Source of the DNA: an uncultured Kordiimonas sp.
GTDB taxonomy: Bacteria; Pseudomonadota; Alphaproteobacteria; Sphingomonadales; Kordiimonadaceae
Reading direction: 5' to 3'
Assembly (NCBI GenBank): GCA_947503575.1
Contig: CANNDZ010000001.1
Coordinates: 744,001-808,000 of the forward strand
DNA: 64,000 nucleotides
Of the stretch, positions 1 through 64,000 are shown one piece after another (the first letter of the stretch is position 1; each line of letters opens with the position of its first letter). The notes under the pieces were generated by a model. The model saw only the letters and a program-made list of their open reading frames with translations. It ran no database searches and was not told the DNA's origin. A program made the position numbers and the translations under genes.

Positions 1-13
1 GAGCCAGTGGATG

Positions 14-60
14 CCGGGGTCAAGCCCCGGTATGACGGTGAGATGTATCAAGCCCCGGTA
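14..60. repeat. REP-like palindromic intergenic repeat
   Basis: CCGGGG-TCAAG-CCCCGG stem-loop at 14-30; TCAAGCCCCGGTA occurs at 20-32 and again at 48-60; resembles GC-rich REP-type elements of alphaproteobacteria. Confidence 0.5.
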
Positions 61-99
61 GGGCAAGTGAGCCCGGGGGTAGGCTCCGTTTTCAGGGCA

Positions 100-1182
100 T
101 CATCGTACCGGCAAAGTTAGCGCAATGCCGCTGCCGCCGCTATCTTGTTGTGCCTGCAGGTTGAACAGAATACGCAGCATCATGAAAACTTCTTTACTGC
201 TGGTGTCGCCGCTGTCGATAGCAAACCAGGTGCCCAAATGGTTAACCGAAACAATTGCGGATGAGGGGCGGTTATTACTGGTTTTTACACGGAACCCGAG
301 CCGATCATGAACTTCACGGTCCTGGATGGCCGGGTCCAGCGTGTCCTCCTCAATAAAAGAGGACAAATACCGCATCACGCCGAGCAAAGGCCTGGTCTCA
401 AGCGCAAGGGTTGAGCTGTCGCCCTTTAAACCCAGCGAAAGCTTTACTTCACTGCTTTCAGGATCAAGGCCGAAGGTTTTATGAACCTCTGTCCAGTCCG
501 GGGACCGCCTGCCTTCGTCGGACAAAATCATTACCAAAGTGTCTGATTTTTCGCCTGCGACTTCAGTGCCGATAGTAATTTTGCCGGCTCTTTGCAGGTT
601 CCCGAGAGCAGACACTGCGCGCGTGAAGCGCCGGTACTCTGCAGGAAATCCGCTGGATTGACTATATTGCTGATCATAATTGCGAACACCATTGATCGAG
701 CGCGAAAGCGGCAGAAGAACAGTGTCCAGCGACCAGCCATTTTCCAGCAAAATGAAAATTGGAGGAAGCTTGATGGGCAGCAATAGCTCTTTTGAAAATT
801 CCCTGCCTAACAGGGGCTTGTAGACGATGGTTGGCTGCTCGGCATAACTGATGCTGGGCGATAGCCTGCCCGTGGATACCACGCTGCTGTCGAGTGTCGC
901 TTCCCCGCCCAGGCGGAATGTCAGATCCGGGGACACAGTGATGCTGTCAATTTGCATGAATACAGGGGCTTCGGAATGGCGCAGACGAACCAGATTTGCC
1001 AGCAGCTCTTCACGGTCTGTGGCGGCAATAACCTCGATATAGTTCCCGCGGCTTTCTTCCAAATATTGCGGCCCAAAGCTTGAGCAAGCTGCCAAATGCA
1101 GGCAAGCCAAAATGCCAAGGCCCCAGTTAATGCAGCTATGGCTTTTTGCCAATAACGCGTTCACGACACGTTCCAAATGCAT
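100..1182 (-). CDS. putative lipoprotein of unknown function
   Basis: 360 aa ORF; N-terminal hydrophobic segment ending in lipobox-like LAAC. Confidence 0.6.
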   Translation of the reverse strand: MHLERVVNALLAKSHSCINWGLGILACLHLAACSSFGPQYLEESRGNYIEVIAATDREELLANLVRLRHSEAPVFMQIDSITVSPDLTFRLGGEATLDSSVVSTGRLSPSISYAEQPTIVYKPLLGREFSKELLLPIKLPPIFILLENGWSLDTVLLPLSRSINGVRNYDQQYSQSSGFPAEYRRFTRAVSALGNLQRAGKITIGTEVAGEKSDTLVMILSDEGRRSPDWTEVHKTFGLDPESSEVKLSLGLKGDSSTLALETRPLLGVMRYLSSFIEEDTLDPAIQDREVHDRLGFRVKTSNNRPSSAIVSVNHLGTWFAIDSGDTSSKEVFMMLRILFNLQAQQDSGGSGIALTLPVR

Positions 1183-1498
1183 AGTTGTTCTCCGGCCCCT
1201 GATCGAGAATGATTGCTTTGTAATACGTACACTCTGGAGTTGAATGTAGGCACTTTCAAGAGGCGATTACCAGATGACTGGGCATCTGAAGATGTCAGGC
1301 AAGCCCAAGAAACCCTGAAGAAGGATGAGATTTAGCCACAATTTGCCTGTGTGCCTCGCTCAACTGATTGGGCTTCAGAGATGTTCTGTGATGGTCGGGT
1401 TGCGTGAGGCTCTTGTTTATTTTTGGGTGGCGATGATGCGCGGTGCTTTGATCAAGAAATAGACCGCCCGATAATGTGGCATTCAGCATTACGTTCGC

Positions 1499-1972
1499 TT
1501 ACATATCCTGCTGAATAAGTGGCAAATGCTTCTTTACAGGCGAAGACTGAATGATCGAAGAGTTGGTCATCGCAAAGGGGATGATTTTATCAATGAGCGC
1601 TTGCATATCTTCTATCGATGAAACATAGGCGCGGGCGAGGAAACAATCCTCCCCGGTGATGCGGTCACACTCCACAACTTCAGGTATGGTTTGGAGTAAC
1701 TTGGCAACCTTTTCCAATTGCCCCGGAATGGGCCGTATGCGCAGCCAACAGGCAATATGATACCCGAGTGCTTTAGGGTTGATCGAGATCGTATATCCTT
1801 CAATTATGCCTGCTTCTTCAAGCCTTTTTATGCGTTCCGCCACACTGGGCGGCGACAGCCCAATCATGCGACCAAGTTCTGCGTGGCTAATCCTGGCGTT
1901 GTCAAACAGGGCATCCATAATACGCGCGTCGACACTGTCGATTTTGCCACTTTCATAACGAAGGCGTTTCAT
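1499..1972 (-). CDS. Lrp/AsnC family transcriptional regulator
   Basis: DARIMDALFDNARISHAELGRMIGLSPPSVAERIKRLEEAGIIEGY HTH plus RAM-like C-terminal domain. Confidence 0.92.
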   Translation of the reverse strand: MKRLRYESGKIDSVDARIMDALFDNARISHAELGRMIGLSPPSVAERIKRLEEAGIIEGYTISINPKALGYHIACWLRIRPIPGQLEKVAKLLQTIPEVVECDRITGEDCFLARAYVSSIEDMQALIDKIIPFAMTNSSIIQSSPVKKHLPLIQQDM

Positions 1973-2052
1973 TAATTTAGCCTTTAAAAATTAGAAAAAA
2001 AATAACTATCACATTTTAACATCTATATCAAAGACCGGAATAGCATTGGATA

Positions 2053-2940
2053 ATGCGTGGCTTAACAACGATGCAGTATTATATGACGCAACCACCGTTC
2101 ACGAAATTGGCCGAGACCTTGCCGCCGCACGCCTGGTTCGGTGTTAGCGCGGTTTTCCATTACCTTGGTCCGTCGTTCGCCGTTCTGTTGTTTCCGGCTA
2201 TTGGTGTATTTGGGGTGGCCTGGATGCGGATTGCGTTTGCGGCGATTATATTTGAACCGTTCACCCGACCAATTGACACCATCCGTACCACCGATAACGC
2301 GACACGTCTTCTGCTCGTTGGGCTGGGCGCCTGCCTTGCCGTCATGAACACGTCATTTTATCTGGCGCTTGATAGGCTTCCTATGAGTTTGGTAGCAGCG
2401 ATTGAGTTCGTTGGTACAATTGGGGTCGCTCTTTACGGCCTGCGTACGCGCCGGAATATGGTTGCATTAGCACTCTCTGTTCTAGGGGTTTTCATCCTTA
2501 TTGACGTCAAATGGTCGAGCGACCCGCTGGGGTTATTTTGGGCTTTTCTGAACGGCGTGTTTTTTGTTGGCTACGTCGTTCTTGGTCATAAAGTGTCTGA
2601 ACATGGTGCCGGCGATGGCATTAAGCTGCTGGGGGCGGCAATGTTGATCGCTTTCATCTTTATTATGCCCGTTGGGTTCGTCGAGGCAGCAGGCGCGTTT
2701 GGCGCTTCTGAACTCATTCTTGCGGGCATTGCCGTTGCGCTCTGTTCGTCTGTTGTGCCGTATGTCTGTGACCAGCTTGCCATGTCGCGCTTACCACGGT
2801 CGAGCTTTGCGCTTCTCCTCGCTTTGCTGCCCGCAACGGCGACGGTCATAGGCGTAATCGTGCTCGGACAAATCCCATCCTCAACAGATATTGCGGGCAT
2901 CGCCTTCGTGATGATCGGTATCGCGATCCACAGGTCGTGA
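2053..2940 (+). CDS. EamA/RhtA-like DMT family transporter
   Basis: 295 aa, about 10 hydrophobic segments, DMT-like repeats; divergent from the Lrp gene. Confidence 0.85.
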   Translation: MRGLTTMQYYMTQPPFTKLAETLPPHAWFGVSAVFHYLGPSFAVLLFPAIGVFGVAWMRIAFAAIIFEPFTRPIDTIRTTDNATRLLLVGLGACLAVMNTSFYLALDRLPMSLVAAIEFVGTIGVALYGLRTRRNMVALALSVLGVFILIDVKWSSDPLGLFWAFLNGVFFVGYVVLGHKVSEHGAGDGIKLLGAAMLIAFIFIMPVGFVEAAGAFGASELILAGIAVALCSSVVPYVCDQLAMSRLPRSSFALLLALLPATATVIGVIVLGQIPSSTDIAGIAFVMIGIAIHRS

Positions 2941-2983
2941 GGTCACATTTTAATTGTTTGGAAAGAAGAAAGAAACCAGAACC

Positions 2984-3946
2984 ATGGACTATAAACGGCT
3001 AGGAAAAACGGGGCTTGAGGTCTCAAATATTGCACTCGGGACGATGACATTTGGTGACGGCGCGGATGAAGCGATGAGCGGTGCAGTTTACGCAAAGGCG
3101 CGCGACCATGGCATAAATTTGTTTGATTGCGCCAATGTCTATGCCGGTGGGGAGGCTGAAAAAATTCTTGGCCGCCTCATCAATGGTCACCGTCACGACG
3201 TCATTATAACCTCCAAAGCCTATTATCCGATGAGCGACAAGCCCAACGACCGGGGTCTTAGTCGCAAACATCTGAGGCAAAACCTGGATGCCAGTCTCCA
3301 ACGCCTCAATATAGACTATATAGATATCTATTTTCTCCACGGGTTCGATACCATGACGCCTCTTGAGGAGAGTATTAGCGCGCTGGCCGATTTTGTACGC
3401 GAGGGCAAGATACTTTACCTCGGTATCAGCAACTTTGCGGCGTGGCAGGTGATGAAAGCAATCAGCGTCGCAAAGGCGTTGGGCACAGATATCCACTGCA
3501 TACAACCCATGTACAATCTCCTTAAGAGGCAGGCGGAGGTAGAACTTTTCCCAATGGCGGCATCTGAAGACCTTGGCGTGCTGGCTTATGGTCCGGTTGC
3601 CGGCGGGCTTTTGACAGGCAAGTATCTTGCGGGCCAGCCACAGGAGGGACGGTTTAATGACAGTAAGGATTATCAGGAGCGATATAAAGGCGACCTGATT
3701 GCAAACTCAGTGGCAAAATTTAATATGCTTGCTGAAGAATACGGACATAAACCTTCTAGTCTCGCAATAGCGTGGGCAGCATCTCATCCCTCGGTTACTG
3801 CGCCGCTCATTGGTGCCAGAACACCCGAGCAATTGACAGATGGCCTTGCCGCCAGCGAGGTTCCCCAAACAGATGCGCTTTGGCAGGCATTGTCGCGGCT
3901 CGTTCCCGCGCCTGCCGCTGCAAATGACAGAAATGACGAAGACTGA
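2984..3946 (+). CDS. aldo/keto reductase
   Basis: MDYKRLGKTGLEVSNIALGTMTFG...DCANVYAGGEAEKILGR...DIYFLHGFD; ORF opens at 2954, conserved start at 2984. Confidence 0.9.
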   Translation: MDYKRLGKTGLEVSNIALGTMTFGDGADEAMSGAVYAKARDHGINLFDCANVYAGGEAEKILGRLINGHRHDVIITSKAYYPMSDKPNDRGLSRKHLRQNLDASLQRLNIDYIDIYFLHGFDTMTPLEESISALADFVREGKILYLGISNFAAWQVMKAISVAKALGTDIHCIQPMYNLLKRQAEVELFPMAASEDLGVLAYGPVAGGLLTGKYLAGQPQEGRFNDSKDYQERYKGDLIANSVAKFNMLAEEYGHKPSSLAIAWAASHPSVTAPLIGARTPEQLTDGLAASEVPQTDALWQALSRLVPAPAAANDRNDED

Positions 3947-3968
3947 TTGCGGTAATAAAGGATGCAAC

Positions 3969-4187
3969 AAATCCATGGTCAAAGCCGTAACGTCTACTGC
4001 ATTGACTTTACCCTGCATGATCGGGTTGACTTATGGTCTCGTTTATTTTTGGGGTGGTGATGATGCGCGGTGCTTTACTTTTTTCATTTCTTTTTCACGC
4101 GCGGTAACGACATCATGTGGGTTGATGCGCAAATATTGGATAGCTATCGAGGCCAATAGAGGAACGGCGCTTCCATTTGCAAATTGG
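3969..4187 (+). pseudogene. internally deleted duplicate of the downstream PD40 gene
   Basis: 3969-4095 matches 4711-4837 and 4088-4187 matches 5666-5766; junction is a shared 8-bp TTCTTTTT. Confidence 0.8.
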
Positions 4188-4250
4188 CCCACCCAAAAAA
4201 ATGCAGTAAACCTGTTACAACAAACAATTGTCGAAAGGGGACCCTGCAGC

Positions 4251-4667
4251 ATGATTGCCTATGTCACTGTCGGTGCTGATGACATCGCGCGCGCGAAACG
4301 CTTTTACTCTGCGTTTCTGCCAGCCCTTGATTACGAACTGACAGAGAGCACAGAGGGCCTCGCTTATGCGCTGCCCCAACAGGCGGGCCAATCAGTTTGT
4401 TCGCCGGATTTGTATGTTAAGCCAACCTTCGATGGACGGCCGGCCTCCGCCGGGAACGGTGCGATGATCGCGTTTGAGGCTCGCAGTCAACAGCAGGTTC
4501 GTGACCTTCACGCCGCCGCGCTTTCCGCGGGCGGCCAGGATGAGGGCCAGCCGGGCTTCCGTGCAAGGTATGGACCCCATTTTTATGTCAGCTACCTGCG
4601 CGACCCTCAAGGCAACAAGATCGCCCTGTTCTCCAGCGATCCGAACGAACCGGGGCGAGACGGATAA
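4251..4667 (+). CDS. VOC family (glyoxalase-like) protein
   Basis: MIAYVTVGADDIARAKRFYSAFLPALDYEL...FYVSYLRDPQGNKIALFS; upstream part of the 3840-4667 ORF is read-through of the pseudogene region. Confidence 0.85.
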   Translation: MIAYVTVGADDIARAKRFYSAFLPALDYELTESTEGLAYALPQQAGQSVCSPDLYVKPTFDGRPASAGNGAMIAFEARSQQQVRDLHAAALSAGGQDEGQPGFRARYGPHFYVSYLRDPQGNKIALFSSDPNEPGRDG

Positions 4668-4804
4668 GGCGGTGCTTCGCGCTCATCCCTCGGTTACTGC
4701 GACGCTCATTAAATTCATGGTCAAAGCCGTAACGTCTACTGCATTGACTTTACCCTGCGCGATCGGGTTGACTTATGGTCTCGTTTATTTTTGGGGTGGT
4801 GATG

Positions 4805-5737
4805 ATGCGCGTTGTTTTGCTTTTTTCAATTCTTTTTGGTGTCTTTAGTCCATCTGCTTTTGCCCAGGACGCTTCTAATCAGAACGACTGGCCCGAGCTC
4901 AAGGGTGACTATTTGGGGCAGCCGGTGCCGGGAACCACGCCGCAGGTTTTTGCCCCCGGCCTCATCTCGCTTGATGGCGAGCGGGAGCTGAACTCCGTTT
5001 TCTCGCCGGATGGGCGCATTTTCATGTTCTCCCGCGTGGTAGAAGGCACCTTCAAGATGTTTTTCAGCTTTCGCCGCAATGATGGCACCTGGCAGGCACC
5101 GCGCATGGCCGCGCTTTCGAGGACATTTCCCGCCCACCGGGATGTGGACATGGTGTTTTCACCGGACGGTGACTGGCTGTATTTTATCTCTGACCGGCCG
5201 CTCAAGGGCTATTCGCTGGAGCGCTATAATATTTGGCGCAGCCGCATCACGCCCGATGGCCTGCATGACCCAGAGCCCCTTGGGGCGCACATTAATGGCC
5301 CCGGCCATGAGCTGTATCCCATGATGGTCGGCGATGGCAGCCTCTACTTCTCTGCCGTGCGGGACAACAGCCTTGGCCGGCGCGACAGCTACCGCGCGCA
5401 GTACGCAAATGGCAAATTTGAAACGCCGGTTAATCTGGGGCCCGGCATCAACAGCGACGTGGACGAGGGCGACATTTACGTCAGCTCGGATGAAAGCTAC
5501 ATCATTCATGTGGCATCAGGCAGGCTGGATGGTTTGGGCGACGGTGACCTTTATATCAGCTTCCGCCAGGCGGACGGCACCTGGGGCCAAGGTGTGAACA
5601 TGGGCCCCAACATCAACACAGACGGGATTGATTATTGCCCGATGGTAACTCCAGACGGGAAATACTTCTTTTTCACGCGTGGTAACGACATCATGTGGGT
5701 TGATGCGCAGATATTGGATAGCTATCGCAGCCAGTAG
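4805..5737 (+). CDS. secreted PD40/WD40-like beta-propeller protein
   Basis: Repeated VFSPDGRIFMFSR, VFSPDGDWLYFISDR, MVTPDGKYFFFTR motifs; signal peptide MRVVLLFSILFGVFSPSAFAQ; ORF opens at 4775. Confidence 0.8.
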   Translation: MRVVLLFSILFGVFSPSAFAQDASNQNDWPELKGDYLGQPVPGTTPQVFAPGLISLDGERELNSVFSPDGRIFMFSRVVEGTFKMFFSFRRNDGTWQAPRMAALSRTFPAHRDVDMVFSPDGDWLYFISDRPLKGYSLERYNIWRSRITPDGLHDPEPLGAHINGPGHELYPMMVGDGSLYFSAVRDNSLGRRDSYRAQYANGKFETPVNLGPGINSDVDEGDIYVSSDESYIIHVASGRLDGLGDGDLYISFRQADGTWGQGVNMGPNINTDGIDYCPMVTPDGKYFFFTRGNDIMWVDAQILDSYRSQ

Positions 5738-5847
5738 AGAAACCGACCTTCAATTTACAAATTGGCTTGAACCATAAAGGCGCGTTCAATGAAAGAGCCG
5801 ACCCTAAGCGTAAAAGTGTAACTATTTTCGCCCATTCTGGAGGGAAC

Positions 5848-7041
5848 ATGACCCAATCGCAAATCCATCCTGATCAGGGCGTCTTCGTGCCAAAGCCAAC
5901 AGAGGTCAAGCAACGGTTCAACAGTTTGGACGTGCTGAGAGGTTTTGCGGTCCTTGCCATTTTTGCCGTTAATATCAAGATGATGGCGAACGGCTTTAAT
6001 CACTATCGGTTTAGTTCGTTTTGGGAGGGCGATGCCGCGCCTTTAATCGCGTGGCTGCTGTCGAACTTTGTCCACGGCAAGTTCATAACCATCTTCACGG
6101 TTCTTTTCGGGGCTGGCCTTGCCCTGCTTCTCGCCCGTGATGAACCCGTGCCCGTAGGGATCGTCCTGCGGCGCCTGTTTTGGCTGGCGGTGTTTGGGGG
6201 TATTCATCTGATTTTCATCCGAGAGGGCGACATTCTGATCTGGTATGCGCTCGTGGGATTTCTGGCCGTGCCCTTTGCCAAGCTGTCCAGTCGATCATTG
6301 TTTACTGTGGGTCTTGGCCTTCAGGTTTTGGTTTTCATCTACTACACCGTTGCCCCCTTGTCGGACACCGACATACCGACCCTGTGGCTGGCCACGCCAG
6401 ACGCGCATCAAGACGTTGCTGCCATTATGCTGGGACCCGTATCCGGGCAGATCGCCGCACGGCTAGAGGCTGCACCCTACTATATGGTCGACCTGCTTTT
6501 GGTCGGTGGGTTCTGGATCGAAACGCTGGGTAAAATGTTATTAGGTATGGCGTTTCTAAAATCGGGCTTCCTTGGCGGAAGGTTGCCTATCAAACACTAT
6601 ATTCTTTGGGGCGTTTTGGGCCTTTTCATCGCAACGGCAAATGATTTGCTGACCCCTTTTCTTGATGTGGAAGACAAGCTGCAAGGCGTTGTCCTGAGTA
6701 TAACAAGCTTCGCTCACTATTACGGCGGTGCCTTGGCTTGGAGTGCTCTTATCATTGGGTGTGTGTCCATGGGCTGGAAAGGTAGCTGGTTAGCGGCGGT
6801 AGGACGCACAGCCTTCACGGTTTATATCCTTCAGTCGGTGATCGGGCTTCTTTTGTTTTCAAGCCTCGGCTTTGGGTTGTTTGGTCAGCTGTCGCTTTTT
6901 CAGCTCATGATCGTCACGCTAATTGTTTGGGGCTTCTTTCTTTGTGCTGCGCCTCTTTGGCTTCGCTATTTCCGCTTCGGCCCCCTTGAATGGATATGGC
7001 GCTCATTGACCTATCAAAAGGTCCAGCGCTTTAGACGATAG
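5848..7041 (+). CDS. DUF418/YeiB-like membrane protein
   Basis: RFNSLDVLRGFAVLAIFAVNI..., multiple TM segments, C-terminal FGPLEWIWRSLTY typical of DUF418; ORF opens at 5767. Confidence 0.85.
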   Translation: MTQSQIHPDQGVFVPKPTEVKQRFNSLDVLRGFAVLAIFAVNIKMMANGFNHYRFSSFWEGDAAPLIAWLLSNFVHGKFITIFTVLFGAGLALLLARDEPVPVGIVLRRLFWLAVFGGIHLIFIREGDILIWYALVGFLAVPFAKLSSRSLFTVGLGLQVLVFIYYTVAPLSDTDIPTLWLATPDAHQDVAAIMLGPVSGQIAARLEAAPYYMVDLLLVGGFWIETLGKMLLGMAFLKSGFLGGRLPIKHYILWGVLGLFIATANDLLTPFLDVEDKLQGVVLSITSFAHYYGGALAWSALIIGCVSMGWKGSWLAAVGRTAFTVYILQSVIGLLLFSSLGFGLFGQLSLFQLMIVTLIVWGFFLCAAPLWLRYFRFGPLEWIWRSLTYQKVQRFRR

Positions 7042-7046
7042 AGCCT

Positions 7047-7847
7047 TTAAACCGGTTCAGCGACAATCACATAATTACGGCAATGACGCAGTGCCCCGTC
7101 AGCGTTTATCATATCAAGCGCCGCCGTGCGCAAGGTTTCACCGCGTTGTTTCAGCGCCTGCGCCAGCGTGCGATCAGTTACCATTTCAAGCCCGCGCGAA
7201 CTTAAATCAATCTGCGCATTTACGAATTTTTGTTTGTACCCAATAGTGAAGTGCTTGACCGCTTGCACTGCAAAGCCAGAGCGTTGCAACGTATCCACCA
7301 CCCACTGCGCGGGGTATTCCCGGTAGGGCCTGTGCCCAGACAGCAAAACGCAGGCGTCGCGGTGACGACCAATTTCCCATATGATCTGCCCTGCCTTTGT
7401 TTCAGGGCGTATGGTAGGCACGTAGGGCTCAAGGCCTGTGATATAAAGCGTGCCGCGTGTCAACGGCCTGAGCCGTGCAAACAGATACGGCTGGAAATAA
7501 GGGGCAAACCCTTCAATAGCCCCCAGCAAATAGTCCGCAAGAACGGTGTCAAACACCTCGTCTTTCAGCAGGGTTGCATCAGCCCAATTGCCCTCCACGA
7601 CTTGGTCTTTTGGTCGCTGTTTGGCGGCAAACTCTTCGCGTACCCAATCGGCCTCATTGGCGGAGCCGGTGACAGCTGTCCAGCGCTCGGTCGGCAGCCC
7701 GGCTACCCAGCTAAGGGAATTAACGCCGGTTCCCGCATCAAGCACCGCGCCCCACGGGCGGTCGCCCTGCATCTGTTCGATATGGCGGTACAGGGCTGAA
7801 TGTTTGCGGTCTTTCATGGGTGGCGCCTCAAGTGTCATGGTAAGCAT
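7047..7847 (-). CDS. class I SAM-dependent methyltransferase-like protein
   Basis: VLDAGTGVNSL motif I-like; VVEGNWADATLL; FDTVLADYLLGAIEG. Confidence 0.65.
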   Translation of the reverse strand: MLTMTLEAPPMKDRKHSALYRHIEQMQGDRPWGAVLDAGTGVNSLSWVAGLPTERWTAVTGSANEADWVREEFAAKQRPKDQVVEGNWADATLLKDEVFDTVLADYLLGAIEGFAPYFQPYLFARLRPLTRGTLYITGLEPYVPTIRPETKAGQIIWEIGRHRDACVLLSGHRPYREYPAQWVVDTLQRSGFAVQAVKHFTIGYKQKFVNAQIDLSSRGLEMVTDRTLAQALKQRGETLRTAALDMINADGALRHCRNYVIVAEPV

Positions 7848-8136
7848 CGCTTATAGGCGCGCGCCCGAGGCTTGACAATGTACCACAGTGCTATTTGAGT
7901 CCCTTTGGAATGAAGGCAGCCTTCCCTCGATGGCGCAGCCTGTTTTTGTTGCCTGCATGAGTGGAAATTTTAACCGGTAGGCCATAGACTTAGGTTTAAA
8001 TGAGGCATCTGGCCCCTAGCCTTTCGCGGCTCTTATGCTAGGCTGCTATCACTCAGTAGTATAGTATAGCATTCCAGTATGGGAGCCTGATTGCGGCACG
8101 CGCTCAAGGCAGGCGAACCAGGAAAGACGGAAAGGT

Positions 8137-9228
8137 GTGGTTGTGCGAAAGTTCAGTTTTTTCTTCCTGATCGCCGCTCTTGTGTCAACAGCGCCAAACG
8201 CAGGCGCCGAAGACTATGAATACCGGACAATCCGCGATCCCCGTAAGCTGACGGACGAACAATCGACCAGGGCAGCCGCCAACTATCAGCGCTATTGCTC
8301 GCTGTGCCACGGCGCGGACAGGCAGGGGTATGTGAACGATCACGCCCCTTCGTTGCGCAGCAAAAGTCTTTTCAGTTCCGGTGTGCCGCACGAGGTGCTG
8401 CGCCCCATCCAGTATGGTCGGGATGGCACGCCCATGGGCGGCTATCTCGATGAAGTGGGCGGGCCGCTGACGCTTGATGAAACCTGGGATCTGACCTATT
8501 GGCTGTTTTGGCAGGCCGACACCGAGCGTGTGCGTATCACCAAAGAGCTGGTGCAAGGTGATCCCGCGCGCGGCAGGGACCTGTATGCCGAGCACTGCAC
8601 CGAATGCCACGGCGCAAACGGCGAGGGTGTGACCGCGCCCGCGCTTGGCAACGCCTCTGCGCTGTCGCACAACTCTGACGAATTTATCCGCTATGCGATC
8701 CGCGAAGGGCGCGACGGCACGCCGATGCAGCCCTGGAAAGATATATTATCGTCCACAGATATTGATAACCTGACGGCGTTCCTCAGGAGCCGTGCCAGCG
8801 GCTGGGAGCAGTCCAAGGTGGTGCTGCGGGACGTGCCGACGCCCGACCAGTATGTCATCAACAAAGCGGGCGACGACCCGGACTTTGACCTGCAGGATGG
8901 CCTTTATGTGTCCTCGCCTGACCTGTTGCGGGCGCTGGAGGCAAAGAACCGGATGGTTCTTTTGGACACCCGCGTCACATCTGTTTGGCAACGCGTACAC
9001 ATCGAAGGGGCCGTGCCGCTACCCTATTATGTGGATCTTGACGATGTGGTCGCTGATTTGCCGAGAGATGTGCAGATTGTGGCTTATTGTTCCTGCCCGC
9101 GCGCGGCGGCAGATCATGTGGTGGGGCAACTTAGGGAGCGTGGCTTTACCCGCACGGCCACCCTGTATGAGGGTATTTTTGGCTGGATGAACATGGGCTT
9201 TCCGGTCGTCAACGGTAAATCCCAATAG
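8137..9228 (+). CDS. diheme cytochrome c with C-terminal rhodanese domain
   Basis: Two CXXCH motifs (CSLCH, CTECH) after a signal peptide; C-terminal VLLDTRVTSVWQRVHIEGAVPLPY...VAYCSCPRAAADHVVGQLRERGF rhodanese-like. Confidence 0.85.
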   Translation: MVVRKFSFFFLIAALVSTAPNAGAEDYEYRTIRDPRKLTDEQSTRAAANYQRYCSLCHGADRQGYVNDHAPSLRSKSLFSSGVPHEVLRPIQYGRDGTPMGGYLDEVGGPLTLDETWDLTYWLFWQADTERVRITKELVQGDPARGRDLYAEHCTECHGANGEGVTAPALGNASALSHNSDEFIRYAIREGRDGTPMQPWKDILSSTDIDNLTAFLRSRASGWEQSKVVLRDVPTPDQYVINKAGDDPDFDLQDGLYVSSPDLLRALEAKNRMVLLDTRVTSVWQRVHIEGAVPLPYYVDLDDVVADLPRDVQIVAYCSCPRAAADHVVGQLRERGFTRTATLYEGIFGWMNMGFPVVNGKSQ

Positions 9229-9303
9229 AATTATACCGTCAACTCGGGTTATCCTTGACCTGCCGCTCAGCAGCGGTGGTTTGAGGAAAAGAGGGAGACG
9301 AGC

Positions 9304-9660
9304 ATGACGTATGTGGATGGATTTGTTGCAGCGGTACCAACGGCAAACAAGGAAAAATACCGCAAACACGCCGAAGAAGCCGCGGTGTTTTTTAAACGGC
9401 ACGGTGCCCTGCAGGTGATGGAATGCTGGGGTGATGAAGTGCCAAAAGGCGAGGTGACCGATTTCTATGGTGCAGTGAAAGCGAGCGAAGATGAGACCGT
9501 TGTTTTCGCGCTGGTTATCTGGCCCGATAAAGCGACGCGGGAAGCGGGCAACCCGAAGGTTTTTGCCGATATGGAAGCCGCCGGTAGTGACATGAGCGAG
9601 ATGCCGTTTGACGGCAAACGCATGATCTACGGCGGTTTCGAGACGATTGTTGACGTTTAG
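9304..9660 (+). CDS. DUF1428 family protein
   Basis: MTYVDGFVAAVPTANKEKYRKHAEEAAVFFKRHGALQVMECWGDEVPKGEVTDF. Confidence 0.85.
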   Translation: MTYVDGFVAAVPTANKEKYRKHAEEAAVFFKRHGALQVMECWGDEVPKGEVTDFYGAVKASEDETVVFALVIWPDKATREAGNPKVFADMEAAGSDMSEMPFDGKRMIYGGFETIVDV

Positions 9661-9789
9661 GAAAAGGCCCGCCACACTTTTGATGGTGATCTGACTATAG
9701 TGTATTCGGTGTAGGTGGCATAGCGGTCAGGACGCCACGGGTAACACGCGGCGCGTGCGGCGAAACCGGATAAAGCGGGAGGAACGGCC

Positions 9790-10350
9790 ATGGCAGAGCA
9801 AGCAACTTTCACGGCCATGCAGGACGGCACCCTTGAGGACTGGCAAATCATCGGCGCCGCCCACATGGAAGAGTTCAAGAACACAGCTGATCGTTTCATC
9901 GGCATGTTAAAGTCGCTGGAGCAATACACGCTGGGCTTTGCCTGTGACCAATTGCAACATTCTTTGATGGCCGGCACCCTGGCGCGCCGGGCAGGCGCAT
10001 CGGATGAAGAAATTGTCATCGCTCTGTGTCACGATATCGGTAAAGCCATCAATGTGCCCAACCACGGCCCCATCGCTGCGGAGATGATGCGCCCCTATAT
10101 CAGCGACAACAGCTATCACGTTATCCGCAACCATCAAGCGTTTCAGGGTGAGCACTATTATCATTATCTGGGGGCACCAACGGACCTGCGCAAACAATGG
10201 AAAGACGAGCCCTGGTATGACCTCGCCGTCAAACTGGTAGATGAATGGGATGCGCCTGCCTTTGATCCGGATTTTGAAGTCGACAGCCTGGAAAGCTTTA
10301 TCCCCCTGATGCGCAAAGTGTTTCACGACAAGCCTGTCGCTGCCGGGTGA
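9790..10350 (+). CDS. HD domain protein
   Basis: QLQHSLMAGTLARRAGASDEEIVIALCHDIGKA with downstream His residues and NHQAFQGEHYYHYLG. Confidence 0.75.
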   Translation: MAEQATFTAMQDGTLEDWQIIGAAHMEEFKNTADRFIGMLKSLEQYTLGFACDQLQHSLMAGTLARRAGASDEEIVIALCHDIGKAINVPNHGPIAAEMMRPYISDNSYHVIRNHQAFQGEHYYHYLGAPTDLRKQWKDEPWYDLAVKLVDEWDAPAFDPDFEVDSLESFIPLMRKVFHDKPVAAG

Positions 10351-10454
10351 CGTTGAGAGGTGAGCCCCGTTCATATCCTGTTTGGGCCAAAACGCGCTGT
10401 AGCTGCCTCGATCTTGGCGCAGCAAGGGTTTTGATGTAAGGAAGAAACCAGTCC

Positions 10455-11537
10455 ATGTGGCCTAACCGAAAACTACTTGATGTGCTTGGTATCGACCTGC
10501 CGATAATACAGGCACCGATGGCGGGGGCGAACGGTTCGGCCATGGCGATTGCGGTTGCCAAAGCCGGTGGGCTGGGTTCGCTGCCTTGTGCCATGCTGAA
10601 CCCGGCAAAGGTAAGGGCGGAAATCGGTACCATTCGGCACCAGACCGAGAAGCCCATAAACCTCAACTTCTTCTGTCATACCCTACCCACGCCTGATACC
10701 AACCGCGACGCGGCCTGGAAGCAGCATCTGACCCGCTATTATGATGAACTTGGGCTGGATGCGTCAGTGTCGGCACCCGCTGTAACTCGTGCGCCATTCG
10801 ATGAAGCCATGTGTGACGTCATCGAGGACGTCAAACCCGAGGTAGTCAGCTTTCATTTTGGACTGCCGGCAGGCCACTTGCTTGACCGCGTCAAAGCAGC
10901 GGGCAGTCGTGTGCTGGGCTGCGCAACAACGGTCGAGGAGGCACGATGGCTGGAAGCAAACGGTTGTGATGCCATAATCGCGCAAGGTCATGAAGCGGGC
11001 GGCCACCGGGGTATGTTTTTGGGCAGTGACATCACGACCCAGGCGGGTACTTTTGCGCTCGTGCCGCAGGTCGTGGATGCCGTGAAAGTCCCCGTGATTG
11101 CAGCGGGTGGCATCGGCGACGGGCGCGGGATAGCGGCGGCATTTGCGCTTGGTGCCGCAGGGGCGCAAATCGGTACCGCTTACCTCCTGACCCGAGAATC
11201 CCTGATTTCCGATCTGCACCGAAAAGCGCTGGGGGATGCGCGGGATGATGGCACTGCGTTGACCAACCTGTTTTCCGGCAGGCCCGCGCGCGGCCTGTTG
11301 AACAGGGTTATGCGAGATATCGGTCCTATGTCTGATCTGGCGCCTGCTTTCCCGACAGCCGGGCAGGCGCTGGCACCGTTGAAGGCGGCTGCCGAAGCCG
11401 AGGGACTGACCGATTTTACATCGCTGTGGGCGGGACAGGCTGCCAGCTTATGTCAGGAAACCAGTTCAGGCGACCTTACCTCCCAGCTTGCCGAAGCAGC
11501 CGCACGTCGGCTCAAGGCACTGGGTTTGTTTGGTTGA
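10455..11537 (+). CDS. nitronate monooxygenase (2-nitropropane dioxygenase family)
   Basis: LGIDLPIIQAPMAGANGSAMAIAVAKAGGLGSLPCAML...IIAQGHEAGGHRG...VPVIAAGGIGDGRGIAAAFALGAAGAQIGTAYL. Confidence 0.92.
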   Translation: MWPNRKLLDVLGIDLPIIQAPMAGANGSAMAIAVAKAGGLGSLPCAMLNPAKVRAEIGTIRHQTEKPINLNFFCHTLPTPDTNRDAAWKQHLTRYYDELGLDASVSAPAVTRAPFDEAMCDVIEDVKPEVVSFHFGLPAGHLLDRVKAAGSRVLGCATTVEEARWLEANGCDAIIAQGHEAGGHRGMFLGSDITTQAGTFALVPQVVDAVKVPVIAAGGIGDGRGIAAAFALGAAGAQIGTAYLLTRESLISDLHRKALGDARDDGTALTNLFSGRPARGLLNRVMRDIGPMSDLAPAFPTAGQALAPLKAAAEAEGLTDFTSLWAGQAASLCQETSSGDLTSQLAEAAARRLKALGLFG

Positions 11538-11589
11538 TCATGGATAGCAGGAGTTTCCTGATGTTTGGTGGTGGCTCTGATAGCGGTTG

Positions 11590-13074
11590 TTATTTTTGGC
11601 CCTGAGCAAATTTGGCCCCCTGCAGGTAACCCAGCCCGATAAATGCCCATGTTTGATCATTTTTGAAATTCTGATCACCGGTGCTGTATTGTGGAAAATG
11701 AATCTGTAGCGCTTCAATGCCAAAGCCGTTCAGCTTGGCTTTCAGGTTTCTGTTGCTCAAATAATCTTCATAGTTGCCAGCGTTGTGGGCCGCCCAGTTG
11801 TAAAGTCTTTCAGGCGTGAACTGGAAATCAACATCTTCGCAGTACCAGTCTTTGATGCCTGGTTTGCGTGTATCATTGAGCGCAGTTTCAAAATCAGACC
11901 GTATCTTTTGGCCAATGCTCCCTCGCTTGGCTTGTTGCTGCATAGTGGGGCGTATGTCCTGAGGCAAGCCGGCCTTTATGTAATAAATCGTCGATGAAAC
12001 AGTGCCTGTTGCATCTTTGACAACACCTTTCACCCAGGATGTGGGCAGGGAAGAAAATGTCTGTGCGGCAAAAGCTTCGTCAATTTCTTCAACGGTTAGT
12101 GTCAAACCATACCGTCCCAGATTTGCTTTCAGGTTTCTGTAACCGTCATAAATATAGGCGGGATCATGCTCTGCATCGACAATAATGACATTGTCCACGC
12201 CGCGGCGGATCAGCGCCATGGCCCCCAGGTTTTCTGATTTTCCGCCATCCCACAGTTTGGATGGGCTTTCAATGCTGTCGGGGTAGAAGATATCAATCGG
12301 TGTCTTGAGAGGAGCGAACGCCGCCCCTGAAATAGCAACCGCTTCATGCCAAGCCTCAAACGTGTTGCCCTTGGTGCTCTGGTAACCGAAATCGCTCGTG
12401 CCGTAATGGATGGGTGTAATTTCCATCAGTTTCTGCGGCCAGGTACGCTCCACTTTTTTGGTGTCCAAAGTAGCATTTATGATCGGATAGGGCGCTTCTT
12501 GGGTGCGCACTATTTGCGCACTGCCTGGCAGCGTCATGGATTGTTCACCCTTGCCAAATGTCCGTTTTATACTCTCGCGGTACGCTCCACGCAGGGACCG
12601 TCCCGGCTTAAACCAGTTTGTGGTCAACACCTGCTTAGAGGAGACAAAGTTGCCGGTAATTGATAGGTGGCATACTTGCTCAGGGGTAGTGTCTGTCGAA
12701 AAAGTGGTGTCCCAAAAGTTGCTGTCCGGGGCTGCTCGGTTTTCATAGTTGGCAAACATGAAATAATTTAAATAGCCACCGCCCGAGACGCTAGAGACAA
12801 TATCAACTTTGTTCATCAGCTCGGGCTGGCTGTCGTATATGCCCTTTAGCACACCGTATGAAAACATGGCTGACCGCAGCCCACCACCAGAGAGGGCGAT
12901 GCCCCAGTCTATTGGCTTATCACCAATCAGCGCACGTTCGTCAGCATTGAGCGTCAGAGGCAGAAGCTTGCCATTTTGTTGTGGCACAATTTCGTGCTTT
13001 TTTACGGTGACGGTCTGGCCGCACCCCGCAACAAGCAGGGGAAGCAATAGTAAACTAATGAGGACTTTTTTCAT
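11590..13074 (-). CDS. patatin-like phospholipase, lipoprotein
   Basis: GIALSGGGLRSAMFSYGVLKG, SSVSGGGYLNYF (GXSXG), WDGGKSENLG; start MKKVLISLLLLPLLVAGC with lipobox. Confidence 0.8.
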   Translation of the reverse strand: MKKVLISLLLLPLLVAGCGQTVTVKKHEIVPQQNGKLLPLTLNADERALIGDKPIDWGIALSGGGLRSAMFSYGVLKGIYDSQPELMNKVDIVSSVSGGGYLNYFMFANYENRAAPDSNFWDTTFSTDTTPEQVCHLSITGNFVSSKQVLTTNWFKPGRSLRGAYRESIKRTFGKGEQSMTLPGSAQIVRTQEAPYPIINATLDTKKVERTWPQKLMEITPIHYGTSDFGYQSTKGNTFEAWHEAVAISGAAFAPLKTPIDIFYPDSIESPSKLWDGGKSENLGAMALIRRGVDNVIIVDAEHDPAYIYDGYRNLKANLGRYGLTLTVEEIDEAFAAQTFSSLPTSWVKGVVKDATGTVSSTIYYIKAGLPQDIRPTMQQQAKRGSIGQKIRSDFETALNDTRKPGIKDWYCEDVDFQFTPERLYNWAAHNAGNYEDYLSNRNLKAKLNGFGIEALQIHFPQYSTGDQNFKNDQTWAFIGLGYLQGAKFAQGQK

Positions 13075-13191
13075 GAATTGCTCCCGCTCATTACAAATAT
13101 GCTCGTAAAAGACGTATTTTACGGCTCTTTGCTGCAAAAACAATGGTTTACTTAACGGCTAATCACTCAGCTGGCGTCTTGCCTAACGGGT

Positions 13192-14379
13192 TCAGTTGGG
13201 CTCAAAGCTTTTCGCGATGGCCTCCGTTGCCGCACGGTAATGCTTGTGATACCCGGTGCCGACGGCGGCTGGGGCATTGCTGTGCACGGCAATAACCACA
13301 TCCCGTTTCGGGTTAACGTAAATCATCTGGCCGAAAATGCCGCTGGCGGTATAGGCCCCGTCATCCAAAAGCCACCATTTATAGCCGTAGCCATCGTATC
13401 CCTTGGACGGTGTTGTTGCCATGTCCATCCATCCTTCTGGCAGAATGTTTGTCCCCGATGGCAGCATGCCTTCATGTTTTGCAAACAGGCCAAGGCGGGC
13501 ATAATCCCGTAGGCTGGCACTGATACAACAACCACCTGTTTCAACACCAAAAGGTGTGGTTACTATCCAGTTGGCGTCATGTTCCATACCAAACGCCTGC
13601 CAGATTTTGGCGTTCATATAGTCAGCGGCGCTGTTACCAATGGCAGCGCGCAGTACCTCGCCCAAAAGGTTGCTCTCTGCAGTGTTGTAGTTGAACACCT
13701 CGCCTGGGGCATGGGCGCGCTTCAAGGTGCCCAGATAATCCGTGAGCGCAATGCCCTGCAAACCGCCAGCCTTTGATACATCTGATTCCGGGTCTTCATA
13801 GTCTTCGTTCCAGGCAATGCCGGAGGCCATCTGCAAGATATGGCGCAGTTTCACGCCGCCATAGTCTGTGCCGCGCATGCGGGGTAGATAATCCGCGACT
13901 GTATCATCCAGGCTGGTGATGTAGCCGTCTTTCATTGCCGCGCCGATCAGTGTGGAGGTGAAAGATTTGGTAACCGAAAAAGAAATCCAGCGACTTTCGG
14001 GTGTGTGGTCGGCGGCGTAATGCTCCAGCCGGATGGTATCGCCCTCAAGCACAGCCATGCCCATCAGCGGTTCCTGCAAAAGTAAATCCTGAACAGTATA
14101 TGTGGTTCCATCAACAACGTACGTCAGCGCCTTTAGGCTTTCATCAAGTTCTGTGGTTAACGGATAAGGCGTCGCGGACGCAGGCAGTGCGCGCGTTGGG
14201 GCCGCCCGGTCAATATGCGCGAACGCAATGCGGCGGTCTGCATCATTGAGAAACAGTACATTTGCGATGCCTTCATCGGCCATCCGTTTTATGAGCTCGT
14301 CTATTGCCTCTTCAGGTGCGGCAAAAGCAGCAGGGCCCATAAGGCATGCCAGCAGAAATGATTTCATGATCCGTTTCAT
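13192..14379 (-). CDS. serine hydrolase (beta-lactamase class C family)
   Basis: SVTKSFTSTLIGAAMKDGYI SXXK motif; YNTAESNLLGEVL; signal peptide. Confidence 0.88.
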   Translation of the reverse strand: MKRIMKSFLLACLMGPAAFAAPEEAIDELIKRMADEGIANVLFLNDADRRIAFAHIDRAAPTRALPASATPYPLTTELDESLKALTYVVDGTTYTVQDLLLQEPLMGMAVLEGDTIRLEHYAADHTPESRWISFSVTKSFTSTLIGAAMKDGYITSLDDTVADYLPRMRGTDYGGVKLRHILQMASGIAWNEDYEDPESDVSKAGGLQGIALTDYLGTLKRAHAPGEVFNYNTAESNLLGEVLRAAIGNSAADYMNAKIWQAFGMEHDANWIVTTPFGVETGGCCISASLRDYARLGLFAKHEGMLPSGTNILPEGWMDMATTPSKGYDGYGYKWWLLDDGAYTASGIFGQMIYVNPKRDVVIAVHSNAPAAVGTGYHKHYRAATEAIAKSFEPN

Positions 14380-14482
14380 ACAAAGTCCTGACTTGATGGT
14401 GTCGAAAAAGCCGTTTGTGGATAGTGGCTAAGTGAGCGCGGGCCCGGGTTAGTGCCCAGGCCCGCGTTTGATGGCCTTAGTT

Positions 14483-17400
14483 TTACTGACCAGCTGGTAG
14501 CGGTGACCCCGGTGTCCAGGGTGCCCCCGCTTCCTGCAAGGCCGTCTGGAACGCGGGTACCGTGGTATCCACCAACGCCGAAATCCGGTCCATCACATCG
14601 GTGAGGCCTTCAAGGGCGTACGCAAACTGTTCCCGGTGTTGCTGGGTTGGGCCGTAAGCACCCCAATCAGCGGAAGCGGCATAATTTAGACGGCTTGAAA
14701 CTGTGGCGGGTGTCGCCCCCATGCCCTGCCGCGATTGTAGACCTCGAAGCTCATTGGTGATGGCTTCCAACTCTGTGCGGATGCTTTCATACATCGCCTC
14801 AAGCGCTTGCGTATCGGCCGGTGTCCGGTTCAGTGCGGTACGCATTAGAGCCAGCGTGTCGCGCAGGCCATCCAGGCTGGCGTTTGCCGCAGTTGCCTGC
14901 TTGATGGCATCCCCCACTTCTTTTTTGAAGGCAGCGCTTGCCATGTGGCCAGCACCCGGCAACGCACCCTCGCGGATCGGCGCCAGGTCGAATTGAACGG
15001 GATCAGCCAACTGCGTAATGGTGCCACCCACCCGTTGATAAAGGGTCGCGGAGTAGGTGCCTGGCGCTGCCATAAAGCCTTCATCTTCGTCGTCTGCTTC
15101 TGTAACGGCATCAACAGGTGCGTGGGTCATATCCCATGTTGCCCTGTGCAGTCCCTTTTTGGTGCTGCCCGTCACGCGGTTAACGAAAGCGCCATTCGTG
15201 TCGCGAATTTCAAGGAAGACGGCGGGTGCTGCTTCCTCGTTTTCGGCTTCGATGGCTTCCCAACTTGGATAAGTGGGGTAGTTTTCGTCTTTAACGGCGG
15301 CTTTGTCTGCCTCTTGCCGTCTTTCCTTTGCGGTTTGCAGGCTTTCCTTCAGATAATAGGTCAGCGTTGCACCGTGAGGCGGGTTGTCTGCGGCAAACTC
15401 GCTGTCGCCAACACTATCAGAATGCAGGCTGCTCTCCCGGTACCACTTGACCGCGCGACCGGGGCCGAACAGCAATGCATCCGCCTCGAGCGCCTCAGCG
15501 TCTATCGAGCGCAGCGGGCTATAGTCATCTAATATATAGATGCCGCGCCCGAACGTGCCGGCAACCAAATCATTTTCATCACGTTGAATGATGACGTCGC
15601 GCGTTGATATTGTGGGCATGCCGCCTTCGAGTTCAATCCATTTGTCACCACCATCAACGGTGAAGAAGACGCCAAACTCGGTCCCGATGAACATCAGGTC
15701 TTTGTTCACATGGTCTTGCACGATGCGCCATACTAGGTGTTTTTCGGGCAGGTCATCTGCAAGCGATGTCCAGGAGCGACCCAGATTGGTCGATTTGATC
15801 AGGTATGGCTTGTAGTCACCTTCTTTGTGGTTATCGAGCGCGACATAAACAGTGTCCCGGTCAAACAGGTCTGCCCGGATGTCGTTTACATAGGCGGTTG
15901 CAGGCACCCCGCGCACATCATCCAGCTCAATTTTTTTCCAATTCTGACCGCCATCTGTGGTGACCTGAATGAGGCCATCATCAGTGCCTGCCCACAGCAC
16001 ATTTTCATCCACCGGGCTTTCAGCAAAATTGGCGATGGTATGGAAGTTGGACATGGCGCCCAGGTCCCAGCCTGCTTCGACAGACCAAGTGCGGCCCATC
16101 ATGGGGTACTGCATGCGGTTGCCGTTTTTGGTCAGGTCTGGCGAGATGGGAGTCCAGCTATCGCCCCGGTTGTCAGAGCGCCAAACACGCTGCGAAGCGT
16201 GATAAATGCGCGCCGGGTCATGGGCAGACACATTGATGGGGGCATCCCAGTTAAAGCGCTCCGCCGGTTCGCCGGGGCGCGGTTGCGGTTTAATGTAAGT
16301 AACTTCACCGGTTTTTCTGTCATGGCGGGCAAGGCTGCCTTGCTGCCACTGTGAATAGACAATGTCCGGGTTGCCGGGTTCGGTTGCTGGCTGGTGGCCA
16401 TCCGCGAACAGCGTCAAAAACCAGTCTTTGTTTTTGATGCCTTCTTCGCGGTCGGTCCGCGACGGACCGCCTTGCGTGGAGTTATCCTGCGTGCCGCCAT
16501 AAACAAAGTAAAATGGTTTGGCGTCATCGGCTGCGACTTTGTAAAACTGGGAAACTGGCAGGTTGGAAATAAACTGCCAGTTTTTCATCCGGTCATGGGA
16601 CATGTAAATCCCGCCGTCAGAGCCAACGAGCACAAAATCCGGATCTGTTGGGTGGAACGCCATAGCGTGGTCGTCCACATGCTTTTTGTCGTTACCCAGC
16701 GGGCCCCAGGTCTTGCCGCCATCGTTTGAGACTTTGCTGTAGTTGCTCATCAGATAGATGCGGTCAAACTGGTGCTGGTCAGCAAACAGTTCCTGATAAT
16801 AATGCGGGCCTGTGCCGCCGCTGACTTCGTCTGACATTTTGGTCCAGCTTGCGCCGCGGTCCGTGGACCGGTAAAGCCCGCCCTTGCGGTTATCCACTTC
16901 AATTGCGGCATACACCACATCAGGCTGCATCGGCGAAATCGCCAGGCCGATTTTGCCCATATTGCCATCTGGCAGGCCGGTTTTCAGCTCTGTCCAGGTG
17001 TCGCCGCCGTCATCAGAGGTGAAGATGCCAGCCCCCGGCCCCGTGCCGACATAGGCGGCAATGGTGCGCTGGCGCGCCCAGGTGGCAGCATACAGACGGT
17101 CCGGGTTGCGTGGGTCCATTACAAGCGATGTAACGCCTGTCCATTCATCGGTTTCGAGGACGCGGGTCCATGTTTCGCCGCCATCCGTGGTTTTATAAAG
17201 GCCGCGTTCGCCGCCGCTGGTCCACAAAGGGCCTTGGGCAGAAACCCACACAATATCGGGGTTAGTGGGGTGGATCACGATGTCGGAGATATGTTCCGAC
17301 GCCTCAAGCCCCATGTTTTCCCAGGTTTGGCCGCCGTCATGGGATTTGTAGACGCCGTCACCAAAACTGATATGTCGACCGCCATTGTTTTCACCGGTGC

Positions 17401-17737
17401 CTACCCACACAATATTGGGGTTGCTGGGGCTGATCGTCACATCGCCGGTGGAATAGACATCCTGATCATCAAAAATGGGGGTCCAGGTTGTGCCGTTGTT
17501 TTCTGTTTTCCAGACGCCGCCAGAACCCACAGCAACATACCATGTTGACGGGTCGGTTTGGTCAACGGCAATGTCGGCAATGCGGCCCGACATATAAGCT
17601 GGCCCGATATTGCGCAGTTTCATGGATGAGAAGGTTTTGCTGGATAGTGTATCCGTTTCGGATTGTGCATGAAGCGGACCCGCCGACCCCATAAAAATTG
17701 CTGCTGCAACACATGCAGATGTGACAAGACGTTTCAT
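14483..17737 (-). CDS. VPS10/sortilin-like BNR-repeat beta-propeller protein, secreted
   Basis: 1084 aa; repeated S.DGG.TW motifs (DGGQTWENM, DGGETWTRV, DGGDTWTEL, DRGASWTKM, NRGDSWTPI) after a signal peptide. Confidence 0.88.
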   Translation of the reverse strand: MKRLVTSACVAAAIFMGSAGPLHAQSETDTLSSKTFSSMKLRNIGPAYMSGRIADIAVDQTDPSTWYVAVGSGGVWKTENNGTTWTPIFDDQDVYSTGDVTISPSNPNIVWVGTGENNGGRHISFGDGVYKSHDGGQTWENMGLEASEHISDIVIHPTNPDIVWVSAQGPLWTSGGERGLYKTTDGGETWTRVLETDEWTGVTSLVMDPRNPDRLYAATWARQRTIAAYVGTGPGAGIFTSDDGGDTWTELKTGLPDGNMGKIGLAISPMQPDVVYAAIEVDNRKGGLYRSTDRGASWTKMSDEVSGGTGPHYYQELFADQHQFDRIYLMSNYSKVSNDGGKTWGPLGNDKKHVDDHAMAFHPTDPDFVLVGSDGGIYMSHDRMKNWQFISNLPVSQFYKVAADDAKPFYFVYGGTQDNSTQGGPSRTDREEGIKNKDWFLTLFADGHQPATEPGNPDIVYSQWQQGSLARHDRKTGEVTYIKPQPRPGEPAERFNWDAPINVSAHDPARIYHASQRVWRSDNRGDSWTPISPDLTKNGNRMQYPMMGRTWSVEAGWDLGAMSNFHTIANFAESPVDENVLWAGTDDGLIQVTTDGGQNWKKIELDDVRGVPATAYVNDIRADLFDRDTVYVALDNHKEGDYKPYLIKSTNLGRSWTSLADDLPEKHLVWRIVQDHVNKDLMFIGTEFGVFFTVDGGDKWIELEGGMPTISTRDVIIQRDENDLVAGTFGRGIYILDDYSPLRSIDAEALEADALLFGPGRAVKWYRESSLHSDSVGDSEFAADNPPHGATLTYYLKESLQTAKERRQEADKAAVKDENYPTYPSWEAIEAENEEAAPAVFLEIRDTNGAFVNRVTGSTKKGLHRATWDMTHAPVDAVTEADDEDEGFMAAPGTYSATLYQRVGGTITQLADPVQFDLAPIREGALPGAGHMASAAFKKEVGDAIKQATAANASLDGLRDTLALMRTALNRTPADTQALEAMYESIRTELEAITNELRGLQSRQGMGATPATVSSRLNYAASADWGAYGPTQQHREQFAYALEGLTDVMDRISALVDTTVPAFQTALQEAGAPWTPGSPLPAGQ

Positions 17738-17892
17738 TGATAGCCCCTCTTTGCCCTTAAGTGGTTTGGTAAAACCATATCACCTTCGGCCATCGCCTCA
17801 ATGGATAATTGGATGGTGCAACTATCGTTTATATTTCCGCCTTGGTGACGTTAGGGGCACATCGCGAGAGAGGCGCACTTAAATGGGCGCAG

Positions 17893-18570
17893 TTATCCGA
17901 GCCGGATCGCGCCGTCCGGCAGTTCGGCAGCGGCAATCACGGCAGTTTCGTTGGCAGCTGCCTCTCGCCACTTCATCATCAACGGGTTATCCATGACGGC
18001 AGTCATATAGGCGCGGGCGGTGTCGTTGACAGCGATGCCGTAACTTTCAAACCGGGTCACCACGGGCGCATACATCATGTCTGCGGCGGAGAAGCGACCA
18101 AACAAGAAGTCACCGCCTTCGCCAAATGTGCTGCGGGCTTCCAGCCAAATATCCTCCACGCGGCGCACATCGGCAGCAACTGCGTCGCTGAGTTTTAGCC
18201 CCGTGTGCCGGGCGCGCAGGTTCATCGGTGCATGGGTGCGCAGGGCCATGAAAGCGCTGTGCATTTCTGCCGCGATGGAGCGCGCGAAGCCGTAGGCACG
18301 ATTGTCTTCTGGCCACCAGAATTTTTCGGGCACAAGGCGGGCGCAATAGTCAATGATTGCAAGGCTGTCCCACACCAGCGCATCGCCGTGTTTCAAAACT
18401 GGCACTTGCCCGGCCGGGGAATGCTTCAGGAGCGCCGCTTTGGAAGACGGTGTATACAGGTCGATCTTGACCTCATCCATTGGTAGCCCCGTGTATTTTG
18501 CCGCAAGCCAGCCGCGCAGCGACCAGCTGGAATAATTTTTGTTGCCGATAACGATGGTGAGTTCGCTCAT
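17893..18570 (-). CDS. glutathione S-transferase family protein
   Basis: LTIVIGNKNYSSWSLRGWLAAKYTGLPMDEV...SPAGQVPVLKHGDALVWDSLAIIDYCA. Confidence 0.9.
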   Translation of the reverse strand: MSELTIVIGNKNYSSWSLRGWLAAKYTGLPMDEVKIDLYTPSSKAALLKHSPAGQVPVLKHGDALVWDSLAIIDYCARLVPEKFWWPEDNRAYGFARSIAAEMHSAFMALRTHAPMNLRARHTGLKLSDAVAADVRRVEDIWLEARSTFGEGGDFLFGRFSAADMMYAPVVTRFESYGIAVNDTARAYMTAVMDNPLMMKWREAAANETAVIAAAELPDGAIRLG

Positions 18571-18948
18571 GCCTGCCCTCTCAATTCTTCATACGGGACC
18601 AGTCTTGCATCAGCGTATATCGCGTTCAAACGAGATTAGGTTGTCGAACAAGCAAGAATAAACCCACGCCGGTAGTGGCATGAGGCTGGGACTACACTAT
18701 AAATCAGAAAAGGCCTTTTACCTTGGTACTCAAAAAAGCCTTCCACTGCTTCCCGGCCAGCGCAAACAGCGTGCTGCATTGGCAGCTCCGCCAACCTCAG
18801 GCGATTATTGATTATAAAAATTACTACTATAGCACCACAACCATAGAAAATTCCTATCGAAAGTCAGTTGAAACTGTCGTCCATACATGAAGAAAATATG
18901 GTATTAAACTCCATAGGATTGCTCACCTCATAAGTGAAAGGATCTATC

Positions 18949-19548
18949 ATGAGATATACTAGATTTTCTTTTCTAACCCTATGTTTTGTATCGTTTTTCA
19001 CTGCTGCGAGCGCCGTACAAGCTATTGATATTCGTGACTATCTTGTCGCGGAAGCAAGCCTTCTGGAGCCGACTGTTAGCGGGATAAACAGCAGTCACAT
19101 TTCTGTCCGGATGCGTCAGGGTGATGAAGAATCTAGGCTTGTGAACCTGTCCGAAAAGCGAGGTAAAGTACTTGTTCTCACCACATGGCACGAGAGAAGT
19201 GGTGCCTCGCGTGTTAATCTGCGCCAACTGCAAAGGTTGCAGAGAAAATTAGGTAAGGATGTGCTGGAAGTTATTGCCATTCATGACAGTGGCATCCATT
19301 TCGCCCGAGTGGCAAGGGAGATGGAGCGCTTAGGCTTCGGTGACTTGACGGTCGCTCAAAGCTTCGGTCCTCAAGTGATGCGTGATCTGGCGTTTCAGGC
19401 GGAGTTTTCTATGAACAGGGGTGGGCGTTTCACTTGGGTTATCGACCCGAAAGGTGAGTTTCGTTTGCTGACCGACACCATATTGTACTGGGTCGATATG
19501 CCAGCAGTTATGGAATTGATTGAGGCGCTCATTGAAGGCGACGTTTAG
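18949..19548 (+). CDS. secreted protein, possibly DUF4174/thioredoxin-like
   Basis: Signal peptide; ...RGKVLVLTTWHERSGASRVNLRQLQRLQRKLGKDVLEVIAIHD. Confidence 0.5.
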   Translation: MRYTRFSFLTLCFVSFFTAASAVQAIDIRDYLVAEASLLEPTVSGINSSHISVRMRQGDEESRLVNLSEKRGKVLVLTTWHERSGASRVNLRQLQRLQRKLGKDVLEVIAIHDSGIHFARVAREMERLGFGDLTVAQSFGPQVMRDLAFQAEFSMNRGGRFTWVIDPKGEFRLLTDTILYWVDMPAVMELIEALIEGDV

Positions 19549-19662
19549 ACAGCCTAGGGCAGACTGACGTCTGCCAGCATTACTTTTGCCATTGGCCCTG
19601 GCATCGCATTTATGTCGATAACAGGGCCATCATTACCGCCCCGGGCCAACCGTGTCGCCAAC

Positions 19663-20550
19663 TTACCGTGTCGGGACGGGCATGTCGCCGTGATAGTCGT
19701 AAAAACCGCGCCCTGTTTTGCGGCCCAGCCACCCGGCTTCAACATATTTCACGAGCAGCGGGCAGGGCCGGTATTTGCTGTCGGCCAGGCCGTCATACAG
19801 CACCTGCATAATCGACAGGCAGGTATCCAGTCCAATGAAATCCGCGAGCGTCAAGGGCCCCATGGGGTGGTTGGCGCCCAGCATCATCGCGTTATCAATG
19901 GCTTCCACGCTACCCACACCTTCATACAGGGTGTAGATGCCTTCATTAATCATCGGCATCAGGATACGGTTGACGATAAAGGCCGGAAAGTCTTCCGAAA
20001 CAGCGGTGGTTTTCCCCAGTTTTTCGGTGAAGGCAGAGAACTTTTCAAACGTGTCATCTGCCGTGGCGATGCCGGGGATCAGTTCCACCAGTTTCATGAT
20101 CGGCACCGGGTTCATGAAATGCACGCCCATGAACTTGTCAGCACGGTCCGTGCTGGCCGCAAGCCGGGTGATGGAAATGGACGAGGTGTTAGAGGCCACC
20201 AAGGCGTCTGCCTTCAGGTGCGGGCACAGGTCCCGGAAGATGGCTTTTTTGATGTCTTCGTTTTCGACGGCGGCTTCAATCACCAGATCACAGGCGTTGT
20301 GCGCGGAAAGCTGGTCAGAAAGCGTGATACGACCCAGTGCTGCGTCCATGTCAGCCGGGGTGATTTTGCCTTTGCCAGCCTGGCGTTCCATGTTGCCGCG
20401 AATAACCGCAAGGCCGTTTTCTGCTTGCTCCATTGTGACATCCGTCAGAACCACATTGAGGCCGGCGAGCGCACTAACATGTGCGATGCCGTTCCCCATT
20501 TGACCGGCGCCAATAATGCCAACTGTATCAACCATCGTTTTTCTCACCAT
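19663..20550 (-). CDS. 3-hydroxybutyryl-CoA dehydrogenase
   Basis: VGIIGAGQMGNGIAHVSALAGLNVVLTDV; GVHFMNPVPIMKLVELI; LGANHPMGPLTLADFIGLDTCLSIM. Confidence 0.95.
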   Translation of the reverse strand: MVRKTMVDTVGIIGAGQMGNGIAHVSALAGLNVVLTDVTMEQAENGLAVIRGNMERQAGKGKITPADMDAALGRITLSDQLSAHNACDLVIEAAVENEDIKKAIFRDLCPHLKADALVASNTSSISITRLAASTDRADKFMGVHFMNPVPIMKLVELIPGIATADDTFEKFSAFTEKLGKTTAVSEDFPAFIVNRILMPMINEGIYTLYEGVGSVEAIDNAMMLGANHPMGPLTLADFIGLDTCLSIMQVLYDGLADSKYRPCPLLVKYVEAGWLGRKTGRGFYDYHGDMPVPTR

Positions 20551-20596
20551 TGTTGCGCGCCCATCCGGTCACGCGCGTCTTTGAGTTACTATAGAC

Positions 20597-20626
20597 AAAA
20601 AAGGCGCCAGTTGAAGGCGCCGTTTT
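20597..20626 (-). terminator. Rho-independent terminator downstream of etfA
   Basis: GGCGCC-AGTTGAA-GGCGCC hairpin flanked by A-run and T-run. Confidence 0.75.
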
Positions 20627-20690
20627 TACAGATTTTTGCTGCAGCGGCCCACACCGCCCCAATGGGGGTATGGGCCAACGGCGTATTAGG

Positions 20691-21617
20691 CTAAAGCGCA
20701 GCTTCCAGGGCTGGCACGGCTTCAAACAAGTCAGCCACCAGGCCAAAGTCCGCAACCTGAAAGATCGGCGCTTCTTCATCTTTGTTAATGGCAACGATGA
20801 TCTTGCTGTCTTTCATGCCTGCCAGGTGCTGGATCGCGCCTGAAATGCCCACAGCGATGTAAAGCTCTGGCGCGACGATCTTGCCGGTTTGACCAACCTG
20901 ATAGTCGTTGGGCACAAAGCCCGCATCAACGGCTGCACGGGATGCCCCAACGGCCGCTCCCAGCTTGTCAGCAACCTTTTCAATGATCGCGAAGTTTTCG
21001 CCGGAGCCCATGCCGCGACCACCAGAGATGATAATTTTGGCAGATGTCAGTTCGGGTCGATCTGATTTGGACAGTTCAGAACCCACAAATTCGGACTTAC
21101 CATCTGTCGTAGCGGCACCAATTGCTTCAACAGAAGCGGAACCGCCTTCGGTGGCCGCTTTTTCAAATGCTGTTGCCCGCACGGTGATGACTTTTTTCGT
21201 GTCTGATGTTTGCACGGTTGCGATGGCGTTACCGGCATAAATCGGGCGCTTGAAGGTGTCTTCGCTCACCACTTCAACAATGTCAGAAATTTGCGCAACA
21301 TCCAGGGCGGCTGCAACCCGCGGCATAAAGTTTTTACCTGTGGTGGTGGCGGGCGCAAGGATGGCGTCGTAGCCATCTGCAACGCTGAGCACCACAGCTG
21401 CCAGTTCCTCGGCCAGGGTGTGAGCGTAGGCTGCATCGTCTGCAACCAGTACTTTGGACACACCGTCGATCGCAGCAGCGGCTTGCGCCGCACTGTCACA
21501 ACCAGACCCGGCAACAAGGGCATGCACGTCGCCGAAAGCTTTGGCCGCGGTTACCGCAGACAAGGTTGCATCCTTAACGGACGCATTGTCATGTTCAACA
21601 AATACGAGGGCCGTCAT
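20691..21617 (-). CDS. etfA: electron transfer flavoprotein subunit alpha
   Basis: [72 protein letters not shown]. Confidence 0.96.
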
Positions 21618-22372
21618 TAGATTGCTCCCTTTTCTTTAAGGTTCGAGACCAGCTCTTCCACGCTTTCAACCATAATACCGGCTTCCCGCTTGGGTGGTTC
21701 TTCTACCTTCAGTGTGGTTAGGCGCTGGGTCATATCGACGTCAAAATCGCCAGGCGTTTTTTCATCAATCGGCTTTCTTTTGGCCTTCATGATATTTGGC
21801 AGGCTTGCGTAGCGTGGCTCATTGAGCCGCAGGTCTGACGTGATGATCGCCGGCAAAGCCAGTTTTACTGTTTCAAGGCCGCCGTCAATTTCACGTGTCA
21901 CGTTCACGGAACCACCATCCACAGTTACTTCAGACGCAAATGTGCCCTGTGGCCAGCCCAAAAGCTGAGCGAGCATTTGCCCCGTTTGGCTGTTGTCGCC
22001 GTCAATCGCCTGCTTGCCCAGCAGCACAATATCCGGGCTTTCAGCTTCAACGATACCCTTTAGGACCTTGGCAATAGCGAGCGGTTCAGCGTCGGCGTCG
22101 TGTTCAACCAGAATGCCGCGATCCGCACCCATGGCAAGCCCGGTGCGGATGGTTTCCTGTGCGGCTTTTGGGCCGATCGAAACAATAATAATTTCTTCCG
22201 CAGTTCCCGCTTCTTTGAGCCGGATGGCTTCTTCAACGGCGATTTCATCGAAGGGGTTCATCGACATTTTGACATTGGCGAGTTCAACGCCGGTGTTGTC
22301 GGACTTGACGCGAACTTTCACGTTATAGTCCACCACCCGTTTGACGGGTACCATGATTTTCATGGGTTTCAT
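21617..22372 (-). CDS. etfB: electron transfer flavoprotein subunit beta
   Basis: [51 protein letters not shown]; abuts etfA. Confidence 0.96.
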
Positions 22373-22543
22373 TCTCCCGATGTGTTGCTGAGGCAAACGC
22401 CCCAAAAACCTGGTGATTGCGGGTCGCGCATTGTAGTGCGCGAGCCCTTGGATTCATTAGGCTGAACAGCGTTATCGTATCGCTTTTGCCGAGTCAATCA
22501 TGACCCGACGTAAAGCAGCGCCCGATAGCAGCATGTCAAGGCC

Positions 22544-23110
22544 TTAGCGGTTGGCCCCCGGAACCCACAGCACGTCGTTTGCGCCGTTGTCATTCAGGTG
22601 CCTTGCCAGAACAAATAGGTGGTCCGACAGCCGGTTCAAATATTTTATTGCTGTCGGGTTGATAGGTTCTGCCTTGGATGCGGTGATCGCTACCCGTTCC
22701 GCGCGGCGCACAATGGTGCGTGCAAGGTGCAGATAGGCGCTGGCGGGGGACCCACCGGGCAGGATAAAACTGGTCAAGTCAGCCAGGGTATCATTCATGG
22801 CGTCGATTTCCTGTTCCAGCCGGGTGACTTGTGCTTCGGTCGCGCGCAGCACCATATCGGAGGGCGTGAAATCATCGCCGGGGGTTGCCAGGTCCGCGCC
22901 AACATCGAACATGTCGTTCTGTATGCGGCTCAGCATACTGTCGGCGGGCCCGGCTGTGGACAGTCGGGCAATGCCGATCGCCGCGTTGGCTTCGTCAACC
23001 GTGCCATAAGCCGCCACGCGGGCATTGTCTTTGGTCAGGCGTCGGCCGCCAGCCAGCGATGTTTCGCCGCCGTCGCCGCCCCGGGTGTATATTTTTGTCA
23101 GTTTAACCAT
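22544..23110 (-). CDS. cob(I)yrinic acid a,c-diamide adenosyltransferase (PduO type)
   Basis: MVKLTKIYTRGGDGGETSLAGGRRLTKDNARVAAYGTVDEANAAIG...ARTIVRRAERV. Confidence 0.95.
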   Translation of the reverse strand: MVKLTKIYTRGGDGGETSLAGGRRLTKDNARVAAYGTVDEANAAIGIARLSTAGPADSMLSRIQNDMFDVGADLATPGDDFTPSDMVLRATEAQVTRLEQEIDAMNDTLADLTSFILPGGSPASAYLHLARTIVRRAERVAITASKAEPINPTAIKYLNRLSDHLFVLARHLNDNGANDVLWVPGANR

Positions 23111-23117
23111 GGTATCC

Positions 23118-23306
23118 TCAGGCTGTTGCGGCAGTTAAAACAAGTAACAGCAAGGTCAGGGCCTGCAGCGCAACCCGCGCCTGCATCAGTTTGTTACCAT
23201 ATTTGCGGTTAAAGTCGGAGCCTTTAGCCATGCCAATTGCACCAGTGAACATGACAACCAACGTCGCGAAAGCCGAAATTAGCGCCAGGATGAACAGAAG
23301 TTTCAT
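23118..23306 (-). CDS. twin transmembrane (HIG1-like) small membrane protein
   Basis: MKLLFILALISAFATLVVMFTGAIGMAKGSDFNRKYGNKLMQARVALQALTLLLLVLTAATA. Confidence 0.8.
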   Translation of the reverse strand: MKLLFILALISAFATLVVMFTGAIGMAKGSDFNRKYGNKLMQARVALQALTLLLLVLTAATA

Positions 23307-23435
23307 TTTGGACTCACTTGAATCATGATAGGCCACTACTATACTGGTCCGTGCAAGCGCAGCAATGCCAATTGTTGGCAACAGCGCATCCGCGACACCG
23401 TGTCTCAAGGCGTGAATGAAAAAGGGTACCTGATA

Positions 23436-24437
23436 ATGAAGATAACCTTGTTGAAATTGGTCTCTTATTTGACACTGGTTTTTGGGGGCGCCAACGCAGC
23501 GCAGGCACAAAGCGGTGAAATTTTTGCTGATGGAGTTTTGCAACCGTCACTGCAGGCCGCATTTGATGCAGTGAACCCAGGCGGTATTATCCGAATTGAA
23601 CCCGGCGTTTACACGGAAGGCGCTACGCTGAAGGAAGGCCGGGACGGTGTGTTAATCAGTGGGGCACCCGGCGTTGTGTTTGATGGTGCCAAAGTTGGCG
23701 GCAAGGGTACGTTTGTCCTGAAGTCAGACAATATCACCATTGATAATATCGAATGCAGAAACGTTGCGGTGCGAGACCGTAACGGTGCGTGCGTACGCTT
23801 GGAAAACAAAAATCTGACCTTGCGCAATGTTAAGTTCATCAACAATGAAAATGGTGTTTTGACCACGGCTGGCGCAGAAAAAATTCTGATCGAAGACAGT
23901 TTATTTGAAGGTAACGGCAAAGCCGGGCGCGCCCACGGCGTGTATGTCAGCGGTGCGGACCAGGTAATTGTGCGCCGTAGCCGTATCATTGGGTCCAAGG
24001 ACGAAGGCCATGGCTTGAAAATACGCGCGCGGTATCTGCTGGTGGAAGATAGTGTGGTTGCATCGCTTGAAGGCGTGGATAGCTATTTGATTGATATCCC
24101 CAATGGCGGCACGGCTGTTGTGCGCAACAGCTTGTTGGTTGAAGGCGCGAACACCGCAAACTGGTTTATTCTTTCTTTCGGGGTTGAAGGCGCGAAATTT
24201 GACCGTAATTCGCTGAGGCTTGAGAAAAACATCATTGTGACGGACCGCGAAGGTGGGTCCAAATTTATTAACTTGGCTGAAGGCATGCCCACTCCGTCCC
24301 TGAGCGGCAACGTGATTGTGGGCGACATTGAGTATGACTGGCCAGGCGGTAACTATTTTTTCGATAGCCGCCGTGAGCTGAAATGGCCCGATGCGCCGGA
24401 ACTGCCCGAAGTTGACCTTGGCACCAAGGGCCAGTAG
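23436..24437 (+). CDS. right-handed parallel beta-helix repeat protein, secreted
   Basis: LQAAFDAVNPGGIIRIEPGVYTEG..., repeated short beta-helix turns; signal peptide MKITLLKLVSYLTLVFGGANAAQA. Confidence 0.75.
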   Translation: MKITLLKLVSYLTLVFGGANAAQAQSGEIFADGVLQPSLQAAFDAVNPGGIIRIEPGVYTEGATLKEGRDGVLISGAPGVVFDGAKVGGKGTFVLKSDNITIDNIECRNVAVRDRNGACVRLENKNLTLRNVKFINNENGVLTTAGAEKILIEDSLFEGNGKAGRAHGVYVSGADQVIVRRSRIIGSKDEGHGLKIRARYLLVEDSVVASLEGVDSYLIDIPNGGTAVVRNSLLVEGANTANWFILSFGVEGAKFDRNSLRLEKNIIVTDREGGSKFINLAEGMPTPSLSGNVIVGDIEYDWPGGNYFFDSRRELKWPDAPELPEVDLGTKGQ

Positions 24438-24497
24438 GGCATTTCTAAGTTTCTAGTCGACTTGGCGATATTGACTATATATCGCAGGTGACCAGCT

Positions 24498-26072
24498 TTA
24501 GCCGTTGTAGCTGTTGATGAACGACGTCAGGTCGTCCGTGCCCTCAATCAGGCGGCGCTGCAGGTCAATCTCCCGGTCTATTCTGCTTTCAATCTCGCGG
24601 CCTTCGTTTGATGTCATGAACTGGCTTAAAAACGGGGATTGGCGCAGCCAGCGAATGTCCCGCCATCCCAGATTTATGGCCTGAGCAAGATGCCGCCCCA
24701 CTTCGGCCGGATGACCAAGCGCTGCCGCAATTTCAGCCAGATGAACATGTGATCCTGCCCAGGTGTCGGCTTCAAGATCTGCAAGTGTAGCCGGATGAAA
24801 CAGGTCTTTTGGTTCAGGCGTTTTGCCAGAAAGCGCTGTTAACGCTGCCAAATCCTTATGGCCACTGGCACCAGCAGCTTCAAAAAGCTTTTTGGCTTCC
24901 TGCATGTTGCCAAGCATTAATGCCGCGCGCCCGCGCAGTTGCAGAATTTGTGGTGCAAACCGGTCATCTCCTGTGGCTTGATCCAGAATTTCCAGCGCTG
25001 TTTCGGGGGTGCCATGCCTTAAATGTGACCTGGCGACTTCGCTGAGTACAACAATCTGGCCGGGGTTAAGTGATAGAGCCTTAGTGTACCAGTCTGTGGC
25101 TGCCGGATGGTTAATCAGTTCCAGCATTTGTGCAACCTGAATTTCTGAATACCGGGAGGTTCCGCCCGCTTGTTTTGCGCGTGCCTCAAGCAATAAGGCC
25201 TGATGCAGATTGCCCTGAATCAGTTGGGTATGGGCGGCGCTGGAGATTGCAGCCGTGTTGTTGGGGTCGATCTGGTAGGCATATTGGTAAGCTGACAAAC
25301 TTTCGTCTAATCGCCCCTGGGAGCCAAGCGCATAGGCAAGGGCGGACCATGCATTGCTGCTGTCCGGGCGTTCAGCAATCAGGGACCGTGCAATCGTTTC
25401 TGATTCCTGTTCTTCCCGTTCCCCGCCGCCAAACTTTGTTGTTTTGGTCGAAAGCGCAAAACTAAGCGAAAGACGGGCACCAAAATTGTCAGGTTCTTGC
25501 GCCAAAGCTTCCCGTAACATAACAATAGCGCGGTCGGTTTCCCGGGCCTGATGAAGGCTGAGTTGTTGACGCGCGCGCTGCACCAAAATTGCTGTTGCCG
25601 ACTTGGGTTCAATGGTTGCAACAGGCTCTGTTGCTTTTGGCTCAGGATCGTGTGTCGCCACGGTCGAAATAATGGCAAAAAGCGCCAGGACCAGTCCAAC
25701 CAGGGCGAACGCTGCGCGGTGGCGGGGCATAAACCCGGCAGGTGCCTGGTCGGTTGTTGCGTCAGTCTTTTCTGCCGACCCCACGGTCGCATACCCCTGG
25801 CCACGAACTGTGCGTACATAAGCGGGGTTTTTTGGATCGTCACAAAGGGCCTTGCGCAAAAGGGCAATCCTTTGTGCAACGGTTTCATCACTTACGTGGT
25901 CTGCCCGCCAGACGGAGCGGGCAAAATCGGCAATATCCACTGGCTCTGGTGATGCTTCCAGCAGTTTGACGAGCGCGTCAAAACTCAGATCAGGCAACCT
26001 GACCACACGATCACCCAACTGAACGGTGCGTGCTTCGGTATCAACCAGTAAGTCTTTCAAAACATAGCGCAT
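24498..26072 (-). CDS. OmpR-type winged-helix regulator with TM segment and C-terminal TPRs (CadC-like architecture)
   Basis: N-terminal wHTH (...VAQRIALLRKALCDDPKNPAYVRTVRGQGYA), single TM (FALVGLVLALFAIISTVA), TPR-like repeats. Confidence 0.82.
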   Translation of the reverse strand: MRYVLKDLLVDTEARTVQLGDRVVRLPDLSFDALVKLLEASPEPVDIADFARSVWRADHVSDETVAQRIALLRKALCDDPKNPAYVRTVRGQGYATVGSAEKTDATTDQAPAGFMPRHRAAFALVGLVLALFAIISTVATHDPEPKATEPVATIEPKSATAILVQRARQQLSLHQARETDRAIVMLREALAQEPDNFGARLSLSFALSTKTTKFGGGEREEQESETIARSLIAERPDSSNAWSALAYALGSQGRLDESLSAYQYAYQIDPNNTAAISSAAHTQLIQGNLHQALLLEARAKQAGGTSRYSEIQVAQMLELINHPAATDWYTKALSLNPGQIVVLSEVARSHLRHGTPETALEILDQATGDDRFAPQILQLRGRAALMLGNMQEAKKLFEAAGASGHKDLAALTALSGKTPEPKDLFHPATLADLEADTWAGSHVHLAEIAAALGHPAEVGRHLAQAINLGWRDIRWLRQSPFLSQFMTSNEGREIESRIDREIDLQRRLIEGTDDLTSFINSYNG

Positions 26073-26108
26073 GATCGAAGTCTAACCTTGTTTGAAACCG
26101 GGTGCTTC

Positions 26109-26127
26109 AAGAAAATTCAATTTTCTT
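26109..26127. promoter_or_regulatory. candidate operator palindrome
   Basis: AAGAAAATT-C-AATTTTCTT, 9-bp perfect inverted repeat between the divergent regulator and hydrolase genes. Confidence 0.45.
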
Positions 26128-26201
26128 CATGTGACCAAACGGGTTCCTGGCGTCACATTTTCTGCCGATGTTTTAGTTGGATCGATTGTGAGGAGATAAC
26201 A

Positions 26202-27269
26202 ATGAAAAAACTATTTTTGGCAGTGGCAATAATGGGTTTTGTCACCACACCTTTGGCCGCAAACGAGCCCTGGGGTGACATGAAGACGCTGGAAGAAAAT
26301 GTGCGCAAGGGTACTTACGGCACGGTAACAAGCGTCTTGATCATGGAGGATGGCAAAACTGTTTATGAGGGGTATTTCAACGGCGCTGACGCAACTACTC
26401 TGCATAACACGCGGTCTGTAACAAAAACCATTACAGGACTGGCAGTTGGCGCGGCGGTTGATGACGGCGTCATGCGTATGGATACACCTGCGGCGACTTT
26501 TTTTACGGATATTGCGCCCTTTGAAAACCCGGATCCGCGTAAATTTGATGTTACCATTGAAGACTTGATCACCATGACCAGTGTGCTGGAATGCGATGAC
26601 AATGACAATTTCTCGCGCGGCACCGAAGCGCGCATGCACAATGTGGAGGATTGGGCATCTTTCTTCTGGGATTTGCCCATTCGCGGCTATCCAGGGTGGA
26701 TGGAAACCCCTGCGACAGCAAAATATGGACGCGTTTTTGCCTATTGCTCGGCCGGTATTGAAATGGCGGGCTGGGCTGTGGAGCGGGCAACAAAAACACG
26801 CTTTCAGGACTATGTGAAAACGAAGTTTTTCGACCCCATGGGTATTGAGCGTTTTGAATGGCAGGAAAACGGCCTTGGGCAGGCCCATAAAAGCGGCGGT
26901 TTGTCACTGACGGCGCGCGGCCTGGCCAAATTTGCCGAAATGCAGCGCAGTGGCGGCGTTTACGGCGGGCGCCGTGTGCTATCAGCGGCTTGGACGGCAG
27001 AAGCCGTGAAGCCACGTGCAGTCATTAACGCCGAAGCAGGCACCGAGTATGGCTATACCTGGTGGCTGGGGGGCTATGAAATATCAGATGTGCAGTTCAA
27101 GACTTATTTCATGACCGGAAATGGCGGAAACCGGGTAATGATCATGCCGGCCCATGATCTTGTGGTCGTGATCACGAAAACAGACTTTGGCCAACGTGGT
27201 ATGCACCAGAAAACCAATGCGTTTTTTGAGCAGGAGATCAACGCGCGCTTGGCGCGGAGGGCGAATTGA
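26202..27269 (+). CDS. serine hydrolase (beta-lactamase class C family)
   Basis: NTRSVTKTITGLAVGAAVDDGVM SXXK; YCSAGIEMAG; signal peptide MKKLFLAVAIMGFVTTPLAA. Confidence 0.88.
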   Translation: MKKLFLAVAIMGFVTTPLAANEPWGDMKTLEENVRKGTYGTVTSVLIMEDGKTVYEGYFNGADATTLHNTRSVTKTITGLAVGAAVDDGVMRMDTPAATFFTDIAPFENPDPRKFDVTIEDLITMTSVLECDDNDNFSRGTEARMHNVEDWASFFWDLPIRGYPGWMETPATAKYGRVFAYCSAGIEMAGWAVERATKTRFQDYVKTKFFDPMGIERFEWQENGLGQAHKSGGLSLTARGLAKFAEMQRSGGVYGGRRVLSAAWTAEAVKPRAVINAEAGTEYGYTWWLGGYEISDVQFKTYFMTGNGGNRVMIMPAHDLVVVITKTDFGQRGMHQKTNAFFEQEINARLARRAN

Positions 27270-27289
27270 GAATTTGCGCGGATGACAGT

Positions 27290-28141
27290 TTACATCAGGG
27301 AAGCTAGCAAGGCCTCAGGGCTCATGCCGCTCTCTCTGATAGACTGCAGGGTTTGCGCTTTGTCCCGTTTGGCGAAGCGCACGCCCTTGTCATCTGTCAG
27401 CAAACCATGGTGGTGGTAGGTGGGGGTCGGCAGGCCCAACAGGCTTTGTAACACCACATGGATATGAGTGGCATGCCAAAGGTCTTGCCCGCGCACGACA
27501 TGGCTGACGCCTTGCAGGGCGTCATCATACACCACCGCCAAATGGTAACTGGTGGGCGTGTCTTTACGGGCCAGTACCACGTCCCCCAGTTCTTGCGGGG
27601 TCGCAATAATGTCGCCGCGCTCGGTATCATTCCATATCAGATTGTCGCCAGTGATGGACAGTGCAGCGGTGAGGTCCAGCCGCCACGCATGGGCATCCCC
27701 CGCCGCAATGCGGTTAGTGCGCTCTTTTGTGCTTAACGTGCGGCAGGTGCCGGGATACAGCGGACCGTCCGGTCCATGCGGCGCGGTGGGTGCGCGCGCA
27801 ACCTCGGCCACTATTTCCTTGCGGGTACAAAAACAGGGGTAAACAACATCCTGTTCTTTCAACTTCTCCAGCGCCTTTGCATAGTCATCGAAATGGTCCG
27901 ACTGCACGCGTACCGGTGTTTCCCACGTCAGGCCCAGCCATGCCAGGTCCTCATAAATGGCCTGTGTAAATTCTGGCTTGCAGCGGGTGGTGTCGATATC
28001 TTCAATGCGCAGGATAAAACGTCCCCCTGCAGCCACCGCCGCGCGGAACGCCATCAGCGCCGAATAGGCGTGCCCCTTATGCAGCAACCCTGTTGGGCTT
28101 GGCGCAAAGCGGGTTATCATCGTACCGCCATTTGGTGTCAT
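27290..28141 (-). CDS. gluQ: glutamyl-Q tRNA(Asp) synthetase
   Basis: RFAPSPTGLLHKGHAYSALMAF, RIEDIDTTRCKPEF, HVVRGQDLWHATHIHVVLQSLLGLPTPTYHHHGLL, VRFAKRDKAQTL. Confidence 0.94.
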   Translation of the reverse strand: MTPNGGTMITRFAPSPTGLLHKGHAYSALMAFRAAVAAGGRFILRIEDIDTTRCKPEFTQAIYEDLAWLGLTWETPVRVQSDHFDDYAKALEKLKEQDVVYPCFCTRKEIVAEVARAPTAPHGPDGPLYPGTCRTLSTKERTNRIAAGDAHAWRLDLTAALSITGDNLIWNDTERGDIIATPQELGDVVLARKDTPTSYHLAVVYDDALQGVSHVVRGQDLWHATHIHVVLQSLLGLPTPTYHHHGLLTDDKGVRFAKRDKAQTLQSIRESGMSPEALLASLM

Positions 28142-28145
28142 TGCT

Positions 28146-28745
28146 TTACTCACGCCTGGGCAGATCCCTTGTGGCCAAGCAGGTTGATAACAGGGAGTCC
28201 ATAAGTGTTTCATCGATTTTGGCATGCCCCATCAGCAAGCGATACAACACCGCGCCAAACATCATGTCGAGTGTTAAATCAACTGGCATATCCGCGGCCA
28301 ACTGACTGGTTTCAATTGCTTGCCGGATGAGTGCCTCTGCTTCTGTGCGACGGGACTGAATGAAATGACTTCTGAATGCTTTGGCGATTTCGCTTGATGC
28401 ATCCGCCGACGCCAAGGCAAGCGCCACATGCCGCCCTGCAGGGTCATTGAAGGTGGAGGAGACACTATAAAGCAGGCTTCGCAGGGCTTCAATCGGATCA
28501 TCTGAACCGACTTGCTTAGCTTCCGGAACAGCCTCAATCAGCGCGGCCATGGCGAGCTCGTGCGCATTCGACCAATAACGATAAATAGTGGGCTTGCCGA
28601 CGCTGGCGCGCGCCGCGACGGCTTCTATCGTTACAGCTGGTACCCCGCGATCCTGAATAAGTGCGGCGGTTGCCGTCATGATTTTCTGGCGGGTTGCCTC
28701 GCTTCTGGGGCGGCCTCTAGGTTTTGATTTGCTTACCTGTGACAC
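28146..28745 (-). CDS. TetR/AcrR family transcriptional regulator
   Basis: GRPRSEATRQKIMTATAALIQDRGVPAVTIEAVAARASVGKPTIYRYW. Confidence 0.93.
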   Translation of the reverse strand: MSQVSKSKPRGRPRSEATRQKIMTATAALIQDRGVPAVTIEAVAARASVGKPTIYRYWSNAHELAMAALIEAVPEAKQVGSDDPIEALRSLLYSVSSTFNDPAGRHVALALASADASSEIAKAFRSHFIQSRRTEAEALIRQAIETSQLAADMPVDLTLDMMFGAVLYRLLMGHAKIDETLMDSLLSTCLATRDLPRRE

Positions 28746-28770
28746 AGCAGGAGTTGACTCCTATTTATAT

Positions 28771-28788
28771 TTACGTTACGTAACGTAA
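28771..28788. promoter_or_regulatory. candidate TetR operator, 18-bp perfect palindrome
   Basis: TTACGTTACGTAACGTAA immediately upstream of the TetR gene and divergent VOC gene. Confidence 0.65.
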
Positions 28789-28858
28789 CATAAATGAGTC
28801 GCATCTACAAGCAATGTGACTTAACTTTATAGCAATTTTCTAAAGAAAGGGCCCGGCC

Positions 28859-29326
28859 ATGAGTGATAACAGCAAATCACCCGGTAAACCTAATGGTGTT
28901 GCAGCCTATTTTTGTGTCAAGGGCGCTGCGGAGGCCATCGAATTTTATGAGAGGGCATTTGGTGCAAAACAGGTTCTCAGGCTTGAAAACTCTGATGGCA
29001 AAATCGCACATGCAGAAATCCAGATTGGTGACACGGTACTCATGCTGGCGGATGAGTGGCCTGAATTTGGTGCGCTTAGCCCGGTAAGTATTGGCGGTTC
29101 ACCGGTGAAATTCACCATTGTGGTGAAAGACGCGGATGCAGCTTTTGCGCACGCGATTTCTTGCGGTTGCAGCGAACTTCGCGGTGTTGAGGATCAATTT
29201 TACGGCTTTCGTGGGGGCATGGTGAGTGACCCCTTCGGCTACAGCTGGTTTATTCAGCACCAGGTGGAGGATCTGAGCGAGTCTGACATGCAGGCGCGCT
29301 GGGCCAAAGTGCAGGCCGATATGTGA
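28859..29326 (+). CDS. VOC family protein (PhnB/YdhR-like)
   Basis: GVAAYFCVKGAAEAIEFYERAFGAKQVLRLENSDGKIAHAEIQIGDTVLMLADE. Confidence 0.9.
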   Translation: MSDNSKSPGKPNGVAAYFCVKGAAEAIEFYERAFGAKQVLRLENSDGKIAHAEIQIGDTVLMLADEWPEFGALSPVSIGGSPVKFTIVVKDADAAFAHAISCGCSELRGVEDQFYGFRGGMVSDPFGYSWFIQHQVEDLSESDMQARWAKVQADM

Positions 29327-29569
29327 GTCGGATAAATTTGCCGAGTCGCGGTTGAATTTGTCACATATTGCGCAAAATCCATGGTTCCCATTCGATTATG
29401 GTTTTTTGCCGCTACATTATAGTTTTTGCCACTATATAATGTCTTGTCATACGCTCGTAACACTGTATCTTGATTTTAGTGACATCGGAAGGGACTTCAC
29501 CGGGTGTGAAGAGAACTCGGGCCGATGATAGGTGTCGGCTCTCCTTCCGCGGGATTAGGGGGAACACTC

Positions 29570-30142
29570 ATGGGTGTCGCATTTGCGCCCAGACTACCAA
29601 CGCCAGAGACCTGTCCGGCACTGGTTCTCAATGCCGACTATAGGCCGCTTAGTTATTATCCGCTCAGCATATGGAACTGGCAAACCGCACTGAAAGCCGT
29701 GTTTTTGGAACGCGTTAATATCGTATCAGAATATGATACGGTGGTGCATTCGCCGTCTACGACGGTCAGCCTGCCAAGCGTGATTGCGCTGAAAAATTAT
29801 ATCCGCCAGCCGGAATACCCAGCATTTACGCGGTTTAACTTGTTTTTGCGCGACAGGTTTACCTGCCAGTATTGCGGATCACCGGATGAACTGACATTTG
29901 ATCATGTGATCCCCCGAAGCCAGGGGGGGCGCACCAGCTGGGATAATATCACCGCCGCTTGTTCGCCCTGCAATTTGCGCAAGGGTGGGCGTACGCCGAA
30001 ACAATCCGATATGCACCCGAGGCGAATGCCCTACCGCCCGACCACACACGAATTAAACGCCAATGGCCGCCATTTCCCGCCCAATTATCTTCACGAAAGT
30101 TGGCGGGATTATTTGTATTGGGATATTGAACTTGAAAATTAA
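29570..30142 (+). CDS. HNH endonuclease
   Basis: FNLFLRDRFTCQYCGSPDELTFDHVIPRSQGGRTSWDNITAACSPCNLRKGGRTP; ORF opens at 29525. Confidence 0.94.
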   Translation: MGVAFAPRLPTPETCPALVLNADYRPLSYYPLSIWNWQTALKAVFLERVNIVSEYDTVVHSPSTTVSLPSVIALKNYIRQPEYPAFTRFNLFLRDRFTCQYCGSPDELTFDHVIPRSQGGRTSWDNITAACSPCNLRKGGRTPKQSDMHPRRMPYRPTTHELNANGRHFPPNYLHESWRDYLYWDIELEN

Positions 30143-30833
30143 ATGCCTGTTTTTTGCGCCCTTGTTACTGTTAGGGCTTAGCTTTTCTGTCCATGCGCAG
30201 GCTGACGCCTGTGGCACAAACGGCGTGTCGCTTGATCATGTGATTTGGGCAGTGCCCGATCTGGAAGATTATGTCACCCGGTTTGAAGCGCTGACAAGTA
30301 TCAAGCCCAAATACGGCGGGGAGCATACCAACGGCGTAACGGCCAATTATCTGGTGGCTTTGGGGCCATGCACATACCTTGAAATTGTTGGGCCCAAGCC
30401 GGGTGTTACGCCCGAAATGATGGGCGACCGCGCGGCCATGTATGCACGCGAGCATGTTGCAGGCTTTGCCTTTGGCGCGGACCTTGACAGCCCCCCAGAA
30501 GCGCTGAGCAGCCTTACGCTCGGTAAACGATCAGAAGGTGGGCGCACCAAACCCGATGGCTCCGCGCTGTCGTGGGTAACGGCAGGCCTGACAGACTTTG
30601 ACTTTGGTGAGGACAAGTTTCAGTTTGTTATTGACTGGACCAGCGAACCGCACCCGGCGAACACAGCGGCAGAAGGCGCAGAAATCCTGCAACTTACTAT
30701 CGCCAACCCGCAGGTAACAGGCCTGCGTGACCTGGTGGAGGGGAACCGCCTGCCAATTGTGTTGCAGCCATCGGGTGTGCCCAATATATGGCTGACAATT
30801 AACACCCCGCGCGGATCTGTGATTTTACGGTAG
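30132..30833 (+). CDS. secreted VOC/glyoxalase-like domain protein
   Basis: In-frame TTG start gives signal peptide MKIKCLFFAPLLLLGLSFSVHAQA; VSLDHVIWAVPDLEDYVTRFEALTSIKPKYGGEHTNGVTANYLVALGPCTYLEIVGPKP. Confidence 0.78.
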   Translation: MKIKCLFFAPLLLLGLSFSVHAQADACGTNGVSLDHVIWAVPDLEDYVTRFEALTSIKPKYGGEHTNGVTANYLVALGPCTYLEIVGPKPGVTPEMMGDRAAMYAREHVAGFAFGADLDSPPEALSSLTLGKRSEGGRTKPDGSALSWVTAGLTDFDFGEDKFQFVIDWTSEPHPANTAAEGAEILQLTIANPQVTGLRDLVEGNRLPIVLQPSGVPNIWLTINTPRGSVILR

Positions 30834-30849
30834 AGTTAGCAGCGGCAAA

Positions 30850-30872
30850 AAAGCGGGCCTTAAACCCGCTTT
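30850..30872. terminator. bidirectional terminator between convergent genes
   Basis: AAAGCGGG-CCTTAAA-CCCGCTTT hairpin preceded by an A-run; overlaps the coq7 stop codon. Confidence 0.65.
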
Positions 30873-31441
30873 GAAATCCAGATCGCGGCACGGCACCCGG
30901 CTTTGATCGCGGTCGACAATACAGGATAGCCAACGGCTTCCTCGGCGCCGTGTTCTTCGGCAATCTTCTTGTGCTCAACTTCTTCGGCCTGAAACTGCTC
31001 GATCACTTCTTCCAGTTCCGGGTCTTTGCCTTTCAGCGCCTGGCGTTGCTCTTCATAGTGCTCGTCGATCACTTCTTCAACCGCCTGCGTGCAGGCCATG
31101 GCCGCTTTTTCACCCATGAGCGCCGTGGTGGCACCCAGCGCAAACCCGGCAATGTCCCAAAGGGGGGTCATGATGGTGGGCCGCACCTTGCGTTCGGTCA
31201 CGATTTTATTAAACCGGTCCAGATGCACCTTTTCCTGTTCGTGCATGTGCTGCAACAGGCCCGCCTTGGGGTGATTGTCGCCCAATATGGCGCGCTGGCC
31301 CGCATAAATGCGCACAGCACCAAATTCGCCAGCATGATCCACCCGCACCATACGCTCTTTTTCCTGATCCAGCGTGCGGTCACCTGGCAATGGCAGTGGC
31401 TCAGTGTGGGATGCTTGATCGTTTGGCGTTGCTTTTGCCAT
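30860..31441 (-). CDS. coq7: demethoxyubiquinone hydroxylase (COQ7 family)
   Basis: RMVRVDHAGEFGAVRIYAGQRAILGDN...MHEQEKVHLDRFN...EVIDEHYEEQ...EEVEHKKIAEEHGAEEA diiron motifs. Confidence 0.95.
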   Translation of the reverse strand: MAKATPNDQASHTEPLPLPGDRTLDQEKERMVRVDHAGEFGAVRIYAGQRAILGDNHPKAGLLQHMHEQEKVHLDRFNKIVTERKVRPTIMTPLWDIAGFALGATTALMGEKAAMACTQAVEEVIDEHYEEQRQALKGKDPELEEVIEQFQAEEVEHKKIAEEHGAEEAVGYPVLSTAIKAGCRAAIWISKRV

Positions 31442-31461
31442 GAGGGAACTGTCCTTTTATA

Positions 31462-31950
31462 TCAGCGTGCGCGACCAATTTTGCGCAAGCAAAACAGCGT
31501 TAACGCTGAAGCCAGAATAAAGTTATAGCCCGCCATCGCGATGCCAAACAAGGACCATGCTATTTCGTCGCACCGGATCAACGGCGCATTCATGATGGAT
31601 TCATAAAGTTCGTTTGCGCTATCCGCAATGCCGACGACACTTGAGCAGGTGGAAATGCCTTCCCACCAGCGCTGTTCTACCCCCACATGAAACATAGCAA
31701 GCCCGGCGTCTGTAGCGAACACCAGCGCCAGCAAAAACAGCACCGGTTTTTGCGGCACCTTTGGTGCCGCGGTTGCCACCAGCGCGACGCCCATGGCCAC
31801 CATGTAAGGATACCGCTGCCACCAGCACATGTCGCATGGGTGGTAGCCCGCGAACTGAAACCCGAAGGCGGTAGCCAGAATAATCGCTGCTGCCACGCCC
31901 GCAAACAACACCGGGTTTTTATGCGGGAAAGAGAAAAGGGAATTGCTCAT
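31462..31950 (-). CDS. dsbB: disulfide bond formation protein B
   Basis: GFQFAGYHPCDMCWWQRYPYMVAM (CXXC), TM helices. Confidence 0.88.
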   Translation of the reverse strand: MSNSLFSFPHKNPVLFAGVAAAIILATAFGFQFAGYHPCDMCWWQRYPYMVAMGVALVATAAPKVPQKPVLFLLALVFATDAGLAMFHVGVEQRWWEGISTCSSVVGIADSANELYESIMNAPLIRCDEIAWSLFGIAMAGYNFILASALTLFCLRKIGRAR

Positions 31951-31962
31951 GACGATGCTGCC

Positions 31963-32541
31963 TCAGATAAATTTCAAAACAACAAACCCGGCGATGCCCA
32001 GCGCGACCATTGCGCTTGTGACAAGCCCCAGGCGTTTTTCAATGAAGGCCCGAATGGGTTCGCCGAACTTCCACAATAGCCCTGCCACCAGGTAAAAGCG
32101 TGCGCCGCGCGCAGGGATGGAGGCGGCAACAAACAATAGCGGGTTCATGGCAACCAGCCCGCTGGCGATTGTGACCACCTTGAAGGGGATAGGGGTAAAG
32201 CCTGCCACCAGAACAATCAGGATACCCCATTCATCATAATACCCCCGGAAGTTTGCGAATTGGTTCTCATAGCCATAAAATTCAACAATCGGGCGACCGA
32301 TGGTTTCAAACAAGGCGGCACCTATTATGTAGCCTGCAACACCGCCCAGCACTGAAAATATCAGCGTAATCGTGGCAAGCCGCCATGCTTTCAACCGGTT
32401 GGCCAGCACCATGGGGATCAGCATAAGATCGATCGGCACCGGGAAAAAACTGGATTCGGCAAACGAAATCCCGGCCAGCCATTTTTCACCTGCCGGGCTT
32501 TGTGCCTTGTTTATCATCCAGTCATACAGTGGCCTGATCAC
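31963..32541 (-). CDS. YqaA/DedA-like membrane protein
   Basis: AGEKWLAGISFAESSFFPVPIDLMLIPMVLAN...AGFTPIPFKVVTIASGLVAMNPLLFVAAS. Confidence 0.87.
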   Translation of the reverse strand: MIRPLYDWMINKAQSPAGEKWLAGISFAESSFFPVPIDLMLIPMVLANRLKAWRLATITLIFSVLGGVAGYIIGAALFETIGRPIVEFYGYENQFANFRGYYDEWGILIVLVAGFTPIPFKVVTIASGLVAMNPLLFVAASIPARGARFYLVAGLLWKFGEPIRAFIEKRLGLVTSAMVALGIAGFVVLKFI

Positions 32542-32659
32542 GCGCTGCTTTCCTGTTATGTGCCTGTTTTACCGGACCGATGCATAGCAACGCGGGCACA
32601 CAAACACAATCTATCGATTGGGGGATTGCAGGAATGTGAACCGTGTCGAATAACGGCGC

Positions 32660-32687
32660 TTGACGCCGGTAGATTGCACAGTATGAT
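32660..32687 (+). promoter_or_regulatory. sigma70-type promoter for tRNA-Leu
   Basis: TTGACG - 16 nt - TATGAT, about 30 nt upstream of the tRNA. Confidence 0.55.
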
Positions 32688-32717
32688 GCACCCCGCTCAA
32701 CCGAGCCTTCCTCACAG

Positions 32718-32804
32718 GCCCCTGTGGCGGAACTGGTAGACGCGCGGGATTCAAAATCCCGTTCCCTTTTGGGAGTGTCGGTTCGATTCCGACCGGGGGC
32801 ACCA
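32718..32804 (+). tRNA. tRNA-Leu (CAA anticodon), CCA encoded
   Basis: GCCCCTG/CGGGGGC acceptor stem, CGGGA-TTCAAAA-TCCCG anticodon arm, variable arm, GGTTCGATTCC T-loop, terminal ACCA. Confidence 0.95.
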
Positions 32805-32831
32805 TTTCTCTTTAAGCTACCCAATGCCGTT

Positions 32832-34109
32832 CTAGCGCGGGAATCCGCTGATCCACATTATTTCTGCGGGGTCTTCCAGTTGCAGCAGGGCTTTGATGGC
32901 GGCTTGCTTGTCCGGGCTGTTTTCATAAAATCCGCGCGCAATTTGCTCCCCGACATAATACCCAAGATCTGCGACCCACTCGTCGTCGTAACTTTTGCCG
33001 TTGTTGCCGGTCCAATCGGAAAAGTCTGTTTTGTCTTGCTCTGCCAGGAACCGTTCAATGACCATTTGCTGGTTCGCGTTGCCGAAAGTGGTGTAGGGCA
33101 TGGGCACTGATTTTTGCCCGAACACGAGGTTGGCCAAAAAATCCGCCCCGCCTTCCACCAGCGCGTTCCCCAAAACCGTACGGTGGCTGGTGTTTTGAAG
33201 AAAATGCACATATTCGTGCAAAATCACCCACAGGCTGTCGTTTGGTGTGCTGAGGAAAGGCGCTGTCCATGCTGGCAATCCGGATGCGTGGGTTTTATCC
33301 AGCGTGACAAAATCCAACCCGAGGAGAAGGCCATTGCTGCTTGCGGTGCCAGCGGACGTATGCCGCCCGACAATGAAATGCACTTTTGGCAGGTCCCCCG
33401 CGCCCGCAGTGTCGCGCAGGCGGTTCATGGCCGTAATAACGCGGGGCGCAAGGCGCTGCAGTTCCTGCAGGGACTGCCGAAGGCTGGCATAATAGAGGCG
33501 GTTGGCCTCCACATGCGCGGTAAAGGCCTCAACGCTATCGACCTTCATCGACACATAGTCGACCATCGCGGGTGAGGCCTTGGCAAAATAGTGCGTGTTA
33601 TAAATGTCGGCTTTCTTGTGTGGTTCTGCGGATCCTGCCTGACCAAAGGCATCGAAAAACCGCTGAGCATCGGCAAAATTCAAGACACTTGCTGTGTCTA
33701 CCTTGTCACGGGTTTGTTGATTTTCATTTTCCTTGAGAAGCGCAAGTACTGTTGGGAAGCCGGGTTGATCTCTTAAAGGGGCGAAAAACTCGCCCTGCTC
33801 GAAATGGCTGTACCCTGCATAACCGCTGTCAGCTAACACCTTCATTGTCGCCAGTGCAGCAGCCAGATCACCTGCCAGGATATAATTGCCAATGGCCTGA
33901 TTAAGGCCGTATTCGGCGCTCAGTCCAAAGGACACAGCTTTTTCGTATGCGGCTGCAGCGGCGGCATGCTCTGTTGCTTTCTCCAGCGTGTTTGCTTCGG
34001 ATTTCACTTTCAGGGCTTTTTCAAGATCAGACGCGGGCTGCGCGTCCGCAACCGCTATGGTGGGCAGTATCAGACCTGCCAAAAGCGCAAGACCGCAAAG
34101 GCGTTTCAT
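32832..34109 (-). CDS. secreted putative zinc-dependent peptidase (gluzincin-like)
   Basis: WVILHEYVHFLQNTSHRTVLGNALVEGGADFLANLVFG: HEXXH plus downstream Glu; signal peptide. Confidence 0.65.
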   Translation of the reverse strand: MKRLCGLALLAGLILPTIAVADAQPASDLEKALKVKSEANTLEKATEHAAAAAAYEKAVSFGLSAEYGLNQAIGNYILAGDLAAALATMKVLADSGYAGYSHFEQGEFFAPLRDQPGFPTVLALLKENENQQTRDKVDTASVLNFADAQRFFDAFGQAGSAEPHKKADIYNTHYFAKASPAMVDYVSMKVDSVEAFTAHVEANRLYYASLRQSLQELQRLAPRVITAMNRLRDTAGAGDLPKVHFIVGRHTSAGTASSNGLLLGLDFVTLDKTHASGLPAWTAPFLSTPNDSLWVILHEYVHFLQNTSHRTVLGNALVEGGADFLANLVFGQKSVPMPYTTFGNANQQMVIERFLAEQDKTDFSDWTGNNGKSYDDEWVADLGYYVGEQIARGFYENSPDKQAAIKALLQLEDPAEIMWISGFPR

Positions 34110-34284
34110 CGTTATTCCCCAAACCTTTTTCCTCGCCTCATTATACACAGTATCTCCATGATTACTACTTGTGTAGTTGAGCTATGCGAGGGTAATGGTT
34201 GCCGCAAACTTTCGGCGTATGGGATCTATGCTGTTTTGAGCAGGCAAGATGCTTTATCCGGGCGAACAGCTCACCTGCTGCAGG

Positions 34285-34911
34285 CTACTTCCGGGGCTTT
34301 TTAAGCACCATAAAGGCTACACCTTTGTGGCCGGGCTTGATGTTCAGCTCCACGTCAAAGCCTGCAGCCTTGAAATCTGCCTCCAGGTCTTGGGCTGAGA
34401 ATCGCGCCACAAAGGGTGCCAGGCCAAAAAGCTGCATAACCGGGATCAAATGGCCCAATACGCCGAACCCGTCCTTAATGCAGACTGTTGAGTTGATAAA
34501 AACGCCGCCGGGTTTTAGGGCATCAAATGTGCGCTTGATCGCTGATTGCCGATCCTCCAGAAGGTGCAAGACCGAAAGTGCGAGAGCCATGTCATAGCTT
34601 TCAGGCTGAAGGTCCAGATCCTCGATTGTATTGCGTTCAAACGTGATGTTGCTAATGCCTGCTTCTGCCGCTCGTTCGCGCGCGATGTCCAGCATATTTT
34701 CTGAAACATCGATCGCCCTGATGGTGGCAACATGCGGTGCGTGTTTGATTGCTGTTGAGCCAGTGCCACACCCAATCTCCAACAGGTGCATGTCGGGCTT
34801 CATGTAACTACGGCTAATCTCCAGCTTTTTTTGATAAGATTTTTCATCCTTAATCGGCTGCGCAGCATATTTTTTGGCGATTTTGTCCCAAAATTTCTGT
34901 GATGATTTCAT
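34285..34911 (-). CDS. class I SAM-dependent methyltransferase
   Basis: MHLLEIGCGTGSTAIKHAPHVATIRAIDVSENMLDIAR...YDMALALSVLHLLED. Confidence 0.92.
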   Translation of the reverse strand: MKSSQKFWDKIAKKYAAQPIKDEKSYQKKLEISRSYMKPDMHLLEIGCGTGSTAIKHAPHVATIRAIDVSENMLDIARERAAEAGISNITFERNTIEDLDLQPESYDMALALSVLHLLEDRQSAIKRTFDALKPGGVFINSTVCIKDGFGVLGHLIPVMQLFGLAPFVARFSAQDLEADFKAAGFDVELNIKPGHKGVAFMVLKKPRK

Positions 34912-34993
34912 TCTGTCCTCGCTATTTATAGTTTTATTTGCTGGATGTGGGGATGCTTAGTGCGCGGGTCTACCCCAAACGGAAAAAAGAAAA

Positions 34994-35890
34994 TTAGGGC
35001 GTCGCGAAACGGCTTTTGATATGCCTGATCAACTGATGCCCCAGCGGGGATAGGGAGCGCGCTGTTTCACGGTACAAGATTTTTGGCATCGAAGATTGCG
35101 GCAGGTCAGAAAGCGCAACAATCACAACGTCGCCCTGCTGCTCATAGGTTTGTGCCAAATTAAGCGGTAACAAAGTCACCATGTCTGTTGCGCGCGTCAC
35201 TTGCACAAGCGCTTCATAGTTTTCGCTCAAGCACAGGCTTTCGCCGCTGCTTGATGCACTAAGCGCATTGCCCACCGAAGCAAACTGCGCAGGGGCAGGG
35301 CTGTGACCAACAGAGTAACCGGCGAGGCTGGAAAGCGAGGGGCTTGCAATGCGGTTTAGCGGATGACCTTTTTTCACCAGCGCAACAATCGGTTGTGGGG
35401 TCAGTTCTATCGCCTGAATATCGGCCGCGGGGGGTGGCCCCGCCAAATCGCAAACCGCTATATCAACGGTGTCGTCGATCAAGCGTGCAACCAGACTGTC
35501 GGTGTCGCCGGTTTCCAGGCGAAGCTGCACGGCTTCATGGTCTTTGACCACAGTTTCAATAAGCTGGGTTGATAGTAAAACCGTATAAGCCGGACCCAGC
35601 CCGATGGTGATGTGGCCAGAGACCCCTGTGCCCCAGTCGCGCACCATTTTTTCTGTATCCGCGACGGAGCGCAGGATGTTGCGCCCCTGATCTACGAGGC
35701 TCGCCCCCAAATCTGTCAGTTTGAGGCGTCGTCCCTCGCGCTCAAACAGCTGGGTGTCCAGAAATGTTTCAAGCGCATGGATGCTTTTTGTCAGGGCGGG
35801 CTGTGTGATGTGCAAGCGCTCTGATGCTTTGGCCAGTGTGCCTTCATCGGCGATTGTTACCAGGTGGCGTAAATGTCGAACATCTAACAA
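34994..35890 (-). CDS. LysR family transcriptional regulator
   Basis: LDVRHLRHLVTIADEGTLAKASERLHITQPALTKSIHALETFLDTQLFEREGRRLKLTDLG; ORF opens at 35929, likely starts near 35890. Confidence 0.9.
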   Translation of the reverse strand: MLDVRHLRHLVTIADEGTLAKASERLHITQPALTKSIHALETFLDTQLFEREGRRLKLTDLGASLVDQGRNILRSVADTEKMVRDWGTGVSGHITIGLGPAYTVLLSTQLIETVVKDHEAVQLRLETGDTDSLVARLIDDTVDIAVCDLAGPPPAADIQAIELTPQPIVALVKKGHPLNRIASPSLSSLAGYSVGHSPAPAQFASVGNALSASSSGESLCLSENYEALVQVTRATDMVTLLPLNLAQTYEQQGDVVIVALSDLPQSSMPKILYRETARSLSPLGHQLIRHIKSRFATP

Positions 35891-35980
35891 TATATTACCA
35901 TTGGTTATGTAATAATGAATATATATCACTTTTTAGTATCATTTAGGCATCCTATTGTCACGCCTTAAGGGAGAGACATC

Positions 35981-36820
35981 ATGACAAGTGCCGCCATTAT
36001 CATTGCCGCCTGGTTTTTTATGATTCTGCTGGAAATCCTGGCAGGCCGGTTTCTGGAAAAAGAAAAAACCAAACTGCGCGATGTTGTGATTGAGGTGTTT
36101 TCAACCGCTAACGTGTTTTTCATAAGCGTGCCGCTGGTCATATTGGCGGGGGCAAGCTTGGCGGCATATCTATTCCCGGTTTATGCTGACGCGCTGGCTG
36201 GATTGCCTTTTTGGGCCATGTTCCTGTTGTTCATGGTGGGCGATGACATGATGCAATACTGGTGGCATCGGGCCAGTCATTCTTTCCCCATGCTGTATAA
36301 TCTGCATCGGGTTCATCATGATGCAGATTACCTGAACGTGCGCATCACCTACCGCAATGGACTATTTTACTATATCCCCATGCCAAGCCTGTGGGTCACA
36401 GGGTTGTTGGTTTACCTTGGCGGCGGCGAGGTCTATGCCTTTTATGCCGTTGCCAAAAGTATTGTTATTATCGGCGCTCATTCCAGCGTTCACTGGGACG
36501 AACCTTTGTATAAAATCAAATGGCTGTCGCCCCTGATGTGGGTTGTGGAACGTACCATTTCGACCCCGGCGACCCATTCAGCGCACCATGGTCGCCACAA
36601 GTCAGACGGGGTTACCCACTATAAAGGCAATTTCTCGAACTTCTTTTTCTTGTGGGATGTGCTGTTTGGTACTGCCAAAATTACCCGCCGGTACCCCTAT
36701 GAGTACGGCGTTGAAAACCTCAATGAGGTGACGGGTAGCCAGCTTTTGCTGTGGCCCCTGGTTGGCGGCAAACAGGGAACCGTTGAAACGGTTACGCCCG
36801 CGCCCAAAGCGGCGGAGTAA
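35981..36820 (+). CDS. sterol desaturase/fatty acid hydroxylase superfamily protein
   Basis: QYWWHRASHSFPMLYNLHRVHHDADYLN...HSSVHWD...HSAHHGRHKSDGVTHYKGNFSNFFFLWDVLFGT His-box motifs. Confidence 0.92.
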   Translation: MTSAAIIIAAWFFMILLEILAGRFLEKEKTKLRDVVIEVFSTANVFFISVPLVILAGASLAAYLFPVYADALAGLPFWAMFLLFMVGDDMMQYWWHRASHSFPMLYNLHRVHHDADYLNVRITYRNGLFYYIPMPSLWVTGLLVYLGGGEVYAFYAVAKSIVIIGAHSSVHWDEPLYKIKWLSPLMWVVERTISTPATHSAHHGRHKSDGVTHYKGNFSNFFFLWDVLFGTAKITRRYPYEYGVENLNEVTGSQLLLWPLVGGKQGTVETVTPAPKAAE

Positions 36821-36907
36821 AACAACTAGACTTGCCGCCCGATACCACCCACGCCATAGTGTCCTGCGCTTAAGCGACGATATTTGTAGCAACAATAGGT
36901 CTGGCGA

Positions 36908-37459
36908 ATGCAACCCTTGATCCTGCCATTTGGTGGCAAAACCCCGGTTATTCATGACAGTGCTTTTATTGCCCCTGGCGCTGTTATCATTGGTGACGTT
37001 GAAATTGGGCCTGACGCCAGCATTTGGTATGGCAGTGTTTTGCGGGCGGATTGTAACAAAGTTATTGTCGGCGCCCGCAGCAACATTCAGGACGGTACCA
37101 TCATCCATGTCGATGTGCCCGACGTGGGCGGCACGCCGTGTATTATTGGTGAGGATGCATTGATCGGCCACAAATGCATGCTGCATGGCTGCACAATCGA
37201 AGATCGTGGTTTTGTTGGTATGTGTGCAACTGTACTGGACGGTGCCGTCGTCGAATCTGGCGGCTTTTTGGCGGCAGGGGCGTTTTTGGGCACATGCAAG
37301 CGTTTACCATCGGGCGAAATGTGGGCCGGTCTGCCAGCACGTAAATTCCGGGACCTCAAGGAGGGGGAAGACAAGATGATGCTGATGGGCGCGCAGCATT
37401 ATGTTCATGAAGCACACGCTCACAAAGCAGCGGTTGCAGACCTGGAAGCCACTGATTAG
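36908..37459 (+). CDS. gamma carbonic anhydrase family protein
   Basis: left-handed beta-helix repeats; FIAPGAVIIGDVEIGPDASIWYGSVLRADCNKVIVGARSNIQDGTIIHVD...ALIGHKCMLHGCTIEDRGFVGM. Confidence 0.94.
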   Translation: MQPLILPFGGKTPVIHDSAFIAPGAVIIGDVEIGPDASIWYGSVLRADCNKVIVGARSNIQDGTIIHVDVPDVGGTPCIIGEDALIGHKCMLHGCTIEDRGFVGMCATVLDGAVVESGGFLAAGAFLGTCKRLPSGEMWAGLPARKFRDLKEGEDKMMLMGAQHYVHEAHAHKAAVADLEATD

Positions 37460-37467
37460 GGCTAGAG

Positions 37468-37523
37468 CTCTAGACTCAGGGCCCTAGACCCGGGGCACTC
37501 GACTGAGGACCTAGACTATGTCA
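37468..37523. repeat. degenerate 14-bp tandem repeat, 4 units
   Basis: ctctagactcaggg / ccctagacccgggg / cactcgactgagga / cctagactatgtca between convergent gene ends. Confidence 0.55.
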
Positions 37524-38062
37524 GGTTTTTCCTCATCTGCAGGGTCATCGTTAGCAAGTGCAATGCTTGCGTCTGGGCTGATGACCGTAGTGTCCCCCTG
37601 ATTGGGTTTGAACTTCAAAATCACGGTTGGCAGGATGCTAAGCTCAAGCTCAATATCGCTGAAATGAAACTTGTTGAAATTCAGCTTGCTGCGGGCTGCA
37701 CTCGCCCGGAACAATGAACTCAGGATCGTGTTAACCAGCTTTTTATCATTGGTTTCTTCCAGTAAAGCTGCTTTTTCTTCGTCGCTGATTATGTCTTTCA
37801 ATCGCAAATGCGGTACAACCTTGGGCGACAGGCCAAGCCCAACCTCCAGTTCGGTGACTTCATAACCGGCGCGTTCTATGTAAGGCAGGGCTTCGTTGAA
37901 CCGGGCTGCTGTTTTCCCCAGCGTATCGCCGCTGAATTCTTTCAGGCCTTCGACCGTTGCGGCATAAGCGGAACTTGCGTTTTCGCTCCAGGTTGTCGTG
38001 TTTTCCCGCCCCAGTAATTTTTGGCGCATATCTTCCAGTATGTGTGGCAACCCTTTGGTCAT
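37511..38062 (-). CDS. hypothetical protein
   Basis: 183 aa ORF with codon structure consistent with coding; no recognised motif. Confidence 0.55.
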   Translation of the reverse strand: MTKGLPHILEDMRQKLLGRENTTTWSENASSAYAATVEGLKEFSGDTLGKTAARFNEALPYIERAGYEVTELEVGLGLSPKVVPHLRLKDIISDEEKAALLEETNDKKLVNTILSSLFRASAARSKLNFNKFHFSDIELELSILPTVILKFKPNQGDTTVISPDASIALANDDPADEEKPDIV

Positions 38063-38210
38063 TGTCGCGTGCTCCCCGAAGTATCGTTATCTTACCAAGA
38101 TGGCTGTAGCGTTCCGCCAAAACAAGGGTCATCCTGCTAAAACACGAGCGGAATGGAGCTATGGTTGAAATCAACTCCCCGCAGCGTACATTCATACAAT
38201 AGCAAGGGAG

Positions 38211-39182
38211 GTGGCATTGGGTATAGCGCAGCAGCAAAAATTGGGGTCAGGCTTTGGTCATGGATCGGTCGCCGCCGATGTGATGGACGGAGTTGACCTG
38301 GGCGGTAAAACAGCGGTGGTAACAGGCGGGTATTCTGGCCTGGGTCTGGAGACAGTGCGCGCCCTGGTGGTGGCCGGGGCCTCGGTTACTGTGCCCGCAA
38401 GACGACCAGAAGCGGCACAGGATGCCCTCGCTGAGTTTGGTGATGTGGTGCAGGTTGCCAAGCTTGACCTGTCCGACCTGGCAAGCGTGCGGCACTTTGC
38501 GACAGACTATGCTGCGCAGGGCACCGCACTGGATATTCTTATTAACAACGCAGGTATTATGGCCTGCCCGGAAACCCGTGTCGGCAACAACTGGGAAGTA
38601 CAGTTTGCAACCAATCACCTTGGTCATTTTGTCATGACGAAAGGATTGATGCCTGCCCTTATGAAAGCGGCAGCACCTAGGGTGGTTAGTCTTTCGTCGG
38701 TGGCGCACAAGCGTAGCGGAATTTTGTGGGATGACCCGCATTTCCACTCCACCCCTTATGAGAAATGGGTTGCCTACGGTCAGGCGAAGACGGCAAATGC
38801 GCTTTTTGCGCTTGGTCTGCACCAACTGTATGCAGGCGATGGATTGCTGGCATTTTCGGTGCACCCTGGCGGTATTATGACACCATTGCAGCGGCATTTG
38901 CCGAACGAGGAAATGATTGCCCTTGGTTGGACCGATGCATCCGGTAATCTGTCTGAGGCGGCACAGAAAATGTTCAAGTCAGTTGCTGGTGGTGCAGCGA
39001 CCAGCCTTTGGTGCGCGACATCCGCTTTGTTGGACGGACATGGCGGGGTGTACTGCGAAGACTGTGATGTTGCCGATATTCAAACAGACGAGTCGCCAAG
39101 GTTCATGCATGTTGCGCCGTGGGCAGTTGATGAAGAGGATGCGGCGCGTTTGTGGGACATGACGGAGCAGATGCTGGGTTAA
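38211..39182 (+). CDS. SDR family oxidoreductase
   Basis: GKTAVVTGGYSGLGLETVRALVVAGASVTVPARR...DILINNAGIMACP...YGQAKTANALFA. Confidence 0.93.
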   Translation: MALGIAQQQKLGSGFGHGSVAADVMDGVDLGGKTAVVTGGYSGLGLETVRALVVAGASVTVPARRPEAAQDALAEFGDVVQVAKLDLSDLASVRHFATDYAAQGTALDILINNAGIMACPETRVGNNWEVQFATNHLGHFVMTKGLMPALMKAAAPRVVSLSSVAHKRSGILWDDPHFHSTPYEKWVAYGQAKTANALFALGLHQLYAGDGLLAFSVHPGGIMTPLQRHLPNEEMIALGWTDASGNLSEAAQKMFKSVAGGAATSLWCATSALLDGHGGVYCEDCDVADIQTDESPRFMHVAPWAVDEEDAARLWDMTEQMLG

Positions 39183-39403
39183 ACTATCGTCCAGTGAGGT
39201 TAAAGGCACTTATTTTGAGCAATTATGGATTTCCGGCAGACTTCGTCTTGACCCGCGCCCCATTTTGGGATGGTATTTGGGCCAAGAAACCTCGGCGCTG
39301 ATTGCGTGCCGACCAAAACATGTATCTAGGGGCGCCTGACAAAGACGAATGCGGGCAAATCGTCATAAGCTTTGGCGTTATCCATTAGGGGAAGGACAAA
39401 CTA

Positions 39404-39859
39404 ATGAGCATCTCTAAACTCAGCCACATCATGGAAATGTTCCGCTTCGGTGACAGGGAGTTGTCAGCGGATGACAAGAAAGAACTGGTTGAAGAAGTCC
39501 TGCTGATGACGCTGGCGCGCGCAACAAGTGCAGACTGCAACATCGATTCTGTTGAGGTCGCGAGCGTCCAGGGCATTATCAAAGACGCTACCGGGACCGA
39601 AATCAGCGAGCAGGACATTCGCATTGCCGCGATTTCTGACCTGTTTAAGGAAGCAAGCCTGAAGCGATATCTGTCTAAAATTCGGTCCAAGATTGATGTT
39701 TCGGACCGGCAGTTGGTGGTGTCCTCTCTTGGTAAGTTGATCAAAGTGGATGGTAAGGTCAGCCCGTTTGAAGTTGATTTTTTCAACGAGGTTGTCGATG
39801 CCCTTGGCCTGACCCCTGCGGAGATGGCTGGTTTGTCGGAAGACACCATCAAACGCTAG
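39404..39859 (+). CDS. TerB-like protein
   Basis: helical; VEEVLLMTLARATSADCNIDSVEVASVQGIIKDATG...LGKLIKVDGKVSPFEVDFFNEVVDALGL. Confidence 0.6.
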   Translation: MSISKLSHIMEMFRFGDRELSADDKKELVEEVLLMTLARATSADCNIDSVEVASVQGIIKDATGTEISEQDIRIAAISDLFKEASLKRYLSKIRSKIDVSDRQLVVSSLGKLIKVDGKVSPFEVDFFNEVVDALGLTPAEMAGLSEDTIKR

Positions 39860-39905
39860 AATTTGGCGGCTGAATTAGACGCCATTACGGATAAATAAAA
39901 ATTAC

Positions 39906-39939
39906 AGCAGTCGTGGCCTTCGTCGCGGCTGCTTTATCT
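39906..39939 (+). terminator. Rho-independent terminator
   Basis: AGCAGTCGTG-GCCTTCGT-CGCGGCTGCT (two G.U pairs) followed by a T-rich tract. Confidence 0.7.
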
Positions 39940-40098
39940 TTTTGTTTTCAATGAGAATTTTGGCTTCATGCGTGCAGATTCAAATTAGTTAAAATTTGAA
40001 TCAAACATTTACCGAAAACAAATCGCTGTTAAGTATCTTGGCGGTCACTTGGTAAGAGGCGATTCGCCTGTGACACAATTGCACGACGGGGTTATCCG

Positions 40099-40716
40099 AT
40101 GGACTTGAAAACACTGACCAACATGTTTCCGGCGCACAAACTGGTGATGGGCGAGCAGTTTGCACAGGAAAACATAAGCGCGCTGAAGATTCGCAGTGTT
40201 CTTAACTGGTCGGACACAATTTTCGTCAATTGTGATTTCAGCGAAGCGCAATTTCATTTGTTGATGGTTTCAAGTGCCATCTTTTTCAAATGTGATTTTT
40301 CAGGTGCTGTTTTTCGTGCCTGCGATATAGACGGCAGCGAGTTTATTTCCTGCAATCTAACCTGCTCTGACATGCTTGGATCAGTGGTCAGTGATACTAC
40401 TTTCACCGACTGCATCATTGGCGGTATTCGCGGCCCTGTTGATCAGGATGGTTTGAATTTCTATTTCCCTCGATATTCGCGCAGTCTGCCGCTCACGTCA
40501 CAGGCACCCTACTATGTGCTGACCGCCGTGGGGGAGATGGTCTATGTCTTCAAAACAGAAGAGAGCTGGCGCGTACACGGCACAAAACGACGGGTCACAA
40601 TCAAGCATGAAGATCTTGATCGGGCAGAAGAACCATACAAAACGGCGGTGCAAACAGCAGAAAAACTGGATCAGCAACGCCTGAGCCTGATGCTGGGACA
40701 TGATCTGGTGAACTAA
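40099..40716 (+). CDS. pentapeptide repeat-like protein
   Basis: IFVNCDFSEAQFHLLMVSSAIFFKCDFSGAVFRACDIDGSEFISCNLTCSDMLGSVVSDTTFTDC. Confidence 0.7.
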   Translation: MDLKTLTNMFPAHKLVMGEQFAQENISALKIRSVLNWSDTIFVNCDFSEAQFHLLMVSSAIFFKCDFSGAVFRACDIDGSEFISCNLTCSDMLGSVVSDTTFTDCIIGGIRGPVDQDGLNFYFPRYSRSLPLTSQAPYYVLTAVGEMVYVFKTEESWRVHGTKRRVTIKHEDLDRAEEPYKTAVQTAEKLDQQRLSLMLGHDLVN

Positions 40717-40721
40717 ACGCC

Positions 40722-41753
40722 TTACCGCGCTTTGGTGTGATCCGCGGACAACAGGCTTGCTCCAATAAGGGCGGCCTCTGGATCCGCAATAAGCCAAACC
40801 GGAATGTTGGCGATATAGTCCTCCATCGGCGGTTTATCCAAAAAGTGTTGGACTAGATCGCTTTTATTTACGAAATCAGCAATCTTTGGCAAAATACCAC
40901 CCCCAAGATACACGCCGCCAGTTGCACCTTGTGTCAGGGCCACATCAGCAGCAACGCCCCCCAGCATATTACAGAAAACCGAGAGCGTATCCCGGCATGC
41001 CTGATCGCTGCCTTCGGTCGCTATCTGACTGATGGTGCTGGGTTCATAGTTGAGCGGTGTAATGCCATTGAGGCTGCATATTGCCCGGTAAATACGTTGA
41101 ATACCAATTCCCGAAATCAGGGTTTCTACTGTCACACGCCCCATACTTTTTTGGATTTCGTTGAACACGGCTGTTTCCAGGTCGCCAGCAGGCACAAAAC
41201 TGGCGTGCCCGCCTTCTGTCGGTATGATGTTCACTTCATGGTTTCGGACAAACACCTGTGACAGTCCAAAGCCAGTGCCAGGGCCCATCACAGCTATAGG
41301 CCCGCTATTGCCGCCCTTTTCGGTGCCATGCAGTTGCAGCAGATCGCTTGTATCCAGCGCAGTTACAGATCGAGCGAGGGCTTGAAAATCATTTGCGATC
41401 AGCGTCTGGGATACAGCCAGACTATGGCAAATATCGTCGCCGTTGATATCCCACCCCAAGTTGGTCAGATAGGCGTGGTTGCCGCGCACTGGACCAGCAA
41501 CCGCCAAACAGGCTGCCGTAATGGTGTTGCTGCCATTGTCCTGCATATAGTGTTGGACCAGATCGATAGGATTACTGAAATCCGCACAGGGGTATGTTCT
41601 GTAACCATGGATTGCTATGGTATCCTGAACGGTGTTTTGGTCGGTCTCAGTTGCGACGCATGACCTTGCGGGTCCAACCGATGCCAGGGCAAAACGCGCG
41701 TTTGTACCGCCGATATCTGCCACAAGGATTGGTGTATTCTTATCGTCTGCGAT
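40722..41753 (-). CDS. glk: glucokinase
   Basis: ILVADIGGTNARFALAS, IANDFQALARSV, VMGPGTGFGLS, PTEGGHASF, GGVYLGGGI; ORF opens at 41855 but the 5' part holds a palindromic operator. Confidence 0.9.
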   Translation of the reverse strand: MADDKNTPILVADIGGTNARFALASVGPARSCVATETDQNTVQDTIAIHGYRTYPCADFSNPIDLVQHYMQDNGSNTITAACLAVAGPVRGNHAYLTNLGWDINGDDICHSLAVSQTLIANDFQALARSVTALDTSDLLQLHGTEKGGNSGPIAVMGPGTGFGLSQVFVRNHEVNIIPTEGGHASFVPAGDLETAVFNEIQKSMGRVTVETLISGIGIQRIYRAICSLNGITPLNYEPSTISQIATEGSDQACRDTLSVFCNMLGGVAADVALTQGATGGVYLGGGILPKIADFVNKSDLVQHFLDKPPMEDYIANIPVWLIADPEAALIGASLLSADHTKAR

Positions 41754-41832
41754 CATATTCAGCCGCCTTAAGTCAGGCGTCTTCCCACCGGTTAGCTGGA
41801 TTGATTGACTTGGTTGTGATCGATAACTCTCA

Positions 41833-41848
41833 TTGACAGCGCTGTCAA
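41833..41848. promoter_or_regulatory. candidate LacI-family operator, 16-bp perfect palindrome
   Basis: TTGACAGCGCTGTCAA in the glk/lacI divergent region. Confidence 0.65.
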
Positions 41849-41992
41849 CAGTCATATACTAGCCCATCACTCACTATAGCAGCGAGTTCTTTTGGTTTGC
41901 CAACAAAAACCGGTGGAACAATAATTTACCGGTATTGGACCGCTCCGGCGGAAGTGTGTGGTAGCCTCAGGCAACAAAGGGCAAAAAAGGTT

Positions 41993-43069
41993 ATGGCACC
42001 GGCGGTAACAATCAATGACGTGGCCAAGTTGGCGGGCGTATCAATAAAAACGGTGTCCCGTGTGGTTAACCGTGAACCCAATGTGCGTCAGCATACCCGC
42101 GACGCAGTGCAGAAAGCCATTCAATCCTTGAATTATAAACCCAGTCTTGCGGCGCGCGGGCTGGCGGGTGGCCGTTCGTTTCTGGTCGGGTTGATGTTTG
42201 ATAACGCCAGCGACAGTTTTCTTGTTGATCTGCAGCGCGGTATCTTGCGGATATGCCGAGACCATCATTATGGGCTGGCATTGTGCCCTGCTTCCCGGGC
42301 CAGCGATAGAACCGAGGACTTGATGCTGTGGGTTACATCTACACAGCCTGATGGTATTGTTTTGACGCCGCCGTTGTCGGATGACCGCGATTTGGTGGAC
42401 CGTCTTCTGGCGGCGGGTGTTCAATTTGTCTCGGTATCATCTGCAGGCACGGGTTCTGGCCCAGCCGTCTATATTGACGAGGCACATGCCGCACGGGCCA
42501 TGGCAGAACATCTTATCGCATCCGGCTACCGCGATATCGGGTTTATTAAAGGCCCGGCAGAGCATGCTTGTAGTGAATTGCGCTATCGTGGTTTTATTGA
42601 GGCTATGCAAGCGGCTAACCTGCCGGTTAATCCGGACTGGATACAGGTCGGTTCTTTTGATTTTGAGTCTGGGCTTGATGCAGCAAAAAAGATATTAGGA
42701 TCGAACAAAAACCAGGGACAATCGCGGCGTCCGCAGGCCATTTTTGCCAGCAATGATGATATGGCTGCCGGTGTTATGCATGCGGCATATCAGGATGGGC
42801 TCAGTGTGCCGGATGATCTGGCTGTCGCCGGGTTTGATGACACCCCTATTTCGCGGCAGTTTTGGCCCAGTTTATCGACTGTGCGCCAACCAATTGAAAA
42901 AATCGGTGAGCATGCAGCGGGCCTTCTGATGAACTGTATCGCTCCCGGCACCGCAATGATCAACCGGACTGACACGTCGACGTCATCCGATACTAGTATA
43001 GTCTTGCCATATGAATTGATGGTGCGTGGCTCGACACAGCCAGCAAAACCACAGCCAGCAAAACCCTAG
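41993..43069 (+). CDS. LacI family transcriptional regulator
   Basis: VTINDVAKLAGVSIKTVSRVVNREPNVRQHTRDAVQKAIQSLNYKPSLAARGLAGGRS. Confidence 0.93.
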   Translation: MAPAVTINDVAKLAGVSIKTVSRVVNREPNVRQHTRDAVQKAIQSLNYKPSLAARGLAGGRSFLVGLMFDNASDSFLVDLQRGILRICRDHHYGLALCPASRASDRTEDLMLWVTSTQPDGIVLTPPLSDDRDLVDRLLAAGVQFVSVSSAGTGSGPAVYIDEAHAARAMAEHLIASGYRDIGFIKGPAEHACSELRYRGFIEAMQAANLPVNPDWIQVGSFDFESGLDAAKKILGSNKNQGQSRRPQAIFASNDDMAAGVMHAAYQDGLSVPDDLAVAGFDDTPISRQFWPSLSTVRQPIEKIGEHAAGLLMNCIAPGTAMINRTDTSTSSDTSIVLPYELMVRGSTQPAKPQPAKP

Positions 43070-43074
43070 TGTGT

Positions 43075-45921
43075 ATGCGCAGAGAACCGGAGTTGAATGA
43101 CATGACGGCCCAACCCAAGAAGAGCGGTGAAGCACGACGCCAGCATCTTTCGGCAGCGCACACTCTTGCCGCTGACCTACTATCCGGGGCACGTGATTTA
43201 CCGGCGCTGGAGCAGCAACTGCTGTCCAGAGCAAAACCCCTGTTGCGTGACAAACTTCAGCATATGACATCCCGCTGGCAAAGTCTTGACCGCCAAGAAA
43301 ATGTTGCCCGGTTATCAGCAGTGATTGACCGGTTGGCGCATGATGCCAATGGCCACTTGTTACCATTTGCAAAGTTTCAGGCGCTGCTTGAAGACGAAAT
43401 GGCGGGGTTTGTCGTCACCGCTCATCCTACATTTTCTTTTTCATCTGATGCATGGCGATGCGCTGGTGCCTTTATGGGTGGCTTGGTGAACGGTGACCAA
43501 GCGGCGGCTGATGCTTTTGACGTGCAGCCCCTGTCGCGAGTTCATCCCGACCGGTCGCCGACACTGCACGAAGAACTGGATTATGCCAATGTTGCGCTTG
43601 GCAATATGCGGCGCAGTTTGCGCACTGTGTACCGTGTGGCTTTTGACCGTGCAGCAGACCTTTACCCTGACCAGTACCGCGCGCTCAGGCCGCGCCTTGC
43701 CACTATCGCCAGTTGGGTTGGTTTCGACCTGGATGGCAGGACCGACATCAACTGGTCACTGGGTCTGTTGTTCCGTTACCGGACGGCAACCGCTGGTCTT
43801 GCCCTGTGCCAAACCGCGGTCGATGCTCTTAACGTGTCCGCGCCTGATACCGCCGTCCATATAGGCGCTGTTCGCGATGGCTTTGCCGAACTGGCAGACT
43901 GTTTCAAAAAAGGCGAGCTGGCACTTGCGTCCTATCAGGATCAGGATGGGTCAATTGCGGACTTCAACCGCTTAAGCGTTGAGAACCGCACCGCCAAGGA
44001 AGTAGCGCGCGACAAGATTAATGCAGCGCTAGAGGCATTGCTTGCACTGCCACTGGATGCAGCGGATTGGCGGGAAGTTGCGCTGTTATCGACAGAGTGG
44101 CATTCGGTGGGGCTGGGGCTATCACATATTCATTTTCGTCTGAATGCAGCCCAGTTGCATAATGCCATGGGGCCGGAAATCCACCTGACCCGTGCGCCAG
44201 ATGAAAGTGCCATGCGCCGCCATTATCTGGCAGCGATTAGCGAAAAACTGGAAACTGTCGAGCCGCAATCAATTCATTACGGCATGTTGGCAGCAGAACG
44301 CACGACCGCCAAGCGCGTGTTTATGATGGCGGCTCAATTCCGCAAGCATTTTGATGCGGCGACGCGCATACGTATGCTGGTGGCAGAGTCTGATACACCG
44401 TTTACGTTGCTGGCTGCGCTTTATTACGCCAAACTTTTTGGGGTTGATGACTATGTCGAAATTTCGCCGTTGTTTGAAACGGCGGTCGGGCTGGAACGTG
44501 GTGACCGCGTGATTGCGGAGCTGATCGATAACCCGCACTTTTTACAGTATATCAAACAACAGGGCCGTTTTTGCCTTCAGCTTGGCTTTTCAGATTCTGG
44601 TCGTTACATCGGCCAACCCGCGGCGGGTTTGGCCATAGAGCGGTTTAAGCTGCGCCTTGTGCGTCTTTGGGAAGCCCGGGGACTGGGCGACATACAGCTT
44701 TTATTTTTTGATACGCACGGCGAGTCTATCGGGCGCGGCGCTCACCCCGAAGACCTGAAAAGTCGCTTTCTTTATACGCAGCCGCCACGGGTGCGGCAGG
44801 CGCTGTCGGCCCTTGAAAGACCGGAAAAACACGAAGTTAGTTTTCAGGGAGCAGAGGGCTTTTTGTGGTTCCTGAGTGAAGAAACCGCGCTTGCGACGCT
44901 TACAGATTTTCTGGAGGTGCGGTTTGCCAGCTACAATGCTGATGATGATGCGCTATATGCTGAAAAAGGATGGGCGCTCGACTTTTTCCTGACCCTTGTA
45001 GAATATCAAAATCATCTGACCGATGATCCTGGGTATATACGGTTGATCGACTCCATCGGGCGTAGCCTGTTGTTTCCAACCGGCTCGCGGTCAATGCGGC
45101 GCCAAAGTGGCGGCGCGGTGCATCAAAGGCTGGAACGAATCTCCCAGATACGGGCAATCCCGCATAATGCTGTTTTGCAGCAGCTTGGATACCTGGCCAA
45201 TTCCTGCGCGGGTGTGGGTACAGCAATTGATCGCGCACCAGACAAATTCAATGCCGTGTATTCTCAATCTGACCGGCTTAAAATGGTTACCGGTATGGCA
45301 ATGCAGGCGCTTGCGCGCTCCGATGTCGGAATTATTGAGTCCTATGCAAAATTATTAAGCCCCGGATATTGGCTGGACCGCTGTGATGCGACTGTATCAG
45401 AAGATGCGCGCAGCAACCTCAGGCGACTATCAAGCGTGCTCGAGGGCTTGTTTGACAGTGATGCCATCGACGCCTGCATACGCAATTTGCGGCGGGATGC
45501 GGGCATGATGACCGATAGCATGGCTGAAGACAGCGCGATCCTGTCACCTGCAGTCGAAGGTTTGGACCAAGACCTGTTCGAGTTGCATGAAATGCGTATT
45601 GGACTGATTCAGTTTATTTTCATGAAATCCATGGAAGTGCCCCGTTTTTCCAGCCGGTTCGACTTTTCACTGGAAGAATTGCTTGTGGAATTGCTGCATC
45701 TTGAAGTGCCAGACACCGTGGCGCGATTGCGGGAAATATTTCCGGAAGCCTCTCGTCAGGAAAGCACGGCAAACTACGGTGAGGATGCGTCTTACGAAGG
45801 TGGACGCACATCCGGCTATGCGGATGTCCACCGGAATATTTTTGACCAATTGGATCAAGCCTATGAGCTGGTGCTTGCGCTCAGCGGCTTGATCGCGCTG
45901 AAAGTTGGGGCATTTGGCTAG
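43075..45921 (+). CDS. divergent phosphoenolpyruvate carboxylase-like protein
   Basis: VVTAHPTFS, SWVGFDLDGRTD, LGFSDSGRYIG, THGESIGRGAHP, GSRSMRRQSGG align to PEPC motifs but differ at several motif residues; ORF opens at 43069. Confidence 0.8.
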   Translation: MRREPELNDMTAQPKKSGEARRQHLSAAHTLAADLLSGARDLPALEQQLLSRAKPLLRDKLQHMTSRWQSLDRQENVARLSAVIDRLAHDANGHLLPFAKFQALLEDEMAGFVVTAHPTFSFSSDAWRCAGAFMGGLVNGDQAAADAFDVQPLSRVHPDRSPTLHEELDYANVALGNMRRSLRTVYRVAFDRAADLYPDQYRALRPRLATIASWVGFDLDGRTDINWSLGLLFRYRTATAGLALCQTAVDALNVSAPDTAVHIGAVRDGFAELADCFKKGELALASYQDQDGSIADFNRLSVENRTAKEVARDKINAALEALLALPLDAADWREVALLSTEWHSVGLGLSHIHFRLNAAQLHNAMGPEIHLTRAPDESAMRRHYLAAISEKLETVEPQSIHYGMLAAERTTAKRVFMMAAQFRKHFDAATRIRMLVAESDTPFTLLAALYYAKLFGVDDYVEISPLFETAVGLERGDRVIAELIDNPHFLQYIKQQGRFCLQLGFSDSGRYIGQPAAGLAIERFKLRLVRLWEARGLGDIQLLFFDTHGESIGRGAHPEDLKSRFLYTQPPRVRQALSALERPEKHEVSFQGAEGFLWFLSEETALATLTDFLEVRFASYNADDDALYAEKGWALDFFLTLVEYQNHLTDDPGYIRLIDSIGRSLLFPTGSRSMRRQSGGAVHQRLERISQIRAIPHNAVLQQLGYLANSCAGVGTAIDRAPDKFNAVYSQSDRLKMVTGMAMQALARSDVGIIESYAKLLSPGYWLDRCDATVSEDARSNLRRLSSVLEGLFDSDAIDACIRNLRRDAGMMTDSMAEDSAILSPAVEGLDQDLFELHEMRIGLIQFIFMKSMEVPRFSSRFDFSLEELLVELLHLEVPDTVARLREIFPEASRQESTANYGEDASYEGGRTSGYADVHRNIFDQLDQAYELVLALSGLIALKVGAFG

Positions 45922-45954
45922 CTGTATGCCCCCACCCGTAAAGGAAGCTATTTG

Positions 45955-47433
45955 ATGCAAGAAGCGTTTGATCTGGTAATTTTTGGCGGCACGGGGGACC
46001 TTTCCCGCCGCAAACTGCTGCCTGCGATTTATGCTGGGCTGGTTGCCGGTCGGGTGGATGCCGCATCGCGTATCGTTTTAACGTCCCGCTCTGGTCTTGA
46101 AGGCGACGTTGCCGCTTGGCTCGACGGTATATTTGCAGAGAATGTGCCCGCCTGCGGTGTGGACGCAGCATCCCTAAAACAATTTGCCAACATGGTCACT
46201 GTCATCGAACTTGGCTTAACGGATGGCGGCGAAGATTGGGAAGCGTTGCAGTCGCTGCTTGCCGGCAACAGCGACCGTGCCATTGTGCATTTTCTGGCCG
46301 TGCCACCTTCGGTGTTTACACGCACCTGTAAATTGCTGGGTGATTATGGCTTAAACGACACCAATGCGCGTGTTGTACTGGAAAAACCGCTCGGGCATGA
46401 TCTGGCGTCAGCGCAGGCGATCAATGCTGAAGTAGGGCGTTGGTTTGACGAAAGCCAGACCTTCCGTATTGACCATTATCTTGGCAAAGAAGCGGTCCAG
46501 AACCTTTTGGCGCTTCGGTTTTCCAACATTATGTTCGAGCAGCTTTGGAGCGCACGAACCATTGACCATATCCAGATCACCATCGCTGAGGACTTAGGCG
46601 TTCAGGGGCGCGGTGCTTTCTATGAAGGCACAGGTGCCATGCGCGACATGGTGCAAAACCATTTGTTGCAACTGCTATGTCTGGTAGCAATGGAGCCACC
46701 CGCCCGGCTTGATGCAGATAGCATCCGCGAGGAAAAGCTTAAAGTTCTCAAGTCGTTGAAGAAATATACGGCAGACGAAGCGGAACAAAACATTGTGCGC
46801 GCGCAATATAGTGGCGGTGCAATGGCAGGCGAGGTTGTTGGCTCTTATGTCGATGATCTTGACCTTGACGGCGACAGCACAACAGAAACCTTTGTAGCGC
46901 TTAAGACCTATATTCAAAACTGGCGCTGGGCGGATGTGCCATTTTACCTGCGTACCGGCAAACGATTGCCAGATCGGTTTGCGGAAATTGTCATTCAGTT
47001 CAAGCCGATACCTCATTCACCGCACGAGGGGTGGGGCAAGCATATCAATCCCAACCGGTTTATCATCAGGTTGCAGCCAGAAGATCATTTGGCGCTGCGT
47101 ATGATGGTTAAAAATCATGGATCAGCGACAGAAGCGCTGAGGGAAGTGGAAATGAACCTGGATGCCGTTGGTGACGACGCGACCCGTCTGGGCCCTTACC
47201 TGCGGCTGATATTGGATGCTGCGCGCGGTGACCAGAGCCTGTTTGTACACCGCGAGGAGGTTGAGCACGCTTGGCGCTGGGTTGATCATATCGTCGAGCA
47301 TTGGCAAGCATCCGATGCACCGTTGAAGACCTATCAGGCAGGCACATGGGGGCCATATGAAGTCCATCACCTGATGGTCAGGGATGACCGCCAGTGGTTC
47401 CATGAAACAAGCGGGCGGCTCAGTAATGGCTAA
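45955..47433 (+). CDS. zwf: glucose-6-phosphate 1-dehydrogenase
   Basis: VIFGGTGDLSRRKLLPAIY; FRIDHYLGKEAVQNLLALRFSN; LQLLCLVAMEPP. Confidence 0.97.
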   Translation: MQEAFDLVIFGGTGDLSRRKLLPAIYAGLVAGRVDAASRIVLTSRSGLEGDVAAWLDGIFAENVPACGVDAASLKQFANMVTVIELGLTDGGEDWEALQSLLAGNSDRAIVHFLAVPPSVFTRTCKLLGDYGLNDTNARVVLEKPLGHDLASAQAINAEVGRWFDESQTFRIDHYLGKEAVQNLLALRFSNIMFEQLWSARTIDHIQITIAEDLGVQGRGAFYEGTGAMRDMVQNHLLQLLCLVAMEPPARLDADSIREEKLKVLKSLKKYTADEAEQNIVRAQYSGGAMAGEVVGSYVDDLDLDGDSTTETFVALKTYIQNWRWADVPFYLRTGKRLPDRFAEIVIQFKPIPHSPHEGWGKHINPNRFIIRLQPEDHLALRMMVKNHGSATEALREVEMNLDAVGDDATRLGPYLRLILDAARGDQSLFVHREEVEHAWRWVDHIVEHWQASDAPLKTYQAGTWGPYEVHHLMVRDDRQWFHETSGRLSNG

Positions 47434-48121
47434 CTGGCGACAGTTTGAAGACCGGGATGCCCTTGTGACGGCGCTTCGCGCTGGCATCGAAAGCCAGCTA
47501 CAGGCCGCTGTTGAAACGCGGGGTCAGGCATCTTGGGCTGTGTCTGGTGGTTCGACACCTAAACCGCTGTTTGAAGCAATGCAGCAGTCGCCCCTTGAGT
47601 GGCGGCACATCGACGTGGCCCTAGTCGACGAACGCTGGGTGCCTTTTGATCATCCACGTTCTAATGAGGTTTTTGTGGCTCAAAACCTGCTGGCAGCCCG
47701 CGCGGCGGATGCCCGTCTTGTGGGCATGAAAACCGGTCATGACACGGCAGCAGATGCCACCGAAGAGGTAAACACGCGCTACGGCGCCATTGCTCAACCC
47801 TTCGATAGCGTGCTTCTGGGTGTGGGGCTGGACGGCCACACTGCCTCGCTGTTCCCGGGTGCTGAGGGCCTCGAAGCGGCTTTTGCTGCAGGTGCACCAA
47901 CCTGTGTGGCGCTAACGGCCAAAAAGTCAGCTGTAACAGGCGACGAAGTAGACCGTATGAGCTTGTCTGCGGACGCCATTGCGCAGGCGCGCCATGTGCT
48001 TGTGATGATCACGGGTCATGAAAAAAAAGCAATGATGGAGCAGGCGCTGGAGCCATCATCCAGCTTGCCCATCGGACGTCTGCACGCGCTGAGACCTTTT
48101 GATATTTACTGGGCCCCCTAG
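47426..48121 (+). CDS. pgl: 6-phosphogluconolactonase
   Basis: WAVSGGSTPKPLFEAM...VALVDERWVPFDHPRSNEVFV...VLLGVGLDGHTASLFPG; overlaps the zwf stop by 8 nt. Confidence 0.95.
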   Translation: MANWRQFEDRDALVTALRAGIESQLQAAVETRGQASWAVSGGSTPKPLFEAMQQSPLEWRHIDVALVDERWVPFDHPRSNEVFVAQNLLAARAADARLVGMKTGHDTAADATEEVNTRYGAIAQPFDSVLLGVGLDGHTASLFPGAEGLEAAFAAGAPTCVALTAKKSAVTGDEVDRMSLSADAIAQARHVLVMITGHEKKAMMEQALEPSSSLPIGRLHALRPFDIYWAP

Positions 48122-48156
48122 ACCCATAAAGATAATCCCTACTAAGGATAATACGG

Positions 48157-49959
48157 ATGACCCACCCCAAATTACTTGAAATTACCGAGCGCGTAAAAGC
48201 CCGATCCAAAGACAGCCGCAAGGCTTATATGGCGCGGATTGAGGCCATGCGCGCCGATGGACGCCCTCGCCCGCGTCTGTCATGCGGTAATCTCGCACAC
48301 GCTATTGCCGCGTGTTCTGAAACTGAAAAAGCGCAACTGGCAGCGGAAAATGGCATGGCCAACATTGGCATTGTCAGTGCTTATAATGACATGCTGTCTG
48401 CGCACCAGCCCTATCATGCCAAGCTGGATGACATGAAAAAATACATTGTCGAGGCGGGTGCCGTATCGCAGATGGCGGGCGGCACTCCCGCCATGTGTGA
48501 CGGCGTCACGCAGGGGCAAAACGGTATGGAACTGTCGTTGTTTAGTCGGGATGTGATTGCCTTATCGACAGCCGTTGCCATGACCCACAATGTGTTTGAT
48601 GGTGGTATGCTGTTTGGTATTTGTGATAAAATTGTGCCGGGCCTTCTTATGGGGGCTCTTTCATTCGGTCATCTGCCTTTTGTCTTTGTACCCGCTGGCC
48701 CTATGCCAACGGGTATTTCCAACTCTGAAAAAGTGAAGGTGCGTCAGCAATATGTAACGGGCGAGGTTGGGCGCGCCGAATTGTTGCAAAGTGAATCGCG
48801 CGCTTACCACAGCCCTGGCACCTGCACTTTTTATGGCACCGCCAATTCCAACCAGATGATGCTGGAAATGATGGGCCTGCAACTGCCGGGCAGCAGTTTT
48901 GTAAACCCCACAGACCCGCTTCGGGATGCCCTGGACCGGGCATCTGCAAGAACCATGGTCTCGCTGGCGGCACCCGACCGGAACGTTGGTCTTGCCGACA
49001 TGGTAACCGCAGAATCGATCTTAAACGGTGCAATCGGCTTGCTGGCAACCGGCGGGTCTACCAACCACACCATTCATATCGTTGCGATTGCTGAACGCGC
49101 AGGTATCCAAGTCACCTGGCAGGATTTTGCAGACCTTTCAGAAATCATTCCGCTTCTGGCGCGGGTGTACCCAAATGGACTGGCTGATGTAAACGCTTTC
49201 CATGCGGCGGGCGGTACACCGTTCATCATTCGGGAACTTCTGGGGGCTGGCCTGTTGCACGGCGACATTGAAACGATTTTGGGTAAAGGGTTGCAGCCCT
49301 TTGGTCAGATGCCGTCGCTGGAAGGCGATAGCGCTGTGTGGCATGACCCTGATGCAGACGCGGCAGACCCGATGATTGTTCGGGGTGCATCCGACCCGTT
49401 TCAGGCAACGGGCGGCCTTGCCTTATTGAAAGGGCCCTTGGGCCAGGCTGTGATGAAAACATCTGCTGTTAAGCCAGAACATCGTACTGTTGAAGCGCCC
49501 GCGCTGGTTTTTCAAAATCAGGACGAAATGATGGAGGCCTATAAAGACGGCAAACTGGAGCGCGATTTTGTGGCTGTGATCCGGTTTCAGGGGCCGCGCG
49601 CCAATGGCATGCCGGAACTCCACAAATTAACACCCAGTCTGGGCGTGTTGCAGGACAAGGGCTTTAAGGTTGCTTTGGTGACTGATGGCCGCATGTCTGG
49701 TGCCTCTGGTAAGGTGCCTGCGGCTATCCATGTTTCGCCGGAAGCCGCCATGGGGGGCTTGATCGCCAAAATAGAGGACGGTGACATGATCCGGGTTGAC
49801 CCAGAAGCCGGGCTGCTGGACGTTATGGTGGACAAGGCAACATTGGAGGCGCGGCCAGCATTTGTCAGCACGCCTGAATTACAAACCTATGGCCGTGATT
49901 TATTTGCAGTGATGCGCAACACTGTTTCTACCGCAGACCAGGGCGGTTCAGTATTTTAA
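48157..49959 (+). CDS. edd: phosphogluconate dehydratase
   Basis: [85 protein letters not shown]. Confidence 0.97.
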
Positions 49960-49970
49960 GGGGACAGCTA

Positions 49971-50606
49971 ATGGCAACCGTAACAGCAACAGTAGAAGAA
50001 GTTCTGGGCGCATCCCCCGTCATGCCTGTGTTGGCTTTTCGAAGTGCGGAAGAAGCTGTAGAGGTTTCAAGCGTCTTGTATGACTGTGGTGTGCGCGTGT
50101 TTGAAATTACACTTCGGCACGAAAGCGCGCTGGAGGCGATTAAAGAGGTTAAGGTTGCGCTGCCGGATGACGCGATTGTTGGTGCGGGCACAGTTTTGTC
50201 GCCCGATACGGCGAAACTGGCGCGCAATGCAGGCGCTGTATTTGGTGTGAGCCCCGGCCTGACAAAAGAATTAGGTAGTGCCGTAAGGGCGATGGGCTGG
50301 GCTTTTTTGCCCGGCGTTTCAACCATTTCCGAAGCAATGAGCGCGATGGATATGGGGTTCACTGCCCTAAAGTTTTTCCCGGCTTCTGTTTCGGGTGGGC
50401 CGGGTTTTCTGAAAGCTGCGGCCAGTGTGTTACCGGGCATACAGTTTTGCCCCACTGGCGGGATTTCCGCTGATACAGCACATGAGTATTTGGCTCTTCC
50501 CAATGTGCCGACAGTAGGGGGATCATGGATCACACCCCGAGTTGGCGATGGCACAATTGATCTTGCGGCGACACGCGAACGTGCAACCGCTGCCCTGAAC
50601 TTCTAA
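49971..50606 (+). CDS. eda: 2-dehydro-3-deoxyphosphogluconate aldolase
   Basis: VFEITLRHESALEAIKEV; IVGAGTVLSPD; GFTALKFFPASVSGGPGFLKAAASVLPGIQFCPTGGIS. Confidence 0.95.
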   Translation: MATVTATVEEVLGASPVMPVLAFRSAEEAVEVSSVLYDCGVRVFEITLRHESALEAIKEVKVALPDDAIVGAGTVLSPDTAKLARNAGAVFGVSPGLTKELGSAVRAMGWAFLPGVSTISEAMSAMDMGFTALKFFPASVSGGPGFLKAAASVLPGIQFCPTGGISADTAHEYLALPNVPTVGGSWITPRVGDGTIDLAATRERATAALNF

Positions 50607-50670
50607 AATTCAACAATCGTTGAATATGGCTTGACCGGCTGCTTATAGTGCGACTAGTGTCCCGTATCTG

Positions 50671-51216
50671 GTGGGGAGACCGGTTTTGAAAATCATTCAT
50701 GTTGTTTTTGCCCTGTTGCTTGTAATCGCGGGGATTACCATTTTTGTGTTAGCGGGCGACCCCCCGATGGGCGCAACCGGGGTGCCGCACCCAACCATTG
50801 CTGGCCTGTCGATGGGGGGTGACGGTACGGCCAAATTGGCCGAAATTGGCCGTGCGCCCTATTATTTCCAGATAAGCGTTATATTGCTGGCAGGCTCGCT
50901 ACTGTATATGGGTGTGCCCGAACACAGGCGTGACACCATGCTGAAAGCGTGCTTTGCCGCAGGCTTGGCATTTGCCCTTTTCGTTTGGATCATGCTGTGG
51001 GCTGGCTATGAAAGCTATCTTGCTACCGGCGAAACAACGGTAATATTTGGTTTTCCTGCCCCAACGAACTGGATGTTTTGGGGGGTGTGGGGCAGCTTTG
51101 TTGCCTTTGACCTGTTTTATGTTTTTGCTTTCCGCCGCTATTTTTTGCACCCCGATGATGAGGCTGCGTTTGAAGCGTTGGTGCAGGAGCTTGACGCCGA
51201 GCGGGGGACCGACTGA
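50671..51216 (+). CDS. membrane protein co-encoded with the downstream symporter
   Basis: 181 aa, several TM segments; stop/start overlap with the SSS gene; exact start uncertain. Confidence 0.65.
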   Translation: MGRPVLKIIHVVFALLLVIAGITIFVLAGDPPMGATGVPHPTIAGLSMGGDGTAKLAEIGRAPYYFQISVILLAGSLLYMGVPEHRRDTMLKACFAAGLAFALFVWIMLWAGYESYLATGETTVIFGFPAPTNWMFWGVWGSFVAFDLFYVFAFRRYFLHPDDEAAFEALVQELDAERGTD

Positions 51217-52700
51217 TGGAAGAATATCGCCAGCCGATTATTCTGCTTTTTGTCGCCCTTTACATGGTTGCCTGCATATGGGTTGGCCTGTGGGCCATGC
51301 GCCGGACCAAATCCGCCGGGGACTTTTTTGTTGCTGGTCGTGGATTAGGCCCTTGGGTGGTTAGCCTTGCGGTATTCTCCTCCACGCTGTCCGGGTTCGG
51401 GTTCGTTGGCGGACCGGGCCTTGTGTACGCAACGGGCCTCAGTTCGATCTGGATGGCGGTGTGTTCGGCCCTTGGGTTTGCGACGGGGTATTACCTGATC
51501 GCTAAGCGTATCCGCATGATTGCTGAAGTGCGTAACGCCATGTCGTTGCCGGATATTGTGTTTGCGCGTTATGGCAGTGATGCAGCCCGCCTGTTGACCG
51601 CCGGGACCATACTTCTTGGTGTGCTGGGCTATCTGGCAACGCAAATTCTGGCGATGGGTGTGGTGCTACAATCCATCCTGGCGGGCACGGAAATGTTCGC
51701 AAACATCAGCCTGATTGCCAGTATCGCGATTTCTTCTGCCGTCCTGATTTTTTACTGCGTAACCGGCGGTATTGTGGCGTCTGTATATACAGACCTTGTG
51801 CAAGGCATTGTCATGATCATTGCAGGGGCTTTGGTGGTGATCACGGCGGCCAGTGTGTTTGGTGGCGGATTTGCCGAAGCAACAGATATTCTGCTGGCGA
51901 GTGACGGTGAAGATGTGATGCCGTTTGGAACATTAGGGCCTATGGCCTCGCTTTCGTGGTATTTCTTGTTTGGATTGGGCCTTGCGGGCCAACCGCATGT
52001 GGCTACCAAAATGATGATGAACCGCAAACTGTCGGACAATAAGGTTATCCTGCCGATGACCGTGTTCGGTTATGTTATCGCTGCCATGCTGTGGGTGTCT
52101 GTGGGCATTATCATGCGGGCGCTTGTGCTGGGTGATGTGGCCTTGCCGCTGTCGGGTGCTGATGAAGCGGCCCCTGCGTTTCTATCCACCTATGCGCACC
52201 CTGTTTTGGCGGGTGTTGTATTTGCGGGGCTGTTTGCGGCCATTATGTCAACGGCAGACGGTTTCCTGAATATTGGGGCTGCTGCGATTATTCATGATAT
52301 CCCCAAGGCACTGCGCGGTCGCTCGCTCAACAACGAGCTGTTCTGGGCGCGCACAGCAACCATTGTGTTGTCGCTGGTGGCGGCAGCGATTGCGCTATCA
52401 AGCGGGCAATTGATCGCCATTTTGGGCGCGTTTGGTTGGGGTACTTTTGCTGCGGCGCTTGTGCCTGTGGTGCTTATTGGCCTGAACTGGAAGCAGGCGA
52501 GTGCGCGGGCGGCCATCGCTTCCATTACGGTTAGTCTGATCATCAATTTTGCCATCCAGATATTCCAGATCCAGATACCGTACGCCATATCGGGCGGGTT
52601 CCTTGCCATGCTGACATCAATGATTTTATTCATTGGTTTGTCGCTGCTGGAAAAGCCCAAACCGTTGCCAAAAGACATTGATCGGATCATGGAACTGTAA
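51216..52700 (+). CDS. sodium:solute symporter family (SSS) transporter
   Basis: KSAGDFFVAGRGLGPWVVSLAVFSSTLSGFGFVGGPGLVYATG; 13 or so TM segments; MSTADGFLNIGAAAIIHDI. Confidence 0.93.
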   Translation: MEEYRQPIILLFVALYMVACIWVGLWAMRRTKSAGDFFVAGRGLGPWVVSLAVFSSTLSGFGFVGGPGLVYATGLSSIWMAVCSALGFATGYYLIAKRIRMIAEVRNAMSLPDIVFARYGSDAARLLTAGTILLGVLGYLATQILAMGVVLQSILAGTEMFANISLIASIAISSAVLIFYCVTGGIVASVYTDLVQGIVMIIAGALVVITAASVFGGGFAEATDILLASDGEDVMPFGTLGPMASLSWYFLFGLGLAGQPHVATKMMMNRKLSDNKVILPMTVFGYVIAAMLWVSVGIIMRALVLGDVALPLSGADEAAPAFLSTYAHPVLAGVVFAGLFAAIMSTADGFLNIGAAAIIHDIPKALRGRSLNNELFWARTATIVLSLVAAAIALSSGQLIAILGAFGWGTFAAALVPVVLIGLNWKQASARAAIASITVSLIINFAIQIFQIQIPYAISGGFLAMLTSMILFIGLSLLEKPKPLPKDIDRIMEL

Positions 52701-52735
52701 CGTATTGAACCCCATGCAAAGGGATCAATTTATTC

Positions 52736-54184
52736 ATGACTAAACCCATCCTCGTTTTAATATCGAATGCTCTTCGGCTGGCTGACAATGCTGCGCTTGC
52801 AGAAGCGGCAGCAAGCGGTGCACCGGTTATCCCGGTCTTTATCTATGATGATGTGTCGCCGGATGTGCGGCCCATTGGTAGTGCTAGCAAATGGTGGTTG
52901 CTGCAGTCCCTTCAGGCCTTGTCAAAAGCTTTTGACGGCGTTGGTAGCCGTTTGATTGTGCGTAAAGGAGCGGTTGTTGATGTGGTCAGCGCTTTGGCGG
53001 AAGACACTGGCGCAGGTTCCGTGTTCTTAATGCGCGGTTACACGCCCGGAGAAGCGGCGTTTGAGGCTGCGCTTCATGATGAGTTGGCATCTGAAACATT
53101 TTCTGTGCGCCGGTTCGCCGGTAATCTGTTGATTGAACCGGAGGCCGTGCGCACCAAAACTGGCACACCCTATAATGTGTTTACGCCTTTCTGGCGCACT
53201 GCATCCGATTTGATCGATACGGTGGAGCCGCATCCCGCGCCAACCAGCCTGCTGACGCCCGATACCTGGCCAGCAAGCGATGAGATCGAAAGCCTGGGGC
53301 TGGAGCCGAAACCAGCGTATTGGGCTGATCCGATTGCCGCCACATGGACGCCGGGTGAAGCCGCAGCCAAACAGCGTTTGGAAGACTTTCTGTCCAGCCG
53401 CGTGAACGACTATAAAGCCGCTCGCGATGTACCCAGCATTGAGGCAACGTCAGCGCTGTCGCCGCATCTGGCCTTCGGTGAAATTGGTCCCCGCACCATT
53501 TGGTGGCAGACCAAACAGCGAGTTGCCAAGGATAATAGCATCAGTGGCGGTGGACACCATTTCCTGCGGGAACTTGGCTGGCGGGAGTTTTCAACCCACC
53601 TGTTGTTTCGCCGCCCCGAAATGCAAACAGAACCCATGCGCGACCAGTTCCGCGACTTCCCCTGGTATGAAGGGCGGGGGGACGGCCTGACCGCGTGGCA
53701 AAAAGGCCTGACGGGCTTCCCCATTGTGGACGCGGGCATGCGCCAGCTTTGGCAAACCGGATGGATGCACAACCGGGTACGGATGATTGTTGCGTCTTTT
53801 TTGGTGAAGGACCTGCTGTGGCACTGGCGCGACGGCGAGGCCTGGTTTTGGGATACACTGGTTGATGCCCACTTCGGCAACAATATCGCCAGTTGGCAGT
53901 GGGTCGCGGGATGCGGTGCCGACGCTGCGCCGTACTTCCGCATCTTCAACCCGATCACACAGGGCGAAAAGTTTGACCCGGATGGTAAATACGTGCGCCG
54001 GTTTGTACCCGAACTGGCAGACCTGCCCGATGCCTACATCCACAAACCGTTTGAAGCGCCTGCAGGCATTCTGCAAATGGCGGGGGTGCGGCTTGGGGAA
54101 ACCTATCCCAAGCCGATTGTTGACCGCAAAGTGGCGCGTGAAAATGCGCTGGCCGCGCTCGCCAGTATTAAAAAAGACCCCTAA
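52736..54184 (+). CDS. phrB: deoxyribodipyrimidine photolyase
   Basis: LRLADNAALAEAA; LRELGWREFSTHLLF; WQKGLTGFPIVDAGMRQLWQTGWMHNRVRMIVASFLVKDLLWHWRDGEAWFWDTLVDAHFGNNIASWQWVAGCGADAAPYFRIFNP. Confidence 0.97.
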   Translation: MTKPILVLISNALRLADNAALAEAAASGAPVIPVFIYDDVSPDVRPIGSASKWWLLQSLQALSKAFDGVGSRLIVRKGAVVDVVSALAEDTGAGSVFLMRGYTPGEAAFEAALHDELASETFSVRRFAGNLLIEPEAVRTKTGTPYNVFTPFWRTASDLIDTVEPHPAPTSLLTPDTWPASDEIESLGLEPKPAYWADPIAATWTPGEAAAKQRLEDFLSSRVNDYKAARDVPSIEATSALSPHLAFGEIGPRTIWWQTKQRVAKDNSISGGGHHFLRELGWREFSTHLLFRRPEMQTEPMRDQFRDFPWYEGRGDGLTAWQKGLTGFPIVDAGMRQLWQTGWMHNRVRMIVASFLVKDLLWHWRDGEAWFWDTLVDAHFGNNIASWQWVAGCGADAAPYFRIFNPITQGEKFDPDGKYVRRFVPELADLPDAYIHKPFEAPAGILQMAGVRLGETYPKPIVDRKVARENALAALASIKKDP

Positions 54185-54248
54185 ATCGCCTACACGCAAG
54201 TCCAATGGTGCATTTGTGCCAAAGCCACTATAGAAGGGGCGTGACCAG

Positions 54249-56300
54249 TTGCGGGATATTCAGATGGCCAGAAAAACCAGGCGCGTGTTGAAACGACTAG
54301 GTGGTGGTGTCGTCTTTTTGGCAGTGCTGTATTTGGTTGCCAGCCCTTTTGTTGTGCCAATGATCGCGCAGCGATTTGTCAGTGATTTTGACGATGAGTT
54401 GAGCGTCAGGTTTGGATCAGCGTTATTCCATCCCCTTACTTTTGACCTTCTGGTCGATGACCTGGAGCTGCTGGGGCCTGATAAAACAGTTCTTGCGCAA
54501 ATTCCGTCTGCGCGGCTGCCACTTGATGTGAGTGACTTGCTTGCAGGAACAGGCACTTTCACGTCAGAGTCCCTGAACGCAAGGTGGCGTAACGAGGATC
54601 AGCAAGTCGTTGTTACCCTATCCGATATTGCACCAGCCCTCATTGCGCCCTTTGGTAAAACATTGGGTATCGAAATAGCCGCAGGCCGTTTTAGCGCACA
54701 GATTAATGCTCCGATTGAGGAGGGGCCGATTACCGGCAGCATTTCGGTTCGGGACCTTCAGGCACGCAGTACAGACATGCAAACGGATTTCAGCCTCAAG
54801 GCCCTGACACTGGATAGCGTTGAATTTGATCCAGAGGCGCAAACGCTAACTGTCGAGGACGTTACCATAGCCAGTTTGCGGGCCCGCAACGAGGACGCGC
54901 CAGCGGCCCTAAATGCTGAGGCGGTCACACTGGATAGCGCTACCTTTGACCTGGATGCACAAACGCTCACGACCAAGGACGTCGCCATAACAAGCCTGGA
55001 GGTGCGCAGCGGGGATGCGCCGGAGGCTCTAAACGCTGAGGTGGTCACACTGGATAGCGCCACCTATGACCTGGATGCACAAACGCTGACGACCAAGGAC
55101 ATTGCCATAACAAGCCTGGAGGTGCGCAGCGGGGACGCACCAGTGGCTTTTAACGCTGGAACGCTGACCCTGAACAGCGCTACCTTCGACACGGATGCGC
55201 AAACATTGAACGTGGGGCGTGTGGTGCTAACCAACCCCCTATTGGACAATATTGCTCTTCCGACACCCGGTCTTATCGCCCGTAGCCGTGCTGAAAAGCG
55301 CGCTGCAGAATTGCAGATTGCAGTCGACGGCATCGACGTTATAAACGCCGAGATAAATATGCTTGGGCACGGCCCTGATGCCATGCCAGTGCAGATCACC
55401 ACACCAACCATGACCCTGAGCGATCTTCGGTACGGGACAGATTGGTCCGGCACCCTAGAAGCTGCTGGCATGGTGAGTATAGGCGATACAGGTAACCCAG
55501 GCGGCACAACAAGCCCATTTACCCTTGCAGCACAGGTGGATAGCGCAGAGGCGGCAACCGGCCAGATAAGTCTGGTGGTTGACCGGCTGGATCATGCAGT
55601 GTTGTCCCCCGGCCTGTTCACTCTACTGGGGCGCGCATCTGCGGCGGGAACCTTCTATGCTGACCTGGAAGCCAGCAGCACAAATGGTGACCTGGATGGG
55701 TCACTATCCCTATTGTTCGACCAGTGGGAATGGGGTGACCTAAATCCGGATTATAGCGGCGAGCCGATCCCCTTACGCAAAGCGTTTAATATCTTACGCG
55801 GGCGCGGTGGGCGTGTGCGCATGAGCCTGCCGCTGGAGGGTAATCTAGACGAACCAACCTTCAGGGGGGATGCCGTGGTGCGCCGGGCAACCAATCGCGC
55901 CATCGGTGATATTGTGGGGGCTCCGTTCAAGCTTCTTGGTGCTCTCATACCCGGTGGCGGCAAGAGCGACCTGGAACTGAACAAGATCGAGTTTGATGCT
56001 GGTTCAGCTGAACTCACACCCCTTGACCGGTCCAAACTCAGCGCACTCGCCGTCGCGCTCATCGAGCGTCCCAGTCTTCAGCTTGAAATACAAGGTGCTG
56101 CATCTGAAAAGCTGGACTTCCCAAATACAGTCGCGCAACCGGGCGAATTGGCGGCCCTAAGCACCAAAAGAGCTGATGCTGTTAAGGTATATCTCATCGT
56201 TGCCGGTGTTGATGAGGCACGCTTAAGCACAACGATAAACACCACTTCTACGGAAAACGGAAAGGGCAAGCCTGTTGTGCGGCTAACCATCATCTCCTAG
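54249..56300 (+). CDS. DUF748/AsmA-like protein with OmpA-like C-terminal region
   Basis: N-terminal TM, LLVDDLELLGPD; C-terminal FDAGSAELTPLDRSKLSALAVALIERPSLQLEIQGAA. Confidence 0.78.
   Translation: MRDIQMARKTRRVLKRLGGGVVFLAVLYLVASPFVVPMIAQRFVSDFDDELSVRFGSALFHPLTFDLLVDDLELLGPDKTVLAQIPSARLPLDVSDLLAGTGTFTSESLNARWRNEDQQVVVTLSDIAPALIAPFGKTLGIEIAAGRFSAQINAPIEEGPITGSISVRDLQARSTDMQTDFSLKALTLDSVEFDPEAQTLTVEDVTIASLRARNEDAPAALNAEAVTLDSATFDLDAQTLTTKDVAITSLEVRSGDAPEALNAEVVTLDSATYDLDAQTLTTKDIAITSLEVRSGDAPVAFNAGTLTLNSATFDTDAQTLNVGRVVLTNPLLDNIALPTPGLIARSRAEKRAAELQIAVDGIDVINAEINMLGHGPDAMPVQITTPTMTLSDLRYGTDWSGTLEAAGMVSIGDTGNPGGTTSPFTLAAQVDSAEAATGQISLVVDRLDHAVLSPGLFTLLGRASAAGTFYADLEASSTNGDLDGSLSLLFDQWEWGDLNPDYSGEPIPLRKAFNILRGRGGRVRMSLPLEGNLDEPTFRGDAVVRRATNRAIGDIVGAPFKLLGALIPGGGKSDLELNKIEFDAGSAELTPLDRSKLSALAVALIERPSLQLEIQGAASEKLDFPNTVAQPGELAALSTKRADAVKVYLIVAGVDEARLSTTINTTSTENGKGKPVVRLTIIS
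54804..55283 (+). repeat. 120-bp in-frame tandem repeat, about 4 units
   Basis: Units begin at 54804, 54924, 55044 and 55164; each encodes about 40 aa (VTLDSATFDLDAQTLTTKDVAITSLEVRSGDAPEALNAE). Confidence 0.85.
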
Positions 56301-56368
56301 CGCAGCGTCGCGTTGACATATGCTAAGGTGCGGCCCACATCCTAATAACGACATAGGGGAAGCGACAC

Positions 56369-56953
56369 ATGAAAAAACAGGCTTCAAGCTTCGAATGGCG
56401 CAAAGTTGGTGCCGAGGTTGGCGCGATTGTTTTTGCGGTTTTGCTGGCCCTGTGGCTGGAAGGCTGGCGCGAGGACGTGGAACGCCAAGAGCGTGCAGAC
56501 CTGTTTCTGGACCGAATTCGCGCTGAAATCTCCCAAAACCGGGAAAACTTGCAGGAAACCATCCACCAGCATGAAGACTATATGGCCGGTCTTGAAGCTG
56601 CGATCAAAGACGGTAATGCGTCCATAGAAGCGGTTGGCCCCTTTTTGCAAATTGAAGGCAGTGCAACCAACAGTTCAGCCTGGCAGTCCGCCAAGATGTC
56701 TCAATCAATCAGCCAAATGCCGCCTGAAATGGTCGCCGATCTTGCATCCATATACGATACGCAAACCTACTACGCTAACTACCTCGCCTTTTTCTTCCAC
56801 AACTATACCGAACTCGCCACAGCCATCGAAGTTAATGACCGACCGATTGTTTCTGCGCGTAAGTTTTATCGGCATCTGGATGTTACCAATACGCTCGCCG
56901 AACAGTTACTTCGGCGGTATGACGCCTTCTTGCAACAGCAAAGCGGTAACTAA
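56369..56953 (+). CDS. single-TM protein, paralogue A (DUF6090-like N-terminus)
   Basis: MKKQASSFEWRKVGAEVGAIVFAVLLALWLEGWREDVERQERADLFLDRI. Confidence 0.65.
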   Translation: MKKQASSFEWRKVGAEVGAIVFAVLLALWLEGWREDVERQERADLFLDRIRAEISQNRENLQETIHQHEDYMAGLEAAIKDGNASIEAVGPFLQIEGSATNSSAWQSAKMSQSISQMPPEMVADLASIYDTQTYYANYLAFFFHNYTELATAIEVNDRPIVSARKFYRHLDVTNTLAEQLLRRYDAFLQQQSGN

Positions 56954-56993
56954 TTTATTCCACGTCCTGATAACGACTTAGGGGAGGCGATAC

Positions 56994-57614
56994 ATGAAAA
57001 AACAGGGTTCGAGTTTCGATTGGCGCAAAGTTGGTGCCGAGGTTGGCGCGATTGTTTTTGCGGTTTTGCTGGCCCTGTGGCTGGAAGGCTGGCGCGAGGA
57101 CGTGGAACGCCAAGAGCGTGCAGACCTTTTTCTGAACCGTATAAAAACGGAGGTTCAGGAAAACCGGGATGACCTGCGGTCTGCGATGACAGAGAACCAA
57201 GCATATATCGACGGCTTAAAAGCTGTGTTAGATAGCGAGCAAATAGAGTTTACCGACCTCATGCCGTTCATTCAGGCTGAAAGTGCAAGTACGCAGGATG
57301 CCGCCTGGCAGTCTGCTCAGATGACACAAACCATTGCCAACATGCCTGCTGACGCTGTGGCCTCTTTGGCAAAAGTTTATGATTTGCAGGACGAATATGT
57401 CGATTACATGCGGATGTTTTTTCAACGGTTTATCGATATGGTTATGGAAATGCGCGCAGAGGAATCCCGCGAGCTGGGCGCCCAGCGATTTAGGCAGCAT
57501 CTATCTGTTAGCAACTCATTGGCGGAACAACTTCTAACCGGCTATGACGCATTTCTGGCAACGCACGGCCTCACCACCAAGGGTGAGAAGCAGGCGGCAG
57601 CTGGCGGCAGTTAA
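56994..57614 (+). CDS. single-TM protein, paralogue B (DUF6090-like N-terminus)
   Basis: MKKQGSSFDWRKVGAEVGAIVFAVLLALWLEGWREDVERQERADLFLNRI; 107-nt identity with paralogue A. Confidence 0.65.
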   Translation: MKKQGSSFDWRKVGAEVGAIVFAVLLALWLEGWREDVERQERADLFLNRIKTEVQENRDDLRSAMTENQAYIDGLKAVLDSEQIEFTDLMPFIQAESASTQDAAWQSAQMTQTIANMPADAVASLAKVYDLQDEYVDYMRMFFQRFIDMVMEMRAEESRELGAQRFRQHLSVSNSLAEQLLTGYDAFLATHGLTTKGEKQAAAGGS

Positions 57615-58708
57615 TCCAGCTCTCCCAATATGTTCTCAGTATCCGCGCCTTTCTCGGCGGGGCCGTGCCGCACTTCTGGTTTTGTTCGGGAAAACTTTGG
57701 TGTGGGCGCGGGCTGGGTAACACCATCCACGTCAATAAAGCTCTCTCTTGCGGCGTTGTGAGGGTGCTTGTGCGCTTCCCAAAAGGGCAATATGGGCGCA
57801 AAACAGGCATCCGTGCCGTCCAGCAGGGCCTGCCAGTCTGCCAGTGTTTTACTTTTAAAAATTTCTGTCAGCTCTGCCTTCAGTGCTGGCCATTCACCGG
57901 GGTTCAAATGCTTTTGCATCCAGCTCTCATCCAGGCCAGTTTTATCAATAAATACCTGCATGAACTGCGGTTCAATCGCCCCCAGTGCAACATATTCGCC
58001 GTCTGACGTTTCAAACGTGCCGTAAAAATGCGCCCCGCCATCCAGTAGGTTCACACCGCGCATCGGTGCCCAGCGATGGCTTGCCATCAGGGAATGGAAA
58101 ATGGACATCAACGCGCTGGACCCTTCCACCATGCTGACATCCACAACTTGGCCTTTGCCAGATTTCTGGGCCTCAAGGAGCGCGCACACAAGCCCAAACG
58201 CCAGCATCATACCGCCGCCGCCATAGTCCCCTATCAGATTAAGCGGTGCCGTCGGCGGCGCGCCCGCTGGGCCAATGGCGTGCAGCGCGCCCGACAGAGC
58301 AATATAGTTGATATCGTGCCCGGCGGTGTGTGCCAGCGGTCCGGTTTGCCCCCAGCCCGTCATGCGGCCATACACCAGTTTGGGGTTGACAGCTGACACC
58401 TCGTCGGGACCAAGCCCCAGCTTTTCCATGACGCCGGGGCGGTATCCTTCAAACAAGGCATCAGCGGTTTCGCACAGTTTCAGGAAACTGGCTTTGCCGT
58501 CGTCGGATTTGAGGTCGAGCTCGATGGAGCGTTTGCCTCGGCGATTAATGTCAACCGCGAGGTCCGTTGCGCTGCGCCCCGGGCGTTCAACAGCAATAAC
58601 GTCTGCGCCCATGTCAGCGAACATCATGCCGGCAAACGGCCCCGGCCCAATGCCCACAACTTCAATAATACGATAGCCTGATAATGGTCCCACGCCGTGC
58701 CCCTCCAA
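57611..58708 (-). CDS. CaiB/BaiF CoA-transferase family protein (alpha-methylacyl-CoA racemase-like)
   Basis: LSGYRIIEVVGIGPGPFAGMMFADMGADVIAVERPGR; VYGRMTGWGQTGPLAHTAGHDINYIALSGALHAIG. Confidence 0.95.
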   Translation of the reverse strand: MEGHGVGPLSGYRIIEVVGIGPGPFAGMMFADMGADVIAVERPGRSATDLAVDINRRGKRSIELDLKSDDGKASFLKLCETADALFEGYRPGVMEKLGLGPDEVSAVNPKLVYGRMTGWGQTGPLAHTAGHDINYIALSGALHAIGPAGAPPTAPLNLIGDYGGGGMMLAFGLVCALLEAQKSGKGQVVDVSMVEGSSALMSIFHSLMASHRWAPMRGVNLLDGGAHFYGTFETSDGEYVALGAIEPQFMQVFIDKTGLDESWMQKHLNPGEWPALKAELTEIFKSKTLADWQALLDGTDACFAPILPFWEAHKHPHNAARESFIDVDGVTQPAPTPKFSRTKPEVRHGPAEKGADTENILGELD

Positions 58709-58760
58709 CTCAATGAACTGCTCTCATCAAATTAGGGGGCTTTTGCGGTGGGGCAAGCGC

Positions 58761-59531
58761 TTACTTTGGCGCCATACGGGCGGCTGCATCCATACGGATG
58801 GTCTCACCGTTCAGGTAAGCGTTTTCAACGATATGCCCCGCAAGCTTGGCGTATTCTTCCGGCATGCCCAGGCGCTTGGGGAAAACAACTTGCTCCTTCA
58901 GGCTTTCAACAGCGGCCTCTGGCAGGCCGTCAAACAGCGGCGTGTGAATAAAGCCGGGCGCAATGGTCATGACCCGAATGCCCTGACGGGCAAACTCGCG
59001 CGCGGTTGGCAATGTCAGGCCAACGATGCCGCCTTTGGACGCCGCATAAGCCGCTTGGCCAATTTGGCCTTCGTAGGCCGCAACCGAGGCGGTGTTGATG
59101 ATCACGCCGCGTTCGCCGTCTTCACCCGGTTCATTGGTTGCCATCGCTTGCGCGGCTTCCGCCAGCATATTGAAGCTGCCGATCAGGTTCACGCCAATAA
59201 CCCGACGAAAGTGGTCCATCGGGTATCGGTTGCCTTCACGGTCCAGCACTTTTTCAGGGTTGCCAATGCCCGCGCAGTTCACCGCAACACTAAGGCCACC
59301 GAACTCTGATACTGCAAGGGCAACCGCTGCTTTCACATCGTCTTCGCTGGTAACATCTGTGCGGATATAGCGGGCTTTGCCGTCCAGTTCTTTTTCCAGC
59401 GCCATGCCAAGGTCATCGTTTACGTCCACAATGATCGCGTTTGCGCCCTTGGCAACAAAGGCGCGCACTGTCGCACGCCCCAAACCTGATGCACCGCCGG
59501 TAACAAGAACGGTTTTGCCAGCAATATCCAT
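58761..59531 (-). CDS. SDR family 3-hydroxyacyl-CoA dehydrogenase (type II-like)
   Basis: [81 protein letters not shown]. Confidence 0.94.
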
Positions 59532-59779
59532 GAAAGCTCTCCTGAAAAATCAGCAATTGAAAATTGGCTGGACCATAAGCGAAGCAAACACCGTGCGGCA
59601 AGCGTGAAATCGGCTTATCGGCTGCATCTATTTGTCTCATCGAAAGAAAGCGCGCTTACACAGGCATCATAATATTGTGATGCCCTTGCAGGGCTGATAA
59701 CACTTGGCGTCTGCGGTTCAGCCCCCCATATCGCTGAAACAAGCGAAATTTGGGCTCGCAAAGGATCAGGAGATATCCG

Positions 59780-61129
59780 ATGGACTATGATTATGACCTG
59801 TTTGTCATTGGCGCTGGATCAGGCGGCGTCCGCGCCAGCCGGATCGCATCAACCTTAGGGGCCAAAGTGGCCGTCGCGGAAGAATACCGCGTTGGCGGCA
59901 CATGCGTGATCCGGGGGTGTGTGCCCAAAAAACTGATGGTCTATGCGTCTCACTTTGCGGAAGACTTTGAAAACGCACGCGGCTTTGGTTGGGACGTGGG
60001 GGACACGTCGTTCAACTGGAAAACCCTGATCGAGCGCAAGGACGCAGAAATTGACCGCCTGAATGGGCTGTATGTGAAAAACCTTGCTGCCGCTGGGATC
60101 GAGATCATTAATGGTCGTGCCACAGTAGAAAGCCCTAACAGTGTGCGGGTGGGTGACAAGGTCTATACGACCAAAATCATTTTGGTTGCGACCGGCGGCT
60201 GGCCAACCCTGCCGGATGTGCCAGGCATTGAGCACGCCATAACCAGCAATGAGGCATTCCATCTGGACGAGCTACCAGAGGATGTTGTTGTGGTGGGCGG
60301 CGGTTATATTGCCGTTGAATTTGCCGGTATTTTCCATGGTATGGGCGCCAAAGTGACCCAGCTTTATCGCAGTGATCAGATTTTGCGCGGTTTTGATGAT
60401 GAAATTCGCGGGCATCTGCACGACGAAATGATTAAAAAAGGCATCGACCTGCGCACGCATGTGAACATCAATGCGATTGAAAAGGTGGACGATGGCTTGC
60501 TGCTGCATCTGACTGACGGAACAGAGCTGAAAACCAAAGCTGTTATGTATGCTACCGGGCGCGCGCCCAACACCAAGGGCCTTGGCCTGCATGAAGCGGG
60601 CGTCGCCTGCGATGAAAAAGGCGCGATCATGGTTGATGCCTACAGCAAAACCAATGTGGACAGCATTTATGCGGTTGGGGATGTGACGGACCGTGTGGCA
60701 TTGACGCCGGTTGCCATTAAGGAAGGCCACGCCTTTGCCCTGACAGTGTTTGGCGATACGCCCACGTCGCCAGAGCATGATGCCATCCCGACGGCTGTGT
60801 TTTCCCAGCCACCCATCGGCACGGTCGGGTTGACGGAATCAGAAGCCCGCGCAACGCACGGTCAGATTGAAGTCTATACATCCGATTTCCGGCCCATGAA
60901 ATATACGCTGGGCGGGTCAGACGAACGTGCCTTCACCAAGCTGATTGTTGACAAAAAAACCGACGTGGTTGTCGGCGCGCATATGGTTGGCATTGATGCC
61001 GCAGAAATTATTCAGGGCATTGGTATTGCGGTGAAAGCCGGGCTAACCAAGGCACAGTTTGACCAGACGGTTGCGGTGCACCCCTCAACCGCCGAGGAAT
61101 TTGTGTTGATGCGTACACCCAGGGCCTGA
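59780..61129 (+). CDS. gor: glutathione-disulfide reductase
   Basis: YDLFVIGAGSGGVRASRIAS; GGTCVIRGCVPKKLMVYAS; VVVGGGYIAVEFAGIF; AVHPSTAEEFV. Confidence 0.96.
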   Translation: MDYDYDLFVIGAGSGGVRASRIASTLGAKVAVAEEYRVGGTCVIRGCVPKKLMVYASHFAEDFENARGFGWDVGDTSFNWKTLIERKDAEIDRLNGLYVKNLAAAGIEIINGRATVESPNSVRVGDKVYTTKIILVATGGWPTLPDVPGIEHAITSNEAFHLDELPEDVVVVGGGYIAVEFAGIFHGMGAKVTQLYRSDQILRGFDDEIRGHLHDEMIKKGIDLRTHVNINAIEKVDDGLLLHLTDGTELKTKAVMYATGRAPNTKGLGLHEAGVACDEKGAIMVDAYSKTNVDSIYAVGDVTDRVALTPVAIKEGHAFALTVFGDTPTSPEHDAIPTAVFSQPPIGTVGLTESEARATHGQIEVYTSDFRPMKYTLGGSDERAFTKLIVDKKTDVVVGAHMVGIDAAEIIQGIGIAVKAGLTKAQFDQTVAVHPSTAEEFVLMRTPRA

Positions 61130-61175
61130 AGGGTCTTTGTGCTGCAACTACGTCTATTCCCTGAAGAACGGTCAT

Positions 61176-61200
61176 AAAGCCCGACAATTAGTCGGGCTTT
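61176..61200. terminator. bidirectional terminator between gor and the CPBP protease gene
   Basis: AAAGCCCGAC-AATTA-GTCGGGCTTT perfect 10-bp stem. Confidence 0.85.
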
Positions 61201-61204
61201 AGGC

Positions 61205-62110
61205 TTAGTCTGGTTGTCCGGTACGCCTTGTTGCACGCAAGCAATAAAGTGTTCCAAGCACCAGTGCCAGCGTGCAAAATACGCTACCCTCGGGGCCCGT
61301 TCCTGCACCGTTTAACCAATGTGGCCCTGTTGGTACCAATTCAACCAGCAGGGCTGGTGTGCCGCTCTCCAGTCCGGTAATGGGAACATCAAAGCCAACG
61401 GCAGTAAACCAGTTCCAGCCAGCGTGCCAGCCCATCACACCCCAGATATTGCCGGTTCGCATAACCCACGCACAGGCAAAAAGCCCGAAGGCCAGAGTAT
61501 TCATATTGTCATACCAGGGGTTTGCCGGGTTGAAATGCATGAAGGCAAACAGCAGTGAACTAACAAGTACAGCGGCAAGCAGGTTGAACTTGCGGGTCAG
61601 CACAGACAAAAGCCATCCGCGAAAGACAAATTCTTCCACACTGGATTGCAATGCAAAGCCAACAAGCAAAAGGCTAATTTGTACAAGGGCAATGGGGGAC
61701 ATGAGCGCTGGCGCAATGGTGCCTGTGGTATATCCGCCAGCTATACTGATAGCCAGAACAACGGCAACCGTCATCCCTATGCCGATGCCGTATCCTCGCC
61801 AAAACTGTCGCCAACCATCGGGTGCAATCAGACCAACCGTTGCAAACGGCCGCCGTTCGACCCCTTTAATCCAGGCCACAAAAACGACCCCTACGGCACC
61901 AAAAGAAACCAGCAGAAGGCCCAGTAAACCATAGGTGCCAATCGGTTCTTGGTTAGCATCAACCAGTCCCATCGGAGCCAGTATGAATTCGCCAGTAATT
62001 ATGAGGGGCGCAGCAATCATGACCAAGGCCAGTACCGGGGCGAGCGCCCCCCACGGCAGCCAGCCGCGATGTTCTGTATCCGTGAAGATATATTTGGACA
62101 ATAAATCCAT
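61205..62110 (-). CDS. CPBP family intramembrane metalloprotease
   Basis: SSVEEFVFRGWLLSVLTRKF; SLLFAFMHFNPA; GWHAGWNW; multiple TM. Confidence 0.9.
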   Translation of the reverse strand: MDLLSKYIFTDTEHRGWLPWGALAPVLALVMIAAPLIITGEFILAPMGLVDANQEPIGTYGLLGLLLVSFGAVGVVFVAWIKGVERRPFATVGLIAPDGWRQFWRGYGIGIGMTVAVVLAISIAGGYTTGTIAPALMSPIALVQISLLLVGFALQSSVEEFVFRGWLLSVLTRKFNLLAAVLVSSLLFAFMHFNPANPWYDNMNTLAFGLFACAWVMRTGNIWGVMGWHAGWNWFTAVGFDVPITGLESGTPALLVELVPTGPHWLNGAGTGPEGSVFCTLALVLGTLYCLRATRRTGQPD

Positions 62111-62196
62111 CAGTGTTTCCTCGCTGTTTGTCGCACTGTTAGCGACTTATTATTATCTACTTTATATGGGAACCTGTGGCGGTGATTAAAGAGCCG

Positions 62197-63234
62197 CTAA
62201 CCGACCGAAGGTGCCAGCAATTGCAGTGTGCCTGCGCTTGCGTCCATGCGGGCGAGGGTGCCAACAGGCATAATGCTATTGTCTGAGATATGCCCAAACG
62301 GGGCGCCGTAATAGGCAGGTACGTTTGCTTTTTTGCAATAATGGTCAAAAATGTCCATCAGGGCAAAAGCGCCGTAACCGTCGCCGTCGTTGCCAACCCG
62401 TGTAAAGCCACCAAAGACAATGCCATTGAGCGCTTCCAGCGCGCCCGAAAGCTGCAAGGTGGATAGCATGCGATCAACCCGGTATATGGCCTCGCCAATG
62501 TCTTCCAAAAACAGGATTTTGCCGCGCATGTCCGGCATGTAGGGGCTGCCCGCCAGGGCGGTTAGCACGGTCAGATTGCCGCCAACCAGAACGCCTTCTG
62601 CGGTGCCAGGCACTATGGTTTGCACGCGCAGGTCATGCTGTGCCAGCGTGTCATAGTTTGGCACCGGGTTCTGAATAAGCGGTGCGGCACGGTCGAACAA
62701 AATCTGTTTCGCAGCCGTAACAACAGCGGGACGCCAGCGGGAGGTGCCATTGGGTCCATGGAAGGTGGTTAGGCCGGTTTGGGCATAAAGTGCATTCAGC
62801 AATGCTGTTATGTCGCTGTAGCCAATCACCACCTTTGGGTTGGCTTTTATGGCGTCAAAGTCCAGGTGGGGCAGGGTACGTGCCGCGCCCCAGCCGCCGG
62901 TAAGCGCAAAGACCGCCTTGACGTTTGGGTCGGTGAAAGCGTCCATCAGGTCGGCGGCGCGCTCTTCGTCGGTGCCCGCCAGATAACCAAACCGTTCGCG
63001 TACATGCTTGCCCATTGTTGGCTTCAGGCCGAGCCCGGCCATGTTTTCGGCGGCGATATCAAAGCGCACGCGTTCAAACACAGCGCCAGCAGGGGCCACA
63101 AGGCGCACTTCATCACCGGGTTTTAGCGCCGGGGCCAGCGGTTGCGTGCCCTGCGCTTTTGAAACGCGGGCGACACCCAGGCTGGTCACGGCTGCCGCTG
63201 CGCTAAGGCTTGCTAAAAACGTGCGTCTTTTCAT
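62197..63234 (-). CDS. LD-carboxypeptidase (peptidase S66 family), Tat-like signal
   Basis: MKRRTFLASLSAAAAVTSLG; VRLVAPAGAV...FALTGGWGAARTLPHLDFDAIKANPKVVIGYSDITALLNALYAQTGLTTFHGPNG; FLEDIGEAIYRVDRML. Confidence 0.93.
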   Translation of the reverse strand: MKRRTFLASLSAAAAVTSLGVARVSKAQGTQPLAPALKPGDEVRLVAPAGAVFERVRFDIAAENMAGLGLKPTMGKHVRERFGYLAGTDEERAADLMDAFTDPNVKAVFALTGGWGAARTLPHLDFDAIKANPKVVIGYSDITALLNALYAQTGLTTFHGPNGTSRWRPAVVTAAKQILFDRAAPLIQNPVPNYDTLAQHDLRVQTIVPGTAEGVLVGGNLTVLTALAGSPYMPDMRGKILFLEDIGEAIYRVDRMLSTLQLSGALEALNGIVFGGFTRVGNDGDGYGAFALMDIFDHYCKKANVPAYYGAPFGHISDNSIMPVGTLARMDASAGTLQLLAPSVG

Positions 63235-63532
63235 CGTTTCTTATCCCTCCCAAATGATGCCTGGCGAGCTCGTGCACCATTGCGAGACTACCTGTCATCA
63301 ACATCATTCTTGCCTATCTGACTGTTCTTTGACCACTGCTTTATGTGCGTTTTCGCGTCCGATACCCTTCTTTGGTTTAGTGAAAGCCAGCGCAGATGCA
63401 ATTTTGGTGTAGTAGCTGTCGGAATGTACCCAAAAGTGACAAAAATCGTAATTTTTTGAGGAATTTTCGTCCTTTTTTTGCCGTTTAATCGCCCTATTTC
63501 GACAGTCAGATACATTTTTTGGGAGCCACTTC

Positions 63533-64000
63533 ATGATTAAAGTCCATCATCTGAACAACAGCCGGTCGCAGCGTATGCTCTGGTTCCTGGAAGAATTAGG
63601 CTGCGACTATGAGATTGTGCACTATACTCGTGACCTTGAAACCAGTCTGGCGCCGGACAGCCTGAAAGAGGTTCATCCGCTCGGCAAATCACCGGTGATT
63701 GAAGACGGCGATGTTAAAATTGCGGAGTCCGGTGCGGCCGTTGAATATCTTGCGCGCACCTATGGTCATGGCAAATTTTCGCTTGAGCCGGGCGATGCGG
63801 AGTATTGGAACTATGTTGAATGGTCGCATTATGCAGAAGGCTCGCTGATGCTGCCTTTGCTGTTACGGCTTTATACAACCCGTCTTGGTGACGCCGCCGA
63901 ACCCCTGGCCCCGCGGATCCAAAGCGAAATTGCCAATCATTTCACCTACACTGCCCAAGGCCTTGGTGATAAAGAGTTTTTTGCTGGTGGCAAGCTTACT
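63533..64000 (+). CDS. glutathione S-transferase family protein (truncated by window end)
   Basis: MIKVHHLNNSRSQRMLWFLEELGCDYEIVHYTRDLETSLAPDSLKEVHPLGKSPVIEDGDVKIAESGAAVEYLA. Confidence 0.9.
   Translation, partial: MIKVHHLNNSRSQRMLWFLEELGCDYEIVHYTRDLETSLAPDSLKEVHPLGKSPVIEDGDVKIAESGAAVEYLARTYGHGKFSLEPGDAEYWNYVEWSHYAEGSLMLPLLLRLYTTRLGDAAEPLAPRIQSEIANHFTYTAQGLGDKEFFAGGKLT

Follow-up and report, generated by a model that had tools for sequence, protein, structure and literature searches.

Results

Gene content of the locus

The window, i.e. the whole stretch of 64,000 nucleotides from an uncultured Kordiimonas sp. that was analysed here, contains an Entner-Doudoroff (ED) operon in which a gene for a diverged phosphoenolpyruvate carboxylase (PEPC) homologue follows the regulator gene. 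The features of the locus are:

40722-41759, minus strand: glk, glucokinase, divergent from the operon; the open reading frame runs to 41855 (profile and ORF scan)
41833-41848, no strand: putative LacI-type operator, perfect 16-bp palindrome TTGACAGCGCTGTCAA, between glk and lacI
41993-43069, plus strand: LacI-family regulator, first gene of the operon; likely ATG at 41993, ORF opens at 41897
43102-45921, plus strand: divergent PEPC (subfamily D), 939 amino acids from the likely ATG (homologue starts, ORF scan, profile match)
45952-47433, plus strand: zwf, glucose-6-phosphate dehydrogenase (ORF scan, profile match)
47423-48121, plus strand: pgl, 6-phosphogluconolactonase (ORF scan, profile match)
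48157-49959, plus strand: edd, 6-phosphogluconate dehydratase (911.6 bits against TIGR01196)
49971-50606, plus strand: eda, KDPG aldolase (ORF scan, profile match)
51216-52700, plus strand: sodium:solute symporter family protein, after the operon and in the same place in L002, L003 and L008

The frame of the PEPC homologue is unbroken from 43069 (GTG) or 43075 (ATG) to 45921 on the plus strand, about 950 codons. Because homologues start near residue 10 of the window protein and a GGAG lies about 9 bases 5' of the ATG at 43102, this ATG is the probable start (939 amino acids); the lacI stop codon lies 32 bases 5' of it. A small ORF separates eda from the symporter gene, whose product is a possible candidate for a sugar importer.

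Seven related loci (window included) have the palindrome TTGACAGCGCTGTCAA in identical form, in surroundings that have diverged, and a genome-wide search that allowed up to one mismatch gave this single site. It looks like a LacI operator, so that glk and lacI-D-zwf-pgl-edd-eda would form a putative local regulon. The glk frame is probably overlong by 41760-41855, a stretch that contains the operator; the match to the glucokinase domain begins only at residue 44.

A divergent PEPC subfamily

The window protein scores 67.2 bits against the Pfam model PF00311 (PEPcase), above the gathering cut-off of 22.4, and 74.1 bits against the NCBI Ppc equivalog model NF000584, far below its cut-off of 815. 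The PF00311 proteins of 395 sampled alphaproteobacterial genomes were of two kinds: canonical proteins, which score about 500-1100 bits, and divergent proteins, most of which score 35-90 bits. Divergent proteins that are recognised by the window protein are termed D here, and most of them are about 30-40% identical to it. A maximum-likelihood tree separates D, as one clade, from canonical PEPC. Profile-profile comparison of the two (probability 99.8, E 3e-29, 644 columns) confirms, at the level of sequence, that D is a homologue of canonical PEPC. The structure prediction that had been proposed as a check was less informative: an AlphaFold2 model from a 10-sequence alignment of close relatives reached a mean pLDDT of 56, with the active-site loops below 50, and due to the low pLDDT it was not used for pocket geometry. 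Foldseek with this low-confidence model ranked PEPCs top, which is weakly consistent with a common fold.

Retained and altered active-site residues

The work on E. coli and maize PEPC has assigned Glu506 and Asp543 as metal ligands, Arg396, Arg581 and Arg713 as the residues holding the phosphate of phosphoenolpyruvate (PEP), and His138 and Arg587 to the carboxyphosphate/CO2 step, while Lys546 and the region of His579 assist bicarbonate binding. We aligned 70 D and 23 canonical PEPC sequences and use E. coli residue numbers throughout. His138, Arg396, Asp543, Arg699 and Arg713 are retained in all 70 D sequences, and Glu506 and Arg587 in all 69 that are readable at these positions. These seven residues belong to 38 columns that are conserved alike in D and canonical PEPC. 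A further 16 columns are fixed differently, several of them clustered near the HGRGG loop and Lys546. Lys546 and Arg581, both invariant in the 23 canonical sequences, are replaced by Arg (70 of 70) and by His (68 of 69 readable), respectively; Gly583 is Glu or Asp in every readable D sequence, Phe takes the place of Glu141 in 69 of 69, and at His579 we find Asp in 51 sequences and Asn in 17. Of the functional residues, D keeps those of the metal site, His138, Arg587 and two phosphate arginines out of three; the position of Lys546 stays basic, and the loop is rebuilt. D does not conserve Lys773, Arg832 and Asn881 of the aspartate-feedback site, in a C-terminal region where the alignment is weak.

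In the window protein the FHGRGGSxGRGG loop of canonical Ppc reads FDTHGESIGRGA, and the TAHPTE and GYSDSxKDxG signatures of the 23 aligned canonical sequences read TAHPTF and GFSDSGRYIG. Together with SWVGFDLDGRTD, DTHGESIGRGAH, GSRSMRRQSGG and the C-terminal KVGAFG, these are the motif changes listed in the preliminary description, and all of them are in the sequence. Two of its details need revision. The C-terminal RNTG has given way to KVGAFG, but the terminal Gly is retained; and it had allowed for little more than the first catalytic His and one later His/Arg pair, whereas H138, R396, E506, D543, R587, R699 and R713 all align.

Far more divergent PF00311 proteins on very long branches occur in other alphaproteobacterial genomes (L107, L116, L117 and L118) and possibly represent further PEPC-like families; in L107 the positions of His138 and Arg396 fail to align.

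Distribution of D and of other anaplerotic enzymes

D was found in about 30 families of the class survey, in at least 58 of the 395 alphaproteobacterial genomes, and in 26 of 30 Kordiimonadaceae genomes, there with an open frame of about 940 amino acids. A phylum-wide draw of 299 genomes gave 17 matches, all from Alphaproteobacteria, and all five genomes found in this draw of one Methylobacterium genus have D. A D-type gene also lies on a Burkholderia pyrrocinia plasmid (L112, 9728-12520), flanked by genes for an RraA-family protein and for a D-glycerate dehydrogenase, presumably by transfer out of Alphaproteobacteria.

The search of the window genome for a separate canonical ppc, one of the checks suggested beforehand, returned D as its only PF00311 gene, and a pyruvate carboxylase/OadA domain was likewise absent from this genome. 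Most genomes that bear D have no second PEPC homologue. Of 395 genomes, 2 combine D with canonical PEPC or pyruvate carboxylase, compared with 13.8 expected (Fisher 9e-6; kinship ignored). Since 245 of the 395 genomes carry none of the three enzymes, the argument from exclusion is a statistical one. Six families (f2, f16, f51, f98, f105 and f110) hold both genomes with D and genomes with canonical PEPC, as if the two replaced one another within them. Both are kept in G290 and G740; G290 is nearly identical to Methylobacterium bullatum, where D stands beside canonical PEPC.

Among Kordiimonadaceae genomes of at least 90% completeness, 22 have D and edd, two have neither, one has edd only and none has D only (Fisher 0.01); two of the three near-complete genomes without D thus also lack edd. 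We considered that loss of D in this family is compensated by canonical PEPC or pyruvate carboxylase and rejected it, as the same three genomes lack any PEPC or pyruvate carboxylase as well.

In family f27, D is the only kind in 61 of 62 PEPC-positive genomes. One member, G752, has a 16S sequence whose nearest matches are Acetobacter aceti (92.9%), Oecophyllibacter and Formicincola, and we therefore take f27 as Acetobacteraceae.

Gene neighbourhoods of D in other bacteria

The analysis confirmed the order lacI-D-zwf in the window; pgl, edd and eda follow zwf, and glk is transcribed the other way. The survey of synteny and motifs that had been called for found this order again in Kordiimonadaceae relatives, and found the altered motifs conserved in the 70 D sequences. 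Within the same order as the window, one locus has zwf-edd-glk-D (L080) and another has zwf and edd near D (L078). Outside the order Kordiimonadales, a conserved ED context for D was sought and not found. An oxalate locus of Phyllobacterium zundukense has D directly after sucC-sucD. On a Phyllobacterium plasmid (L113, 7636-12595) the sucC-sucD-D run stands beside the oxalate-use genes frc and oxlT, which suggests a glyoxylate/oxalate assimilation module. Two further loci (L053 and L054) have the order sucC-sucD-D, and the sucC product of L053 scores 550 bits against a malate-CoA ligase model, just below the cut-off of 604. The Sphingobium D gene belongs to a gene run that has a second enolase gene (enolase-2) upstream of D. 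Most other D genes have no consistent neighbour. The sucC-sucD, enolase and ED genes elsewhere point to PEP as the substrate and to oxaloacetate or malate as the product.

Discussion

The substitutions in D are real and fixed across a clade of 70 sequences, which argues for a subfamily kept by selection and not for a damaged copy. On the sequence evidence, D is a sharply re-set branch of PEPC that is widespread in Alphaproteobacteria, and its active-site changes do not look like decay. We propose that D is a functional, strongly diverged PEPC which, as the sole PEPC of this bacterium and co-expressed with the ED genes, would refill oxaloacetate; we put the probability of this reading at roughly three in four. 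That carboxylation itself is retained despite the rebuilt loop appears likely to us.

According to this proposal, D would convert PEP and HCO3- to oxaloacetate and Pi. Glu506 and Asp543 would bind the metal, Arg396 and Arg713 would hold the phosphate of PEP, and Arg587 and His138 would handle carboxyphosphate and CO2. Arg510 (K546R) and the DTHGE loop may stand in for HGRGG without loss of carboxylation. In the window bacterium, co-expression of D with the genes for glucose use and the ED pathway would mean that oxaloacetate is refilled while sugar is burned, probably under LacI-type control through the operator at 41833-41848. Due to the loss of the aspartate site, no aspartate feedback is predicted, and control in the window operon would be transcriptional.

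Acetic acid bacteria offer a possible link to measured activity. For Gluconacetobacter xylinus, PEPC activity and a flux from PEP to oxaloacetate have been measured (PMC4047042), and the annotation of Gluconobacter oxydans includes a ppc gene, GOX0102 (PMC6191907). By analogy with the f27 genomes, we infer that the PEPC activity of acetic acid bacteria may be attributable to D, where the presence of D in the measured strain is presumed.

The proposal has to be weighed against other readings of the same residues. An enzyme on the PEPC scaffold could still enolise PEP with the help of the metal and, with its rebuilt loop (K546R, G580T, R581H, G583E, H579D/N), act on a different substrate or acceptor, or convert PEP to pyruvate by hydrolysis. 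Sixteen positions fixed differently, several around the HGRGG loop and Lys546, and one signature shared by all D sequences are typical of a change in specificity, and Methylobacterium keeps D beside canonical PEPC. However, the 38 positions that are the same in both groups include His138, Arg396, Glu506, Asp543, Arg587, Arg699 and Arg713, D is rarely found with canonical PEPC or pyruvate carboxylase, it sits in the ppc slot of sucC-sucD-ppc clusters, and nearly all of the sampled Acetobacteraceae genomes with a PEPC homologue have D alone. We therefore regard a changed reaction as unlikely. A wider formulation, in which D either was neofunctionalised for another acceptor or substrate or carboxylates PEP by a modified mechanism without Lys546 and Arg581, so that a second chemistry on the PEPC fold would have spread in Alphaproteobacteria under the name phosphoenolpyruvate carboxylase, seems rather doubtful to us.

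A catalytically dead regulator that senses PEP or a sugar phosphate and tunes ED flux would explain both the loss of residues invariant in canonical enzymes and the place of D in an ED operon directly behind a LacI regulator. It is very improbable: the metal ligands, the catalytic His and the catalytic Arg residues do not vary among the 70 sequences, D lies mostly outside ED operons beyond Kordiimonadales, and most genomes with D have no other PEPC homologue. The low score against the Ppc equivalog model could also be that of a decaying or chance-conserved paralogue without function, but the frame of about 940 amino acids is conserved in 26 of 30 Kordiimonadaceae, the signature of a single clade extends across the class, and pairwise dN of D genes is 0.14-0.31 (synonymous sites are saturated, and no dN/dS ratio is given for this reason); decay is hardly credible. 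The preliminary description had read the gene as one with an altered active site tied to glucose flux. This much stands, with the substitutions fixed in a 70-sequence clade, the ED operon under a unique and conserved operator, and the joint absence of D and edd. Its suggestion of a regulatory pseudoenzyme finds no support, given the invariant metal ligands, His138 and Arg set, and the genomes in which D seems to replace canonical ppc or, as in most Acetobacteraceae sampled, is the sole PEPC homologue. Another substrate, which it also raised, is disfavoured, as the neighbours make PEP or use oxaloacetate or malate.

Public annotation already labels D-type proteins phosphoenolpyruvate carboxylase. 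In the open-access literature we found no description of a divergent or PEPC-like alphaproteobacterial family, nothing describing D in Kordiimonas or Bartonella, and no mutagenesis of the residues concerned that describes D. If D works as a PEPC, then the enzyme can do without Lys546, Arg581 and the HGRGG loop or accept substitutes for them, and dozens of natural examples put the accepted mechanism to a direct test. Acetic acid bacteria and many other Alphaproteobacteria would then fix anaplerotic CO2 without an aspartate-feedback site, which is relevant to metabolic models and to the engineering of feedback-free PEPC. If D is some other enzyme, there are errors in many genome annotations and flux models. 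As a branch of PEPC that probably still makes oxaloacetate, D shows how far the active site of PEPC can change and yet stay under selection.

Compared with E. coli Ppc (PDB 1FIY/1JQN), a canonical PF00311 enzyme, D shares His138, Arg396, Glu506, Asp543, Arg587, Arg699 and Arg713. Similar length and the terminal Gly are common to D and canonical bacterial PEPC, as is the fold family, to judge from the profile comparison and a low-confidence match of folds. Overall identity to canonical PEPC is only about 15-18%, and K546R, R581H, G580T, G583E, H579D/N, E141F, N256R and D394H are fixed in D. Archaeal-type PEPC (PF14010) has PEPC activity without the full canonical signature; D differs from it in matching PF00311, with no match to PF14010 in the Pfam scan. 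The closest parallel in gene order is the serine-cycle-like sucC-sucD-ppc cluster on a Paracoccaceae plasmid (L115), in which a canonical ppc fills the slot that D occupies in Phyllobacterium and in L053 and L054. The PEPC of this cluster is canonical, whereas the D proteins carry the altered signature.
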